Notes under the pieces: generated by a model
What the model was told of the DNA's origin: nothing
Database searches by the model: none
What the model saw: only the letters and a program-made list of their open reading frames with translations
Assembly: GCF_024734075.1 (NCBI RefSeq)
Contig: NZ_CP102850.1
Span: 248,001 to 312,000, forward strand
Source of the DNA: Gordonia mangrovi
GTDB taxonomy: Bacteria; Actinomycetota; Actinomycetes; Mycobacteriales; Mycobacteriaceae
Length of the DNA: 64,000 nt
Direction of reading: 5' to 3'
Made by a program: the position numbers and the translations under genes
Part shown: positions 1-64,000 of the stretch, one piece after another
Layout: every line of letters starts with the position of its first letter
How positions within the stretch are numbered: position 1 is the first letter of the stretch

Positions 1-814
1 TGCCGGTCAGCTCGGCCAGCTCTCGCAGTTCCTCGGCCGCATTGGCCTTGATGACACCGCCACCGACGTAGAGCACCGGCGCCTTGGCCGACTGGATCAG
101 CCGTGCGGCCTCGCGCACCTGCTTGCCGTGCGGCTTGGTCACCGGACGGTAGCCGGGCAGGTCGATCTGCGGCGGCCAGGAGAAGGTGGTCTGACTCTGC
201 AGGATGTCCTTGGGGATGTCGACGAGGACCGCACCAGGCCGGCCGCTCTCGGCGATGTGGAATGCCTCGGCGATCACCCGCGGGATGTCGGCGGGGTTGT
301 TCACCAGGAAGTTGTGCTTGGTGATCGGCATGGTGATGCCGGAGATGTCGGCCTCCTGGAAGCCGTCGGTACCGATGAGCGCGCGACCCACCTGGCCGGT
401 GATCGCGACCACCGGGACCGAGTCCATCTGCGCGTCGGCCAGCGGGGTGACCAGGTTGGTCGCGCCGGGACCCGACGTGGCCATCATGACGCCGGCACGT
501 CCGGCGACCTGCGCGTAACCGGTGGCCGCGTGGCCCGCACCCTGCTCGTGGCGCACCAGGACGTGACGCACCTTCGCTGAGTCGAGCAGCGGGTCGTAGA
601 CGGGCAGAACGGCTCCGCCCGGGATGCCGAAGACGATCTCGACGCCGAGTTCCTCGAGCGAACGAACCACTGATTGCGCCCCGCTGACGCGTTCGGGAGC
701 AACCGTGTGCTGACCTACGGCGCGTAGATTCCCGCCCGCTGGTGACTGTTGACGCGGCGCCGCTTCGCGCGCGGTTCCCCGCGCGTCGTCGGTACGTGCT
801 GTTGGTGCGCTCAC
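1..814 (-). CDS. ilvB: Acetolactate synthase large subunit, N-terminal part (runs off the window)
   Basis: Thiamine-diphosphate enzyme that condenses two pyruvates (or pyruvate and 2-oxobutyrate) in the first step common to valine, leucine and isoleucine synthesis. About 271 residues are present; the rest lies left of base 1. After a low-complexity N-terminus of about 40 residues the TPP pyrimidine-binding domain begins: [13 protein letters not shown] near residue 62, the catalytic glutamate (Glu90) in [14 protein letters not shown], and the [14 protein letters not shown] signature. I chose the GTG at 812-814 because an upstream GTG meets an in-frame stop and AAAGGA lies about 10 bases before it. 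It is read from a leader that carries a short Ile/Leu/Val-rich peptide and a terminator, so attenuation is expected. By position it matches M. tuberculosis ilvB1. Confidence 0.97.
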
Positions 815-854
815 TGCACGATCCTTTTGCTCTGGTGTTCGTTCAATTGACAAG

Positions 855-886
855 AAAAAACCCCCGACAGCTGAGCTGTTCGAGGG
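855..886 (-). terminator. Rho-independent attenuator in the ilvB leader
   Basis: On the minus strand a GC-rich hairpin (861-886; CCCTCG then ACAGCT, one-base loop, AGCTGT then CGGGGG, with one bulged A) is followed directly by six T (855-860). It lies between the leader-peptide stop and the ilvB start, 41 bases before the GTG. That is where a transcription attenuator would be. Confidence 0.88.
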
Positions 887-922
887 TGGCGCGTCGATGC
901 TGGAGGTCTACGAAGTGACCCG

Positions 923-970
923 TCAGGCGACGACGCGCCGGCCGAGTACTACGAGAATCTGATGCTGCAT
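923..970 (-). CDS. ilvB leader peptide (15 residues, attenuation)
   Basis: Short reading frame MQHQILVVLGRRVVA. Seven of fifteen residues are Ile, Leu or Val, including the run ILVVL. It lies upstream of a terminator hairpin and the ilvB gene. Such peptides sense charged branched-chain tRNAs: stalling at the ILVV codons should stop the terminator from folding. Attenuation of this kind is known for ilvBNC of Corynebacterium glutamicum. The ATG (968-970) lies 9 bases after a -10 element, so translation starts at or almost at the 5' end; the GTG one codon upstream is an alternative start. Confidence 0.82.
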   Translation of the reverse strand: MQHQILVVLGRRVVA

Positions 971-979
971 CACGCCTTC

Positions 980-1009
980 ACGGTAGGACCGGCGCGTGTC
1001 AAGAGTCAA
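980..1009 (-). promoter_or_regulatory. Predicted ilvB promoter
   Basis: Minus-strand TTGACT (1004-1009) and TACCGT (980-985) are separated by 18 bases. This fits a housekeeping sigma promoter with a start point near 973, just before the leader-peptide ATG. Confidence 0.6.
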
Positions 1010-1074
1010 ACCGCGCCCATCGGCATCCCACATCGTGGGAACACACTGGTGAATCGACGGGATGCGTGAAGTGA

Positions 1075-1080
1075 GACAAT
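1075..1080 (+). promoter_or_regulatory. Possible -10 element for a leaderless mRNA
   Basis: GACAAT ends six bases before the GTG at 1087, the spacing seen at other predicted leaderless starts in this window. The match to TANNNT is weak. Confidence 0.35.
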
Positions 1081-1086
1081 AGTCGT

Positions 1087-1533
1087 GTGTCAACTCCATC
1101 GCCCGCCTCTCATGATGCACCCGCCGTCGAACTGCCGCAGACGTTCCGGATTCAACGTCTCGCCTACTTCGCGGTGCCGATGATGTTCGTCGTCACCGTG
1201 ATCCTCGCCGGTGCGTCGCTGGTCTGGCTGGGCTGGACCCTCGTCCTGCCCGTACTGCTGGGCTGGTGGATCGTCCGGATCCGGACCATCGTGACCGAGG
1301 ACGGCCTGCGAGCCGTGCACACCTTCTCCACCCGTGAGGTCCCGTGGAGCGAGATCGATGGCCTGCAGTTCCCCCGATGGAGTTCGGTGCGGGCGGTATT
1401 GGTCAACGGCACGCGGGTCCGACTGCCTGCCATCACCTTCGCCGACCTGCCCCGGCTCTCGGCGGCCAGCCGTGGCCGCATCCCCGATCCCTATGCCGCG
1501 GCGGCCGCCGACGACGAGAACCAAACCGGCTGA
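1087..1533 (+). CDS. PH-domain membrane protein, Cfp6-like
   Basis: 148-residue protein with two adjacent hydrophobic segments (about residues 25-65, AYFAVPMMFVVTVILAG then a Trp-rich stretch), followed by a small bacterial PH-like domain: IRTIVTEDGLRAVHTFSTREVPWSEIDGL near residues 66-95 and a strand pattern ending in LPAITFADLP. Position between ilvB and doxX matches M. tuberculosis Rv3004 (cfp6, low-molecular-weight antigen). Its biochemical role is unknown; proteins of this family are thought to be membrane-attached. The C-terminus is low complexity (AAAAADDE). GTG start chosen for its spacing to the upstream -10-like hexamer; no Shine-Dalgarno sequence is obvious. Confidence 0.8.
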   Translation: MSTPSPASHDAPAVELPQTFRIQRLAYFAVPMMFVVTVILAGASLVWLGWTLVLPVLLGWWIVRIRTIVTEDGLRAVHTFSTREVPWSEIDGLQFPRWSSVRAVLVNGTRVRLPAITFADLPRLSAASRGRIPDPYAAAAADDENQTG

Positions 1534-1650
1534 ACCGTTTTGTTCGTGCTGGTCGGGGCGGAGTAGCCTCGTTCCTCGTGAACTGCCCCGGCTGTGGGCG
1601 TTCACTCATCCGCCCGAGCCCAGGCGGAATGTCGACACGAGGAAATCGCG

Positions 1651-3495
1651 ATGCCAGTTCTGAGGTCTGCCACCACCACCGTCGGACGCGAAGCAGCGGG
1701 TGCCCGCTCGTTGTGGCGCGCCACCGGCATGACAGACGACGACTTCGGTAGGCCGATCGTGGCCATCGCCAACTCCTACACCCAATTCGTACCCGGCCAC
1801 GTGCATCTCAAGGACGTCGGCGAGATCGTCGCCGACGCGGTGCGCGCGGCGGGCGGGGTGCCGCGTGAGTTCCATACGATCGCCGTCGACGACGGAATCG
1901 CGATGGGGCACGGCGGAATGCTCTACTCGCTGCCGAGTCGCGAGATCATCGCCGACTCCGTCGAGTACATGGTCAACGCCCACACCGCCGATGCACTGGT
2001 GTGTATCTCCAACTGCGACAAGATCACTCCCGGCATGCTCAACGCCGCGATGCGGTTGAACATCCCGACGGTGTTCGTGTCGGGTGGACCGATGGAGGCC
2101 GGCAAGGCCGTGGTGGTCGGCGATGTCGCCCACCCGTCGTCGGACCTCATCACCACGATCTCGGCGTCGGCGAACAGTGCCGTCGACGAACAGGGCCTGT
2201 CCGAGGTCGAGCGATCGGCATGCCCCACCTGCGGATCGTGCTCGGGCATGTTCACCGCGAACTCGATGAACTGTCTCACCGAGGCCCTCGGCCTGGCCTT
2301 GCCCGGCAACGGATCCACGCTGGCCACCCATGAGGCCCGCCGCGCGCTGTTCGAGCGTGCCGGCACCGTGATCGTCGAGGCGGCCCTGCGCTGGTACCGC
2401 GACGACGACAGTTCGGTGTTGCCCCGTAACATCGCCACCCCTACCGCATTCCGCAATGCGATGGCGCTCGACGTCGCGATGGGCGGCTCCACCAACACGG
2501 TCCTGCACATCCTTGCCGCCGCACAGGAGGGCGAGGTCACCGACTTCGACCTCGCCACCATCGACGAGATCAGTCGCAACGTGCCGTGCCTGTCGAAGGT
2601 CTCACCGAACTCCGACTACCACATGGAGGACGTGCATCGCGCCGGTGGAATTCCCGCGATCCTGGGCGAACTGCGCCGGGCCGGTCTGCTCGACGACACC
2701 GCCGCGACCGTGCACAGCCCGACGATCGGGCAGTTCCTCGATGATTGGGACATCCGCGGCGGCGCGGCCATCGACGCGGCCGTCGAGCTGTTCCACGCGG
2801 CGCCTGGCGGTGTACGGACCACCACCCCGTTCTCCACGGCGAACCGATGGACGTCACTGGACACCGATGCGGCCGGCGGTTGTATCCGCGATCTCGAGCA
2901 CGCCTACACCGTCGAGGGCGGACTGTGTGTCCTGCGCGGCAATCTGGCGCCCGACGGCGCCGTGCTCAAGACGGCGGGGATCGACGAGGAACTCTGGCAT
3001 TTCCAGGGGCCGGCGCGCGTCGTGGAGAGCCAAGAGGACGCCGTGCAGGTGATCCTGTCGAAGACCATCCAGGCCGGCGAGGTGCTCGTGGTGCGGTATG
3101 AAGGGCCCGCCGGTGGACCCGGTATGCAGGAGATGCTGCACCCCACCGCCTTCATGAAGGGCACCGGCATGGGTCGTAAGTGCGCGTTGATCACCGACGG
3201 CCGGTTCTCCGGCGGGTCGTCGGGGCTCTCGGTCGGACACATGTCGCCCGAGGCGGCATCGGGCGGCGCGATCGGGCTCGTCGAGGATGGCGACCCGATC
3301 GTGATCGACGTCCGGACCCGTCGCCTCGAGGTGCTCGTCGACGACGACGTGTTGGCCGAGCGCCGCGCGAAGATGGAGGCGTCCGAACGACCGTGGCAGC
3401 CCAAGGACCGACAGCGACCGGTCACCACCGCACTGCGTGCCTACGCGAAGCTGGCCACCTCGGCCGATCGGGGCGCGGTGCGCGTCGTCGACTGA
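1651..3495 (+). CDS. ilvD: Dihydroxy-acid dehydratase, E. coli-type
   Basis: Iron-sulfur enzyme that dehydrates 2,3-dihydroxy acids to 2-oxo acids in valine, leucine and isoleucine synthesis. The protein has 614 residues and reads like enterobacterial IlvD through its whole length: [20 protein letters not shown] at the N-terminus, Cys122 in [10 protein letters not shown], the cysteine cluster CPTCGSC (191-197), and TDGRFSGG near the end. The ATG at 1651 has GAGGAAA about 6 bases upstream and matches the IlvD N-terminus; an in-frame upstream ATG is not supported. The nearby ilvB makes this a branched-chain cluster. M. tuberculosis IlvD (Rv0189c) is shorter and lies elsewhere, so this long form is a local difference. 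Confidence 0.97.
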
Positions 3496-3546
3496 GGGAC
3501 CGCAGCACACCCGGTCACGTCCACCCCGCCGCCGGTCCCGCGTTCG

Positions 3547-4725
3547 TCAGCCGGTCGGGTTGCCGGGCGACTCGAACGGGTTGGTCCCGTTGAACAGCAG
3601 CCACACCGCGACCGCGGCACCCACCCCGACGATCAGCAGGGCCAGCGAACCCCAGGAGGGGCGACGCGCCCAGCCCCGCGGAGCATCCACCGAGATCCGG
3701 CCCGGCCCGGTCAGGATGATGACGCCCGCACACACCGCCAGCAGCAGTTCGTACTCGATCCCGGCGCCCGCGCCACCGGCAGCGAAGAACCACACGCCGC
3801 CGGCCAGCGTCGCCTTGTAGGCCGCGGCCACCAGCATCACGCCGAGCACTGCTGAGGCGGCCAACGGCGTGAACAGCCCGATCACCAGCATCAATCCGCC
3901 GAGGGTCTCCGAGAGCGCACCCAGGATGGCCAGGGGCCGGGCGGCGTCGGTACCGAAGCCGATCGCCGGATTGGGCGCGTTGACCAGCATGTCCTGAAAA
4001 CCCGACAGTCGCGGACCGTTCCACCAGCCGAACAGTTTCTGTGCCCCGTGCGCCATCGCGATCAGCCCCACCGCGACCCGCAACAGCAGCAGGCCGAGAT
4101 CAAGGGTGCCCCGACGAGCTCGTCGTTCGGACTCGGCGAGATCCTCTTCCACCGAACGCAGACGCTCATCGCTGGTCGGGTAGCTGTCCGCAGCCGCGTA
4201 GGTGTCGGGGTCACCGACCACCGAGGTGTCCGTTGCGTACGCGGTCGTCGGTGGTGCCGTTTCCGCGTTGAACGCAGTGGTGGGCGGGGTCGGATCTGCC
4301 GCGCCGGCCGAGGTCGGCGCGGCAAACGGTGTGGTGGCGTCCTCCTCGGCCGGCGGCGGCCGGTCGACCGCACCCGCCGGCCTTCGGTCGATCGCCTCGG
4401 TCGCCGGCGTCGGGGCGGCCGCCATCGATTCGGTCGGCATCGATTCGGTCGGCATCGATTCGGTCGGCGCCGACTCGGTCGGCATCGACTCGGTCTCGCC
4501 CGCCGGTGGCGCGAAGCGTCGGGTCGCCACCTCGTCGGGTTCGACGTCATCGAGGTCGTCGACCCGCTTGCGGCCGGCCGCCGCGTGCCGGTCGTAGAAG
4601 GTGTCACGCTCCTCGCTGGGGACCTGTCGACGTCGCTGGGATGCGACCGCACCGAGATCGATCTCGCCCGTCGGTTCGTCGTACGGACTGGAGCCGCCGC
4701 CTGCGGCCGGGTCACGTTCGCTCAC
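3547..4725 (-). CDS. DoxX-family membrane protein with long acidic, repeat-bearing N-terminus
   Basis: 392 residues. The first 200 or so are hydrophilic, acidic and Pro/Thr/Ser-rich, with five tandem ESMPT-type pentapeptides and further TPPTTA-like stretches. The C-terminal part has four hydrophobic segments of the DoxX/DoxD type (LGLLLLRVAVGLIAMAHGAQKLFGW, then three more) and a last helix ending in FNGTNPFESPGNPTG. By sequence type and position next to an lppZ-like gene it matches Rv3005c, the DoxX member of a mycobacterial membrane oxidoreductase complex with SodA and SseA that resists oxidative stress. Function here is inferred from that. GTG start chosen because it follows the last in-frame non-coding-like stretch and leaves 82 bases to the divergent gene; it is not certain. 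Confidence 0.85.
   Translation of the reverse strand: MSERDPAAGGGSSPYDEPTGEIDLGAVASQRRRQVPSEERDTFYDRHAAAGRKRVDDLDDVEPDEVATRRFAPPAGETESMPTESAPTESMPTESMPTESMAAAPTPATEAIDRRPAGAVDRPPPAEEDATTPFAAPTSAGAADPTPPTTAFNAETAPPTTAYATDTSVVGDPDTYAAADSYPTSDERLRSVEEDLAESERRARRGTLDLGLLLLRVAVGLIAMAHGAQKLFGWWNGPRLSGFQDMLVNAPNPAIGFGTDAARPLAILGALSETLGGLMLVIGLFTPLAASAVLGVMLVAAAYKATLAGGVWFFAAGGAGAGIEYELLLAVCAGVIILTGPGRISVDAPRGWARRPSWGSLALLIVGVGAAVAVWLLFNGTNPFESPGNPTG
4423..4497. repeat. Coding minisatellite, five 15-bp units
   Basis: Five consecutive 15-base units with consensus CATCGATTCGGTCGG (plus strand). The first three are identical; the last two carry substitutions. They encode five ESMPT-like pentapeptides in the N-terminal region of the DoxX protein. 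Whole-unit gain or loss would keep the frame. Confidence 0.9.
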
Positions 4726-4794
4726 GGTTCCGACTGTAGGCGCAGTCACCGCGGGGCGCGTCGAGCAGCGCGCGGTGAGTCGGAAACGATCGCC

Positions 4795-4800
4795 TACCCT
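4795..4800 (+). promoter_or_regulatory. -10 element, leaderless start of the LppZ-like gene
   Basis: TACCCT ends seven bases before the ATG at 4808. This predicts transcription starting at or one base from the start codon. Confidence 0.55.
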
Positions 4801-4807
4801 GGGGTCC

Positions 4808-5980
4808 ATGCGCATGGGGTGGCCGACGGCAGGACGAAACCGTGGACGGTCGGCCGCATCGACGCACACCCGCGGCATGATCGCCGCGGCGGCCCTCGGT
4901 CTGCTGGTGCTGGGCACCAGCGGATGCGCCGACTTCACCGAGCAGGATCGTGCGAAGGATGCCGGTGCCTGGAGCGCCAACAACGAATCGCCGGCACAGC
5001 AGCAACAGCCTCGTCCCTCCCCCACCGAGCCGCCGGTGCCACCGCCGCCCGGCCCGTGCGTGGACCCGGATCCGGCGGTCATCGCCACCTGCCTGCAATC
5101 CACCGCCGCGGTGATGCCGGGCGACGACCAGGGCGAGGTGACGGTGGTGGCCGAGCGCACCACCGGAAAGATCGTCACCACCAAACGCTATGGGCCGCAG
5201 CGTGTTCTGGCGACGGCGCCGGTGGATGCGGCGGGCGACGGTGGACTGATCGATTTCGCGTTCTCCCCCACCTACGACCAGGACCGGTTGATCTACGCGC
5301 TGATCACGACCGCGTCGGACAACCGCGTCGTGCGGCTGGCACCCAACGACGTGCCGAAACCGATTCTCGTCGGCATCCCCAAGGGCGCGACCGGCAACAT
5401 GGGCGCGATGTTCTTCCGCTCCCCGACAGAGCTGGTCGTCGCGACCGGCAACGCCGGCAACCCGGCCGCGGCGGCGGACCCCGCGTCGCTGGCGGGCAAG
5501 GTCTTGTCGGTGACGTCGCTGGGCTCGGGTGCCAACCCGCCCCCGCGCATCCTCGCCTCGGGCTTCGGTTCGAATGTGTCGCTGTGCCCGAGCACGACGA
5601 CCGGGTCGCTCTATGTCGCCGACCAGACGGCCACCGAGGATCGCATCCAGGTGCTGGAGCCGTCCGGTCCGAAGGTGTTGTGGACGTGGCCCGACCGCCC
5701 GCAGATCGCCGGCTGCGCGGTCACCTCCGGCGCGATCTTCGTGTCCACCACCCGCACTCAGCACATCGAGGCGCTCAACGAGCCGACCCGGGAGAAGCCG
5801 GCGATCACTCCACCTGCCGTCGTGTTGGAGAAGCGCTACGGCGCCTTGGGCCGGATGACGGCGTTGGACAACGGGGTCCTCCAATTCGCGACGGTGAACC
5901 GGACCTCGGGCACCCCGGTCAGCACCGATGACCGGGTGGTGCGTTGGCTACCACCGTCGTCGACCGAAGACCGGACCTGA
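4808..5980 (+). CDS. LppZ-like lipoprotein, beta-propeller of the sorbosone/glucose dehydrogenase type
   Basis: 390-residue exported lipoprotein. The N-terminus has a twin Arg/basic region, a hydrophobic stretch (AAAALGLLVLG) and Cys in TSGC, a slightly unusual lipobox. A Pro-rich linker follows, then repeats typical of soluble-quinoprotein glucose dehydrogenase-like propellers: FAFSPTYDQDRLIYALIT, GNMGAMFFRSPTELVVATGN, and ASGFGSNVSLCPSTTGSL-type blades. Position opposite doxX matches Rv3006 (lppZ). Whether it binds PQQ or has catalytic activity cannot be told; mycobacterial LppZ has no assigned reaction. The ATG is predicted to be leaderless. The stop lies 5 bases from the convergent gatB stop. 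Confidence 0.82.
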   Translation: MRMGWPTAGRNRGRSAASTHTRGMIAAAALGLLVLGTSGCADFTEQDRAKDAGAWSANNESPAQQQQPRPSPTEPPVPPPPGPCVDPDPAVIATCLQSTAAVMPGDDQGEVTVVAERTTGKIVTTKRYGPQRVLATAPVDAAGDGGLIDFAFSPTYDQDRLIYALITTASDNRVVRLAPNDVPKPILVGIPKGATGNMGAMFFRSPTELVVATGNAGNPAAAADPASLAGKVLSVTSLGSGANPPPRILASGFGSNVSLCPSTTTGSLYVADQTATEDRIQVLEPSGPKVLWTWPDRPQIAGCAVTSGAIFVSTTRTQHIEALNEPTREKPAITPPAVVLEKRYGALGRMTALDNGVLQFATVNRTSGTPVSTDDRVVRWLPPSSTEDRT

Positions 5981-5985
5981 CGGAC

Positions 5986-7488
5986 TCAGGAACAGGCGGC
6001 GAGGACGAGTTCCTTGACCCGCGCCGGGTCGGCCTGACCCCGCGTGGCCTTCATCACGTCGCCGACGATCTTCCCGGCTGCGGCCACCTTGCCGCCGCGG
6101 ATCTTGTCGGCGATGTCGGGGTTGTTGACGAGCGCCTCGTCGACGGCCTTCTGCAGCGCCGAGTCATCACGCACCACCTCGAGCCCGCGGTCGGCGACGA
6201 CCTGCTCGGGCTCACCCTCCCCGTCGAGCACACCCACCGCCACCTGTTGGGCGAGTTTGGTGGTGAGCTTGCCCTCGTCGACGAGACCGATGATCGTGGC
6301 GACCTGTGACGGGGTGATCGGCAGGTCGGCGAGTTCGGTGCCCCGTGTGTTCGCCTGCTGCGCGAGGAACGACACCCACCAGCCGCGGGCGGCCTCCACG
6401 CCGGCACCGGCGTCCACGGTGGCGATGACCAGGTCGATCGCGCCGACGTTGACGAGGTCACGCATCACCTCGTCGGAGACACCCCATTCCTCCTGGATAC
6501 GGGCACGCCGCACCCAGGGCATCTCCGGCAGCGTGGTGCCCAACTCGGCGATCCACGACGGGTCCGGGGCCACCGGCGGCAGATCGGGCTCCGGGAAGTA
6601 GCGGTAGTCCTCTGCGGTCTCCTTGCGCCGTCCCGGCGAGGTGGTGCCGTCCGCCTCGTGGAAGTGTCGGGTCTCCTGCACCACCTCACCACCGGCGAGC
6701 AACAGCGCGGCCTGCCGCTGCATCTCGTAGCGCACCGCCACCTCGACACTCTTGAGCGAGTTGACGTTCTTGGTTTCGGTGCGGGTGCCGAACTCCGTCG
6801 CGTCCTTGCGCATCAGCGAAACATTGGCGTCGCAGCGCAGCGACCCCTGATCCATCCGCACGTCCGAGACGTCGAGTGCCTTGAGCAGATCGCGCAGCGC
6901 CGACACATACGCGCGGGCGACCTCGGGTGCGCGCTCGGCCGCCCCGACGATGGGCTTGGTCACGATCTCCACCAGCGGAACGCCGGCCCGGTTGTAGTCG
7001 AGCAGCGAATGACTGGCCCCGTGGATGCGGCCGGATCCGCCGATGTGGAGGGACTTTCCGGTGTCCTCCTCCATGTGCGCCCGCTCGATCTCCACCCGCC
7101 ACGGCGTGCCGTCTCCCAGCAGCACCTCCAGGAACCCGTCGAAGGCGATCGGTTCGTCGTACTGGGAGATCTGATAGTTCTTCGGCTGATCGGGATAGAA
7201 GTAGTTCTTCCGTGCGAACACACTCGAGGGCCGGATGCTGCAGTTGAGCGCCAACCCGATCCGAATCGCCGACTCGATGGCCTTGACGTTCGCGACGGGC
7301 AACGATCCCGGCAGCCCGATGCACACCGGACACACCTGGGTGTTGGGTTCCGCCCCGAAGGCGGTCGGGCAGCCGCAGAACATCTTGGTCTCGGTGCCCA
7401 GTTCGACGTGCACCTCGAGGCCGAGGACGGGGTCGAACTCTGCGATGACCTGGTCGTAGTCGAGCAGTTCGGTGGCAGCGGCAGTCAT
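5986..7488 (-). CDS. gatB: Aspartyl/glutamyl-tRNA amidotransferase subunit B
   Basis: Subunit B of GatCAB, which phosphorylates and amidates Glu-tRNA(Gln) (and often Asp-tRNA(Asn)) with ammonia from GatA. 500 residues. The cradle domain shows the GatB N-terminal signature [19 protein letters not shown], followed by [16 protein letters not shown] (zinc-site cysteines), [16 protein letters not shown] and the [14 protein letters not shown] signature; the YqeY-like tail ends in [16 protein letters not shown] used the ATG at 7486-7488, matching the usual N-terminus just before ELLDYD; an ATG three codons upstream (7497) has GGAG before it and is possible. As in mycobacteria it is separated from gatA-gatC but lies near pfkA. 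Confidence 0.96.
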
Positions 7489-7631
7489 GGCTGCCATCTT
7501 ATTGCTCCGCCGATCCGGCGGCTGCGCGGGTCGTCGGACACGCTGCACGAACCCGGGTTCGATTCAGGGTCTTCCCCGATGACGCCGTGACCGGCGATCC
7601 GTAGCGTGGACTTCAGACGAAAGGAAGACCC

Positions 7632-7883
7632 ATGACCACCACAACTCCGGGTTCCACCCGACTGATGCGTTCGCGCGACGACGCCTGGCTCGGCGGGGTG
7701 TGCGGCGGCATCGCCAAGCGCTTCGGCTGGGACGTCACCGTCATCCGGGTGCTGTTCGTGGCCTCGATCCTGTTGCCCGGCCCACAGGTGCTGCTCTACC
7801 TGGTCCTCTGGTTGATCATCCCGCGCGAACCGGTGGTGCCACCGTCGCCCGTGCCCTACCCGACGCAGCCACCGGCGGTCTGA
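7632..7883 (+). CDS. PspC-domain small membrane protein
   Basis: 83 residues made almost wholly of a PspC domain: RSRDDAWLGGVCGGIAKRFGWD, then IRVLFVASILLPGPQVLLYLVLWLIIP, which forms the membrane helix pair, and a Pro-rich tail. PspC domains occur in membrane-stress sensors and in the N-termini of some actinobacterial histidine kinases. Here the domain stands alone, so a role in sensing is only a guess. Strong Shine-Dalgarno AAGGAAG 6 bases before the ATG. Its stop is one base from the convergent pfkA stop. Confidence 0.85.
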   Translation: MTTTTPGSTRLMRSRDDAWLGGVCGGIAKRFGWDVTVIRVLFVASILLPGPQVLLYLVLWLIIPREPVVPPSPVPYPTQPPAV

Positions 7884-7884
7884 C

Positions 7885-8919
7885 TCAGCCGAAGATGACC
7901 CGGATCTCCTGGTACTGGTCGGCGGGCACCGACTTCTGATTGGCCAGCGCGTCGGAGAAGTCGACCCGGACGATGTCGGTGCCGTTGAGCGCCACCATCT
8001 TGCCCCACCCCTTGTCGGCGCACAGGTCGGTGATCGCCATCCCGAGGCGGGTCGCGAGGACCCGGTCGAATGCGGTCGGCACACCACCGCGCTGAATGTG
8101 CCCCAGCACCGTGGCCCGGGTCTCGATCCCGGTCCGTTCCTCGATGAGGGGGGCGAGCACCTCGGCGATACCGCCGAGGCGCGGACGATTGAACCCGTCC
8201 AGCCCCTTCACCGAGTACGCCTCGCCCATGTCCGGGAACTTGAATCCCTCGGCGACGACCACCATCGGGGCGCGACCACGGTTCTTGACGTGGGTGACCC
8301 AGGCGCAGATCTGGTCGAGGCTTTCCGGCTGTTCGGGGATGAGGATCGCGTGCGCTCCCCCGGCGATCCCGGAGTAGAGGGCGATCCAGCCGGCATGACG
8401 TCCCATCACCTCGAGGACCATGCACCGCTTGTGCGAGTTGCCGGTGGTGCGCAGTCGGTCGATGGCCTCGGTGGCGATCTCGACCGCGGTGTTGAAACCG
8501 AAGGTGTAGTCGGTGGCGTCGAGATCGTTGTCGATGGTCTTGGGGACGCCGACGATGTTGATGCCGTCCTCGTACAGTCGCCGTGACGCCGAGGCCGTAC
8601 CCTCCCCGCCGATGGCGATCACGCCATCGATGCCGAGGTTCTTCATGACCTTCTTGATGTTCTCCGCGCCACCGTCGGGTTCCTGGTACGGCCCGAAGCG
8701 GCTGGTTCCCAGAATCGTTCCGCCTTCATGGGACAAACCACGGACCGTGGAGCGATTGAGCTCCATGATGTCGCCGTACACCAGCCCGTACCAGCCGTCC
8801 TTGAAGCCGACGAACTCGTGTCCATAGACGGTTTCGCCCTTGAGTACTGCGCCGCGGATCACCGCGTTCAGTCCAGGGCAGTCACCGCCGCTGGTGAGAA
8901 TGCCGAACCTCTTGGCCAT
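7885..8919 (-). CDS. pfkA: 6-phosphofructokinase
   Basis: ATP- or PPi-dependent phosphorylation of fructose 6-phosphate in glycolysis. 344 residues, the usual PfkA size. Visible sites: GGDCPGLNAVIRG (nucleotide loop, residues 10-22), the catalytic TIDND in VPKTIDNDL (about 130), and the sugar-phosphate site MGRHAGWIAL (about 168). In actinobacterial enzymes residue 104 of the GGEGT loop (here IGGEGTASASR) decides ATP versus PPi; the GGEGT form seen here is the ATP-type in E. coli-like enzymes reads GGDGS, so the donor is not settled from sequence alone. ATG chosen by homology (AKRFGILTSGG); GGAAGG about 12 bases upstream. Confidence 0.95.
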   Translation of the reverse strand: MAKRFGILTSGGDCPGLNAVIRGAVLKGETVYGHEFVGFKDGWYGLVYGDIMELNRSTVRGLSHEGGTILGTSRFGPYQEPDGGAENIKKVMKNLGIDGVIAIGGEGTASASRRLYEDGINIVGVPKTIDNDLDATDYTFGFNTAVEIATEAIDRLRTTGNSHKRCMVLEVMGRHAGWIALYSGIAGGAHAILIPEQPESLDQICAWVTHVKNRGRAPMVVVAEGFKFPDMGEAYSVKGLDGFNRPRLGGIAEVLAPLIEERTGIETRATVLGHIQRGGVPTAFDRVLATRLGMAITDLCADKGWGKMVALNGTDIVRVDFSDALANQKSVPADQYQEIRVIFG

Positions 8920-8965
8920 CGCCCCGAGACCTTCCTGTCGACCAACCCTGACACGTACCCCGTTC

Positions 8966-8971
8966 AATCTA
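8966..8971 (-). promoter_or_regulatory. Predicted -10 element of pfkA
   Basis: Minus-strand TAGATT, 46 bases upstream of the pfkA ATG. Transcription would start near 8959 and give a short leader that contains the GGAAGG ribosome-binding site. Confidence 0.45.
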
Positions 8972-9042
8972 GTGGCCCGGGCCGACCCGCGCCGGGTGTC
9001 GCGCGCGTACCGGCGCATCGGCAGGTGAACTTTGCGCTCCGC

Positions 9043-9699
9043 TCACTTCAGTCCGTTCTCGTAGGCGAAGACCACCGCCTGGGCTCGATCCCGCAGACCC
9101 AGCTTGTTCAGCACGCTGCTGACGTGGGTCTTGACGGTCTGTTCGGAGACGTAGAGGTGCCCGGCGATCTCGCCGTTCGACCTCCCGTCGGAGACGAGAT
9201 CGAGAACCTCACGTTCCCGCGGCGTGAGTCGGTCGGCCGCGCGGCTGTGCGGTGTGCGCGATCTGCGCGAGGTCACCTCCTCGATGAGGCGTCGGGTCAC
9301 CGATGGCGCCAACAATGCCTCACCCGCCGCGACGACCCGGACGGCGCGGACGAGTTCGTCGGCGGGTGCGTCCTTGAGCATGAAGCCCGATGCACCGATC
9401 CGCAGGGCCTCGTACACGTAGTCGTCGATGTCGAAGGTCGTCAACATCAGCACCCGCGTCACTTCATCGCGTCCCGACGACGCGCGGAGGATTTCCTCGG
9501 CGGCACGCAGTCCGTCCTTGCGAGGCATGCGTACGTCCATCAACACCACGTCCGGCCGGACGCGGGCGCAGAGTTCGACTGCGGCGACGCCATCGGCGGC
9601 GTCGCCGAGGACAGAGATATCGGCCTGCGCGCCGAGTAGAGCCGAGAAGCCCTGGCGCACCATCGCCTGATCGTCGACAACCACCACCGTGACAGCCAC
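9043..9699 (-). CDS. NarL/LuxR-family response regulator
   Basis: 218 residues. Receiver domain with acidic pair Asp9-Asp10, phosphoacceptor Asp55 in VVLMDVRMP, the switch Thr in LMLTTFD and Lys in MLKDAPADE. C-terminal helix-turn-helix of the LuxR type: LTPREREVLDLVSDGRSNGEIAGHLY then VSEQTVKTHVSSVLNKLGL. It starts 9 bases after the histidine-kinase stop, so the two are co-transcribed and almost certainly form a pair. GTG start. No PspC or other extra domain. Target genes are unknown; the divergent lipolytic gene pair beyond the kinase is the nearest candidate. Confidence 0.93.
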   Translation of the reverse strand: MAVTVVVVDDQAMVRQGFSALLGAQADISVLGDAADGVAAVELCARVRPDVVLMDVRMPRKDGLRAAEEILRASSGRDEVTRVLMLTTFDIDDYVYEALRIGASGFMLKDAPADELVRAVRVVAAGEALLAPSVTRRLIEEVTSRRSRTPHSRAADRLTPREREVLDLVSDGRSNGEIAGHLYVSEQTVKTHVSSVLNKLGLRDRAQAVVFAYENGLK

Positions 9700-9708
9700 G
9701 CGGACAGC

Positions 9709-10974
9709 CTATTCGCTCACGCCCACCGCCGAGCCGACGGCGTCGACGCGATGGCCGGCGTTGTCCGGGATGAGTGCACGCACCTGGAATCCGCCGTCCG
9801 CGGTGGGCTCGGCGGTGAGCACTCCGCCCACCGCTGCGGCGCGCTCAGTCATGCCCACGATGCCGGCGCCCACACCCGGCAGACACACCGGTTCGGCGGT
9901 GGGCGCGGTGTTGCGTGCACACACCTCGGTGACCCCGGCGTGCGCCGGGAGCACGGTGATCTCCACCGACGACCCCGGCGCATGCCGCGTCGCATTCGCC
10001 AGGCTCTCCTGCACAATCCGATAGATGACCACACCCGCTGTGGCACTTATCTTCTCATGAACAACCGAGTCGACGAGATCCACCGTGGCGCCGGTCAGTC
10101 GGGTCTGCCCGACCAGCGACGGGAGGTCGTCGAGGCCCGGATTCGGTGCGGCCGGCGACTCGCCATCGGTACGGAGCACGCCGAGCATCTGGCGCACCTC
10201 GTCGAGTGACGCACGAGCCGACACCGCTATCGCCTCGAACTCCGCAGCCGCCTCGTCACTCACGTCCGCCAACCGATACCGCGCGGTCTGCGCCATCACC
10301 ACCACCACCGACATCCGGTGCGCCACCACGTCGTGCAGATCTCGCGCGATGCGAGTCCGCTCCTGCAGGATGGCCTTCTGGGATTCGACCACCTGCTTCT
10401 GCTCGGTGCTGGCGGCGAGTTGGCGGCGCGAACTGGCCAGGATTCGGATCAGGCCGATGACCACGGCGCCGAACGCCAACCCGAATGCCCAGCCGGCCCG
10501 CGCGTCGGCGGGAGCGCCGAGTACGAAGACGATGGAGGTGCTGATCCACACCACCGGAATCCAGCGCAACGGGCACCGCAGACAGGCCGCGAAGGTCAGC
10601 ACCACCAACGAGATGATGTGCGTGACCTGAATGGACCACGGCCAGCCGTTGACCGTCGGCACCAGCAGACCGATCAGCTGCGCCGAGACCACCGACACGG
10701 CCCAACCGGCCACCGGCGCAGAGAATGCGAAGGCGAGGGGGAACGAGGCGAAGGCCGCCACGACCGGCTGGGCGTAGGCAGGTATCGAATGGGTCAGCGA
10801 CAGCGTCGGCCATGACACCGCGAACAGCACAGTCGCCGCGAACAGGAAAAACCAGTTCATCGGCGAACGGACGTAGCGCTGAACAGCCGGGTCACGCGCC
10901 GCCGGATGCTCGGCGATCTCTCGCGCCACCAGTGTCGCCACCCGACCCGACAGCGATCTCACCCCACGAAACAT
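9709..10974 (-). CDS. Sensor histidine kinase (HisKA_3, NarL-partner type)
   Basis: 421 residues. Four to six membrane helices between about residues 40 and 180 with almost no extracytoplasmic domain, so it probably senses a signal in or near the membrane. A coiled-coil linker precedes the dimerisation helix with phosphoacceptor His214 (ARDLHDVVAHRMS). The ATPase domain has the N-box (RIVQESLANATRHA) and a glycine-rich GVGAGIVGMTERA. Start: ATG at 10974 has GAGG eight bases upstream; ATG 10980 and GTG 10983 are alternatives. Neighbour of its response regulator; the pair has no counterpart between pfkA and gatA in M. tuberculosis. Confidence 0.92.
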   Translation of the reverse strand: MFRGVRSLSGRVATLVAREIAEHPAARDPAVQRYVRSPMNWFFLFAATVLFAVSWPTLSLTHSIPAYAQPVVAAFASFPLAFAFSAPVAGWAVSVVSAQLIGLLVPTVNGWPWSIQVTHIISLVVLTFAACLRCPLRWIPVVWISTSIVFVLGAPADARAGWAFGLAFGAVVIGLIRILASSRRQLAASTEQKQVVESQKAILQERTRIARDLHDVVAHRMSVVVVMAQTARYRLADVSDEAAAEFEAIAVSARASLDEVRQMLGVLRTDGESPAAPNPGLDDLPSLVGQTRLTGATVDLVDSVVHEKISATAGVVIYRIVQESLANATRHAPGSSVEITVLPAHAGVTEVCARNTAPTAEPVCLPGVGAGIVGMTERAAAVGGVLTAEPTADGGFQVRALIPDNAGHRVDAVGSAVGVSE

Positions 10975-10993
10975 CGTCATCACCTCGCCACTC

Positions 10994-10999
10994 ACCGTA
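10994..10999 (-). promoter_or_regulatory. Predicted -10 element of the two-component operon
   Basis: Minus-strand TACGGT followed by a short leader containing the GAGG ribosome-binding site of the kinase gene. Confidence 0.4.
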
Positions 11000-11141
11000 G
11001 GACGCGCACCCACCACACGTCCTCATACTTTCGGGGGATTCCCCCTTCGGCCGGCGGGGTGAGAACGCGCAGCACATTGCGATCCCGCGACGGGCACGGC
11101 GTTCACCGCAGCGGCCGATGTGGGACCGCGACGCCGATTCC

Positions 11142-11147
11142 TAGCGT
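11142..11147 (+). promoter_or_regulatory. -10 element, leaderless start of the PLA2-like gene
   Basis: TAGCGT ends seven bases before the ATG at 11155, which fits a leaderless transcript. A short inverted repeat, GGGGG-ATT-CCCCC at 11033-11045, lies about 100 bases upstream in the same divergent region. Confidence 0.5.
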
Positions 11148-11154
11148 CGAATCC

Positions 11155-11799
11155 ATGACCCGACAGCCTCGCGGGCCCACCCGCACCGCAACCCGAATCG
11201 TCGCCGGTTTCGCTTCGGCCGCATTACTTCTCGGACTTTCGACGGCACCGGCGGAGGCCTCCCCGAATGTCGTGGAGGGTCATCGGGAGCCAGCCGAGAG
11301 CAACCCGACACCGCACGACATCTCGACCCCTGCGGGCCGGATCGTGTGGGATCTGACCAGCGGCCGGCCGGAACGCGCGGCTGCCGAGGTGCCCGCGGAG
11401 TTCTCCGCGGCATTCGGCTATCGCCCGCAGCTGCGTGCCGGCTACCCGGTGGATCCGCACGGCGGGTGTTCGTCGCCGATCCCGTTGCCGCACCGCTTCG
11501 AGGTGCTGTGCCGGGCCCACGACTTCGGTTACGACGTCCTGCGATTCGCCGACCGGTCCGGTCATCGGCTCGGCGGCTGGGCGCGCCTGCGGCTGGATCG
11601 GATGCTGATCGAGCGGATGCGCGCGGCCTGTACGTCTCCGGCGTGTCAGCTGGCCGCCACCGCGGCCGAACTCGGGCTGCGCGTGAACACCTGGCGGCAG
11701 TTCGACGGTCCACCGACGGCCGACGAATCGACCGCGGAGATCGTGACGTCCGGGGTCGGCCGCGGGTGGGCGGTTCTGCACGCGGGCGGTGGCCGGTGA
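11155..11799 (+). CDS. Secreted phospholipase A2-like protein
   Basis: 214 residues with a clear signal peptide (basic N-terminus, FASAALLLGLSTAPAEA, cleavage near 35/36). The mature part carries the prokaryotic phospholipase A2 hallmark: HGGCSSPI near 102-109, then Cys119 and the catalytic-type pair His122-Asp123 in CRAHDFGYDVLRFAD; further cysteines in ACTSPAC could form a second disulfide. Such enzymes hydrolyse the sn-2 ester of phospholipids with calcium. The match is to the active-site helix, not the whole family, so catalysis is inferred. Its stop overlaps the start of the next gene by four bases (GTGA), which couples their translation. Confidence 0.72.
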   Translation: MTRQPRGPTRTATRIVAGFASAALLLGLSTAPAEASPNVVEGHREPAESNPTPHDISTPAGRIVWDLTSGRPERAAAEVPAEFSAAFGYRPQLRAGYPVDPHGGCSSPIPLPHRFEVLCRAHDFGYDVLRFADRSGHRLGGWARLRLDRMLIERMRAACTSPACQLAATAAELGLRVNTWRQFDGPPTADESTAEIVTSGVGRGWAVLHAGGGR

Positions 11800-13022
11800 C
11801 CGCGCGCGGCCGTTGCGGGCCGCATCCGATCGTCTCGGTGGCTGCGGCGCTGGCCGCGACCGCGGCGTTGTGGCCCTCCGGGTTGCCCCGGTCGGCGATG
11901 GTGTCGGCGGTTGTGACGGCGGGGTGCGTCGCCGTCGTCACCGCGTCCGTGCTGATGGCCACCCGGAGATCGCCGGCCCGGCCCGCCACGATCGTCGCCG
12001 CCGGCGCGGGATCGCTCGGGTTCGCATGCTGCGCAGCCCTTCTCAGCATGTCCTGGCAGAACGGGCTGCGCGACGCCCTCGGCGCTCCCGCGGTGGGACC
12101 GGGGTGGGCGGCCGTGTCGGTCACCGGAGGTCTGCTGGCCTTCGTGGCGATTGTGTGGCTGCCCCGCATCACGGCGCTGGTCGTGGCGATGACCGTCGCC
12201 CTGCTCGCCGGCTTCCTGCCCGCGGCGCAGGCCGACGACCCCGCCGATCAGACACCCGACGTACCCGCGGGCATCTTCTATGCCCAGAACGACTCCAATG
12301 CCCAGAACGACGACATGTCTGCTCTCCACCGGGATGCCGCAGCGCAGCGCAGTGCCGACCTCGTCACCCGCTGGGTACGTGCCGGCGGTCTCGACCGCCG
12401 CGCCGTGGTGATCGCCGTACCGACCGGTTCGGGGTGGGTGGACGCCGCCGCGGTGGCCGGCTACCGTCGCCGATTCGGGGGCGACGTCACGGTGGTGGCG
12501 ATGCAGTATTCGGCTCGGCCGTCGTGGCAGACGTTCGTCGCCGACCGGTCGTCGGCCGGGCACACGGCGACCGCGCTGCTGCGGGAGGTGCTCGACCGTA
12601 TCGGTGCCCGCCCGCCGGCGCGCCGACCGGAAGTCCATGTCTACGGACAGAGCCTGGGTGCCGTGGGCGCCGAGACCGCCCGCGTGTGGGCGGACCGGAC
12701 ACGTCCGGGCGCACTCACCGAGACGGTGCTCGTGGGGATTCCGGGTGACGCGGTGGCCGAGCACCCCGGGGCCGGCTCCCCCCGCGTCGTGATCGCCAAC
12801 GATTCCGACCCGATTCCGCGATGGTCGTGGTCAGTGCTCTGGCGGCCGCCCCGACACATGGCCGACACCCGTATCGTCGGCCGCCGCACACCACAACCGC
12901 TCTGGCTGCCGCTGATCGGATTTCTGCAGACCTCGGTCGATCTGCTCGGATCGCTCGACGGCGCACCCGGCGTCGGCCACCGCTACGGACCAGAACAGGG
13001 TGTCGGCAGCCCGTCCTCGTGA
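11796..13022 (+). CDS. Membrane-anchored alpha/beta hydrolase (Abhydrolase_9 type)
   Basis: 408 residues. Four hydrophobic segments fill the first 145 residues. The rest resembles the Abhydrolase_9 family: PTGSGWVDAAAV (about 210), the signature VVAMQYSARPSWQTF (about 233-247), and the nucleophile elbow GQSLG with Ser286. Full-length members are usually longer (about 550 residues) with a larger membrane part, so this one is compact. Substrate is unknown; lipid or ester hydrolysis at the membrane is plausible. GTG start overlaps the stop of the PLA2-like gene by four bases, implying a joint function. Convergent with gatA (stop-to-stop 4 bases). Confidence 0.8.
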   Translation: MTARGRCGPHPIVSVAAALAATAALWPSGLPRSAMVSAVVTAGCVAVVTASVLMATRRSPARPATIVAAGAGSLGFACCAALLSMSWQNGLRDALGAPAVGPGWAAVSVTGGLLAFVAIVWLPRITALVVAMTVALLAGFLPAAQADDPADQTPDVPAGIFYAQNDSNAQNDDMSALHRDAAAQRSADLVTRWVRAGGLDRRAVVIAVPTGSGWVDAAAVAGYRRRFGGDVTVVAMQYSARPSWQTFVADRSSAGHTATALLREVLDRIGARPPARRPEVHVYGQSLGAVGAETARVWADRTRPGALTETVLVGIPGDAVAEHPGAGSPRVVIANDSDPIPRWSWSVLWRPPRHMADTRIVGRRTPQPLWLPLIGFLQTSVDLLGSLDGAPGVGHRYGPEQGVGSPSS

Positions 13023-13026
13023 CGCG

Positions 13027-14514
13027 CTATTCGATCGGACCGCGGGCCACCTCGTAGGCCGCGCCCACCCGGTAGAGCCGGTCGTCGGCCAGCGCTGGAG
13101 CCATGATCTGCAGCCCGACCGGCATGCCGTCGTCCGCGGACAGACCGGACGGCACCGACATCGCGCCGACTCCGGCGAGGTTCACCGGCAGGGTGCACAG
13201 GTCGAACAGGTACATCGCGAGCGGATCGTCGACCTTCTCCCCCAACGCGAACGCCGTCGTCGGGGTCGTCGGCGACACCAGGACGTCGACCTGCTCGTAG
13301 GCGGCGGCGAAGTCGCGGGCGATCAGCGTCCGCACCTTCTGGGCCTGGCCGTAGTAGGCGTCGTAGTAGCCCGAGGAGAGCGCGTAGGTGCCGATCATGA
13401 TGCGCCGCTTGACCTCCGGGCCGAAGCCGGCGTCGCGGGTCATCGCCATCACCTCTTCGGCGCTGTGGGCACCGTCGTCGCCGATGCGCAGGCCGTAGCG
13501 CATCGCATCGAAACGGGCGAGGTTCGACGACACCTCCGACGGCAGGATCAGGTAGTAGGCGCCGAGGGCATAGGTGAAGTGCGGGCAGGACACCTCGACG
13601 ACCTCGGCCCCGCGATCGGTCAGGACCCCCAGAGCCGCCCGGAACGACTCCAGGACTCCGGACTGATAGCCCTCGCCCTGCAGCTCCGTGACGACTCCGA
13701 TCCGAACGCCACTCAGATCCTGCTCGGCACCGAAGCGCGCGGCCGCGACCACGTCGGGGACGGGCGCGTCGATGGACGTGGAGTCACGCGGATCGTGGCC
13801 GGCGATGACCGAGTGCAGCAGCGCGGTGTCGAGCACGGTCCGCCCGCACGGGCCACCCTGGTCGAGAGAGGATGCACAGGCGACCAGTCCGTAGCGCGAC
13901 ACCGTGCCATAGGTGGGTTTCACGCCCACCGTCGCGGTCACCGCGGCCGGCTGCCGAATCGAGCCGCCGGTGTCGGTGCCGATGGCCAGCGGCGCCTGAA
14001 ATGAGGCGAGCGCGGCAGCGCTGCCGCCGCCCGAGCCCCCGGGGATCTTGTCGGTGTCCCACGGATTGCGGGTCAGCTGATATGCGGAGTTCTCGGTCGA
14101 GCTGCCCATGGCGAACTCGTCCATGTTGGTCTTGCCCAGGATGGGGATCCCCGCCGCGCGCAGCCGCTCGGTCACGGTGGCGTCGTACGGCGGCACCCAA
14201 CCCTCGAGGATCTTGGAGCCGCAGGTGGTCGGCGCGTCGGTGGTGGTGAACACGTCCTTCAGCGCGATCGGGACACCGGCGAGCGGTGAGGGCGCCTCGC
14301 CACCGGCGATCGCGTCGTCGGCGGCCTTGGCCGCGACCAGCGCTTCTGCACCGCTGATGTGCAGGAAGGCACCCAGATCGTCGTCGATCTCGGCGATCCG
14401 GTCCAGGTGGGCCTGGGTGGCCTCCACCGATGACAGCTCGCGCGCCGAGATCTTGGCGGCGAGGTCGGCGGCCGACAGTCCGGTGATCTCGCCGGCGGTG
14501 CGGGCTGATGTCAC
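13027..14514 (-). CDS. gatA: Aspartyl/glutamyl-tRNA amidotransferase subunit A
   Basis: Amidase subunit that releases ammonia from glutamine for transamidation of mischarged tRNA. 495 residues, normal length. The amidase signature is complete: catalytic Lys in PIALKDVF (about residue 84), the Gly/Ser-rich [13 protein letters not shown] (about 158-170) and the Ser-cis-Ser region [15 protein letters not shown] start overlaps the gatC stop by four bases (GTGA), a usual gatC-gatA arrangement. Confidence 0.97.
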
Positions 14515-14825
14515 TGTTCCTCCCCGAGGATCTGCGGGACGGCGAACCGGTCCTGTTCGACACGAGGCGCACCGGAGAGCGCCTGATCGGTGGTCAGGCC
14601 GGGGACCACGACGTCGGGGCGCAGCACGTTGGCCAGCTCGGCGGGATGTGCGGTGCCGGGTACCTCATCGGCGGCCACCTCCGACACCTGCGCCACGTGG
14701 GCCAGGATCGAGTCGAGCTGCTGCGCGTACTGATCGAGTTCCTCATCGGTCAGCGCCAACCGGGACAGCCGAGCCAGGTGCGCGACCTCCTCCCGGGAGA
14801 TGGCCGACTCCGATCCGCTGGACAT
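14511..14825 (-). CDS. gatC: Aspartyl/glutamyl-tRNA amidotransferase subunit C
   Basis: 104-residue small subunit that links GatA and GatB. The N-terminus has the family pattern [21 protein letters not shown] followed by [15 protein letters not shown]; the C-terminal VPQILGEEQ ends like other GatC proteins. ATG chosen with AAAGGA 9 bases upstream. First gene of the gatC-gatA operon. Confidence 0.96.
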
Positions 14826-14904
14826 GCCAGGTCCTTTCTCGCCGAGTGCATGCGTGTTTCCCCACCAGCCTATGGGAGCCGATCGCGCGCGCGTGACGCG
14901 GTGG

Positions 14905-15495
14905 TCAGTGCAGCCATCGTGCCAGTCGTGCGGTGATCCAGGGCAGCACCACATACACCATGATCGGGGTGTTGATCAGGGTGGCGATGAGTGTGGTGAG
15001 CACCACCGGGAGCCCGTCGATTCGGCTGACGACGACCAGGTTGATGAGCAACAACATCGGGAAGAAGCCGAGCCAGATCGTGATCGCCTGTTTCCATCGC
15101 GGCGGCGGCGCGCCGGCGACCCGGACCGCCTGGGTCAGGTGCTGCTGCGGCTCGAACCAGCCTTCGATACCCGACAACCGGTGCGTCGCATACTCCACGG
15201 CGACTCCCTCGCCACGGGACAGCCAGGCCTTGCGCACCGGTGAGGACACCCAGTCGTCCATCGTCTTCTCGTCGGCGAACCGGTAGACCACGTAGTACTC
15301 GTTGTCGATGCGCGAGTTGCGCAGCCAGCCGCCGCCGAGGAAACCCGGAAAGGTTCGTGCCAGCGCGATCCCCGCATCGGTCCAGCTCACGAAATCGTGC
15401 TCACGGCCCGGCTCGATGCGGCGGGCGACCGATGCGGTGACCTGAGTCGAGCTCTGCGGTTGTTCTGCTGCGGCGCCTGTGTCGTCGGTTGCCAT
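14905..15495 (-). CDS. Antibiotic-biosynthesis-monooxygenase-like domain protein with two membrane helices
   Basis: 196 residues. An ABM-type ferredoxin-like domain (about residues 15-115) shows [29 protein letters not shown] and [17 protein letters not shown]. It is followed by a basic linker and two hydrophobic helices ([19 protein letters not shown] and [20 protein letters not shown]). This fusion is common in actinobacteria and usually annotated only as hypothetical; the reaction is unknown, and heme-degrading or quinol-type oxygenation is known only for other ABM members. ATG start preferred over upstream in-frame sites, which add low-complexity residues. Confidence 0.75.
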
Positions 15496-15574
15496 GACAT
15501 CATCGTCGCCGCCGATCGTCGTCGACGCAGCGCTCGCACCGGCAGTGCGGGGGCCGGGTTCGACGATGGCCGGA

Positions 15575-15982
15575 TCAGACGAGGGTGTAGAACTCCAGCG
15601 CGATCCCATCCGGGTCGCGGAAGCTCACCACCGAACCGCTCCGGCCCGCCGCGACGTCGCCATGTGCGACACCCTCCTGGTCGAGCACGCTGACCCACAG
15701 CTGGAGTTCGGCGAGGTCGGCGACGGCGAACGACAGATGGTCCAGACCCACCCGATGCTCGTCGAAGGCACCGACGACGGCTGAGTCACCGTGGGCGACA
15801 AAGCTGATCGGCGGAAGATCCGGTCGGTTCAGCAAGGACTTGTGCATACCGTCCGCCCGGACGCGCGTGACCTCTGTGAACCCGAGGACACGGACATACC
15901 ACTGGACCGAGGCCTCGAGATCGCTCACCGTGAGCGTCAGATGGTGCAGGCCGTGCAGCGGCGGGGTTGCGGTCACCTGCAT
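15575..15982 (-). CDS. VOC/glyoxalase-family protein
   Basis: 135 residues forming two beta-alpha-beta-beta-beta halves of the vicinal oxygen chelate fold: LHHLTLTVSDLEASVQWYVRVLGF at the start, LDHLSFAVADLAEL in the middle and FRDPDGIALEFYT at the end. Metal ligand candidates are the His of HHLTLTV, the His of LDHLSF and the Glu of LEFY. Substrate unknown. The start is uncertain: ATG at 15982, with GTG one codon before it and another shortly after. Confidence 0.82.
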   Translation of the reverse strand: MQVTATPPLHGLHHLTLTVSDLEASVQWYVRVLGFTEVTRVRADGMHKSLLNRPDLPPISFVAHGDSAVVGAFDEHRVGLDHLSFAVADLAELQLWVSVLDQEGVAHGDVAAGRSGSVVSFRDPDGIALEFYTLV

Positions 15983-16076
15983 CACCGTAGTCCGCAGCGC
16001 TGGTGATGGTCACCACCCCCACGCAGTCGCACCCCGGCAAGCCCCCTCTCGTCACACGGTGGTCACACCTCGGTGC

Positions 16077-16082
16077 AACAAT
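16077..16082 (+). promoter_or_regulatory. Possible -10 element deciding the start of the ACT protein
   Basis: AACAAT ends seven bases before the GTG at 16090. It supports a leaderless start there rather than at the ATG at 16081, which would overlap the hexamer. Confidence 0.4.
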
Positions 16083-16089
16083 GAGCCGC

Positions 16090-16749
16090 GTGTCGTACCT
16101 GCTGCGCGTGTACCTCGAGGACCGCCCGGGCAGTCTCGGACTGCTCGCCGTCCAGCTCGGTTCGGTGGGCGCCGACATCCTGTCGCTGGAAGTGGTCGAA
16201 CGCGGCGAAGGCTATGCCGTCGACGATCTGGTCGTCGACATCGCGCCCGGTTCGCTCCCGGATGGCCTGATCACGGCGGCGGAGAAGCTCAAGGGTGTGC
16301 GGGTCGACTCCATCCGGCCCTACGCCGGTGTGCTCGACACGCACCGCGAACTCGAGCTCGTCGATCAGGTGGCCACGGCCGATCACCACAAGCTGCAGGT
16401 GCTCGTCGACAACGCACCCCGTGTTCTGCGGGTGTCCTGGGCGATGGTCATCACCAGCGCCAGCAACGGGGTGCTGCAGCTGTTCGGCAGCTCCGGAGCC
16501 CCCGAAACACCGCTCACCCGGGCCGATTGGCTGCCCATCGATCGCGCCGCGCAACTCGATTCCACCGCCGGCTGGGTGCCCCAGGCCTGGCAGGACATGG
16601 ACACCCGCCTGGCGGCCGCCCCGCTCGGCGATGGCGCGCGAGCGGTGCTGCTCGGGCGTATCGGCGGGCCGGACTTCCGGCCGTCGGAGATCGCCCGGCT
16701 CGGCTATCTCACCGGGATCGTCAGTACGGTGTTGCGCGCCGAGGGCTGA
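16090..16749 (+). CDS. ACT-domain protein, Rv3013-like
   Basis: 219 residues. The N-terminal ACT domain (residues 1-75) reads VSYLLRVYLEDRPGSLG, GADILSLEVVERGEGYAVDDLVVD, and a second half contains RVLRVSWAMVITSASNGV and FRPSEIARLGYLTGIV. ACT domains bind amino acids and regulate enzymes; no enzymatic domain is attached here. The protein sits beside ligA as Rv3013 does in M. tuberculosis. GTG 16090 was preferred over ATG 16081 because it matches the mycobacterial N-terminus and has a -10 hexamer at leaderless spacing. Convergent with ligA, one base apart. Confidence 0.85.
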   Translation: MSYLLRVYLEDRPGSLGLLAVQLGSVGADILSLEVVERGEGYAVDDLVVDIAPGSLPDGLITAAEKLKGVRVDSIRPYAGVLDTHRELELVDQVATADHHKLQVLVDNAPRVLRVSWAMVITSASNGVLQLFGSSGAPETPLTRADWLPIDRAAQLDSTAGWVPQAWQDMDTRLAAAPLGDGARAVLLGRIGGPDFRPSEIARLGYLTGIVSTVLRAEG

Positions 16750-16750
16750 G

Positions 16751-18877
<2,127 letters not shown>

Positions 18878-18878
18878 C

Positions 18879-18884
18879 TACGCT
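18879..18884 (+). promoter_or_regulatory. -10 element, leaderless MmcQ-like gene
   Basis: TACGCT ends six bases before the ATG at 18891. Confidence 0.55.
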
Positions 18885-18890
18885 GAGCCC

Positions 18891-19277
18891 ATGCCGCATC
18901 CGATCATGTTCGATGACGACGATCCGATCCTGGTGCGCGTGCGCGAGGTGGCGTTGGCGCTGCCCGACACCACCGAGGTCGTCGCGCACGGACGGCCGAC
19001 GTTCCGGTGCGGCAAGATGTTCGGCAACTACGGTGGCAGTGTCAAGGGCAGCAGGACGCGCCACGACCAGTCCCTGCTGTTCATCCCGGATGCCGCCGAG
19101 CGTGCGGCGCTGCTGGCCGATCCGCGCTTCTATCTGCCCGCCTATCTGGGCGCCTACGGGTGGCTCGGCATCCTCCTCGACGACGACTCCGACTGGACCG
19201 AGGTCGCCGAACTCCTCGACGCCAGCTACCGGCAGATCGCGCCGAAACGGTCGATCGCGAAGTTGGATTCCCGGTAG
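18891..19277 (+). CDS. MmcQ/YjbR-family protein
   Basis: 128 residues of the YjbR fold: an N-terminal helix (DPILVRVREVALALPDTTEVVAHGRPTF), the pattern FRCGKMFGNYGG, and the C-terminal WTEVAELLDASYRQIAPK. YjbR-type proteins resemble DNA-binding folds but their function is unresolved. Divergent from ligA with 61 bases between the starts; both appear leaderless. Confidence 0.85.
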   Translation: MPHPIMFDDDDPILVRVREVALALPDTTEVVAHGRPTFRCGKMFGNYGGSVKGSRTRHDQSLLFIPDAAERAALLADPRFYLPAYLGAYGWLGILLDDDSDWTEVAELLDASYRQIAPKRSIAKLDSR

Positions 19278-19286
19278 CCGGGCAGC

Positions 19287-20303
19287 TCAGAGAGCGCCGG
19301 GATCGGTGGCCAGCAGTTCGCCGGCCGACGCGCAGATGCCCAGCGCCGCCGTCGCCCAGGCCGGGTCAGCACCCGCCAGACCGCACGTTGGACTCACGAT
19401 AACCCTCTGCGCCAGCACTTTTCGCTCGATTCCGATGCGATCGACGAGCCGGGCGAGGTGTTGCGCCACGGTCTCTGCACGCACTCGACGATCACCGGCG
19501 GTCGGCACGACACCGGCCATCAGCGGGTCGCCGCGGTCGAGCAGCATACCGAGGCCGTCGAGGTCCGACGACGACGGTGACGTGACGTCGAGCGACCATC
19601 CGACCCCGGTCATCCGTTGCACGAGGTCCCAGCGCGGGGTGGCGCAACTGTGCACGATGGCCGGACGACCGATCTGATCGACCAGCCCGCGCAACGCATC
19701 CACCACCTCGACCACCGGAACCGCCGGGATGGTGTCGAATCGGGTGAGCGGCGTCACCGTGCCGTCGATCACGCGACCGATCATCGGCTCGTCGATCTGC
19801 ACGATGACCTCGGCACCGAGCCGACGGGCCACCTCGCCCACGAGTTCCCGGGTGCCCTCGGTGGTCGACGCGACCACGTCACGCCATGCGCCCCGATCCC
19901 GCAGCACCTTGTGCCCGGCCGGCAGTTCGACCGACGCCGACAGCGTGAACGGGCCACACACCTGGATCTTGAAAGGCCGCGAGGTTCCGACGAAACCTGC
20001 TGCATCCCAGAGCTCTTCGACGGCGTCGAGGTCAGCCTGCAGGTAGTCGCGGGCGCGGCGGGCCGATCCTGCTCCGCGCGCTCCGAGCCGATAGCCCCAG
20101 GTGTCGGCATCCATGGGCAGATCGACGAGGACCGCCGCCATCCGCCCGATCATGTCGCCGCCCACCCCGCGGGCCGGCAGTTCGACGAGATGGGCCAGGT
20201 CGAGTTCACCGTTCACGACGGCGGCCGCCTCGCGGGCGTCGGTGCCCGGCATCGAGCCGATGCCGGTACCGGCCCCACCGAGAATGGTGCCGGCGGCGGT
20301 CAC
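19287..20303 (-). CDS. MetE-like cobalamin-independent methionine synthase domain protein
   Basis: 338 residues, about the size of a single MetE C-terminal barrel rather than the two-domain enzyme of about 750 residues. The zinc-site pattern is kept: His-x-Cys in [11 protein letters not shown] and Cys in VSPTCGLAG, with Glu/Asp in [10 protein letters not shown]. The methyl donor and acceptor are unknown; it may use a methylated metabolite rather than methyltetrahydrofolate. The GTG start overlaps the mnmA stop by four bases, so it is the third gene of the iscS-mnmA operon, as for Rv3015c near the same locus in mycobacteria. Confidence 0.87.
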
Positions 20304-21445
20304 CGGTGTGTGCCGGCCGGTACCCGCACGTCCGGGGCACCCGTTGCGGGGTCGGAGTCGGTGGCCACGATGCGTCCGGAGCCCAGCACCAGATCACCGC
20401 GCTGCGCGTCGGGTGCATAGAGCACCGCGGCCTGCCCGCGGGCCACGCCGGTGAGGGGCTCGGCGAGCGCGATCTCGATGGTGGGTTCGCCGTCGGCGAG
20501 CGCCGGGGTGGCGAGTGCCGGAGCCAGCCCGCCGTGTGCGCGTACCTGCACCATCACCTCGATCGGTCCGTCGGGCACCGCACCCGAGGTCCACACGGCG
20601 CGCCCTGCGGTGATGGACCAGACGTCGAGGTGGGCGGCCGATCCGACCGTCACCGTGCCCGACGCCGGATCGATGTCGGTCACATATCGAGGCCGGCCGT
20701 CGGCGGCCGGCGCGTCGATGCCGAGCCCCTTGCGTTGCCCGATGGTGAAACCGTGCACACCCTCGTGTTCGGCGAGGCGGTCCCCGCTGTCGGCGTCGAC
20801 GACCGCGCCGGGCCTGATGCCGATGCGCGCGCCGAGGAAGGCGCGGGTGTCACCGGTGGGGATGAAGCAGATGTCGTGGGAGTCCGGCTTCTCCGCGACC
20901 GCCAGGCCGCGGCGGGCGGCCTCGTCGCGGATCTCGCTCTTGGGGGTGTCGCCCACCGGGAACATCGCCCGACTCAACTGGTCGGCGGTCAGCACGGCGA
21001 GTACGTAGGACTGGTCCTTGTCCTCGTCGACGGCTCGGCGGAGCTCACCGTCGGCCAGACGTGCGTAGTGTCCGGTCGCCAGCGCGTCGAAGCCCAGGGC
21101 CACCGCCTTCTGGGCGAGCGCGGCGAATTTGATCTTCTCGTTGCACGTCAAACAGGGATTGGGGGTCTGACCGGCGGCGTAGGCGTCGACGAACTCGTCG
21201 ATCACATCGTCTTTGAATCGGTCGGCGAAATCCCATACATAGAACGGGATGCCGAGGACATCGGCGACGCGCCGCGCATCGGACGCGTCCTCCCGCGAGC
21301 AGCATCCGCGCGACCCGGTGCGCAGCGCACCCGGCGCGGTCGACAGTGCCAGGTGTACGCCGACGACCTCATGACCGGCGTCGACGGCGCGGGCGGCGGC
21401 GACCGAGGAGTCGACGCCGCCACTCATCGCAGCGAGTACCCGCAT
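20300..21445 (-). CDS. mnmA: tRNA-specific 2-thiouridylase
   Basis: Adds sulfur to the wobble uridine U34 of tRNA(Lys, Glu, Gln), using persulfide sulfur and ATP. 381 residues. N-terminal PP-loop [12 protein letters not shown], catalytic first cysteine in [12 protein letters not shown] (about 102-105) and second in [11 protein letters not shown] (about 200). The ATG overlaps the stop of the upstream cysteine desulfurase by one base (TGATG), fitting direct sulfur supply from it. Confidence 0.96.
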
Positions 21446-22653
21446 CAGCTGACCTTCCCACTCGGTGACGAGACCAGGCCGGCCGCGCGGGCGCGGTCGA
21501 CGACCTGGCCGATGACCTCACCGACCGCATCGACGTCGGCAGTCGTGGACGTCGGGGCCAGCGAGAAACGCAATGAGCCGCGTGCCGTCGGGACGTCGAG
21601 GCCCATCGCCAACAGCACGTGGCTGGCCTGCGCCACGCCCGCGGTGCAGGCGGACCCGGTGGAGCATTCGATGCCGTTGGCGTCGAGCAGCATCAGCAGC
21701 GAGTCTCCTTCGCATCCGGCGAAGGAGACGTGCACGTTGCCGGGCAGTCGGTGACGGTCGCGTGGGCCGTTGGCCGACGTGCCGGGCAGTGCGAGGAGCG
21801 TGGCGAACAGTTGGTCGCGCAGCGCGGTCACGGACTCGATGTTGGCCTCGAGGTGGTCGGTCGACCAGCGCAGCGCCGCGGCCATGCCGGCTGCTCCGGC
21901 CACATCCTGCGTGCCGGAGCGCACGTCACGTTCGTGACCACCGCCGTGCAGCAGGGGTGCACAGTCGACGTCGCGGCGCAGCAGCAAGGCGCCCACTCCC
22001 TGGGGGCCGCCGAACTTGTGTGCCGCCAGACTCATCGCGGCCAGCCCTGCGGCACCGAAGTCGACCGGGATGTGCCCGACCGCCTGGATCGCGTCGGAGT
22101 GGACGGGCACCCCGAACTCGGCGCCGATGGCGGCGAGCTCGTGGATCGGCTGGATGGTGCCGACCTCGTTGTTGGCCCACATCACCGAGATCACCGCGGT
22201 CTGCTCGGCGTGCTCGGCCAGCTCGGCCTGCAACCACGACGGCGACACGAACCCGTCGGCGTCCACCGGGGCGATCACCACCTCGGCGTCCTCGGCATCC
22301 GACAACCAGGCCGCCGGGTCCAGGATGGCGTGGTGTTCGATCGCCGACACGATGACCCGGCGACGGCGGGCGTCGGCACGCCGCCGTGCTCGGTAGATGC
22401 CCTTGAGGGCGAGGTTGTCGGCCTCGGTGCCACCGCCGGTGAAGATGACCTCCGAGGGCCGTGCACCCACCGACGCCGCCACCGATTCGCGCGCCTCCTC
22501 GAGGCGGCGACGCGACCACCGGCCCGACCCGTGCAGTGACGAGGCGTTGCCGGGCTGCGCGAAGACAGCGGTCATCGCCTCGATGGCGTCCGGCAGCATG
22601 CCGGTCGACGCAGCGTGATCGAGGTAGATCGGGGCTCGGGAGGGCGTGGACAT
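21445..22653 (-). CDS. iscS: Cysteine desulfurase
   Basis: PLP enzyme that takes sulfur from cysteine for tRNA thiolation and iron-sulfur clusters. 402 residues. Visible sites: [10 protein letters not shown] at the start, [14 protein letters not shown], His in [12 protein letters not shown] lysine in [12 protein letters not shown] (about 207) and the sulfur-carrying cysteine in [10 protein letters not shown] (about 334). First gene of an operon with mnmA and the MetE-like gene; position matches Rv3025c. The 5' flanking region holds three 22-bp tandem repeats. Confidence 0.95.
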
Positions 22654-22711
22654 GTCTCAGCAAGCTTAAACGCGCAGCGACGGCCCACCAATTCCCGCGC
22701 GAGCCGACAGT

Positions 22712-22777
22712 GACAAGATCAACAGCAGTCGGGGACAAGACCAACAGGCGTCGGGGACATGACCAACACGAGTCGGG
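22712..22777. repeat. Three head-to-tail 22-bp repeats
   Basis: Units 22712-22733, 22734-22755 and 22756-22777 share GACAAGACCAACAG-type cores ending in GTCGGG. Substitutions are scattered and there are no spacers. The array lies between the iscS start and the end of the alcohol dehydrogenase gene, within a 154-base gap that holds no gene. Its role is unknown. Confidence 0.85.
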
Positions 22778-22807
22778 CCGTTCGTCGACCCGGCGGCGAC
22801 CGCCGGA

Positions 22808-23911
22808 TCATCGGTCGGCGGTGTCCCCCGAATCGAACAGCAGCACCGGCTTGATGGTCGTGCCCGCGAGCGAATCGGCCGCGGCCCGCTCGATGTCGGC
22901 GAACGGATAGGTCGTGATGAGATCGTCGAGCGGCAGCTCACCGGTGAGATAGAGCGCGGCGAGTTCCGGAATGATGTCGGCTGCGACCACGTCGCCCTCG
23001 ATGACGCCGCGGATCGACAGTCCTTTGTAGAGGACGCGCATGACGTCGAACTCGAGGGTGCGACCGATGCCGACCAGCGCGATGTCACCGCGGGGTTCGG
23101 CCGCAGCGACCGCGGCGGTGAAGACGTCCTGACGCGCGGTGGTGTCGATGCCGTGGTCGGTCCCGCGGCGGTGAATCGAGCGGACCTCGCGGGCCACGTC
23201 GTCGACCGTCGTCGGATCCACGGTCCCGATCGCGCCGAACTTCACCGCCAGCTCACGCCGCGCGGCGATCGGATCGACCGCCACCACGTCGGCGCCCGCG
23301 CGCACGGCGGCGAGCACCGCACACAGACCGACGCTGCCCGCGCCGTAGATCGTCACGGTGGAGCCGGGTGCCGGACGGACCACCTGCGTGACGGTGCCGT
23401 AACCGGTCTGCACGCCACATCCCAACGGCGCCGCCACCCTGGCCGGGACCTCATCAGGGACCGGTATCGCGTTGTCGACGTGGGCGATCGCGTAGGTCGC
23501 GAAGCTCGATTGGCCGAAGAAGCCACCGAACACGGGCTCGCCGGCGCGGCGCAGCGTCGGGGTGCCGTCGGGGCGGCCGGCCATGTTCAGCCCGGCCGTG
23601 CAGTAGGCGGGGTGGGCGTCCGTGCACTGCGCGCAGTGACCGCAGCTGCGGAAGGTCAGACTCACCGTCTGTCCCGGCTCGAGCCCCTCGACGTCGGGCC
23701 CCACCGCGGCCACCACACCGGCGCCCTCGTGCCCGAAGACCTGCGGCAACCGCCGGGGCGACCAGGTGGCCTTCATCCCGAGATCGGTGTGACAGATACC
23801 GACCGCCCGCATCCGCACCAGCACTTCGCCGGCACGGGGCCCGTCGATCTCGATCGGCGTCACCTCGAACGGGCCGCCCGGGGTGGAGACGACCGCGGCG
23901 TCGATCTGCAC
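22808..23911 (-). CDS. Zinc-dependent alcohol dehydrogenase, class III/benzyl-alcohol type
   Basis: 367 residues, NAD(P)-dependent. The catalytic zinc ligands are present: Cys in GICHTDLG (about 39), His in FGHEGAGVV and Cys in LGCGVQTG (about 166). The structural zinc cysteines are in SCGHCAQCTDAHPAYC. The nucleotide-binding GAGSVGLCAV is clear. The order resembles aryl-alcohol or S-(hydroxymethyl)-mycothiol-type dehydrogenases; the physiological alcohol is unknown. GTG start, seven bases after the stop of the DUF4334 gene, so the two form an operon. Confidence 0.9.
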   Translation of the reverse strand: MQIDAAVVSTPGGPFEVTPIEIDGPRAGEVLVRMRAVGICHTDLGMKATWSPRRLPQVFGHEGAGVVAAVGPDVEGLEPGQTVSLTFRSCGHCAQCTDAHPAYCTAGLNMAGRPDGTPTLRRAGEPVFGGFFGQSSFATYAIAHVDNAIPVPDEVPARVAAPLGCGVQTGYGTVTQVVRPAPGSTVTIYGAGSVGLCAVLAAVRAGADVVAVDPIAARRELAVKFGAIGTVDPTTVDDVAREVRSIHRRGTDHGIDTTARQDVFTAAVAAAEPRGDIALVGIGRTLEFDVMRVLYKGLSIRGVIEGDVVAADIIPELAALYLTGELPLDDLITTYPFADIERAAADSLAGTTIKPVLLFDSGDTADR

Positions 23912-23918
23912 TGCGCGC

Positions 23919-24404
23919 TCAGACCCGTTCGAGATGGAAGTAGAGGTGCCGACCGTCGACGACCCCGCCCTTACCGTTCATGATGCCCATCACCGTGTTC
24001 GCGTCGACACGTTTGAAGTGGTCGATGACCGGCTGACCGTCGTAGACCATCGACGCGGTCACCTCGCCACGGAACTCGATGGCCCAGAGGCTCGCTTCGC
24101 CTTTTCCGAGCTTCTTGTCGGAGAACAGCTTTCCGTCCTCGCCACGGCACACCAACGGCTGCACATCGCTGCGGGAGACGAAGGTCTTGCCGTACCACCC
24201 GGACTTCTCCAGCATGCCGTTGATCGGGTGCCCGGTGGTGAACTCACCGCCCTTCCACGCACCGAACATCTCTTCGGGCCGCAAGGTCTCCAGCGCCGCC
24301 CAGACGGCGTCTAGTTCGGCGTCGTCGACGAGGCCGGTGGCGGCGACGAGATCGGCGAAGCGCTTCTGCGCCTCGGCGCGGGACAGGGCCGGTGCGGACG
24401 TCAT
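23919..24404 (-). CDS. GXWXG/DUF4334 protein
   Basis: 161 residues. The N-terminal GXWXG domain shows EEMFGAWKGGEFTTGHP (about 48-64) with the defining Gly-x-Trp-x-Gly. The DUF4334 part follows (WYGKTFVSRSDVQPLVC, then VTASMVYDGQPVIDHFKRVD and VMGIMNGKG). The family has no known reaction; it is often found next to dehydrogenases, as here, suggesting a shared substrate. ATG start with AGGAGG-like sequence (GGAGGACTCCG) just upstream. The promoter region carries an AT-rich palindrome. Confidence 0.87.
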   Translation of the reverse strand: MTSAPALSRAEAQKRFADLVAATGLVDDAELDAVWAALETLRPEEMFGAWKGGEFTTGHPINGMLEKSGWYGKTFVSRSDVQPLVCRGEDGKLFSDKKLGKGEASLWAIEFRGEVTASMVYDGQPVIDHFKRVDANTVMGIMNGKGGVVDGRHLYFHLERV

Positions 24405-24467
24405 CCTCGGAGTCCTCCTGATGTCGGATCACCACGCCGACGGGTCGTCGTGCGCTCGGGATACAAC

Positions 24468-24482
24468 ATATATGAGATATAT
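24468..24482. promoter_or_regulatory. AT-rich 15-bp inverted repeat upstream of the DUF4334-adh operon
   Basis: ATATAT-GAG-ATATAT, a perfect 6+6 inverted repeat in DNA that is otherwise about two-thirds GC. It lies 64 bases upstream of the operon ATG and inside the only gap on that side. It could be the -10 region, an operator, or both. Confidence 0.55.
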
Positions 24483-24495
24483 CAAGGATTTCATC

Positions 24496-25377
24496 TCAAC
24501 CTGCAGCCCCGGAGACCAGTCGCTCGCAGCGCAGGGCCAGCGCACGACGGTCGGTATCGGGTAGTTGCGCCTCGTGGACGGTGGCACGCACGACGAGACC
24601 GCGCGCGGCCAGGACCCGGCGCAGGGTGTCCAGCGGCGAGTCGTCACCGATCAGACTGGCTGCCGCGGTGACCGAACCGTCATGGGCGGTGAAGCCCAGG
24701 TGAACCGGGATGATGGGCACGCCCGCGTCGATGGCGGCCTGGAAGAAGGCGGGCCGGAATCGCCCGGCCTCGCGGCCACACCAGGTGGTCCCCTCCGGGA
24801 ACACCGCGACCGAACTGTCGTGGTGGAGTCGCTCCACCGCCTCGGCGACCGTGGCCGGCAGGTGCCGCAAGGACGCGCGGTCGATGGTGATGACGCCCAA
24901 TCGCCGGGCCAGGCCCGAGATCACCGGCATCGCGGCCACATCGGACTTGGCGACGAAGTGCGCCGGGCTGATCACCGCGAGCGCGAAGATGTCCAGGAAC
25001 GATGTGTGGTTGGCGACGATGAGCCCACGCGTTCCGCCGACGAACGGACGCCGGTCGTCGACGTGCACCGAGACGCCGATCGACCACAGCAATGCGCGGG
25101 CGGCCCGCACGAGATAGCGGCGGCGGATGAGTCGTGGGCACACCGCCGCCAGCGGCCCGGTCACGGCGAGCAGGGCGGCGATGGCGACCAGGCCCATCAG
25201 GCGGGCCGCGACGAGCAGGTGCCCGGCGGCCGCGGCCGGATCGAGTCTGCGGCACGTATCCCCACAGGCGCTGTAGGGGTACCACGCGTGCGGCGACCCG
25301 ACGACCGTGAGCGGCGACGCACCGAGCACCGGCAATGCCACGACCGGGTCGGTGGGCGGACTCGAGGTGATGGTCAT
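24496..25377 (-). CDS. 1-acylglycerol-3-phosphate acyltransferase (PlsC) family protein
   Basis: 293 residues. A membrane segment (LVAIAALLAVTGPLAAVCP, about 66-84) precedes the acyltransferase domain with the NHTSFLD (His-x4-Asp) motif and FPEGTTW motif III, ending VPIIPVHLGF. These transfer an acyl chain from acyl-CoA to a lysolipid such as lysophosphatidic acid. The position between iscS and etfA matches Rv3026c. ATG at 25375-25377 is chosen because upstream in-frame sequence is low complexity; the ribosome-binding site is weak. Confidence 0.88.
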   Translation of the reverse strand: MTITSSPPTDPVVALPVLGASPLTVVGSPHAWYPYSACGDTCRRLDPAAAAGHLLVAARLMGLVAIAALLAVTGPLAAVCPRLIRRRYLVRAARALLWSIGVSVHVDDRRPFVGGTRGLIVANHTSFLDIFALAVISPAHFVAKSDVAAMPVISGLARRLGVITIDRASLRHLPATVAEAVERLHHDSSVAVFPEGTTWCGREAGRFRPAFFQAAIDAGVPIIPVHLGFTAHDGSVTAAASLIGDDSPLDTLRRVLAARGLVVRATVHEAQLPDTDRRALALRCERLVSGAAG

Positions 25378-25476
25378 GCCCTGATGACACCGACTTCGAA
25401 CGACCTGACCACCACATCGACGTTGCGTGTCGGTGCGCGGGTGGTGAACACCCGGCATCCCGCCAGACACCACGAC

Positions 25477-25514
25477 GGCCCCCGACCGTCTCGATGCCGA
25501 GACGGTCGGGGGCC
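25477..25514 (-). terminator. Hairpin downstream of etfA
   Basis: Perfect 17-base inverted repeat with a four-base loop (arms 25477-25493 and 25498-25514), 35 bases after the etfA stop. There is no clear T-run, so it may terminate or stabilise the mRNA end. Confidence 0.7.
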
Positions 25515-25549
25515 GCGAGGCTCGGGCTCGGCAGCGCGAGCCGCTCAAC

Positions 25550-26506
25550 TCACTTGCGCTTCTTGACCTCTTCGGTCAGCTGCGGCGCGACGTTGAACAG
25601 GTCGCCGACGACGCCGTAGTCCGCGATCTCGAAGATCGGGGCCTCTTCGTCCTTGTTGACCGCGACGATGGTCTTCGAGGTCTGCATGCCGGCGCGGTGC
25701 TGGATGGCACCGGAGATGCCGAGCGCCACGTAGAGCTGCGGCGACACGGTCTTGCCGGTCTGACCGACCTGGAACTGACCCGGGTAGTACCCGGAGTCGA
25801 CTGCGGCACGCGAGGCGCCGACAGCGGCACCGAGCGAGTCGGCGAGTTCCTCGACCACCGAGAACTTGTCGGCACTGCCGACGCCGCGACCACCGGAGAC
25901 CACGATCGAGGCCTCGGTGAGTTCCGGGCGGTCGCCGCCGACGTTGGGCTCGACCTTGGTGATCTTCACGACGCCGTCTTCCTGCGCCGGGACCTCGACG
26001 TCGACGCGCTCGCCGGCGCCCGCCTGCGGAGCCGCCTCGACTCCACCCGGCCGGACCGAGAACACCGGGACATCGCCCTTGGCCTGGGCATCGACGGTGA
26101 ACGCACCACCGAAGATCGAGTGGATGCCCACGCCACCCTCCTTGACGTCGACGACGTCGGCGAGCACACCCGAGCCCAGTCGCACGGCGAGACGTCCGGC
26201 GATCTCCTTGCCGTCCGGGGTCGCGGCGACCAGGATGCCGGCCGGCGACGCCTGCTCGGCGACCGACGCGAGCACGTCGACCTGCGGGGTGACCAGGTAG
26301 GCCGCCGCATCGTCGGATTCTGCGACGTAGATCTTCTCCGCGCCGGCCTCCTTGAGACCGTCGACGATGCCGTCGGCCGAGCCCGGCTTGCCGACCACGA
26401 CGGCCGACGGGGTGCCGAGCGCGCGGGCGGCGGTGATGAGTTCGCTGGTGACCTTCTTCAGGGCGCCTTCGGCGTCCTGCTCCACGAGCACAAGTACTTC
26501 AGCCAT
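25550..26506 (-). CDS. etfA: Electron transfer flavoprotein, alpha subunit
   Basis: FAD-binding subunit (318 residues) that passes electrons from acyl-CoA dehydrogenases to the quinone pool. The C-terminal FAD domain shows [28 protein letters not shown] and [14 protein letters not shown], then [13 protein letters not shown]. The N-terminal adenine-nucleotide-like domain begins [12 protein letters not shown] with AGGAG 11 bases upstream. Downstream of etfB with a 62-base gap; followed by a strong hairpin. Confidence 0.97.
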
Positions 26507-26568
26507 GTTGTTCTTCTATCTCCTGAATGTCTGTTCTTCGCCAGTTGTCGTCTAGTACCGGTCGAGAA

Positions 26569-27354
26569 CTAGATGATCTTCTGCGAGACCAGGTACTCGG
26601 CGACCTTGGTGCCGCCGTCGCCCTCGTCGCTCACGCGCTCACCGGCGGTCTTCGGCGGCTTCGGTGCCGATGCGGTCACCGCGCTGCCGGCGTTCGCCAG
26701 GCCCACATCGCTCGCCTCGACGTCGATCTCGGCCAGGGTGACGACCTGAACTTCCTTCTTCTTGGCGGCCATGATGCCCTTGAAGGACGGGAAGCGCGGT
26801 TCGTTGATCTTCTCGTTGACGCTCACGATGGCCGGCAGCTGCGCCTCGATGTGGAAGATGCCGTCGTCGGTCTCCCGCTCGCCGCTGAGCGTCTCACCCT
26901 CGAGCGTCAGCTTGCGCAGGTGCGTGAGGTGCGGAAGCTCCAGGTACTCGGCGATCATCGCCGGGATCGCGCCGACGCGGCCGTCGGTGGCCTCGTTGCC
27001 GGCGATGACCAGCTCGACACCCTCGACCGTGCCGAGCGCACGCGCGAGCACATAGGCGGTCTGAACGGCGTCGGAGCCGTGCATCTGGTCGTCCTTGATG
27101 TGAATGGCCTTGTCGGCACCCATCGACAGCGCCTTGCGGATGGCCTCGGTGGCACGCTCGGGTCCGGCGGTCAGCACGGTGACCTCGCCGCCCTCGGCCT
27201 CTTTGATCTTCAGGGCCTCCTCCACCGCGCGCTCGTTGATCTCGTCGAGAACGGCGTCAGCGGCTTCACGGTCCAGCGTGTAGTCACCCTCGGTCAGCTT
27301 GCGCTCGGACCATGTATCAGGAACCTGCTTGATCAGAACGACAATGTTTGTCAT
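26569..27354 (-). CDS. etfB: Electron transfer flavoprotein, beta subunit
   Basis: 261-residue partner of EtfA. Typical EtfB features: NIVVLIKQVPDTWSERKL at the start, the AMP-site region VLTAGPERATEAIRKALSMGADKAIHI and AGNEATDGRVGAIPAMIAEYLELP. First gene of the etfBA operon; AGGAGG lies about 12 bases before the ATG. Promoter region contains a perfect 7+7 palindrome. Confidence 0.97.
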   Translation of the reverse strand: MTNIVVLIKQVPDTWSERKLTEGDYTLDREAADAVLDEINERAVEEALKIKEAEGGEVTVLTAGPERATEAIRKALSMGADKAIHIKDDQMHGSDAVQTAYVLARALGTVEGVELVIAGNEATDGRVGAIPAMIAEYLELPHLTHLRKLTLEGETLSGERETDDGIFHIEAQLPAIVSVNEKINEPRFPSFKGIMAAKKKEVQVVTLAEIDVEASDVGLANAGSAVTASAPKPPKTAGERVSDEGDGGTKVAEYLVSQKII

Positions 27355-27389
27355 GGGTCTGCGTCGACCTCCTGCGTCGGTTTCAACAT

Positions 27390-27405
27390 CTTACTGCCCA
27401 GTAAG
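27390..27405. promoter_or_regulatory. 16-bp palindromic operator candidate in the etfBA promoter
   Basis: CTTACTG-CC-CAGTAAG, a perfect 7+7 inverted repeat with a two-base spacer, centred about 43 bases upstream of the etfB ATG. This architecture is typical of TetR-family repressor sites. It lies just downstream of the predicted -10 element, so a bound repressor would block the polymerase. Confidence 0.6.
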
Positions 27406-27423
27406 TTGCTATCGGTCTCCCCT

Positions 27424-27429
27424 ACTTTA
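27424..27429 (-). promoter_or_regulatory. Predicted -10 element of etfBA
   Basis: Minus-strand TAAAGT, followed by a start region near 27417 and then the palindrome at 27390-27405. Confidence 0.45.
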
Positions 27430-27539
27430 GCGTCTGCTCGGTATGCACAAAACATCGACTACCTCACATAACGGGCGCGGCGGCCGACGGTGGCGGTCGA
27501 CGCTGCGAGCACGTGGCAAGAGGCGCCGATCAGACCCAC

Positions 27540-27545
27540 TACTGT
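27540..27545 (+). promoter_or_regulatory. -10 element, leaderless start of the MGLP-type methyltransferase gene
   Basis: TACTGT ends seven bases before the ATG at 27553. Confidence 0.55.
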
Positions 27546-27552
27546 CGTGGGG

Positions 27553-28320
27553 ATGAGCGAGTCACACGACACCCTCGCGCTGACCGGCGAGCGGACCGTC
27601 CCCGGGATCGCCGAGGAGAACTATTGGTTCCGTCGGCACGAGGTCGCCTACGCCCATGTCCTCGATCGCTGCGGTGGCCGAGATGTGCTCGAGGCGGGCT
27701 CCGGCGAAGGCTACGGCGCGGCGATGCTCGCGTCGGTGGCGCGGTCGGTGGTCTGTGTGGACTACGACGAGGCCGCGGTGACCCACACGCGACGCCGCTA
27801 CCCGGGCCTGACCGTGCACCAGGGCAACCTGGTCGACCTACCGCTGCCCGACGATTCGGTCGACGTGGTGGTCAATTTTCAGGTGATCGAACACCTGTGG
27901 GATCAGGCCACATTCGTCGCCGAGTGCCGACGGGTCCTGCGGCCGGGTGGGCGACTGCTGATCTCCACCCCGAACCGCATCACCTTCTCCCCCGGCCGCG
28001 ACACCCCGCTCAATCCGTTCCACACCCGCGAACTCGATGCGGCCGAGCTGCGCACGCTGCTGATCGACGGCGGATTCACCGTGGAGTCGATGCTCAGCGT
28101 CCACCACGGCGCCGGGCTGAGCGCACTCGACGCGAAATGGGGTGGCTCGGTGATCGACGCCCAGATCGACCGGGCGCTCGCCGGGCAGGAATGGCCGGCC
28201 GCGCTGGCCGCCGATGTGGCCGCAATCCGCATGACCGACTTCGAGATCCGCGACGCCACCACACCCGGGGTGGACATCGACGCCGGCCTCGACCTGCTCG
28301 CCGTCGCCGTGTGCCCGTGA
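27553..28320 (+). CDS. SAM-dependent methyltransferase, Rv3030-like
   Basis: 255 residues, class I fold. SAM site VLEAGSGEGYGAAMLA (motif I), acidic loop VCVDYDEAAVTHTR, and RVLRPGGRLLISTPN. By sequence type and order with the next GH57 and GT4 genes it matches Rv3030, proposed to methylate glucose units of methylglucose lipopolysaccharide in mycobacteria. It begins the block, 198 bases from the divergent etfB, and reads ATG predicted to be leaderless. Confidence 0.88.
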   Translation: MSESHDTLALTGERTVPGIAEENYWFRRHEVAYAHVLDRCGGRDVLEAGSGEGYGAAMLASVARSVVCVDYDEAAVTHTRRRYPGLTVHQGNLVDLPLPDDSVDVVVNFQVIEHLWDQATFVAECRRVLRPGGRLLISTPNRITFSPGRDTPLNPFHTRELDAAELRTLLIDGGFTVESMLSVHHGAGLSALDAKWGGSVIDAQIDRALAGQEWPAALAADVAAIRMTDFEIRDATTPGVDIDAGLDLLAVAVCP

Positions 28321-28336
28321 TCTGCGGACCGACGAC

Positions 28337-29911
28337 GTGAGCGCGTCCAGGCAGCCGGTCCCCGGGCAGTTCACCCTGGTGCTGCACTCGCACCTGCCGT
28401 GGCTGGCCAACCACGGCCGCTGGCCGGTCGGCGAGGAATGGCTCTACCAGGCGTGGGCCGCCTCGTATCTGCCGGTGTTCGCCATGCTGCGCCGCCTCGC
28501 CGACGCCGGGATGCGCGATCAACTCTCCCTCGGGATCACGCCGGTGCTCGCCGCTCAGCTCGACGACCCGCACTGCACCGCGTCGATGCACGAGTGGCTC
28601 GCCGACTGGCAGCTGCGCGCGATGATCGCCGCGGGCGACGGCGGCCCGACGCGACACGAACTGGGCACACGGGAGTTCGTGGCCGCCGACGCTGCACTGG
28701 CCGACTTCGAGACGCACTGGCGGCACGGGGGCAGTCCGCAGATCCGCGCGCTGGCGTCGACCGGGGTCATCGAACTCCTCGGCGGGCCGCTGGCCCATCC
28801 GTTCGCGCCGCTGCTCGACGCCCGCCTGCGACAGTTCTCGCTACGCGAGGGGCTGGCCGACGCGCGGGCGCGCTGGGCGGCCGAGCCGACCGGGATCTGG
28901 GCACCCGAGTGTGCGTTCACGCCGGGCATGGAGGTCGAATACGACGCTGCCGGGGTACGCCATTTCATGGTCGACGGGCCGACCTTGCGTGGCGACACCG
29001 CGCTGGGCAGACCGGTCGGCGATTCCGACGTCGTCGCATTCGGCCGCGATCTGACCGTGAGTTACCGGGTGTGGTCGCCTCGTTCGGGCTATCCGGGGCA
29101 TCCCACCTACCGAGACTTCCACACCTATGACCACCTGACCGGTCTCAAGCCCGCCCGGGTGACCGGACGCACGGTGCCCGCCGAGGACAAGAAGCCCTAC
29201 GACCCCGAGCGGGTCGACCCGGTCGTCGACCGGCACGTGGACGACTTCATCGACCACGTGCGTCGTCGGCTCGTCGACGAGTCGGCGCGGTTGGGCCGGC
29301 CCGCATTGGTGGTGGCTGCCTTCGACACCGAATTGTTCGGGCACTGGTGGCACGAGGGCCCGATCTGGCTCGAGCGTCTGCTGCGTCGACTGCCGGAGGC
29401 GGGTGTCCGCGTCGGCACCCTCGACTCGGCGCGCCGCGACGGTTTCGTGGGTGCGCCAGTGGATCTGGCTGCGTCATCGTGGGGCTCGGGCAAGGACTGG
29501 CGGGTCTGGAACGGCCCCCAGGTCGACCACCTGGTCCGGCTGAACGCCGAGGTCACCGAAACCGCACTGGAGGCGGTGGACAAGCTGATCGAACCGGTCG
29601 CGCCGGGCGCAGCGCCCGGACATCGGGGCCTGCGCAACCGCATCGCCGACCAGATCGTGCGGGAGACGCTGCTCACCGTGTCGTCGGACTGGCCGTTCAT
29701 GGTCTCCAAGGACACGGCTGCGCACTACGCTGTGGACCGGGCGCACAAACATGCGCACGCCACCCGCGAGATCTGCGACGCCGCACTCCGCGGTCGGACC
29801 GGCCTCGCCGGGCGACTCGCCCACAACTGGTCGCGAGCCGACAATCTGTTCGCCGGTCTGGACGCCCGGCGACTGTACACGGCCGCGCCGCCGGAGGGCA
29901 CCGGCGCGTGA
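28337..29911 (+). CDS. GH57-family glucan branching enzyme-like protein, Rv3031-like
   Basis: 524 residues of glycoside hydrolase family 57. Conserved regions: VLHSHLPWL (region 1), TGIWAPECAF with the likely nucleophile glutamate (about residue 195) and VVAAFDTELFGHWWHEGP with the acid/base aspartate (about 331). The C-terminal helical domain carries SSDWPFMVSKDTAAHYA. The mycobacterial counterpart is proposed to branch the alpha-1,4-glucan of methylglucose lipopolysaccharide. GTG start, 16 bases after the methyltransferase stop. Confidence 0.92.
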   Translation: MSASRQPVPGQFTLVLHSHLPWLANHGRWPVGEEWLYQAWAASYLPVFAMLRRLADAGMRDQLSLGITPVLAAQLDDPHCTASMHEWLADWQLRAMIAAGDGGPTRHELGTREFVAADAALADFETHWRHGGSPQIRALASTGVIELLGGPLAHPFAPLLDARLRQFSLREGLADARARWAAEPTGIWAPECAFTPGMEVEYDAAGVRHFMVDGPTLRGDTALGRPVGDSDVVAFGRDLTVSYRVWSPRSGYPGHPTYRDFHTYDHLTGLKPARVTGRTVPAEDKKPYDPERVDPVVDRHVDDFIDHVRRRLVDESARLGRPALVVAAFDTELFGHWWHEGPIWLERLLRRLPEAGVRVGTLDSARRDGFVGAPVDLAASSWGSGKDWRVWNGPQVDHLVRLNAEVTETALEAVDKLIEPVAPGAAPGHRGLRNRIADQIVRETLLTVSSDWPFMVSKDTAAHYAVDRAHKHAHATREICDAALRGRTGLAGRLAHNWSRADNLFAGLDARRLYTAAPPEGTGA

Positions 29912-29930
29912 GCGCGATGGGGGATGACAG

Positions 29931-31226
29931 ATGAAGGTGTTGATCGTCTCATGGGAGTACCCGCCGGTCGTGGTGGGCGGGCTGGGTCGGCACGTACACC
30001 AGCTGACCACCGAGCTCGCCCGCGCCGGCCATGACGTGGTGGTGCTGACCCGGCGCCCCACCGGCACCGATGGGGTCAGCCACCCCACCACCGACTCCCG
30101 CACCGACGGTGTTCGGGTCATCGCGGCCGCCGAGGATCCGCCGGAGTTCGAATTCGCGCGCGACATGATGGCCTGGACACTGGCCATGGGCCATTCGCTG
30201 ATCCGCGCCGGGATGTCCGCGTTCGGCGGACGACGAGATCCGGCCGGCGAACCGCCCTGGGAACCCGATGTGGTGCACGCCCACGACTGGCTCGTCGCCC
30301 ATCCGGCGATCGCACTCGCGGAGTTCTTCGACGTGCCCCTGGTGTCGACGATCCACGCCACGGAGGCGGGCCGGCACAGCGGTTGGGTCAGCGGACCCAC
30401 CAATCGGCAGGTGCACTCGGTGGAGTGGTGGCTGGCCCACGAGTCGGATTCGCTGATCACCTGTTCGGCGTCCATGCGCGACGAGGTCGGTCGCCTGTTC
30501 GGCCCGGACATCCCGGATGTGTCGGTGATCCACAACGGCATCGACATCCGCACCTGGCCGTTCGCACCCCGGCCTGCGGCGGCGGGACCGCCGGAACTGT
30601 TGTTCGCGGGCCGACTCGAATACGAGAAAGGCGTCCAGGATCTCCTTGCCGCGATGCCGCGTATCCGCCGGACCCACCCCGGCACCACACTCACCGTCGC
30701 CGGCACCGGCACCCAACTGGACTGGCTCGGCGACGAGGCCCGGCGCCACCGGGTCGCCAAGTCGGTCCGCTTCCTCGGCGCCGTCGACCACGACGGACTC
30801 GTCGACCTCATGCACCGTTGTGCCGCCATCGTGCTGCCCAGCCGATACGAACCGTTCGGCATCGTGGCGCTCGAGGCGGCGGCCACCGGCATCCCGCTGA
30901 TCGTGTCGACGGCGGGCGGGCTCGGCGAGGCGGTGTCGGACCCGACCACCGGTCTGTCCTTCGCGCCGGGTGACGTCGCCGGCATCGCCGCCGCGGTACG
31001 CGCGGGGCTCGGCGATCCGGCCGCGGCAGCCCTGCGCGCGCGGCGGGCCCGCGAACGGCTCACCGTGGAGTTCTCCTGGGCTGAGGTGGCCGAACGCACC
31101 GCCGGCGTGTATCTCGCCGCCAAGCGACGAGTCCGTCATCCGGTCGGCCGACCGCACATCCCGCAACGCCCACTGCCCGAACGCGATCGGCCACAATCGA
31201 CGGTGACCACCGACACCGACAGCTGA
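29931..31226 (+). CDS. GT4-type alpha-glucosyltransferase, Rv3032-like
   Basis: 431 residues. GT-B fold with N-terminal VLIVSWEYPPVVVGGLGRHV, a glycogen synthase-like glycine-rich loop, and C-terminal LLFAGRLEYEKGVQDLLAA and the EPFGIVALEAAATG E-x7-E motif. Mycobacterial Rv3032 elongates alpha-1,4-glucan for methylglucose lipopolysaccharide and capsular glucan. ATG with GGGGGA 6 bases upstream, 19 bases after the GH57 stop: one transcript with the two preceding genes. Confidence 0.93.
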   Translation: MKVLIVSWEYPPVVVGGLGRHVHQLTTELARAGHDVVVLTRRPTGTDGVSHPTTDSRTDGVRVIAAAEDPPEFEFARDMMAWTLAMGHSLIRAGMSAFGGRRDPAGEPPWEPDVVHAHDWLVAHPAIALAEFFDVPLVSTIHATEAGRHSGWVSGPTNRQVHSVEWWLAHESDSLITCSASMRDEVGRLFGPDIPDVSVIHNGIDIRTWPFAPRPAAAGPPELLFAGRLEYEKGVQDLLAAMPRIRRTHPGTTLTVAGTGTQLDWLGDEARRHRVAKSVRFLGAVDHDGLVDLMHRCAAIVLPSRYEPFGIVALEAAATGIPLIVSTAGGLGEAVSDPTTGLSFAPGDVAGIAAAVRAGLGDPAAAALRARRARERLTVEFSWAEVAERTAGVYLAAKRRVRHPVGRPHIPQRPLPERDRPQSTVTTDTDS

Positions 31227-31235
31227 GGAGTCCTC

Positions 31236-31904
31236 GTGCGCAGTCCCATCTTCGATCAGGTCAACCACGAGAAGCAGAGCGCCCAGCGCTGGACCCTGCA
31301 GTCGGACAAGATGTTGCGAGTGGGGTTCGGCCCCGAGGCACTGGCGGCCAAGGGCGCGATGGTGGCCTACCAGGGTCAGTTCGACTTCGCCCACGAGAGC
31401 TCGGGATCGATGTCGAACTTCCTCAAGAAGGCGGTCACCAGCGAGGGTGGCCAACTGATGCGCGTGCGCGGGCAGGGCGAGGTGTTCTTCGCGCGGTCCA
31501 ACAGCAATGTGTTCACCATCGACCTCGAGGGCGACTCGATCACCATCAACACGTCGAGCCTGCTCGCCTTCGACGCGTCGCTCGACTGGCGGATCACCTC
31601 CATCGGCAACGCCGGCATGCTCGCCGGTGGGCTGTTCAACCTGACCGTGAGCGGTCACGGCACGGTCGGGATCTCCAGTGACGGACCGCCGATGATCCTC
31701 GACTGCTCGGTACAGCCCACCTTCGTCGACCCGCAGGCCGCGGTGTGCTGGTCGAGCACGCTCACGCCGGGACTCAAGAACGACTTCAAACTCGGTTCGC
31801 TGATCGGACGCGGCTCGGGCGAGTCGTTCCAGCTCGCCTTCCACGGACCGGGGTTCGTCGTCGTCCAGCCGAGCGAAGGCGTCGCGGCCGGTGTGGGCCG
31901 CTGA
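31236..31904 (+). CDS. AIM24-family protein
   Basis: 222 residues of the AIM24 beta-helix-like family: SPIFDQVNHEKQS at the start, MLRVGFGPEALAAKGAMVAYQGQFDF, and GGLFNLTVSGHGTVGIS near the end. Bacterial members are of unknown function; the yeast protein affects mitochondrial membrane organisation. GTG start with GAGGAG close upstream, nine bases after the GT4 stop, so it is in the same operon. M. tuberculosis has a different small gene at this place in the order. Confidence 0.85.
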   Translation: MRSPIFDQVNHEKQSAQRWTLQSDKMLRVGFGPEALAAKGAMVAYQGQFDFAHESSGSMSNFLKKAVTSEGGQLMRVRGQGEVFFARSNSNVFTIDLEGDSITINTSSLLAFDASLDWRITSIGNAGMLAGGLFNLTVSGHGTVGISSDGPPMILDCSVQPTFVDPQAAVCWSSTLTPGLKNDFKLGSLIGRGSGESFQLAFHGPGFVVVQPSEGVAAGVGR

Positions 31905-31921
31905 CGCCGGACACTGCGGCC

Positions 31922-32668
31922 TCAGGAATCGTGTGTCTGCGCCTTCTTGCGCTCGATATCGGCCAGCGCACGCTCGAGTTCGGCTCGTTGCTGCGCGGTC
32001 TGCGCCCAGGCGTCCTTGCGATTCTTCACCACTCGCGCCGGCGCGCCGACGGCGATCGAGAAGTCCGGGATCTCGCCGCGCACCACCGCGTGCGAACCGA
32101 GCACACACCCACGGCCGACGATCGTGTTACGCAGCACCGTCACCTTCGCGGCGATCCAGGTGTCCGGACCGATGCGCACCGGGCCCTTGATGATGCCCTG
32201 ATCCTTGATGGGCACCGTGATGTCGTCCATCTTGTGGTCGAAGTCGCAGATGTAGCACCAGTCGGCGATCAGGGTGGACCCGCCGATCTCGAGGTCGAGG
32301 TAGGAGTTCACCACGTTGTTGCACCCGAAGACGGTCTTGTCACCGATTCGCAGGCTGCCCTCGTGACAGCGGATCGAGTTGCCGTCACCGATGTGCACCC
32401 AGCGCCCGATCTCGAGGCGCGCCATCTCCGGGGTCGCGTGGATCTCCACGTTGCGGCCGAGAAACACCATCCCCCGCAGGACCACATGCGGATTCGCCAG
32501 CCGGAAGCGTGCCAAGCGGTAGTAGCGGACCAGGTACCACGGACTGTAGGCACGATTGCGTTTCACCCAGCGCAACGAGTCGAAAGTGAGGAAACGTGGC
32601 TGCGCCGGATCACGACGGCGGCCCGCGCGCAGACGCGAGCGGAAGGAGGCGTTCCACATCGTGGTCAT
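31922..32668 (-). CDS. Hexapeptide-repeat acyltransferase, Rv3034c-like
   Basis: 248 residues. A left-handed parallel beta-helix: repeated [LIV]GxxxxI-type hexads from LEIGRWVHIGDGNSIRCHEGSLRIG to GPDTWIAAKVTVLRNTIVGRGCVLGSHAVVRG, ending with the acetyltransferase tail IAVGAPARVVK. An acetyl- or acyl-group transfer to a sugar is likely; the mycobacterial counterpart lies in the MGLP region, where acylated glucans are made. Two near-adjacent ATGs (32668, 32659); -10 TAGGGT ends eight bases before the first. Confidence 0.87.
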   Translation of the reverse strand: MTTMWNASFRSRLRAGRRRDPAQPRFLTFDSLRWVKRNRAYSPWYLVRYYRLARFRLANPHVVLRGMVFLGRNVEIHATPEMARLEIGRWVHIGDGNSIRCHEGSLRIGDKTVFGCNNVVNSYLDLEIGGSTLIADWCYICDFDHKMDDITVPIKDQGIIKGPVRIGPDTWIAAKVTVLRNTIVGRGCVLGSHAVVRGEIPDFSIAVGAPARVVKNRKDAWAQTAQQRAELERALADIERKKAQTHDS

Positions 32669-32676
32669 GTCGACAA

Positions 32677-32682
32677 ACCCTA
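32677..32682 (-). promoter_or_regulatory. -10 element of the hexapeptide transferase gene
   Basis: Minus-strand TAGGGT ends eight bases before the ATG at 32668, giving a leader of zero to two bases. Confidence 0.45.
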
Positions 32683-32706
32683 ATCGAGGACGGTATGCGC
32701 CCACGT

Positions 32707-32712
32707 TAGGCT
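32707..32712 (+). promoter_or_regulatory. -10 element of the PQQ-repeat lipoprotein gene
   Basis: TAGGCT, about 54 bases before the ATG at 32766; the leader carries AGGAG. It forms a divergent pair with the element at 32677-32682. Confidence 0.4.
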
Positions 32713-32765
32713 CTGAGACTGGCACGTCGACCGACGGGGCGAACCGCGACCAGACAGGAGCGCCG

Positions 32766-34121
32766 ATGGCTGCAGCAGCCCCGATACGTGAGGGTGCCCG
32801 CACCGAGAAGGCCCGACGCACACCGCTGATCGTCGCGACGATCCTGGCGAGCGTGGTGGCGGTGCTGGTGACCTCGTGTTCGGACGGCCACATCGACATC
32901 CGATCGGTGGCGAGCGCCGGCTGGTCGAGCTACGGCGGCAACGCCGCGAACTCCAACTTCGCGTATCCGGCGGTCCCCGACGATCTCGAACTGAGCTGGA
33001 CACGTCCCACCGGCGGGCCGGTGACGGCCCCGCTGACCATCTCCGGCAACGGCAACGTCGGCGTGACGTCGAACACCGCCAACGGCTGCAACCTGTTGAT
33101 CCTAGATCCGCGCAACGGGCGCAAGAACTTCTGCAAGCGGATGCGGGCCGGTACCGAGGTGAACTCGCTGCTCGTCGACCAGTACGACCAGCCCTACGTC
33201 GGCGAGGAGTCGATGTTCCTGGCGTTCAACGCCGGTGGCGCGATCCGCTGGCGGATGCCGGTGATCGGTGTGCCGCTGTCGGCGAAGTTCGCCGCCCCCG
33301 GCGAAGTCCTGGTGGCCAGCACCCAGGGCCAACTGCTGCTGCTGAACTCCCAGACCAGTGAGTTCACCGCGCCCGAGGTGCGGTTGCGCAGCGACCTGAA
33401 TCCCGACGACCCGACATTCGGTTTCGGCGAATGCGTCACCAACGGACCGCGGTGCCCGATCCCCGCACCGCCCGCCGTGGACACCGCGCACGAACGATTC
33501 TTCCTGAACTTCTGGCCGCAGGGTGCGATCGCCTCACAGATCCGCGCGATGAGCTACCGCGCCGAGGACGGTGCGCGGACGATGCGCGAGATCTGGCAGG
33601 CCGACGTGCCGGGCGGCGTCATCGGCCCACCGACGCTGTCTGCCGACGGCTCGACGGTCTACGCGTTCAGCCGGCTCGGCCAGATCGTGGCCCTCGACGC
33701 CGCGTCGGGCACGACCCGCTGGACCTACGACAACGGCGGACACGGTTTCGCGACGATGACGGTGTCGCCGGACGGGCTGATCATCCCGACCGGTGTGCTG
33801 GGTGCCCCCCTGACCCTGCTGCGCGACGCCGGGGATCACGCCGAACAGGTCTGGCAGCGCCAGGATCTCGCCGTTGTCAGTCTGTCCACCCTGACCGACG
33901 CCGGCACCGCGTGGACGGTGATCCGTGACGAGGGCCAGGACTCGTTGTCGCTCATCGAGGTCTCCACCGACGACGGCTCGACGCAGCGGACACTGGGCCT
34001 GCCGGAATCGGTCGGCTTCACCACCGGGGTGTCGGTGTCGCCGTCCGGGCAGATCGCCACGGCGACCAACATCGGCAAGGTCTACTTCTTCGACAGCAAA
34101 CAATCGATGGAAAGCAGATGA
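32766..34121 (+). CDS. PQQ-repeat (beta-propeller) lipoprotein, Rv3035-like
   Basis: 451 residues. Signal peptide with hydrophobic core VATILASVVAVLVT and lipobox Cys in VTSC, so it is exported and lipid-anchored. The rest is a beta-propeller of PQQ-like repeats: WSSYGGNAANSNFAYPAVP, LLILDPRNGRKNFCKRM, GQIVALDAASGTTRWTYDNGG. No catalytic site is recognisable; such propellers often serve as scaffolds. ATG with AGGAG about 7 bases upstream. Ends 6 bases from the next (convergent) stop. Confidence 0.87.
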   Translation: MAAAAPIREGARTEKARRTPLIVATILASVVAVLVTSCSDGHIDIRSVASAGWSSYGGNAANSNFAYPAVPDDLELSWTRPTGGPVTAPLTISGNGNVGVTSNTANGCNLLILDPRNGRKNFCKRMRAGTEVNSLLVDQYDQPYVGEESMFLAFNAGGAIRWRMPVIGVPLSAKFAAPGEVLVASTQGQLLLLNSQTSEFTAPEVRLRSDLNPDDPTFGFGECVTNGPRCPIPAPPAVDTAHERFFLNFWPQGAIASQIRAMSYRAEDGARTMREIWQADVPGGVIGPPTLSADGSTVYAFSRLGQIVALDAASGTTRWTYDNGGHGFATMTVSPDGLIIPTGVLGAPLTLLRDAGDHAEQVWQRQDLAVVSLSTLTDAGTAWTVIRDEGQDSLSLIEVSTDDGSTQRTLGLPESVGFTTGVSVSPSGQIATATNIGKVYFFDSKQSMESR

Positions 34122-34127
34122 CCCGCG

Positions 34128-35342
34128 TCACGGCATCCGCACGCCGGGCTCGCAGATGAACCCGACACCTCGGCGACCGATTCTGGTGAGGATCACGGCC
34201 AGCGCACGTGATCCCTTGAGTTTAAGCCTCTTTCGTAGTTGATCAGGGTTCACGTCGAGCCCCCGCACCAAGATCTCGAGTGTGCCGCAATCATATGCGG
34301 CGAGGCGACGGCGCAACTCCTTCTCCGACACGCCGCTCCCCTCGAGGACACGGAATCCGCGCTCACCAGAGGGGATCCGGTCCCCGGTCAGATAGGCGAT
34401 CTGCGGATCGAGCTGCCACAGACCGTGCCGCCGGGCGTAGTGACGCACCAATCCGGCACGCACCACCGCACCGTCGGGATCGAGGATCCACTCCCCCACC
34501 TCGCCGCTGCCGATGTCATCGGCGTCGGCGTCGGTGATCTCATAGGACCGCACCGAGCCGGAAGGGTCGGTGCGCAGCACCGTGGCGCGGCGGCGTGGCT
34601 CACCGTCGCGGTCGGTCCACAGGCACGCCTCCCGGACCGCGCCGTCGAGTGACGTGAGCTGCACCTGACCGGTGAAGCCGAACCGATCCCACAATATCTG
34701 GTAGTCCAGTCCCGGAGCACATTTCACCGCGAGGGGACGCGTCGCATAGGTGGTCAGCACATCGAGCAGCGGTGGCGTGAGCTGATCGAGCCGAAACACC
34801 CGTCCGGCACCCGCACGCCGGCCCGGGTCGGCCACGATGACATCGGCCGTCGAGGTCGGCGTGAGTGCGTCGGCGACGAGCAGGGTCGCCGGTGGAGAAT
34901 CGAGCACCGTGTTGTGCCGGGCCATGGCGAGGCGGACATCGTCGAGATCACTACCGATGACACCCGAGATATGTTGCTGCGCAGTGAGTTCGCGCAACTC
35001 CGCGCCGATCGAGCAGGTGACGTCGTGCACCACCGCACCCGGATGGCGGGTCGCGATCTCGACTGCGCGATGAGCCGCGACCGGGGAGGCGGTCGCCTGC
35101 TGCAACGCGTCGTCGGTGAACAACATCCGTTCGGCGGCATTGATTTTCGTCTTCCCGCGCCGCCGACACAGTAGCGTCTCGATGAGCGCGGCATGGTGCG
35201 AGGGCCAGCGGCCACGCAACTCGGCGATGTCGCTCAGCATCGTCGCCGAGGACAGCGCGAGAGACGAGGCGCACTCGAGTGCCTCGGACCCACTCTGCGA
35301 CCGCAGGAAGGCGACATCGTCGCGCGTGAAGCGGTATCCCAT
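34128..35342 (-). CDS. Class I methyltransferase with THUMP-like C-terminal domain
   Basis: 404 residues. SAM-binding region VHDVTCSIGAELRELT with the downstream motif VIVADPGRR (D-P-G in place of the usual D/N-PPY), then a second half with VKCAPGLDYQILW and a C-terminal THUMP-like domain (LEILVRGLDVNPDQLRKRLKLKG). This type is widespread in actinobacteria and thought to modify RNA; substrate unknown. Position matches Rv3037c. ATG at 35340-35342. Confidence 0.85.
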   Translation of the reverse strand: MGYRFTRDDVAFLRSQSGSEALECASSLALSSATMLSDIAELRGRWPSHHAALIETLLCRRRGKTKINAAERMLFTDDALQQATASPVAAHRAVEIATRHPGAVVHDVTCSIGAELRELTAQQHISGVIGSDLDDVRLAMARHNTVLDSPPATLLVADALTPTSTADVIVADPGRRAGAGRVFRLDQLTPPLLDVLTTYATRPLAVKCAPGLDYQILWDRFGFTGQVQLTSLDGAVREACLWTDRDGEPRRRATVLRTDPSGSVRSYEITDADADDIGSGEVGEWILDPDGAVVRAGLVRHYARRHGLWQLDPQIAYLTGDRIPSGERGFRVLEGSGVSEKELRRRLAAYDCGTLEILVRGLDVNPDQLRKRLKLKGSRALAVILTRIGRRGVGFICEPGVRMP

Positions 35343-35391
35343 GGATCACCAACCCCCTGACGCGTCACCCGGTCCGGCGAAGCCATACCAC

Positions 35392-36369
35392 TTACGCGTC
35401 CGGCTTGATCCCGGTGACCAGCGCGTTGTAGAAGAATTTCGGCGGCACCACTTTCCGTAGCACCTTCTCGTCGAGCCAGGACAGGCGTTTCCAGCCGTTG
35501 AAGGCGAACATCGCCCAACCCCACCCGAGCTTTTCGGGCGGAACGGCCGCCTCGAAGGTCCGCACCGGCCAGCCGAGCATCGCGGCGGCGAACTCCTCGG
35601 TGGCCGTTCCCACCTGTGTCGCGCCGGCGTTGCGCGCCATCTGTTCGAGTTCTGCCGGATCGAAGGTGTGGATGTCGACGACCGCCTCCAGTGCGGCTGC
35701 GCGCGACGATTCGTCGAGTTCCTCCTGCGGGCGCCGCCACCCACGTAGCGGTCCGAACTTGGTCACGTTCGTGGTCGCCGCCCAGGTGGCGCGGCTCATC
35801 CACCGCGCATAGAAGTCACCAATGGTCGTCGGCTCGCCGGCGAACACGAACCGGCCACCGGGCCGCAGCACGCGCAGCACCTCACGCAGCGCCTGCTCGA
35901 CATCCGGGATGTGATGCAGCACAGCATGTCCGACAACGAGATCGAAGGTGTTGTCGTCGTAGGGGATCTTCTCTGCGTCGGCCACCCGGCCGTCGACGTC
36001 GAGCCCGAGACCCTCGGCATTGCGCACGGCGACCTTCACCATGCCCGGCGAGAGGTCGGTGACCGACCCCTTCTTCGCGACTCCCGACTGCATCAGGTTC
36101 AGCAGGAAGAAGCCGGTACCGCAACCGAGTTCCATCGCCCGCTCGTACGGCAGCGGCTGGTCTGCGGCGACTGCGTCGAAACGCCCACGCGCATAGTCGA
36201 TGCAGCGTTCGTCATAGGAGATCGACCACTTGTCGTCGTAGGTCTCGGCCTCCCAGTCGTGGTAAAGCACCTGCGCGAGCTTGGTGTCGGCCAGCGCGGC
36301 CTGCACCTGCTCCTCGGTGGCATGCGGATTGGGTTCGGGGTCGGTGCCCGGCGTCACGTTCGTGGTCAT
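35392..36369 (-). CDS. SAM-dependent methyltransferase, Rv3038c-like
   Basis: 325 residues. Motif I AMELGCGTGFFLLNLMQSG (about 94), acidic loop VTDLSPGMVKVAVRN, VVGHAVLHHIPD and VLRPGGRFVFAGEPT. C-terminal extension with GWGWAMFAFNGWKRLSW, which is shared with a subgroup of actinobacterial methyltransferases. Substrate unknown. ATG at 36367-36369 chosen as the start of the conserved N-terminus; upstream in-frame sequence is basic and non-conserved-looking. Confidence 0.85.
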   Translation of the reverse strand: MTTNVTPGTDPEPNPHATEEQVQAALADTKLAQVLYHDWEAETYDDKWSISYDERCIDYARGRFDAVAADQPLPYERAMELGCGTGFFLLNLMQSGVAKKGSVTDLSPGMVKVAVRNAEGLGLDVDGRVADAEKIPYDDNTFDLVVGHAVLHHIPDVEQALREVLRVLRPGGRFVFAGEPTTIGDFYARWMSRATWAATTNVTKFGPLRGWRRPQEELDESSRAAALEAVVDIHTFDPAELEQMARNAGATQVGTATEEFAAAMLGWPVRTFEAAVPPEKLGWGWAMFAFNGWKRLSWLDEKVLRKVVPPKFFYNALVTGIKPDA

Positions 36370-36435
36370 CAACAGCTGCTTTCTTCGTGGTCGGGTCTGA
36401 CGGATGGGGCTCATCGCCCCTGGTGCCGGGCGGCC

Positions 36436-37224
36436 TCATCGACCCAGGAACTGCGCCTTGCCGGGACCGTTCTCGACGAACGATGCCATGCCGATCGCAC
36501 GGTCTTCGGTGGCGAACAGCGCGGCGAACAGCTGCTCCTCGATCTTCAAACCGGTGGTGAGGTCCACACCGAGCCCCTGATCCACGGCCTTCTTGCCGGC
36601 GGCGAGTGCGATACTCGCCGCGTTCGAGAACTGGCCCGCCCACGCGAGTGCGGCGTCGTAGACATCGTCGGGCGCCACCACCTCGTCGATGAGCCCCATC
36701 TCCAACGCCTCGGCGGCGGCGACGAAGCGTCCGGTGAAGATCATGTCCTTGGCCTTGGCCGGTCCGATCAGCCGGGCCAGCCGTTGGGTACCACCGCCGC
36801 CGGGGATCACGCCCAGCAGCACTTCGGGTACGCCGAGTTTGGCGTTGTCTCCGGCGATCCGGCGATCGGCGCCGAGTGCCACCTCGAGTCCACCGCCCAG
36901 CGCGTAGCCGGTGATGGCCGCAACCGTCGGCTTGGGGATCTCCGAGATGGCGCCGAGCGCCGACTGCAGGCGGCCGGCGACCTTGCTCATCTGGGCATAG
37001 GTCATCTCGTTCATCTCTTTGATGTCGGCGCCGGCGGCGAGCACCTTCGGGCCACCGTAGATCACGACGGCCTTGATGTCGTCGCGCACGGTCGCCTCGT
37101 CGGCAGCGGCGGCGAGCTCGTTCTGCACCTGCCGGTTCAACGCGTTCATCGGCGGCCGGTGCAACCGGATGGTGCCGACCCCGGGATGATCATCGGATGT
37201 CTCGAGTGTGACGAACTCAGCCAT
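36436..37224 (-). CDS. Enoyl-CoA hydratase/isomerase family protein (EchA17-like)
   Basis: 262-residue crotonase fold acting on acyl-CoA. Oxyanion-hole regions AGADIKEMNEM and ALGGGLEVALGADRR; the two catalytic glutamates sit at GGGLE and in PEVLLGVIPGGGGTQRL. Typical beta-oxidation hydratase length. Position matches Rv3039c (echA17). ATG predicted to be leaderless: minus-strand TAGCCT (37231-37236) ends six bases before it. Divergent from the polymerase gene. Confidence 0.93.
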   Translation of the reverse strand: MAEFVTLETSDDHPGVGTIRLHRPPMNALNRQVQNELAAAADEATVRDDIKAVVIYGGPKVLAAGADIKEMNEMTYAQMSKVAGRLQSALGAISEIPKPTVAAITGYALGGGLEVALGADRRIAGDNAKLGVPEVLLGVIPGGGGTQRLARLIGPAKAKDMIFTGRFVAAAEALEMGLIDEVVAPDDVYDAALAWAGQFSNAASIALAAGKKAVDQGLGVDLTTGLKIEEQLFAALFATEDRAIGMASFVENGPGKAQFLGR

Positions 37225-37230
37225 GGTCGA

Positions 37231-37236
37231 AGGCTA
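37231..37236 (-). promoter_or_regulatory. -10 element, leaderless echA
   Basis: Minus-strand TAGCCT, six bases before the ATG. Confidence 0.5.
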
Positions 37237-37269
37237 CCGTTCGCCCGCCACGACCGGATGGCGAGGCCA

Positions 37270-37275
37270 TACAGT
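37270..37275 (+). promoter_or_regulatory. -10 element, leaderless LigD-type polymerase gene
   Basis: TACAGT, six bases before the ATG at 37282. It forms a divergent pair with the echA element 33 bases away. Confidence 0.5.
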
Positions 37276-37281
37276 TGAGCC

Positions 37282-38265
37282 ATGGCCAAGGCCTCGAACG
37301 ATGCGGGCGAACCGGTCGAACTACGGGTCGGCGACCGGGTCATCCGACTGTCCAGTCCCGACCGCGTGTATTTCTCCGAGCGTGGCGAGACCAAGCGTGA
37401 CCTCGCCGAGTACTACCTCGCCGTCGGCGACGGCATCGTCCGTGCACTGCGAGACCGACCGTGCATGTTGCATCGATTCCCCAAGGGAGTCGACGGCAAG
37501 AAAGTACACCAGAAGCGCATCCCGGCCGGCGCACCCGACTGGCTCGAGACGGTCGAGCTCTGGTTTCCGCGGTTCGGCCGGACCGCCGACGAACTGTGCG
37601 TCACGGAGTTGGGCAGTGTGATCTGGGCGGTGCAGATGTCCACCGTCGAGTTCCATCCGTGGAACTCCCGTCGCGACGACCCCGAAGCCCCCGACGAATG
37701 GCGCATCGACCTCGATCCGATGCCCGAGTGCCCCTTCTCACGTATCCAGCGGGTGGCCCATGTGGTCGAGGAGATGCTCGACGAACTCGGGATGCGCGGA
37801 TTCCCGAAGACATCGGGCGGCCGCGGCCTGCACATCTACGTCCGGATCGAACCGGAGTGGGGATTCGCCCAGGTGCGCCGCGCCGCATTCGCCTTCGCAC
37901 GCGAGATCGAGCGGCGCGCACCCGAGGATGTGACCACCACCTGGTGGCGCAAAGACCGCGATCCGGCTGCGGTGTTCGTCGACTACAACCAGAACACCCG
38001 CGATCACACGATGGCATCGGCCTATTCGGTGCGCGGCAATCCACGGGGCACGGTGTCCGCGCCGATCGCGTGGGACGAGATCGACCACATCACGCCGGAT
38101 GACTTCACCATCGCGACGATGCCGGCGCGCTTCGCCGAACTCGGTGACCTGCACGCCGAGATCGATGATGTTGCCCACCGCCTCGACCCCCTGCTCGAGT
38201 GGGCCGACCGCGACGACATCGGTGCCGGGACCGACCAGCCCGACGTCATCGATATGGATCGGTGA
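37282..38265 (+). CDS. Stand-alone LigD-type primase-polymerase
   Basis: 327 residues resembling the polymerase (primase-like) module of DNA ligase D, without nuclease or ligase domains. Visible motifs: DRVYF near the start, the catalytic metal site IDLDP (about 138-142), SGGRGLHIYV and VFVDYNQN. Such enzymes add ribonucleotides and short fills at DNA ends in repair; mycobacteria have several stand-alone members (PolD1/PolD2 type). No ku or ligD gene is in the window. ATG is predicted to be leaderless. Stop is 1 base from the convergent Nudix stop. Confidence 0.9.
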   Translation: MAKASNDAGEPVELRVGDRVIRLSSPDRVYFSERGETKRDLAEYYLAVGDGIVRALRDRPCMLHRFPKGVDGKKVHQKRIPAGAPDWLETVELWFPRFGRTADELCVTELGSVIWAVQMSTVEFHPWNSRRDDPEAPDEWRIDLDPMPECPFSRIQRVAHVVEEMLDELGMRGFPKTSGGRGLHIYVRIEPEWGFAQVRRAAFAFAREIERRAPEDVTTTWWRKDRDPAAVFVDYNQNTRDHTMASAYSVRGNPRGTVSAPIAWDEIDHITPDDFTIATMPARFAELGDLHAEIDDVAHRLDPLLEWADRDDIGAGTDQPDVIDMDR

Positions 38266-38266
38266 A

Positions 38267-39082
38267 TCACCGACTCAGTCCGGGTACCTCACGCTCGGCG
38301 GCAACGGCGAAATAGCGGTCCGAACCCGCGAACGTGAGACCGGCCAGGCCGGCGCCCGGCTCCACCGACGGTTCGATGGCCTCGACCCGGCGTTCGGCGG
38401 CGAGGATGTCGGCCACCGAATCGAACTCGCGGAGATGGGTCAGCTGCGCCCAGGTCGGTGGCAGCAAGACATGCTTGTCTGCGGCCCACAACTCGAGCGC
38501 CGACTGCGGCGTGGCCCAACCGGCGACCTCGGCCTCGGTGGTCTTGTCGTCGGCGGTCTGTCCCGGCGGCAGCGCGGCGAGAAAGAACCGGGTGTCGTAT
38601 CGGCGCTTCTCGAGGATGGGGGTGATCCAGTGCGCCAGCGGCCGCAGCAGGTCGGCACGCAGACTGAGACCGGCGTCGCGGAGGAACTGCGCGAAAGACA
38701 GCGACTTGTCGACGAGGCCAGCGCGCTCGGCGGTGAAGGCATCCGGGTCGGGGAACGAGCCGTCGGCCCGCGATGCCAGCAGGACACCACATTCCTCGAA
38801 TGTCTCCCGAACGGCGGCGCACACCAGAGACTGTGCGGTGTGTTCATCGGTGTGGAAGGCCTCGGCCCACCGGCCGGCACCCGGTCCGGTCCAGTCCACA
38901 TCGGCTTCGGCGTCGCGTGGATCGACGCCGCCGCCGGGGAACACCGTGACACCGCCGGCGAAGGCCATCTGTTTGACCCGGCGCTGCAGAAACACCTCGG
39001 GCCCGGCGGCAGTGTCCCGAACGAGGACCACCGTGGCGGCATCGCGCAATGGGGCGGGTTCGGTCGGCGGCGATGAGCTCAT
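38267..39082 (-). CDS. Nudix hydrolase, Rv3040c-like
   Basis: 271 residues. Domain begins RDAATVVLVRD and holds FPGGGVDPRD, then the Nudix core RETFEECGVLLAS, which keeps RE-x-x-EE-x-G. A long insertion separates the glycine-rich start from the core, as in a subgroup of larger actinobacterial Nudix enzymes (often ADP-ribose or CoA derivatives; not settled). A C-terminal region of about 90 residues follows. ATG with AGGAGA eight bases upstream. Same strand and 89 bases downstream of the ABC gene. Confidence 0.88.
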   Translation of the reverse strand: MSSSPPTEPAPLRDAATVVLVRDTAAGPEVFLQRRVKQMAFAGGVTVFPGGGVDPRDAEADVDWTGPGAGRWAEAFHTDEHTAQSLVCAAVRETFEECGVLLASRADGSFPDPDAFTAERAGLVDKSLSFAQFLRDAGLSLRADLLRPLAHWITPILEKRRYDTRFFLAALPPGQTADDKTTEAEVAGWATPQSALELWAADKHVLLPPTWAQLTHLREFDSVADILAAERRVEAIEPSVEPGAGLAGLTFAGSDRYFAVAAEREVPGLSR

Positions 39083-39171
39083 AACGGCGATCTCCTGTCT
39101 GCGCGCAACCCCTGCTGGGCGGGACGGTGCCTCGACAGTAACGCGCGTGCTCAACCGATACCGCGCCCGGT

Positions 39172-40041
39172 TCAGCCGGCAGCGCGCCGATGCCCACCCG
39201 CTCGTCGCGAGCGACGGGCGAAATACCGGCCCCCGGGCCGACTGAGGGTGATCCGCTGCCGAAACGCCGACGACAGGTTCTGGCTGGTGAGCACCTCGTC
39301 GAGCAACCCCTGGGCGACCACCTCGCCTTCGGACAGCAACATCGCGTGGGTGAACCCGTCCGGAATCTCTTCGACGTGGTGGGTCACGAGCACCATCGCC
39401 GGGGCCTCCGGGTCGGCGGCAAGCCGACCGAGACGGTCCACCAGTTCCTCCCGCCCGCCCAGGTCGAGCCCGGCCGCAGGCTCGTCGAGCAGCAGGAGTT
39501 CGGGGTCGGTCATCAACGCGCGCGCAATGAGCACGCGCTTGCGTTCGCCTTCGGACAGCGTGCCGAAGGTCCGGTCGGCGAGATGTTCGGCGCCCATGGA
39601 TTCCAGGGATTCGACGGCCTGCTCGCGGTCCATCTCGTCGTACTTCTCCCGCCAACGACCGAGGACGGAATAACCGGCAGAGATCACCACATCGCTGACG
39701 ATCTCGTCCGGCGGCACCCGTTCGGCGAGCGCGGCGCTCGACACACCGATCCGGGTGGACAACTCGCGGAGCTCGACCTTGCCGAGCTGCTCGTTGAGCA
39801 CGAACGCGGCGCCGGAGGTGGGATGTTCCTGGGCGGCGGCCAGACGCATCAGCGATGTCTTGCCCGCACCGTTGGGTCCGATGACCACCCAGCGCTCGTC
39901 GAGTTCCACCTGCCAGGACACCGGGCCGACCAGGGTGTTGCCGCCCCGCACCAGAGTGACGTCGCGGAAGTCGACCAGAAGATCGGGATCGGATTCGTAC
40001 ACGTCGTCGGCGGCGGCACTCGGATCGCTCGGGTTCGTCAC
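39172..40041 (-). CDS. ABC transporter ATP-binding protein, Rv3041c-like
   Basis: 289 residues. Walker A GPNGAGKTS (about 60), signature LSEGERKRVLIARALM, Walker B LLLLDEPAAGLD and the H-loop THH. No permease gene is adjacent, so it may pair with one elsewhere or act as a soluble ATPase. GTG start immediately after ATAGGGG; upstream in-frame sequence is low complexity. The C-terminus is Arg-rich. Confidence 0.88.
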   Translation of the reverse strand: MTNPSDPSAAADDVYESDPDLLVDFRDVTLVRGGNTLVGPVSWQVELDERWVVIGPNGAGKTSLMRLAAAQEHPTSGAAFVLNEQLGKVELRELSTRIGVSSAALAERVPPDEIVSDVVISAGYSVLGRWREKYDEMDREQAVESLESMGAEHLADRTFGTLSEGERKRVLIARALMTDPELLLLDEPAAGLDLGGREELVDRLGRLAADPEAPAMVLVTHHVEEIPDGFTHAMLLSEGEVVAQGLLDEVLTSQNLSSAFRQRITLSRPGGRYFARRSRRAGGHRRAAG

Positions 40042-40157
40042 CCCCCTATCGTGCACCACGTGTCGCGTACGCGTCGTGAGCAGGGCGACACGTCCTCCGC
40101 GAGAACGTCTTCGGAGTCGATCGGAATACCCGTGCACGCTGTCGCCTTGAGGAGAGC

Positions 40158-41153
40158 ATGAGTGTTGACTTGTCCGTCCTCGACCTCGCACAGGTCGGTT
40201 CCGGCGAAACGGTGGGCGAGAGCTTCGCCGCCAGCGTGGACATGGCGCAGCGCGCCGAGAAGTGGGGGTACCGGCGTATCTGGTACGCCGAACACCACAA
40301 CATGTCCAGCATCGCATCGGCCGCCCCCGCCGTGCTGATCGCACACGTCGCGGCGAACACCGAGACCATCCGCCTCGGCGCCGGCGGGGTGATGCTGCCC
40401 AATCACTCGCCGCTGGCCATCGCCGAACAGTTCGGCACGCTCGCCGAATTGCATCCCGGCCGCATCGACCTCGGGCTGGGCCGCGCCCCCGGCGGAGATC
40501 AGCAGACATTCGCCGCACTGCGCCGGACGATGGCGTCGGCGGATCGGTTCCCCTCCGACGTTCTGGAACTGCAGGGATATCTGCGCGGTCACTCCCGGGT
40601 GGAGGGCGTCACCGCCACCCCCGGCGCGGGAACCGATGTGCCGCTCTACATCCTCGGGTCATCGCTGTTCGGTGCCCAACTCGCCGCGGCACTGGGCCTG
40701 CCGTACGCGTTCGCGTCACACTTCGCCCCGCAGGCGCTCGAAGAGGCGGTAGCGCTGTACCGCCGTGAGTTCCAGCCGTCCGAGCAACTCGACGCGCCGT
40801 ACGTGATCGCGGGGGTGTGCGTGATCGCCGACGAGGACGAGGCGGTGGCCGCCGAACAGCTCCGCAAGGCCAAGCGGGCCCGGGTCAACGCCTTGTTCGC
40901 ACGCGATCGCCGATTCACCGACGAGGAGGCGGACATGGTGCTCGACCTGCCCCAGGGCCGGCAGATCGACGCGATGATGACGTATTCCGGAGTCGGCACC
41001 CCGGCACAGGTCACCGACTACCTCGACTGGTTCACCGGTCACGCCCAGGCCGACGAGCTCATCGTCGCGTCCATTGCACCCGACCGGGACGTCTGGCTGA
41101 ACACGTTGGCCCACATCGCGCCGGCACCGGCGTTGTCGGCGACGGGCGACTGA
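40158..41153 (+). CDS. Luciferase-like flavin-dependent monooxygenase (MsnO8/YhbW type)
   Basis: 331 residues, bacterial luciferase-fold. N-terminal [19 protein letters not shown] and the family signature [44 protein letters not shown] and [12 protein letters not shown]. These use reduced flavin; substrate unknown, and no coenzyme F420 preference can be told. ATG with GAGGAGAGC directly before it. Confidence 0.9.
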
Positions 41154-41185
41154 CCGGCATCCCACCGATCGAGGTGCGCGGGGCC

Positions 41186-41647
41186 TCACGCGTCCGGCGC
41201 GGCCAACCGGAAATCGGCGAAGTCGAACCCGGGTGAGACGACACAGCTGACGAGCACCGGTTCGTCGCCGAGCGGCCGGGCCCGTTGCCACACGCCGGGC
41301 GGCACCACGGCTTGTGGCGTCTGGCCGGCCGAGATGTCGGCACCGACGTGGATCTCGGTGGGTGCGGCCGGCTGATCACCGTCGCCGCCGAGTTCGAGCA
41401 GGACCGCCGAACCCCGGTGATAGAGCCAGAGTTCTGCGCTGCGAACGGTGTGCCACGCCGATTGCTCCCCGGGCAACAGCAGGAAGAGGATCGCGGTGGC
41501 GACCGGACGTTCGGCCGAATAGCCCGGCGGCAGAACGTCCGCCGGGATGCGGACGGGACTGCGCCAGGTCTCCCGGTACCAGCCGCCCTCCGGGTGGGCC
41601 ACCAGCCCCAGGTCGCGCGCCCACTCCGGCAGGATGTTCTCACTCAC
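41186..41647 (-). CDS. DUF985 cupin protein
   Basis: 153 residues, single cupin barrel of the DUF985 type: LVAHPEGGWYRETWRS, AILFLLLPGEQSAWHTVRSAELWLYHRG and VVPPGVWQRARPLGDEPVLVSCVVSPGFDFADF. Histidines that could bind a metal are in WHTVR and LYHRG. Reaction unknown. Its GTG start overlaps the end of the PTH2 gene by eight bases. Confidence 0.9.
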   Translation of the reverse strand: MSENILPEWARDLGLVAHPEGGWYRETWRSPVRIPADVLPPGYSAERPVATAILFLLLPGEQSAWHTVRSAELWLYHRGSAVLLELGGDGDQPAAPTEIHVGADISAGQTPQAVVPPGVWQRARPLGDEPVLVSCVVSPGFDFADFRLAAPDA

Positions 41648-42410
41648 CGTTGGTCACCTCCGCGATCACGGTCACCGAGCCCGGCGCGATCTCGGTGAAC
41701 CCGGCGTCACGCACCGCGACAGCCGTGCCACGCTTCTCGGAATCGAGCAGCGCGGCGAACCGCTCAGGGGTCGCCGCGCGAATCGTCAGCGGGCAGGCCG
41801 CGCTCCGCCAGGCCCGGGCCTGCGCCGCACGCATCAGTTTCACCGCGAGCATGGCCGCATGTCCCACCTGTGCGCCCGCTTTGCCCACGGTCATCGTCAC
41901 ACCCGGATTGAGCCACAGGACGACTCCGCCCGCATCGGCGGTCGACGACAACTCTCCCGACAGGTCGGTACCGCCGATCTGCAGTCGCGAGATCCGGCGA
42001 TCGACATCCCCCACCCGGCCGGGCACCAACGCACGTGCCTGCGCTGCGCCCTCGGTCACGGTCAGTCCCGACACCTCCTGCGCGGCAACCCACTGCGCAC
42101 CGCGCGCGCGACGCGCGATCTTGCGAATTCGGGCATCGCACCAGGTGTCCATCGGCGTCGCCCAGGGCCCACCTCCGCCGGCGCGATCGTCGAGACACAG
42201 CAACGCCACCGCGCGCGCCGCGGCGGTGAGGAGCTCCGCGCGGCTCGGTGGGTCGGACTTCTCGATCCGCAGAACCATCTGCATGGCCAGGACGTCGGCG
42301 GGGTCGGCCGGGTCCTCACCACCGCCGACGTAGCCCACCAGCCGTCGGTAGGCCTCGTCGAACGGGTCGAGGTGACCATCACAGCTGGTGGATGCGGCGG
42401 AATCCGACAT
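41640..42410 (-). CDS. Peptidyl-tRNA hydrolase 2-family protein
   Basis: 256 residues. The C-terminal half matches the Pth2 fold: NPGVTMTVGKAGAQVGHAAMLAVKLM (about 168-193), then WRSAACPLTIRAATPERFAALL and TAVAVRDAGFTEIAPGSVTVIA. Pth2 enzymes free tRNA from stalled peptidyl-tRNA; they are best known in archaea and eukaryotes, with forms in actinobacteria. The N-terminal 150 residues are not part of the usual domain, and the protein is about twice the standard length. ATG at 42410, eight bases after serB2 ends. Confidence 0.78.
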   Translation of the reverse strand: MSDSAASTSCDGHLDPFDEAYRRLVGYVGGGEDPADPADVLAMQMVLRIEKSDPPSRAELLTAAARAVALLCLDDRAGGGGPWATPMDTWCDARIRKIARRARGAQWVAAQEVSGLTVTEGAAQARALVPGRVGDVDRRISRLQIGGTDLSGELSSTADAGGVVLWLNPGVTMTVGKAGAQVGHAAMLAVKLMRAAQARAWRSAACPLTIRAATPERFAALLDSEKRGTAVAVRDAGFTEIAPGSVTVIAEVTNGE

Positions 42411-42418
42411 GCCGGCCG

Positions 42419-45456
<3,038 letters not shown>

Positions 45457-45728
45457 AGATCCTCCTCGTTGCGCGAACTCGGGGCCGGTCATCTGCCACT
45501 TCCCCGCGGTCGCCACATGAACAAAACGAGCGCTGGTAACTGATCCTAAACCCTCATACAGACGGTGGCCGAGTGGGTCCTACGATCTGTCGTATTCGAA
45601 CTCCGATTGCCACTGTAGCCGCAGGTCAACGACCACCCGAGCGACGACGCGCGACGCGATCCCGATGGCGTCTGCAACCGCCGCCACCGCCCGCCCGCGC
45701 CCCGGGCCGTCACCGGGATTGCCGGTGC

Positions 45729-45734
45729 TAGCGT
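45729..45734 (+). promoter_or_regulatory. -10 element, leaderless fecB-like gene
   Basis: TAGCGT ends six bases before the GTG at 45741. The rest of the 284-base gap to ctaD has no gene. Confidence 0.5.
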
Positions 45735-45740
45735 GATCGC

Positions 45741-46775
45741 GTGCAGCGCAGTGTCGTGACCTCTCCTCCGGCCGGCGGCCATCGGGCCTCGTGGACCCGT
45801 CGAGTTCTGCGGGCCGGTGGGGTCGCGGCGGCGGTTCTGATGGCCGGTGCGGTCGCCGCGTGCAGTGGAGACGAGCCGTTGACGACCCCGGACGGCTCCC
45901 CGATCTCGACCGTCACCACCCGCGTCGCCGAGGTCAACATCGTCAACGCCGATCGCGACCTGACCCGTACGTGCCTCGCCCCGACCGCTCCCGATGCCGG
46001 CCAGAGCGACGTCGCGCGCATCGTGGTGACCGATCCGCGCCTGCTCGACCCGCTCTGTGCACTCGGCCTCGGGCCGAAGGTCGTCGCGGTGACCGCCGAC
46101 GAGGGCTCCGTCCCCGCCTATCTCGGCCCCCAACTGGGGGCGGTGCCCACGATCGGGTCGTCTCCCGAGTCGGCGGCAGCCGGCGAGGCCGACCCCGACA
46201 TCGTACTGACCACCGCACGATCTGCGACGTCGGCGGAGGCGTTCGGCGACGCCCGCGTGGTGACCATCCCGACCGACGGCGACTGGCAAGCGCAGTTCCA
46301 GGCCGTGGCCGATGCGCTCGGCCGCAGCGAGAGCGGCACCCGACTGCTCGACGAGTTCCGCACCGAGGCCGGCAAGACCGGCCGGCGGATGGATGCCGCC
46401 CACAGTCAGGTCTCGCTGGTTCGATTCACCGGCGACTCGGAGATGATCGCCGGTACGGAGAGCTTCGCCGGGCAGATCCTGTCGATGATCGGGGTGCAAC
46501 GACCTGAGCCGCAGCGCTCCGCGCGATCGTTCACGGTCACCGACAAGAACTTCACCGATGCCGACGCCGATCTGATCTACGTCAGTTTCGTCGGCGACGA
46601 GGGGCTCGACCACGGCGAGGACGTGCTGCTCAGCGATCGCTGGCTGGACATGGGCGCGCCCACCTGGAAACGGGTGCTGTCGGTGGACGATGAGATCTGG
46701 TACCGCTCCTCTGGTCTGGCGGCCGCCTGGCTGGTGCTCAACGACGTGAAGGAATCTCTCGATGGCAATTCGTGA
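45741..46775 (+). CDS. FecB-like iron-siderophore-binding lipoprotein
   Basis: 344 residues. Signal peptide (RRVLRAGGVAAAVLMAGAVAAC) with a lipobox Cys near residue 41, so it is anchored on the outer face of the membrane. The rest is a class III periplasmic-binding fold: VTDPRLLDPLCALGLGPKVVAV, then VRFTGDSEMIAGTESFAGQILSMIG and the AWLVLNDV helix. It should bind a ferric siderophore or heme for an ABC transporter. Position matches Rv3044 (fecB). GTG is predicted to be leaderless. Its end overlaps the next gene by 14 bases. Confidence 0.9.
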   Translation: MQRSVVTSPPAGGHRASWTRRVLRAGGVAAAVLMAGAVAACSGDEPLTTPDGSPISTVTTRVAEVNIVNADRDLTRTCLAPTAPDAGQSDVARIVVTDPRLLDPLCALGLGPKVVAVTADEGSVPAYLGPQLGAVPTIGSSPESAAAGEADPDIVLTTARSATSAEAFGDARVVTIPTDGDWQAQFQAVADALGRSESGTRLLDEFRTEAGKTGRRMDAAHSQVSLVRFTGDSEMIAGTESFAGQILSMIGVQRPEPQRSARSFTVTDKNFTDADADLIYVSFVGDEGLDHGEDVLLSDRWLDMGAPTWKRVLSVDDEIWYRSSGLAAAWLVLNDVKESLDGNS

Positions 46776-47511
46776 TCTCGCCCAGACCCTCCTTGACCTG
46801 CACCGCCCCGGCGATCCCGGCGTGTTTCCCACGGTGTGGGACGCGTGGTCGGCGGCGATCGCCGTCGACGCCGGCTTCGGAGCACTGACCGTCGGAAGTC
46901 ATCCGGTCGCCGACTCGATCGGTCGCGCCGACAACGAGGGCATGACCTTCGACGAACTGCTCACCCGGGTCCGGCAAATCACCGGCGCGGTCGACGTGCC
47001 CGTCTCCGTCGACATCGAGTCCGGCTACGGCGAGGACCCGGCCCGTCTCATCGACGGCCTACTCGAGGTAGGCGCCGTCGGCCTCAACATCGAGGACACC
47101 GTCCACTCCGAAGGTGGCCGGCTGCGCGAGGCCGCCGAGCACGCCGATCTGGTGGGCGCGTTGCGCTCCGCGGCCGATGCCGCCGACGTGCCGTTCGTGA
47201 TCAACGCCCGGACCGATGTGTTCCTCAAGCAGGTCGGTGAGGAATCCGAGCGGGTGGATCTGGCCGTGTCGAGGTTGCGGTTGTGCGCCGACGCCGGCGC
47301 CCGCTGCTTGTATCCCGTGGGCTTTCACAGCGACGATGTGCACCGCCGACTCACATCCGAGTTGCCGCTGCCGGTGAACGCGATCGGGCACCCGGAGCAG
47401 GACACCCGTACCCACCTCGCGGATCTCGGTGTCGGACGGGTGAGCTTCGGGCCGCTGTGGCAGATGATGCTGGCCGAGCGGGCGCGCGAGGTTCTCGCCG
47501 ACTGGCGCTGA
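46762..47511 (+). CDS. Isocitrate lyase/PEP mutase-family protein
   Basis: 249 residues. PEP-mutase-type barrel: GALTVGSHPVADSIGRADNEGMTFDELL, then VPVSVDIESGYGEDP and GAVGLNIEDTVHSEGG (the acidic metal-binding residues), and VINARTDVF. The members cleave or isomerise short C-C or C-P bonds; substrate not assigned (carboxyvinyl- or oxaloacetate-type is possible). Its ATG overlaps the fecB end by 14 bases, so translational coupling is likely. Confidence 0.88.
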   Translation: MAIRDLAQTLLDLHRPGDPGVFPTVWDAWSAAIAVDAGFGALTVGSHPVADSIGRADNEGMTFDELLTRVRQITGAVDVPVSVDIESGYGEDPARLIDGLLEVGAVGLNIEDTVHSEGGRLREAAEHADLVGALRSAADAADVPFVINARTDVFLKQVGEESERVDLAVSRLRLCADAGARCLYPVGFHSDDVHRRLTSELPLPVNAIGHPEQDTRTHLADLGVGRVSFGPLWQMMLAERAREVLADWR

Positions 47512-47550
47512 GTCGGCCACGGTCCGATCGAGAGTGTCCGACGAGCACAC

Positions 47551-47556
47551 TAGGCT
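47551..47556 (+). promoter_or_regulatory. -10 element of the helicase gene
   Basis: TAGGCT with a predicted start near 47563, giving a leader of about nine bases before the ATG at 47572. Confidence 0.4.
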
Positions 47557-47571
47557 CGTCGGTGATCCGCC

Positions 47572-50502
47572 ATGCCTGTCGATGCACCGCGCCCCACGTC
47601 ATCCGATGACACCACCACCCTGCCGATCCACGCCTTGTGGCGGCCGGGCGTCGGTTTGGCGCTGTGGTGGGCCCGCCCCGATGCCGGGCCGGACGACCTA
47701 CCCGAGGTGGTCGCCGATCAGTTGTCCCGACGCCGATCCCGTCGGGACATCGCGGTCATCGGGCCCGACGGTGGCCGGGATTTCGTCAGCACCATCACAC
47801 TGAGCACGTCGTCGGCGGTCGCGATACTCGATCTCACCCGCCCATACCCGGTGAGCGGCGAAATCGGTTGGTACCGGTATCTGCTCGACGGTGTCCGCCG
47901 GGTGGTCGGCGCCGGTTCGGTGACCCCCGGCGTGGCCGAGATCGCCGGTGAACCACTCCTGCGCTGGCAGGCCGTGCCGACGCCGGCATGGCGGAGCTGG
48001 CTGGCCGTGGTGGCGGCCACCGCGCCCGGGCTGGTATCGGCCAACGGGAGCCACCACGCGATCGACGACCTGATCGCCGAGCTCGTCGACCACGAGTGTC
48101 GCGGACGGATCGCGGCCGCCGGACCGCCGGCTGCCGACGACGTTCCCGCGGCGTGGCTCATCGGTGCACTCATGCCGGACCCGCCGCCACTCGCACCGTC
48201 AACGTCATCCCGGCTCCGTTCCGCGCAGTCGGCCTGGATGCAGTGGAATGCGGCTGCACCGCAGGACGATTCGATGCTGATCCTGCGTCTTCACGAACCC
48301 GAGGACGAGTCGGACGGCGCGCCGACCCGACGGGAGAGCGAACAGGCGACACTCTGGCGTCTACAGGTATGCCGCCGTCATGCCGATGGCCGCATCGTCG
48401 CGGTGCAACCGCACCGTCTCGACCAGCAGGAACTCGACCGGGTCACCAGCGGTCTGGCGACCGCGGTGCGCGCCTTTCCCGATCTCGCGCACGCCGAACC
48501 CGATCGGCACAGCCTCGACTTCCTGCTCACCACCGACACCGTGGAGAAGCTCTTCGTCGAGGGCGCCGCCGCGCTGACCGAGGCCGGGTGCCCGGTGTTG
48601 CTGCCCCGCACTGTCGCCGAGGTCCGTCCCACCCTGGGGCTGCGTGCCCGTCCGGTGGCCACCAGCACCGGCCGGGCAGCGCAGATCGGGGTCGCCGAGG
48701 TCGACGAGTTCGAGTGGCGGCTCGCGCTCGGCGACGACCCGGCGGCGATGACGTTGTCGGAAGCCGATCTGGCCGATCTCGCCCGCCGCCAGGGTGATCT
48801 GGTGAGAGTCCGCGGCACCTGGGTTCGCGCCGAAGGAGGTGCGCTGCACCGGGCCGCCGCGTTCATCCTCGGCCAACGTGCGCACGCCGCATCGGACCAT
48901 CCGGCCGACATGGGTGAGCTGTTCAATCTCGTCGTCGACGCCGTACCCGTGCCGGTCACCTCGATCGAAGGACTCGCCTGGCTCGACGACATCGCTGCCG
49001 GCGGCCGGCTCCGACCGGGCCCGCTCCCAGCGCCCGATTCACTGCACGCACAGTTGCGTCCGTATCAGCACCGCGGGCTGGAATGGCTGGCCTATCTGGC
49101 CGCACACCGGATCGGCGGAGTGTTGGCCGACGACATGGGATTGGGCAAGACCATCCAGGTCATCGCGCTGATCTGTCACGAAAAGTCAATCGGAACGGCG
49201 GGGTCGGCGGCACCGACGCTGATCATCTGCCCGATGTCGGTGGTCGGGAACTGGGAACGTGAGATCGAACGCTTCGCACCGCATCTGCGGGTGGTGGTCC
49301 ATCACGGGACCTCACGCGCCGGGCGTGCGACCATCGCCGAGGTCGTCGCCGGCGCCGACGTCGTACTCAGCACGTTCGCCATCGTCACCCGCGATCGGGA
49401 GATCCTCGGCACGCGGCGGTGGCGGCGGGTCGTCGTCGACGAAGCCCAGCATGTGAAGAACGTTGCGACCAAGGCGGCCAAGGCCGTTCGCGCATTGCCC
49501 GCCGAGCATCGGATCGCGCTGACCGGGACGCCGGTGGAGAATCGGCTGGAGGACCTGCGCGCGGTGATCGATCTGGTCAACCCGGGCATGCTGGGTTCGG
49601 CATCGCGGTTCCGCGCCCGGTTCGCCGAACCCATCGAACGCGACCGCGATCCGGCCGCGCTGCGGCTGCTCAACGCGCTGACCCAACCGTTCATCCTGCG
49701 TCGCGAGAAGACCGATCCGTCGATCATCAACGATCTGCCCGAGAAGACCGACATCACCGTGCGCGCCAACCTCAGCCTCGAACAGGCGGCGCTGTATCGC
49801 GCGGTCATCGACGAGCTGATGGAGGCGTTGCGCAGCAAGCAGCAACGCACCATCCGTCGACGCAACATCCTGGCCGCGCTGACCCGCCTCAAGCAGGTGT
49901 GCAATCATCCCGCCCACTATCTCGCCGACGGATCGGCGATGACGCGTCGGGGTCGGCACCGGTCGGGCAAGGTCGAGCTGGTCCTCGACATCCTCTCCAC
50001 GGCCGCGGCCGAAGGCGACCGGGCGTTGGTGTTCACCCAGTTCGCCGCCTTCGGAGAGTTGTTGTCATCGTGGCTCGCCGACGCGCTCGGCACCGAGATC
50101 CCGGTGTTGCACGGTGGTGTCGGCCGGGCCGACCGTGACGACATGGTGGCCCGGTTCCAGAGCGGCAACGGCCCACCGGCGCTGATCGCCACCCTCAAGG
50201 CCGGCGGCACCGGCCTGAACCTCACCGCGGCGAACCATGTGCTGCACGTGGACCGATGGTGGAATCCCGCAGTCGAGGACCAGGCCACCGACCGCGCCTA
50301 CCGGATCGGCCAGCATCAGCGCGTGCAGGTGCACCGGTTCCTGTGCGTCGGGACCCTCGAGGAACGGATCGACGAGATGATCGCCGCCAAGCGTGAACTG
50401 TCCCGACTCACGGTGCGCTCCGGTGAGAACTGGTTGACCGAACTCGGCGACGACGAGTTGTTCGACCTGTTCGCGCTGCGCGATGAGGCGGTGAGCGAGT
50501 GA
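47572..50502 (+). CDS. SNF2-family DNA helicase, HelZ-like
   Basis: 976 residues. The N-terminal 450 residues form the SNF2-associated region found in bacterial HelZ-type proteins. The motor begins around LRPYQHRGLEWLAYLA, with Walker A DDMGLGKT (519-526), DEAQ (about 622) and LTGTPVENR; the second RecA lobe has VFTQFAAFGELLSSW, LKAGGTGLNLTAANHVLHVDRWWNPAVEDQATDRAYRIGQ. It should remodel DNA-protein complexes by ATP. M. tuberculosis HelZ (Rv2101) is the closest named relative but lies elsewhere. Its stop overlaps the SWIM-domain gene start by four bases. Confidence 0.93.
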   Translation: MPVDAPRPTSSDDTTTLPIHALWRPGVGLALWWARPDAGPDDLPEVVADQLSRRRSRRDIAVIGPDGGRDFVSTITLSTSSAVAILDLTRPYPVSGEIGWYRYLLDGVRRVVGAGSVTPGVAEIAGEPLLRWQAVPTPAWRSWLAVVAATAPGLVSANGSHHAIDDLIAELVDHECRGRIAAAGPPAADDVPAAWLIGALMPDPPPLAPSTSSRLRSAQSAWMQWNAAAPQDDSMLILRLHEPEDESDGAPTRRESEQATLWRLQVCRRHADGRIVAVQPHRLDQQELDRVTSGLATAVRAFPDLAHAEPDRHSLDFLLTTDTVEKLFVEGAAALTEAGCPVLLPRTVAEVRPTLGLRARPVATSTGRAAQIGVAEVDEFEWRLALGDDPAAMTLSEADLADLARRQGDLVRVRGTWVRAEGGALHRAAAFILGQRAHAASDHPADMGELFNLVVDAVPVPVTSIEGLAWLDDIAAGGRLRPGPLPAPDSLHAQLRPYQHRGLEWLAYLAAHRIGGVLADDMGLGKTIQVIALICHEKSIGTAGSAAPTLIICPMSVVGNWEREIERFAPHLRVVVHHGTSRAGRATIAEVVAGADVVLSTFAIVTRDREILGTRRWRRVVVDEAQHVKNVATKAAKAVRALPAEHRIALTGTPVENRLEDLRAVIDLVNPGMLGSASRFRARFAEPIERDRDPAALRLLNALTQPFILRREKTDPSIINDLPEKTDITVRANLSLEQAALYRAVIDELMEALRSKQQRTIRRRNILAALTRLKQVCNHPAHYLADGSAMTRRGRHRSGKVELVLDILSTAAAEGDRALVFTQFAAFGELLSSWLADALGTEIPVLHGGVGRADRDDMVARFQSGNGPPALIATLKAGGTGLNLTAANHVLHVDRWWNPAVEDQATDRAYRIGQHQRVQVHRFLCVGTLEERIDEMIAAKRELSRLTVRSGENWLTELGDDELFDLFALRDEAVSE

Positions 50503-51290
50503 GCCCGCGCGGCAGTCAACGGCGCACGCCGCGGGCGTCGGCGACCCGCGGTTACGGCGTCACGCGCTGGGGTCGCGCCTTTGTCGACGTCGTCGAGGGT
50601 GTGCATACCGGCGATGCGGACCGTCGGCGGATCACCCAGGCGCGACGCTATTTTCGTGATCATCATGCCGAACGCCTGCGGATCGGCGCGGCGCGGGTGA
50701 CGGCCTCGGTGCGGGGCAGCCAGCTCGACCCGTTCGAGGTGACCCTCACCATGCGTCCGGTCGACCCCGCGACCGTGGTGACATTGCTGCGCAGCGGCGA
50801 TGCGACCGGCGACCTGATGGCGCTGACCCGTGGCGAGCAGCCGTCGGCGCTCGGCGAATTGGTCTTGCCGACCGAGTCCGCCGACATCGCGGCGGATTGC
50901 ACGTGCCCGGATGAGTCGCCGCGGTGCATCCACGTCCTGTGCGTCGCCTACGAGACGGCTGCCGAGATCGATCGCAGCGCAGCCACGCTGCTCGCGGTGA
51001 TGGGCACCGACACCGCGCAGCTACTGGCCGCGGCCAACGAGACGGAGTCCGCAGGTGATACCACTGCCTCCGCCGGCGACGCAGCCGTCCCGACTGTCGA
51101 CTACTACGGAACGAACGCGGTGCTGCCCCCGCTGCCCACTCCCCCGCGCCTGAACCCGATCATGGAGCTCGACGCCGACGCGCTCCGCGCAGCGCTACGC
51201 ACCTCCGGCATCGCACCCGCCGACATCGGCGAGGCCATCGACCTGCTCGACGACCTCTACGACCGCATCCGCGACCGCCCGGTTTCGTAG
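50499..51290 (+). CDS. SWIM zinc-finger protein
   Basis: 263 residues. SWIM finger CTCPDESPRCIHVLCV (Cys-x-Cys-x7-Cys-x-His) near residue 133-148, which binds zinc and nucleic acid or protein. N-terminal basic part with GYGVTRWGRAFVDVV and RARRYFRDHH; C-terminal helix-rich acidic stretch. GTG overlaps the helicase stop by four bases, so the two are made together; SWIM proteins beside SNF2 helicases are a recurrent bacterial pairing. The stop codon lies inside a perfect hairpin. Confidence 0.88.
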   Translation: MSPRGSQRRTPRASATRGYGVTRWGRAFVDVVEGVHTGDADRRRITQARRYFRDHHAERLRIGAARVTASVRGSQLDPFEVTLTMRPVDPATVVTLLRSGDATGDLMALTRGEQPSALGELVLPTESADIAADCTCPDESPRCIHVLCVAYETAAEIDRSAATLLAVMGTDTAQLLAAANETESAGDTTASAGDAAVPTVDYYGTNAVLPPLPTPPRLNPIMELDADALRAALRTSGIAPADIGEAIDLLDDLYDRIRDRPVS

Positions 51291-51328
51291 TACGGACCGG
51301 CGAAAAATCGCCGGTCCGTACTACGAAA
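51283..51328. terminator. Bidirectional terminator with a perfect 21-bp stem
   Basis: Two 21-base arms (51283-51303 and 51308-51328) pair without mismatch around an AAAA loop. It sits between the convergent SWIM gene and nrdF, and the SWIM stop codon (51288-51290) is within the left arm. The arms start TTT and end AAA on both strands, so it can serve either direction. Confidence 0.85.
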
Positions 51329-51337
51329 TCCGACGCG

Positions 51338-53141
<1,804 letters not shown>

Positions 53142-53154
53142 CGGTGATCAGTCC

Positions 53155-56100
53155 TCACAACATGCAGGAAACGCAACCCTCCACCTCAGTCCCCTCGAGA
53201 GCGAGCTGACGCAGACGGATGTAGTAGAGCGTCTTGATCCCCTTGCGCCATGCGTAGATCTGCGCCTTGTTGACGTCGCGGGTGGTGGCGGTGTCCTTGA
53301 AGAACAAGGTGAGACTCAGCCCCTGGTCGACGTGCTGGGTCGCCGCGGCGTAGGTGTCGATGACCTTCTCGTACCCGATCTCATACGCATCCTGGTAGTA
53401 CTCCAGGTTGTCGTTGGTCATGTACGGCGCCGGGTAATAGACGCGGCCGATCTTGCCTTCCTTGCGGATCTCGATCTTCGCGGCGACCGGGTGGATCGAG
53501 CTGGTCGAGTGGTTGATGTAGGAGATCGATCCGGTCGGCGGGACGGCCTGCAGATTCTGGTTGTAGATACCGTCGCGCTGCACGGCGGCCTTCAGCTCCC
53601 GCCAGTCGTCCTGGGTGGGAATGTGAATTCCGGCCTGGCCGAACAGGTCGCGTACCTTCTGGGTCTCCGGCTCCCACACCTTCTCGGTGTACTTGTCGAA
53701 GAACTCCCCGCTGGCGTACTTCGACTTCTCGAAGCCGCCGAAGGCATGGCCACGTTCACGCGCGATCTTGTTCGACGCCCGCAGCGCGTGGAACAGCACC
53801 GTGTAGAAGTAGATGTTCGTGAAGTCGACACCTTCGTCGCTGCCGTAGAAGATCCGTTCGCGGGCCAGGTAGCCGTGCAGGTTCATCTGACCGAGGCCGA
53901 TGGCGTGGGAGTCGTTGTTGCCCTTCTCGATCGAGGGCACCGAGGTGATCGAGGTCTGATCGCTGACCGCGGTGAGACCGCGGATCGCGGTCTCGATGGT
54001 CTGCCCGAAGTCGGGTGAGTCCATCGCCTTGGCGATGTTGAGCGACCCGAGGTTGCACGAGATGTCCTTACCGATGTGCGAGTAGGACAGATCGTCGTTG
54101 AACTCTGACGCGGTGGAGACCTGCAGGATCTCCGAGCACAGGTTGGAGTGGGTGATCTTGCCGTCGATCGGGTTGGCCCGGTTCACCGTGTCCTCGAACA
54201 TGATGTACGGGTAGCCCGACTCGAACTGCAACTCGGCGAGGGTCTGGAAGAACTCGCGGGCCTTGATCTTGGTCTTGCGGATGCGCTTGTCCTCGACCAT
54301 CTCGTGGTACGTGTCGGTCACGTTCACATCGGCGAACGGCACCCCGTAGACGCGCTCGACGTCGTACGGGCTGAACAGGTACATGTCGTCGTTGTCCTTG
54401 GCGAGCTGGAAGGTGATGTCGGGGATCACCACGCCGAGCGAGAGCGTCTTGATGCGGATCTTCTCGTCCGCGTTCTCCCGTTTGGTGTCGAGGAAGCGGT
54501 AGATGTCGGGATGATGGGCGTGCAGATACACCGCGCCGGCGCCCTGGCGCGCGCCGAGCTGGTTGGCGTAGGAGAACGAGTCCTCGAGCAGCTTCATGAT
54601 CGGGATGACGCCCGAGCTCTGGTTCTCGATCTTCTTGATCGGCGCGCCGTGCTCACGGATGTTGGACAGCAGCAGCGCCACTCCTCCGCCGCGCTTGGAG
54701 AGCTGGAGAGCCGAATTGATCGACCGCCCAATGGATTCCATGTTGTCTTCGATGCGAAGGAGGAAGCAGTTGTGCACTACTGTTCCGCGAATCGAGTAGG
54801 TGTGCGTCCCTTCGACGTGCAGGTTGTACACCTTCTCCGGCGTCTGGTCGGTGCGGACGACCTCACGAATTCCGTAGACATGGCGGCCATGCACGACCTG
54901 ATACGTCGTCCGAAGGGCTCCCTTGCGGCCGACGTAGTTGTGCAGATTCTTGCCGACGTCGAAGATGAAGTCCTCGTTGGTTCCGGGAAGCCCAGGAACG
55001 AAGACCTGACCGGTGATGTTTCCGGCTCGATTGACGTAGCGGCGGACCGTCGACATGATGCCCAGTCGCCGCAGGATCAGCTGAACCTGGTCGATCAGTT
55101 CGGGATTGACCAGGTCGAGCATCATTCCACCGGTCGTCGAGCACCCATCTCCGCGAAACAGCCCCATGAGAAGACCCAGTTGGAACTCCTCATCCGCAGT
55201 CAGTACGTCGGACGACAGAATCTTGGTGCCGTACCCGGTGCCGGCGAGCGAAAGCATCAACTCGGCGACAACTTTGCTATTGCACACCATCCGTACCGAA
55301 TGGTCGGAAGTGCTCTCGTACACAGTCAGGTCAGTCGCGAACACTCGCTTGAACGCGTCCTTGAGATCGTTCTGGTAGAAGACCTCGTGCGCACCCAGCG
55401 TGAAATGGACGCCGTTCGGAACCGACCGGTCCGTCGAGCGCTTGGAAACATGCCCCTCCGACACATACCACCCGAGGATGAGTCCGAGGTCGTAGGACTC
55501 CTCGACATAGCGATTGACGGAGTTGAAGGTCTGACTGTGCCGCTGCTTGTTTCGGTGCTTCTTGTCCGTGTTCACCTTCTGGATCAGGCCGTCGACTTCT
55601 TCGTACAGGCCTGATCCGACATACTTCATCAGGTCATGGCTACGTGCTTCACGGACTTCGGTCGGTGCTGTTGTGACGATGAAGTCGGCAGGGTCGACGT
55701 CTTGGGCAGCCAGCCAGACGAAGCCGTTGAAGCTGTCCGACCCGTCGCCAGCGATGATGGTGTCCACGTCACGGGTCGTCCAGACGAGGATGGGGTGCTC
55801 CGGCGTGCAGAGGATCGGCTCTTTGTGCCCGAAGTGTGAAATCGACACCAAAGCCTGGTCGTTGGGGTTCTCGATGAGTTCCTCTACCCTCGCGAACGAG
55901 CCATCGTGCGACAGCACTCGGTCGCCGGGCCGCAACGATTCGATCGCCTTGGGACCGTTGTCGGTGTCGATCGGCGTTCCGGCCGGGAAACAGCTCACCG
56001 GCTCACCGCGCTGCTTCTTACCCGAGTTGAGGAAGGTCGGGGTGGCCGGCTGGAAGCGGCCCTCGATGATCTCGTCGACGAGGTGACGCGCGAGCGCCGT

Positions 56101-56574
56101 GTCGCCGTCGGCCAGGGTCAGCGCCACCATGCACACGCGATCCTCGAAGCGCTCGAGATAGCGCTTGCCGTCGAAGGTCTTGAGCGTGTAGCTCGTGTAG
56201 TACTTGAACGCACCGAGGAAGGTCGGGAATCGGAACTTCTTCGAGAAGGCGTGCCCGAACAGGAGTTTCACGAACTCGCGGTCGTAGCGGGCGAGGACCT
56301 CGGGCTCGTAGTAGTTCTCCTCGAGGAGATAGTCGAGCTTTTCGTCGAGGTCGTGGAAGAAGACCGTGTTCTGGTTGACGTGCTGCAGGAAGTACTGGTT
56401 GGCCGCTTCGCGGTCCTTGTCGAACTGGATGTTGCCGTCCCGGTCGTACAGGTTCAGCATCGCGTTGAGCGCGTGATAGTCCAATTCGCCGGGCTCATGC
56501 CCCGACGGGCCGGCGTGCACACCGGACTTGCTGGCCGAGGCGGTGTCCGAGACGGGTGCGGCGGTTGGCGACAC
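53155..56574 (-). CDS. nrdE: Class Ib ribonucleotide reductase, large subunit, with intein
   Basis: Reduces ribonucleoside diphosphates to deoxy forms. The reading frame has 1139 residues, but residues 195-602 are an intein; spliced, the protein has 731, close to normal NrdE. N-terminal extein: cone-like N-terminal region then [10 protein letters not shown] and [17 protein letters not shown]-terminal extein begins [14 protein letters not shown], in which the first Cys is the redox-active cysteine equivalent to Cys225 of E. coli NrdA; catalytic NLCSEI and the redox-shuttle C-terminal CVSCML are intact. GTG start with AGGAG 6-7 bases upstream. Follows nrdI by 59 bases. Confidence 0.97.
54769..55992 (-). 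other. Intein with LAGLIDADG endonuclease in NrdE
   Basis: 408 residues, Cys195 to Asn602 of the precursor. Block A begins [15 protein letters not shown], followed by the Hint-fold TPEHPI (block B, Thr and His). Two dodecapeptide motifs of the homing endonuclease are seen: [15 protein letters not shown] near intein residue 167 and [14 protein letters not shown] near 270. The C-end shows [16 protein letters not shown] and ends VVHN, with Cys as +1 extein residue, the normal splice set (Cys1, penultimate His, Asn, Cys+1). It interrupts the extein exactly at an essential active-site cysteine, so splicing is needed for enzyme activity. Whether the endonuclease is active is unknown, but both motifs keep acidic residues. 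Confidence 0.95.
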
Positions 56575-56633
56575 GAAAGACTCCTGCAGCTAGATGATGG
56601 TGATCGAAAAGGTACTCGTGGGGTCTGACAGTT

Positions 56634-57155
56634 TCAGGCGCGCGAGGCGCTCAGCCCAGCCCGCTCCGGATGGGTGAACGCCGCGCTCTGCGCGAACTCG
56701 GCCAATCCCTCCCGCACACGTTCGACGTCCTCGGCCGTTCCCATCAGCTCGAACCGATAGAGGTACGGCACGCGGCACTTGCGCGAGACGATGTCACCGG
56801 CGAGGCAGAACTCCTCACCGAAGTTGGTGTTCCCGGCCGCGATGACGGCTCGGATCAACGCGCGGTTGTGGATGTTGTTGAGAAATTTGATGACCTGCTT
56901 GGGTACGTACCCCGACCGGTCACCGGTCGCCTTGCCGCCACCGTATGTGGGCAGCACCAGCACGAACGGCTCGTCGACGGTGAACAACGCCGGATCGCCG
57001 AGAACCGGGATACGCATGGAACGCAACCGCAGTTTCTCGACGAATCGATGGGTGTTCTCCGACACCGAGGAGAAGTACACGATCAACGGCGTCCCGTCGT
57101 ACAACGGCACCGGGACATCCGGCACCGGGACATCCGGGTTCGAGGTCTGGGTCAC
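56634..57155 (-). CDS. nrdI: NrdI flavodoxin-like activator
   Basis: 173 residues, flavodoxin-like protein that helps form the metal-tyrosyl radical in NrdF. Family signature: [20 protein letters not shown], then [12 protein letters not shown] and [21 protein letters not shown]. The N-terminus carries a short VPVPDVPVP repeat that is not in the fold, so the true start may be a little downstream, though GTG 57153-57155 is usable. Confidence 0.95.
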
Positions 57156-57257
57156 GATCGACCTCCAACTCCTGACTCGTGCGCTACCTCGTGTACTCGC
57201 TTACCCGATCGGCGACGGCGCCGAACCCGACTTCCCCATCAGGCCGACCACCGCGGA

Positions 57258-57491
57258 TCAGGCAGCCGATGCCGCCAGCGCCTTGATGCGATCCGGACGG
57301 AAACCCGACCAGTGCTCGTCACCGACGACCACCACGGGCGCCTGCAGGTAGCCGAGAGCCATCACGTAGTCCCGGGCCTCGTCGTCGGTGCTGATGTCAA
57401 CGACCTCATAGCTCAGACCTTGCTTGTCGAGGGCTTTGTAGGTGGCGTTGCACTGGACGCAGGCGGGCTTGGTGTAGACGGTGATGGCCAT
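57258..57491 (-). CDS. nrdH: NrdH redoxin
   Basis: 77-residue glutaredoxin-like protein that supplies electrons to NrdE; active site Cys-Val-Gln-Cys in KPACVQCNAT and C-terminal SGFRPDRIKAL. ATG with GAGGAG about 9 bases upstream; sequence before that is not conserved-looking. First gene of the nrdH-nrdI-nrdE(-DinB-nrdF) operon, with a long 5' region. Confidence 0.97.
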   Translation of the reverse strand: MAITVYTKPACVQCNATYKALDKQGLSYEVVDISTDDEARDYVMALGYLQAPVVVVGDEHWSGFRPDRIKALAASAA

Positions 57492-57859
57492 CAAGAGTTC
57501 TCCTCGTGCGATCTGATGCGTCTGGTGGATCTGGCTGGTCTGGTCGGTGGGCGCGGGCCCGACTCCGGTCGGGCGTCGCGTCGGATCGTCTCGTCGTCTG
57601 CGCTGTGCTTGTACTGCTGTCGCCGGCACCGACCCCTCGGGGCCGTCACCGTTCACTCCCCGGGAGGGACTGAACCCCGCCACCCTTCGCGTCGAACCCT
57701 GTCGCGTCGAACCCTGTCGTGTTCAACATCCTGTTGTGTTCAACGCAGTGCGGTGGCCACACTTTCCCAACGTGAAGATGGTGACTCAGATCACTGTCTC
57801 CGAGGCGATTTCCGCAGAATCACATCCGTGTAGGTAACCCGCCTTGCTGGTGTCCAAAA
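57492..57859 (-). other. Long gene-free leader of nrdH
   Basis: 368 bases between the NrdR-like boxes and nrdH with no coding sequence I can support on either strand. It contains a 15-bp tandem repeat (57689-57718). If transcription starts near the boxes, nrdH has a long untranslated leader; a second, closer promoter is possible. No riboswitch fold was recognised by eye. Confidence 0.5.
57689..57718. repeat. Two tandem 15-bp units
   Basis: GCGTCGAACCCTGTC is present twice in a row, followed by a related GTGTTCAAC stretch that is itself repeated. It lies in the nrdH leader. Confidence 0.75.
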
Positions 57860-57907
57860 CACTACACCTAGTGGCTGACAAATCGCACCACCACAAGAGG
57901 TTGTGAA
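57860..57907. promoter_or_regulatory. Tandem NrdR-like boxes upstream of nrdHIE
   Basis: Box 1 (57860-57875) is ACACTACACCTAGTGG; box 2 (57892-57907) is CCACAAGAGGTTGTGA. Both are imperfect palindromes of the NrdR type (ACACW-NNNN-WGTGT-like). They begin exactly 32 bases apart, three DNA turns, the spacing known for paired NrdR sites. NrdR with ATP/dATP represses class I reductase genes. Box location predicts control of this operon. Confidence 0.7.
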
Positions 57908-58041
57908 TAACATTCGTGAAAGTCGCAGGTCGCGGGCATGCGCGATCGTGAAGTCGGGCGCGTCCGGCGTGTCGTCCACATGTTGTCCCCCGGCAGTCCA
58001 CAGGGTGTCCCACGACGCTCCACAGTCCCTCGGACGACAAA

Positions 58042-58072
58042 CGCCGCCGCAAGCCTCGGGCTCGCGGCGGCG
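58042..58072 (-). terminator. Hairpin downstream of the FMN reductase gene
   Basis: Arms of CGCCGCCGC-A-AGCC and GGCT-C-GCGGCGGCG around a three-base loop, 20 bases after the gene stop on the minus strand. One mismatch, no T-run. Confidence 0.6.
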
Positions 58073-58091
58073 CCTCGTCGCTGACGGTTGA

Positions 58092-58661
58092 TCAGACGGC
58101 CACCGACACCTCGTCGGCCAGACGGCGCACCGCGTCGACAACGCCGGCGACGAGCTCAGCGTCTCCGAGGCCGGCCTCCGACATGGCCGACGTCTGCAGT
58201 CCGAACTCGACCTCTTCGACGACATGTCCGCCGGCGATCGTCACCGACTTGCGGGTGTCCTCGCGCGACCAGGTGCCGGCGAACCGTCCCAACGCCGCAC
58301 CGATCACCCCGACCGGCTTGCCTGACAGTGCGCCCGCACCGTAGGGCCGCGAGAGCCAGTCGATGGCGTTCTTCAACACCGCGGGCATCGTGCCGTTGTA
58401 CTCCGGGGTGACCAGCAGCACGGCATCGGCGGCCGCGACCGCGTCGCGCAGGTCGGCCACGCCGTCTGGCAGGGTGGCTCCCGACGCGATCGAGGGATCG
58501 TCGTCCTCGCTGTAGAACGCCAGGTGGCCCAGGCCGTCCACGACGGTCACAGCGGTGCCCGCGGGAGCCTTGTCGGCGGCCAGCTCGGCGAGACCCCGGT
58601 TGATCGACGCCCGGCGCAGACTTCCCACCAGCGCCACGATCTCCACATTGCGTTCGCTCAC
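58092..58661 (-). CDS. NADPH-dependent FMN reductase-family protein, Rv3054c-like
   Basis: 189 residues, flavodoxin-like fold: ALVGSLRRASINRGLAELAAD (phosphate loop for FMN), then VLLVTPEYNGTMPAVLKNAIDWLS, the classical signature. These use NADPH to reduce FMN, quinones or azo compounds. GTG 58659-58661 was chosen over the ATG at 58676 because AAGGAG lies 5-6 bases before it. Divergent from a TetR gene, likely its regulator; this matches the Rv3054c/Rv3055 pair. Confidence 0.9.
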   Translation of the reverse strand: MSERNVEIVALVGSLRRASINRGLAELAADKAPAGTAVTVVDGLGHLAFYSEDDDPSIASGATLPDGVADLRDAVAAADAVLLVTPEYNGTMPAVLKNAIDWLSRPYGAGALSGKPVGVIGAALGRFAGTWSREDTRKSVTIAGGHVVEEVEFGLQTSAMSEAGLGDAELVAGVVDAVRRLADEVSVAV

Positions 58662-58690
58662 CGACGCTCCTTCCATTGCTCATCCACTTG

Positions 58691-58702
58691 ATGGTTAGCC
58701 AT
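58691..58702. promoter_or_regulatory. Possible TetR operator
   Basis: ATGGTTAGCCAT, an inverted repeat of ATGG...CCAT with two central mismatches, in the 108-base gap between the divergent reductase and TetR genes. Weak evidence. Confidence 0.3.
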
Positions 58703-58756
58703 TCGAACGACCCAACAGCGGGTCGATCCCACCGATTCCCGATCCGCCCGAACCGT

Positions 58757-58762
58757 TACGCT
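58757..58762 (+). promoter_or_regulatory. -10 element, leaderless TetR gene
   Basis: TACGCT ends seven bases before the GTG at 58770. Confidence 0.5.
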
Positions 58763-58769
58763 CGTCACT

Positions 58770-59411
58770 GTGTCGAACGGTCCCGACGGGGGTTTCATAC
58801 CTCTCCGCATGTCCGTTGGTGTCGGCGAACGCGCGGACACCGAACGGGCCGATGCCGCACGGAATCGGCGACTGTTGCTCGCCGCCGCACAGGACCTCAT
58901 CGACAATCACGGCGCCGCCGCGGTGACGATGGATGCGGTGGCCCGCGAGGCCGGGGTCGGCAAGGGCACCGTCTTCCGCCGGTTCGGCAGCCGCACGGGC
59001 CTGATGTTGGCGCTGCTCGATCATTCGGAGTCGGAGATCCAGCGGGCCTACCTCTCCGGCCCGCAGCCCTTGGGACCGGGGGCACCGCCGCTGGATCGGT
59101 TACTCGCCTATGGCCGGGCCCGGCTGAAGCTGACCTCCGACCATCTCGACATCCTGATCGAGGCGGGCGGTGCCGGCGGCGACTTCCTGAACCACCCGGT
59201 GTGGGCGGCGTCCAATCGCCACGTCCAGATCCTGCTGCAGCAGTTGGGGTTCGGCGCTCAGCTGGACGTCATCTCGGTGGCGGTGCAGTCCCCCCTGAAC
59301 GCGGCGGCGGTCAAGCACCTCCTCGAGATCGTCGGGCTCGATCTCGAGACGATCACCGCCGAGTGGGAGGCGATGGTGCGAACGCTGGCCCGCGGCGTGG
59401 TCGGCACCTGA
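58770..59411 (+). CDS. TetR-family transcriptional regulator, Rv3055-like
   Basis: 213 residues. N-terminal helix-turn-helix: RNRRLLLAAAQDLIDNHGAAAVTMDAVAREAGVGKGTVFRRFGSRTGLM (residues about 31-80). The ligand-binding half is helical and specific to this group. It probably represses itself and the divergent FMN reductase gene. GTG start at leaderless spacing to a -10 hexamer. Confidence 0.92.
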   Translation: MSNGPDGGFIPLRMSVGVGERADTERADAARNRRLLLAAAQDLIDNHGAAAVTMDAVAREAGVGKGTVFRRFGSRTGLMLALLDHSESEIQRAYLSGPQPLGPGAPPLDRLLAYGRARLKLTSDHLDILIEAGGAGGDFLNHPVWAASNRHVQILLQQLGFGAQLDVISVAVQSPLNAAAVKHLLEIVGLDLETITAEWEAMVRTLARGVVGT

Positions 59412-59538
59412 CCGCCGGTTCGAGACCGTCGCGCCCTCGCCTGTTCTGCGGTCCCGCGGCAACCGTCTTAGCCTTGATGGACTCGTCGCAACGATCCCCC
59501 GCGCGGACGGCGACACCGGAGAGAAGGGACCCAATGAG

Positions 59539-60696
59539 GTGAAGGCTGTCATCATCGGCGCCGGAATGGGCGGACTCAGCGCTGCCATCGCGCTCAAGCA
59601 GATCGGGCTCGACGTCGAGGTCTATGAACAGGTCACCGAGAACAAGCCGGTGGGTGCGGCGATCTCGGTGTGGTCCAACGGCGTCAAATGCCTCAATCAT
59701 CTCGGGCTCGAAGCCGAGACGGCCGCGCTCGGCGGCATCGTCGACACGATGTCCTACGTGGACGCATTCACCGGCGAGACCATGTGTCGATTCAGCATGC
59801 AACCGCTGATCGACGAGGTCGGCCAGCGCCCCTACCCGGTCGCCCGCGCCGAGCTGCAGCTGATGCTGATGAAGGCCTACGGCATGGAGGACATCAACTT
59901 CGGCAAGAAGATGATCAGCGTCACCGACGGCCCGGAGGCGGCAACGGTCGAGTTCGCCGACGGGACCACCGTCACCGGCGATATCGTGATCGGCGCCGAC
60001 GGCGCGAAATCCCTGACACGCGAGTATGTCCTGGGTGCGCCGGTGGAGCGCCGCTATGCGGGGTATGTGAACTTCAACGGCCTGGTCGAGGTCGATGAGG
60101 CCGTCGGCCCGGCCACCGAGTGGACCACGTACGTCGGCGACGGAAAGCGTGTATCGGTGATGCCGATCGCCGACAACCGCTTCTATTTCTTCTTCGACGT
60201 GCCGATGCCGGAAGGTGAGCCGTACGAGCGCGGCACCGCGCGCGAGGTCTTGGCCGAGAACTTCGCGGGTTGGGCGCCGGGCGTCCAACGCCTCATCGAG
60301 AAACTCAACCCGGCGACCACCAACCGCGTCGAGATCCTCGACCTCGATCCGTTTCACACCTGGGTCAAGGGTCGGGTCGCGGTACTCGGCGATGCCGCCC
60401 ACAACACAACCCCCGACATCGGACAGGGGGGCTGTTCGGCAATGGAAGACGCGGTGGCCCTGCAGTTCGCCTGCAAAGAGCACTCCGACGACGTGTACGC
60501 GGCGCTCGCCGCGTACGAGTCCTCACGCACCGAGCGTGCCGGCGACCTCGTGCTACGCGCCCGGCGGCGCTGTGACGTCACCCACGCCAAGGATCCCGAG
60601 GCCACGGCCGCCTGGTACGACGAACTGCGCTCCGAAGACGGCACCCGGATCATCCGGGGCATCGTCGCCAACATCATCGGTGGCCCACTGACCTGA
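59539..60696 (+). CDS. hpxO: FAD-dependent urate hydroxylase, HpxO-like
   Basis: 385 residues, aromatic-ring hydroxylase fold. FAD site AVIIGAGMGGLSAAIALKQIGLDVEVYEQ, then GAAISVWSNGVKCLNHLGL, DG motif DIVIGADGAKS and the C-terminal LGDAAHNTTPDIGQGGCSAMEDAVAL. Close overall resemblance to HpxO, which oxidises urate to 5-hydroxyisourate with NADH. No allantoinase, transporter or other purine-degradation gene is adjacent. GTG start; GAGAAGGGA lies about 10 bases upstream. Confidence 0.87.
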   Translation: MKAVIIGAGMGGLSAAIALKQIGLDVEVYEQVTENKPVGAAISVWSNGVKCLNHLGLEAETAALGGIVDTMSYVDAFTGETMCRFSMQPLIDEVGQRPYPVARAELQLMLMKAYGMEDINFGKKMISVTDGPEAATVEFADGTTVTGDIVIGADGAKSLTREYVLGAPVERRYAGYVNFNGLVEVDEAVGPATEWTTYVGDGKRVSVMPIADNRFYFFFDVPMPEGEPYERGTAREVLAENFAGWAPGVQRLIEKLNPATTNRVEILDLDPFHTWVKGRVAVLGDAAHNTTPDIGQGGCSAMEDAVALQFACKEHSDDVYAALAAYESSRTERAGDLVLRARRRCDVTHAKDPEATAAWYDELRSEDGTRIIRGIVANIIGGPLT

Positions 60697-60700
60697 GGGT

Positions 60701-62194
60701 TCAGTTCCCGGGTTCGGGGATGGCCCGACCGTCCTGGTCGGGTGCGACGCCGTCGTGGGACACCAGCGCGCCGGTCCGCGACAATGACGGACCGGACCCG
60801 AGCAACGAGATCACCGACCATGGCGCCTTCGCGGGGCTCTCCCCCAACCCCAGGATCTCTCCGGCCTCGGCGTCGGCGACGCCGAAACGAATCCCGACGT
60901 CGCTGACGAAGTATCGCGATTCGGCCCGGTCGCTGTCGGGTTCGGCGCCGGTCACCTGGATGTATTCGCCGGTGCCCGGACGGAGGTAGACCTGGTCGAC
61001 GCCTGGGCCCGGACCGTCTGCGGAGGTGACCTGGACCGGCTCGGCGCCGTCCGGCAACGGTAGGGCCCGACCGATCAGCAAGCGGGTGGTGGCGGCGGGA
61101 TCGTCGGCTCCCCGCGACCAGGCCTGGCACAGGGTGCCCGCCGTGTCCACATCCACCAGATCCGGTGTGCGCTCGGGGAAGTCGTCGACGGGCAGGCGTG
61201 CGGATGTCGGGGTGGCCGCAATCTGACCCGGCGCCACCGTCTGGACCGGGGCGGTGCCGTCGCGGTCGGCGAGCCGCAGGATCTCCGCCGTCGACTCGGT
61301 GATCTGCTGCACTCCGTCACGCAGGACCACGTAGTAGCTCGTCCGATCGTCGATGCCGACGGACTTGATCACCGAACCCACTCGGATGTCCTCGTCCCCG
61401 AGGCCGCCGGGCCGACCCTCGCCGCTGATCTCGGGCACCTCGATCGGGTCGACCTCGGGGAAGGCGTTGAGCAATCCGGCGCTCATCTGCCGGGGTGTGG
61501 CGTCCTCGAGACCCAGTGCCCGCATCACCGGGACACTGTCGGTGTCCACCGTCGCCCGCACCGTCTGCGGGCTGCCGTCACGCATCACGGTGTACACGAG
61601 AAATGTGGTGCCGCCGTTGGTGATCAGGACCGCGTCGTCGTCAGTCGCGGCGTCGATCGAACCGCCCAGCTGCGGCCGCTCACCGATGACCGTCAGCGTG
61701 ATCGACTCCCCGGACACATTGGGTGAGACGGTGGCCGTGTCGCATACCGTCCAGTACGACTCGCCGCCGTGTCCCGACGCCGGCAGCGCGCCGGGCGCGC
61801 CGGGGATCCCGAGCAGCGGACCGCGCGGATAGGACGCGAGTTTGCCGTCGCTGACCGACGCCGGGGACTCACTGCTGCCGGTGATCAGGCGGGCCGACGC
61901 GAGATTCAACACCGGATGCAGGGTGCCGTCGATGACGACGTAGTTCCCACCGCCGTCCTTGCTGACGGCGATCTTCGCGTCGCCCACCGAGCCCTGTGGC
62001 CGGATGAGACCCCACACCCCGCAGCCGCCGAGCACGAGAAGGCCGAGTACGGTACCGACGAGCAGCGCCTGGATTTGTGAGCGCATCGGATCGTGCAGCA
62101 TCCGCACGTCTCGCCGAACCAGTGCATGTTCCAGACGGCGCAGCAGGAAACGGTAACCGTTCACCTGCGCCCTGGTGGTGAGCTGCCGGGCCAT
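60701..62194 (-). CDS. eccB: Type VII secretion protein EccB
   Basis: 497 residues, part of the ESX membrane complex. N-terminus: QLTTRAQVNGYRFLLRRLEHALVRRDVRMLHDP, the classic EccB cytoplasmic start, then a single membrane helix (LLVGTVLGLLVLGGCGVWGLI, about 44-64) and a large exported part of four repeats around a core domain. Cysteines (about 180 and 355) may form the known disulfide. ATG with GGAAGGGGGA close upstream. Divergent from eccE, 146 bases apart. Best guess is the ESX-4-like class; assignment needs alignment. Confidence 0.9.
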   Translation of the reverse strand: MARQLTTRAQVNGYRFLLRRLEHALVRRDVRMLHDPMRSQIQALLVGTVLGLLVLGGCGVWGLIRPQGSVGDAKIAVSKDGGGNYVVIDGTLHPVLNLASARLITGSSESPASVSDGKLASYPRGPLLGIPGAPGALPASGHGGESYWTVCDTATVSPNVSGESITLTVIGERPQLGGSIDAATDDDAVLITNGGTTFLVYTVMRDGSPQTVRATVDTDSVPVMRALGLEDATPRQMSAGLLNAFPEVDPIEVPEISGEGRPGGLGDEDIRVGSVIKSVGIDDRTSYYVVLRDGVQQITESTAEILRLADRDGTAPVQTVAPGQIAATPTSARLPVDDFPERTPDLVDVDTAGTLCQAWSRGADDPAATTRLLIGRALPLPDGAEPVQVTSADGPGPGVDQVYLRPGTGEYIQVTGAEPDSDRAESRYFVSDVGIRFGVADAEAGEILGLGESPAKAPWSVISLLGSGPSLSRTGALVSHDGVAPDQDGRAIPEPGN

Positions 62195-62340
62195 CGTCCC
62201 CCTTCCGACTGCGTGGCAGACACGGGCATATCCCCGGTCACCGAGTATCACGTGGTCACCGAGGATTCGCCGCGTAGTAGCGTAGCCGATACGTTTCCGC
62301 GGGTGTCGTGGCTGTCATCCGGAGAACTGAGGGGGGTTCC

Positions 62341-64000
62341 ATGGTGATGCGGGGCGCACCGACAACTACCGCGACGAGCCCGCGACCCACGCGGTCGTCG
62401 GCGACAGTCGAGCAGCCCGAGGCCACGCACCGTGGGCGCCGGAATCTGCCGCTGCCCACCCTGGTGCTGATCGAGGGGGTGCTCGCGGCCGGACTCGTCG
62501 GGTGGGCGGTGAGCGGGTCCTCGCTCGGATGGATCGCGCTGATCATCGCAGCACTCGCCTCATTGGCGCTCATTCCGCTGCGCGGGCGCCGCTCGATGGC
62601 CGGCGCCTGGTCGCACCGTGCCGGCTTCCGCTGGGCTCGGGCCCGGCGGGCCACCACCGACCTCATACCGGCATCCTTCGACATCCCGGCCGGACCGCAG
62701 ACCGGACGCACCCCGCTGCGGACCCCGACCTCGGGAACCGACACGATCGGGGCCCGATGGGTGGGCGACACACTGATCACCGTGCTCCGGGTGTCGCCCG
62801 GGACGCCTGCGGTGACCTATCTGACGCCGGCCGGCGCGACGGTGAGCGATCCGACCGGCCAGCTGGTGCCTCTCGACGCGCTCGCCGAGTGCATCAACCC
62901 GTTCGACATCCGGTTGGACTCCATCGAGGTCATCAGCCACGGTGTGCGCAGTTGGGGTGGTGGCCCGATCGCCCAGACCTACCACCGCACGCTGGGCCCG
63001 CTGGCCGCGACCGCCCACCGCTCGGTGCTGGTGGTGCTGCGTCTCAATCCTCTCGATTGCGCAGACGCGGTGGCCCGTCGCGGCGGCGGCGCGGTCGGAG
63101 CACTGCGGACGGCCACCATCAGTACGCGTCGCGTGGCCAACCGGCTGTCCGAGAGCGGCCTGCGGGTCGCCGTCCTCAATGCCGCCGAGATCACCACGGT
63201 CACCACCCAGTTGTCCGAGGGCGCACCGATCGACGACATGGGCGAAGAATGGGATTCGATCGCCGCCGGCGACCTGCGGTTCCGTAGCGCGCTCATCGAC
63301 CCGGCCGTCCTCGACACCGTGTTGTCGACGATCTGGGTCAACACCGCACTGTCGACCACCACCACGGTGCGACTACGACATGATTCCGAGGGCGGACTCG
63401 AGGTCAGCGGGATGGTCCGGTTCGCCGAACTGCCGTCGGCGGGCCGTGCGGTGGATTCGCTCCCGGCGGGTCTCACCGTGCTGGAGGGATATCAGTTCGA
63501 CGCCCTCGCCGCGAGTCTGCCCATCGCGGTCCCCGGCCGCCTCGACCGTCACCTCCACGGGGCGCACGGCGATGATGCGCTCGCGCTGCTGCGTGCGATA
63601 CGGATACCGGCCGGCGGCTGCGGACAACTGGTGGGCGCCGACCACAGCGGCCGCGCCGTCGCCGTCCCGCTGCTCGGCCCGGATGTGCGGGCGGTCGCGG
63701 TGTGCGCCGGACCGCAGGTGGTCGGCCAGGTGATCCTGCGGGCGATCGCGATCGGCGCCGCGGTCACCGTGCACTCCGTGCGGCCGACGCACTGGCAGAA
63801 CCTGATCGCGCAAGTGGGTGATCAGCGTCGGCTCGCGTTGAGTTCCGATCGGGTCCAGACGCCGATGGGTCACCGCGTCGCCGTCTACGACGGACTCACG
63901 CCACCTCCGGCCGAGCCGCACACGACACACCTGACCGTCCTTGCACCCGGTGACCCGCGGGTGACCGACCTGGTGCCCGACGCCGCTGTCATCGTGCGTC
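62341..64000 (+). CDS. eccE: Type VII secretion protein EccE (3' end outside window)
   Basis: At least 553 residues, open at the right edge. Two N-terminal membrane helices in LPTLVLIEGVLAAGLVGWAVSGSS and WIALIIAALASLALIPL (about 37-80), followed by the EccE domain: DTIGARWVGDTLITVLRV, INPFDIRLDSIEVISHG and LGPLAATAHRSVLVVLRLNP. EccE is a peripheral ring component of ESX membrane complexes. ATG with GAGGGGGG six bases upstream. Divergence from eccB suggests the rest of the ESX locus continues to the right. Confidence 0.85.
   Translation, partial: MVMRGAPTTTATSPRPTRSSATVEQPEATHRGRRNLPLPTLVLIEGVLAAGLVGWAVSGSSLGWIALIIAALASLALIPLRGRRSMAGAWSHRAGFRWARARRATTDLIPASFDIPAGPQTGRTPLRTPTSGTDTIGARWVGDTLITVLRVSPGTPAVTYLTPAGATVSDPTGQLVPLDALAECINPFDIRLDSIEVISHGVRSWGGGPIAQTYHRTLGPLAATAHRSVLVVLRLNPLDCADAVARRGGGAVGALRTATISTRRVANRLSESGLRVAVLNAAEITTVTTQLSEGAPIDDMGEEWDSIAAGDLRFRSALIDPAVLDTVLSTIWVNTALSTTTTVRLRHDSEGGLEVSGMVRFAELPSAGRAVDSLPAGLTVLEGYQFDALAASLPIAVPGRLDRHLHGAHGDDALALLRAIRIPAGGCGQLVGADHSGRAVAVPLLGPDVRAVAVCAGPQVVGQVILRAIAIGAAVTVHSVRPTHWQNLIAQVGDQRRLALSSDRVQTPMGHRVAVYDGLTPPPAEPHTTHLTVLAPGDPRVTDLVPDAAVIVR

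Follow-up and report, generated by a model that had tools for sequence, protein, structure and literature searches.

A full-length intein inserted before a redox-active cysteine of the class Ib ribonucleotide reductase of Gordonia mangrovi

Ribonucleotide reductase (RNR) is a classic target of inteins. In the window analysed here, a stretch of 64,000 nucleotides of the Gordonia mangrovi genome, the gene for the RNR large subunit NrdE is interrupted by an insert that ends immediately before a cysteine of the reductase. This arrangement raises the question whether the insert is an ordinary mobile intein that happens to occupy a catalytic site or, as the original prediction proposed by way of hypothesis, a device that makes the maturation of the enzyme, and with it the supply of dNTPs, dependent on the redox state of the cell.

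The interrupted gene occupies positions 53155..56574 of the minus strand, which also carries all the features described below for nrdE, nrdI, nrdH and nrdF, and encodes a 1139-aa precursor of the class Ib large subunit (ORF; 1248 bits with TIGR04170, RNR_1b_NrdE). The precursor consists of an N-extein of 194 aa (55993..56574), a class 1 intein of 408 aa (54769..55992), and a C-extein of 537 aa followed by the stop codon (53155..54768; PF02867); the two exteins are joined directly to each other in intein-free alleles and in NrdE of solved structure. The neighbouring genes encode the flavodoxin NrdI (56634..57155; PF07972, TIGR00333), the glutaredoxin-like protein NrdH (57258..57491, with the start codon picked by eye; TIGR02194) and the small subunit NrdF (51338..52339; PF00268, TIGR04171). 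Between nrdE and nrdF lies a gene for a mycothiol-dependent maleylpyruvate isomerase-like protein (window 52398-53141), which has no match in the retrieved nrdE regions of three other Gordonia genomes (G054, G050 and G040). An ORF at window 50499-51290, which is without a Pfam or NCBIfam match and in which a SWIM-like CxC...CxH motif was recognized by eye, adjoins an SNF2 helicase gene.

In a profile search, the 5.39 Mb genome that includes the window (G000) yielded a single class I/II RNR barrel protein (PF02867, whose model finds a match in 11 of the 14 control genomes); NrdD, whose model matches 6 of the 14, was not detected. Because NrdE is the sole large RNR subunit found in the genome, dNTP supply in the host very probably depends on splicing of NrdE.

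The insert comprises 1224 bp, that is, 408 codons, in frame within the single 1139-aa ORF; it starts with CFPAGTP and ends with VVHN, after which the C-extein continues with CFLLRIED. The residues that characterize class 1 inteins are all present, namely Cys1, the first splicing nucleophile (55990..55992), a TxxH block B (TPEH, T63-H66; 55795..55806), the penultimate His407 and terminal Asn408 within the VVHN of block G (54769..54780), and a cysteine at the +1 position (54766..54768). Block B is preceded directly by Cys62 (55807..55809), a candidate redox partner considered below. Two LAGLIDADG motifs, both assigned by eye, span residues 169-180 (55453..55488), with the acidic residue E179, and 272-283 (55144..55179), with D282, the latter motif falling within the match to PF14528 (LAGLIDADG_3). 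Across the window and 22 aligned relatives (23 rows), the residues C1, T63, H66, E179, D282, H407 and N408 are invariant, as is block B as a whole.

Among the Pfam and NCBIfam HMMs, LAGLIDADG_3 and Hint_2 score above their cut-offs in the intein, intein_Cterm (TIGR01443) does so in the whole-gene search only, and Intein_splicing (PF14890) falls below its cut-off. A phmmer search of the PDB yielded only weak matches (four at E up to 1, including PI-PfuI). The AlphaFold model of the intein (mean pLDDT 75, pTM 0.61) retrieves the TliVMA, PI-SceI and PI-PfuI inteins in Foldseek with E values from 7e-18 to 5e-12, at a TM score of about 0.5 and an rmsd of 9-12 A over the whole chain. A Hint fold is thus recognized by the Hint_2 HMM and the model, PF14890 itself being below threshold, and a LAGLIDADG endonuclease by the PF14528 match and the two motifs with their acidic residues. 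The original prediction of a full-length intein in NrdE, with every splice residue and both LAGLIDADG motifs in place, is therefore accurate, down to the base in its coordinates, and the endonuclease, whose two acids are invariant, is apparently intact.

The +1 cysteine, residue 603 of the precursor, aligns in the phmmer comparison with position 178 of Salmonella NrdE (1PEM) and, going by its match coordinates on E. coli R1, with position 225 of E. coli NrdA, provided that the alignment is ungapped there. The intein is thus inserted immediately before the equivalent of Cys225. We take the cysteines at both of these reference positions, as established for RNR, to be redox-active, so the alignment bears out the earlier claim that the +1 residue is a redox-active cysteine of the reductase active site. 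An RNR intein of Aquifex, located in the R2 subunit, sits between two metal ligands, according to the available text of PMC8772380.

The distribution of the intein is patchy. Of 401 family genomes, 23 contain it, spread over 5 of 31 genera, and all 23 copies cover residues 1-408 without a stop; no degenerate or mini forms were detected among these carriers. The C-extein was found in 393 of the 401 genomes; 370 of these 393 have no intein match, with only some of the alleles outside Gordonia read at the junction. Within Gordonia, the intein is present in 4 of 59 genomes, including that of the window, and the C-extein in 57; all 57 nrdE alleles were read, and 53 are empty, with seamless, intact junctions between conserved exteins. 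Intein-free alleles in close strains, proposed earlier as a check, were thus searched for and found, and since they exist, the contrary outcome of no empty-site alleles does not obtain. Because exactly this segment is missing from 53 of 57 Gordonia nrdE genes and the splice and endonuclease residues are invariant in 23 rows, the comparison of sequences identifies the 408-aa insert as a real intein and not a chance resemblance.

A scan of named genomes yielded 29 loci, mostly from Gordonia, Nocardia and Mycobacterium, of which 28 contain the whole intein and one, near a contig end, is partial. Across Actinomycetota, 7 of 396 genomes matched, three of them family members (the window's own genome included) and four with weak partial matches, so that strong matches in the phylum sample are confined to the family. 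Plasmid records gave five weak matches. The window's own genome contains no second copy of the NrdE intein, only one chance-level match. A different intein of this genome resides in DnaB (L169, G000:C1, match 2574227-2574295; RESG/CLPASAR...LHN/SLEQDAD, with slashes at the splice junctions) and includes two LAGLIDADG-like motifs recognized by eye. No description of this NrdE intein of Mycobacteriales was found in a literature search from whose scope most subscription papers and InBase were excluded. All in all, the NrdE intein looks like a bifunctional intein of the ordinary sort, well preserved and belonging to a type of mobile element already known.

In the scheme that we propose, Cys1 would attack the N-terminal junction, the chain would be transferred to the +1 residue, which is the enzyme's own catalytic cysteine, and Asn408 would then cyclize, with ligation of the exteins into wild-type NrdE. 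The nested LAGLIDADG endonuclease would cleave this conserved site in nrdE alleles that lack the intein, and the intein would then be copied in during repair along with some flanking DNA; such cutting and copying would lead to repeated gain and loss across Mycobacteriales. We infer splicing, cutting and homing from the anatomy of the intein, its conservation, the empty alleles, the patchy distribution and the mosaic flanks, and hold with high confidence that the insert is a class 1 bifunctional intein that would splice itself out of NrdE, home into empty alleles and have been repeatedly gained and lost in Mycobacteriales. Splicing is most likely constitutive.

Homing with co-conversion predicts that differences between filled and empty alleles should concentrate near the site. 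Third codon positions were compared among the 46 of 57 Gordonia alleles that were long enough and matched in length (the 11 omitted include the carrier G045). There are two close filled/empty sister pairs, the window's genome (G000) with G054, and G050 with G040, and in both the C-extein proteins are identical in 536 of 537 residues. At the DNA level, the G000 and G054 C-exteins (window 53155-54768) are 98.5% identical over 1.6 kb, with 81-91% identity in seven neighbouring genes and 95% in nrdF. In both sister pairs, differences cluster in an interval that begins 450 bp ahead of the site and ends 180 bp beyond it, and the ratio of third-site differences near the insertion to those further into the C-extein is 5.9 (G000/G054) and 3.1 (G050/G040), compared to 0.49-1.44 in those 43 of the 45 closest pairs in which both alleles are empty and to at most 1.66 in all 903 empty/empty pairs, which are not independent of one another because alleles recur among them. 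With a cumulative-sum statistic, permutation of the order gave 0/2000 for each of the two sister pairs; among nine other pairs, one empty/empty pair (G013/G049) had a p value of 0.002. The longest-run statistic, with p values of 0.001 and 0.029 for the sister pairs, fails to separate them because the controls reach values as low as 0.0035.

This clustering would fit homing with co-conversion or allele exchange at the site. There is a substantial chance, if somewhat below even, that the mosaics arose not by homing but by ordinary recombination that halted at the 1.2 kb of heterologous sequence, a process compatible with the overall explanation favoured here. The dS value in the core of the G000/G054 C-extein is 0.04, whereas it reaches 0.20 in nrdF and 0.49-0.73 in the seven neighbouring genes; what was imported may therefore be the core, in a tract that stops about 60 bp from the intein. 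Similarly, no excess near the site is seen in the carrier G033 when it is compared with G008, next to it in the tree (ratio 1.34), and donor flanks in common are absent from the three filled/filled pairs (ratio 1.0-1.1). The recurrence of the pattern in both close filled/empty sister pairs, as opposed to none of the 903 empty/empty pairs, argues against ordinary recombination and for homing.

Two short sequences 3' of the site were also compared between filled and empty alleles. The motif CTCCTTCG occurs in 9 of 20 filled vs 0 of 29 empty alleles in Mycobacterium and in 2 of 4 vs 2 of 53 in Gordonia; in Nocardia, there is no difference (3 of 16 vs 6 of 26), which speaks against this footprint as a general mark of filled alleles. 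These counts are exploratory only, given that each distinct flank was counted a single time, that species are not independent, that several tests were made, and that the empty sets of Mycobacterium and Nocardia were drawn only from the 30 loci that scored best among 95 and 97 matching genomes, respectively. The synonymous haplotype GAATCCATTGG, just 3' of the insertion site, is present in all four filled and in 10 of 53 empty Gordonia alleles, among the latter those of G030, G031, G047, G054 and G040; such empty alleles might carry the trace of a lost intein.

Redox gating of NrdE splicing is possible, given the oxidant-sensitive splicing published for an intein of Mycobacterium smegmatis, but is not indicated by the data. 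Under this hypothesis, oxidation of Cys1 or of the +1 cysteine, for example in a disulfide with Cys62, would reversibly halt splicing, so that a reduced cell would be required for NrdE to mature, which would tie dNTP supply to oxidative stress. The nature of the +1 residue, the finding of NrdE as the only large RNR subunit and the invariance of Cys62 (23/23 rows) speak in its favour, and the presence of this extra cysteine beside TPEH makes it testable. The argument from the +1 cysteine alone is weak because, to our knowledge, every intein requires Cys, Ser or Thr at this position, and because conserved catalytic sites are the usual targets of inteins. Furthermore, cysteine inteins in general are open to oxidation in vitro, the phage homologue described below has Ser in place of Cys62, and the adjacent N-extein offers no cysteine in its last ten residues that could form a redox trap with Cys1. 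A specific switch would need a partner thiol, for which Cys62 and other active-site cysteines of the C-extein are candidates. With the intein undetected in 370 of 393 nrdE-containing genomes of the family and absent from 53 of 57 Gordonia alleles, we consider redox gating improbable. Slightly less probable again is the extended proposal of a post-translational checkpoint on dNTP synthesis, in which a disulfide of Cys62 with Cys1 or the +1 cysteine would keep NrdE unspliced under oxidation in a host in which no other RNR was found, and selection for this property would preserve the intein in some lineages. The precedent is DnaBi1, one of two DnaB inteins of M. smegmatis, which the available text of PMC6195587 describes as stress responsive and gated through a disulfide of its catalytic cysteine (the Cys48-Cys118 pair).

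The history of the intein was traced in two trees. The four Gordonia copies group as a single clade in the intein tree, which has 31 rows, and the copy in the window can therefore be explained without a recent intergeneric transfer; the copies of Mycolicibacter senuensis and Nocardia takedensis are placed apart from those of other Mycobacterium and other Nocardia, respectively, which suggests that the intein has passed from one genus to another a few times. In a tree of Gordonia nrdE built from exteins only, the nearest relatives of each carrier are empty, and four changes are needed for the four carriers, not fewer than with shuffled labels. Across three genome pairs, the endonuclease part has a dN/dS of 0.08-0.11 and the splicing part one of 0.09-0.12; between G000 and G050, dS is 0.353 in the intein compared to 0.348 and 0.434 in the exteins. 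Vertical inheritance of a splicing-only intein with a dead endonuclease, which would fit the single Gordonia clade and the match between intein and extein dS, is the least probable of these readings, and very unlikely, given the invariance of both endonuclease acids, the comparable purifying selection on the two parts, the empty relative next to every carrier and the two placements across genera.

The locus amounts to a natural experiment, with close relatives that contain and lack the intein in a host with NrdE as the only RNR found. The near-identical filled and empty alleles and the single RNR found make it possible to measure what splicing costs, how long the homing tract is and whether splicing is conditional; the value of the NrdE intein is that of an experimental system.

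Outside the family, the nearest relative found comes from a phage. Among 50,697 phage records, 23 match the intein at E up to 0.01, and the best match, in Enterococcus phage vB_Efa29212_3e (OP559178), is a full-length intein of 409 aa (aligned identity 49%, 48.2% by tblastn) that occupies the identical NrdE site (GEYVS/C...VHN/CFLIQVED) and keeps the acids corresponding to E179 and D282. Unlike the gene in the window, the phage nrdE is split into several frames, and Cys62 is replaced by Ser. The phage gene (L036:5476-10350) is broken by more insertions than the intein alone. No relatives were found between 73% and 49% identity, Bacillota genomes being covered only by the scan for close relatives. 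The same-site relative makes phages a possible route between phyla. In IMG/VR, two single-sequence scans detected no intein relative, and an alignment scan yielded 36 loci at 20-27% identity; since the match reaches back to residue 1 in only 20 of the 36, all were searched with both exteins, and no NrdE was found around them, whereas the phage loci L036-L038 matched as controls.

Several known systems resemble the NrdE intein in part. The intein of Tenacibaculum phage PTm1 (26% identity over query residues 1-312) lies at the matching position of an NrdA-type large subunit (AS/C...HN/C) but runs across two reading frames. That of corynephage P1201, for which the intein search of phage records gave no match, is shorter and precedes another cysteine of NrdE (SSNL/C...TGN/CSEI), presumably the thiyl cysteine. 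The available text of PMC3653736 describes it as the CP1201 RIR1 intein and reports the intein-containing nrdE as functionally active; like the intein in the window, it lies directly before an active-site cysteine. M. smegmatis DnaBi1 is likewise a mycobacterial intein with a catalytic cysteine and a precedent for redox gating, but it belongs to class 3 and resides in DnaB, the likeness being drawn from its description in the available text of PMC6195587. PI-PfuI (1DQ3), PI-SceI and TliVMA appear, by comparison with the model, to share the Hint and LAGLIDADG folds at 12-15% identity among the matches listed. Closest of all are the NrdE inteins of Nocardia, Mycobacterium, Gordonia and Lolliginicoccus, which occupy the same site, comprise 405-410 aa in the 41 loci read and, at 73-94% identity, differ from that in the window, as far as read, by sequence divergence only.
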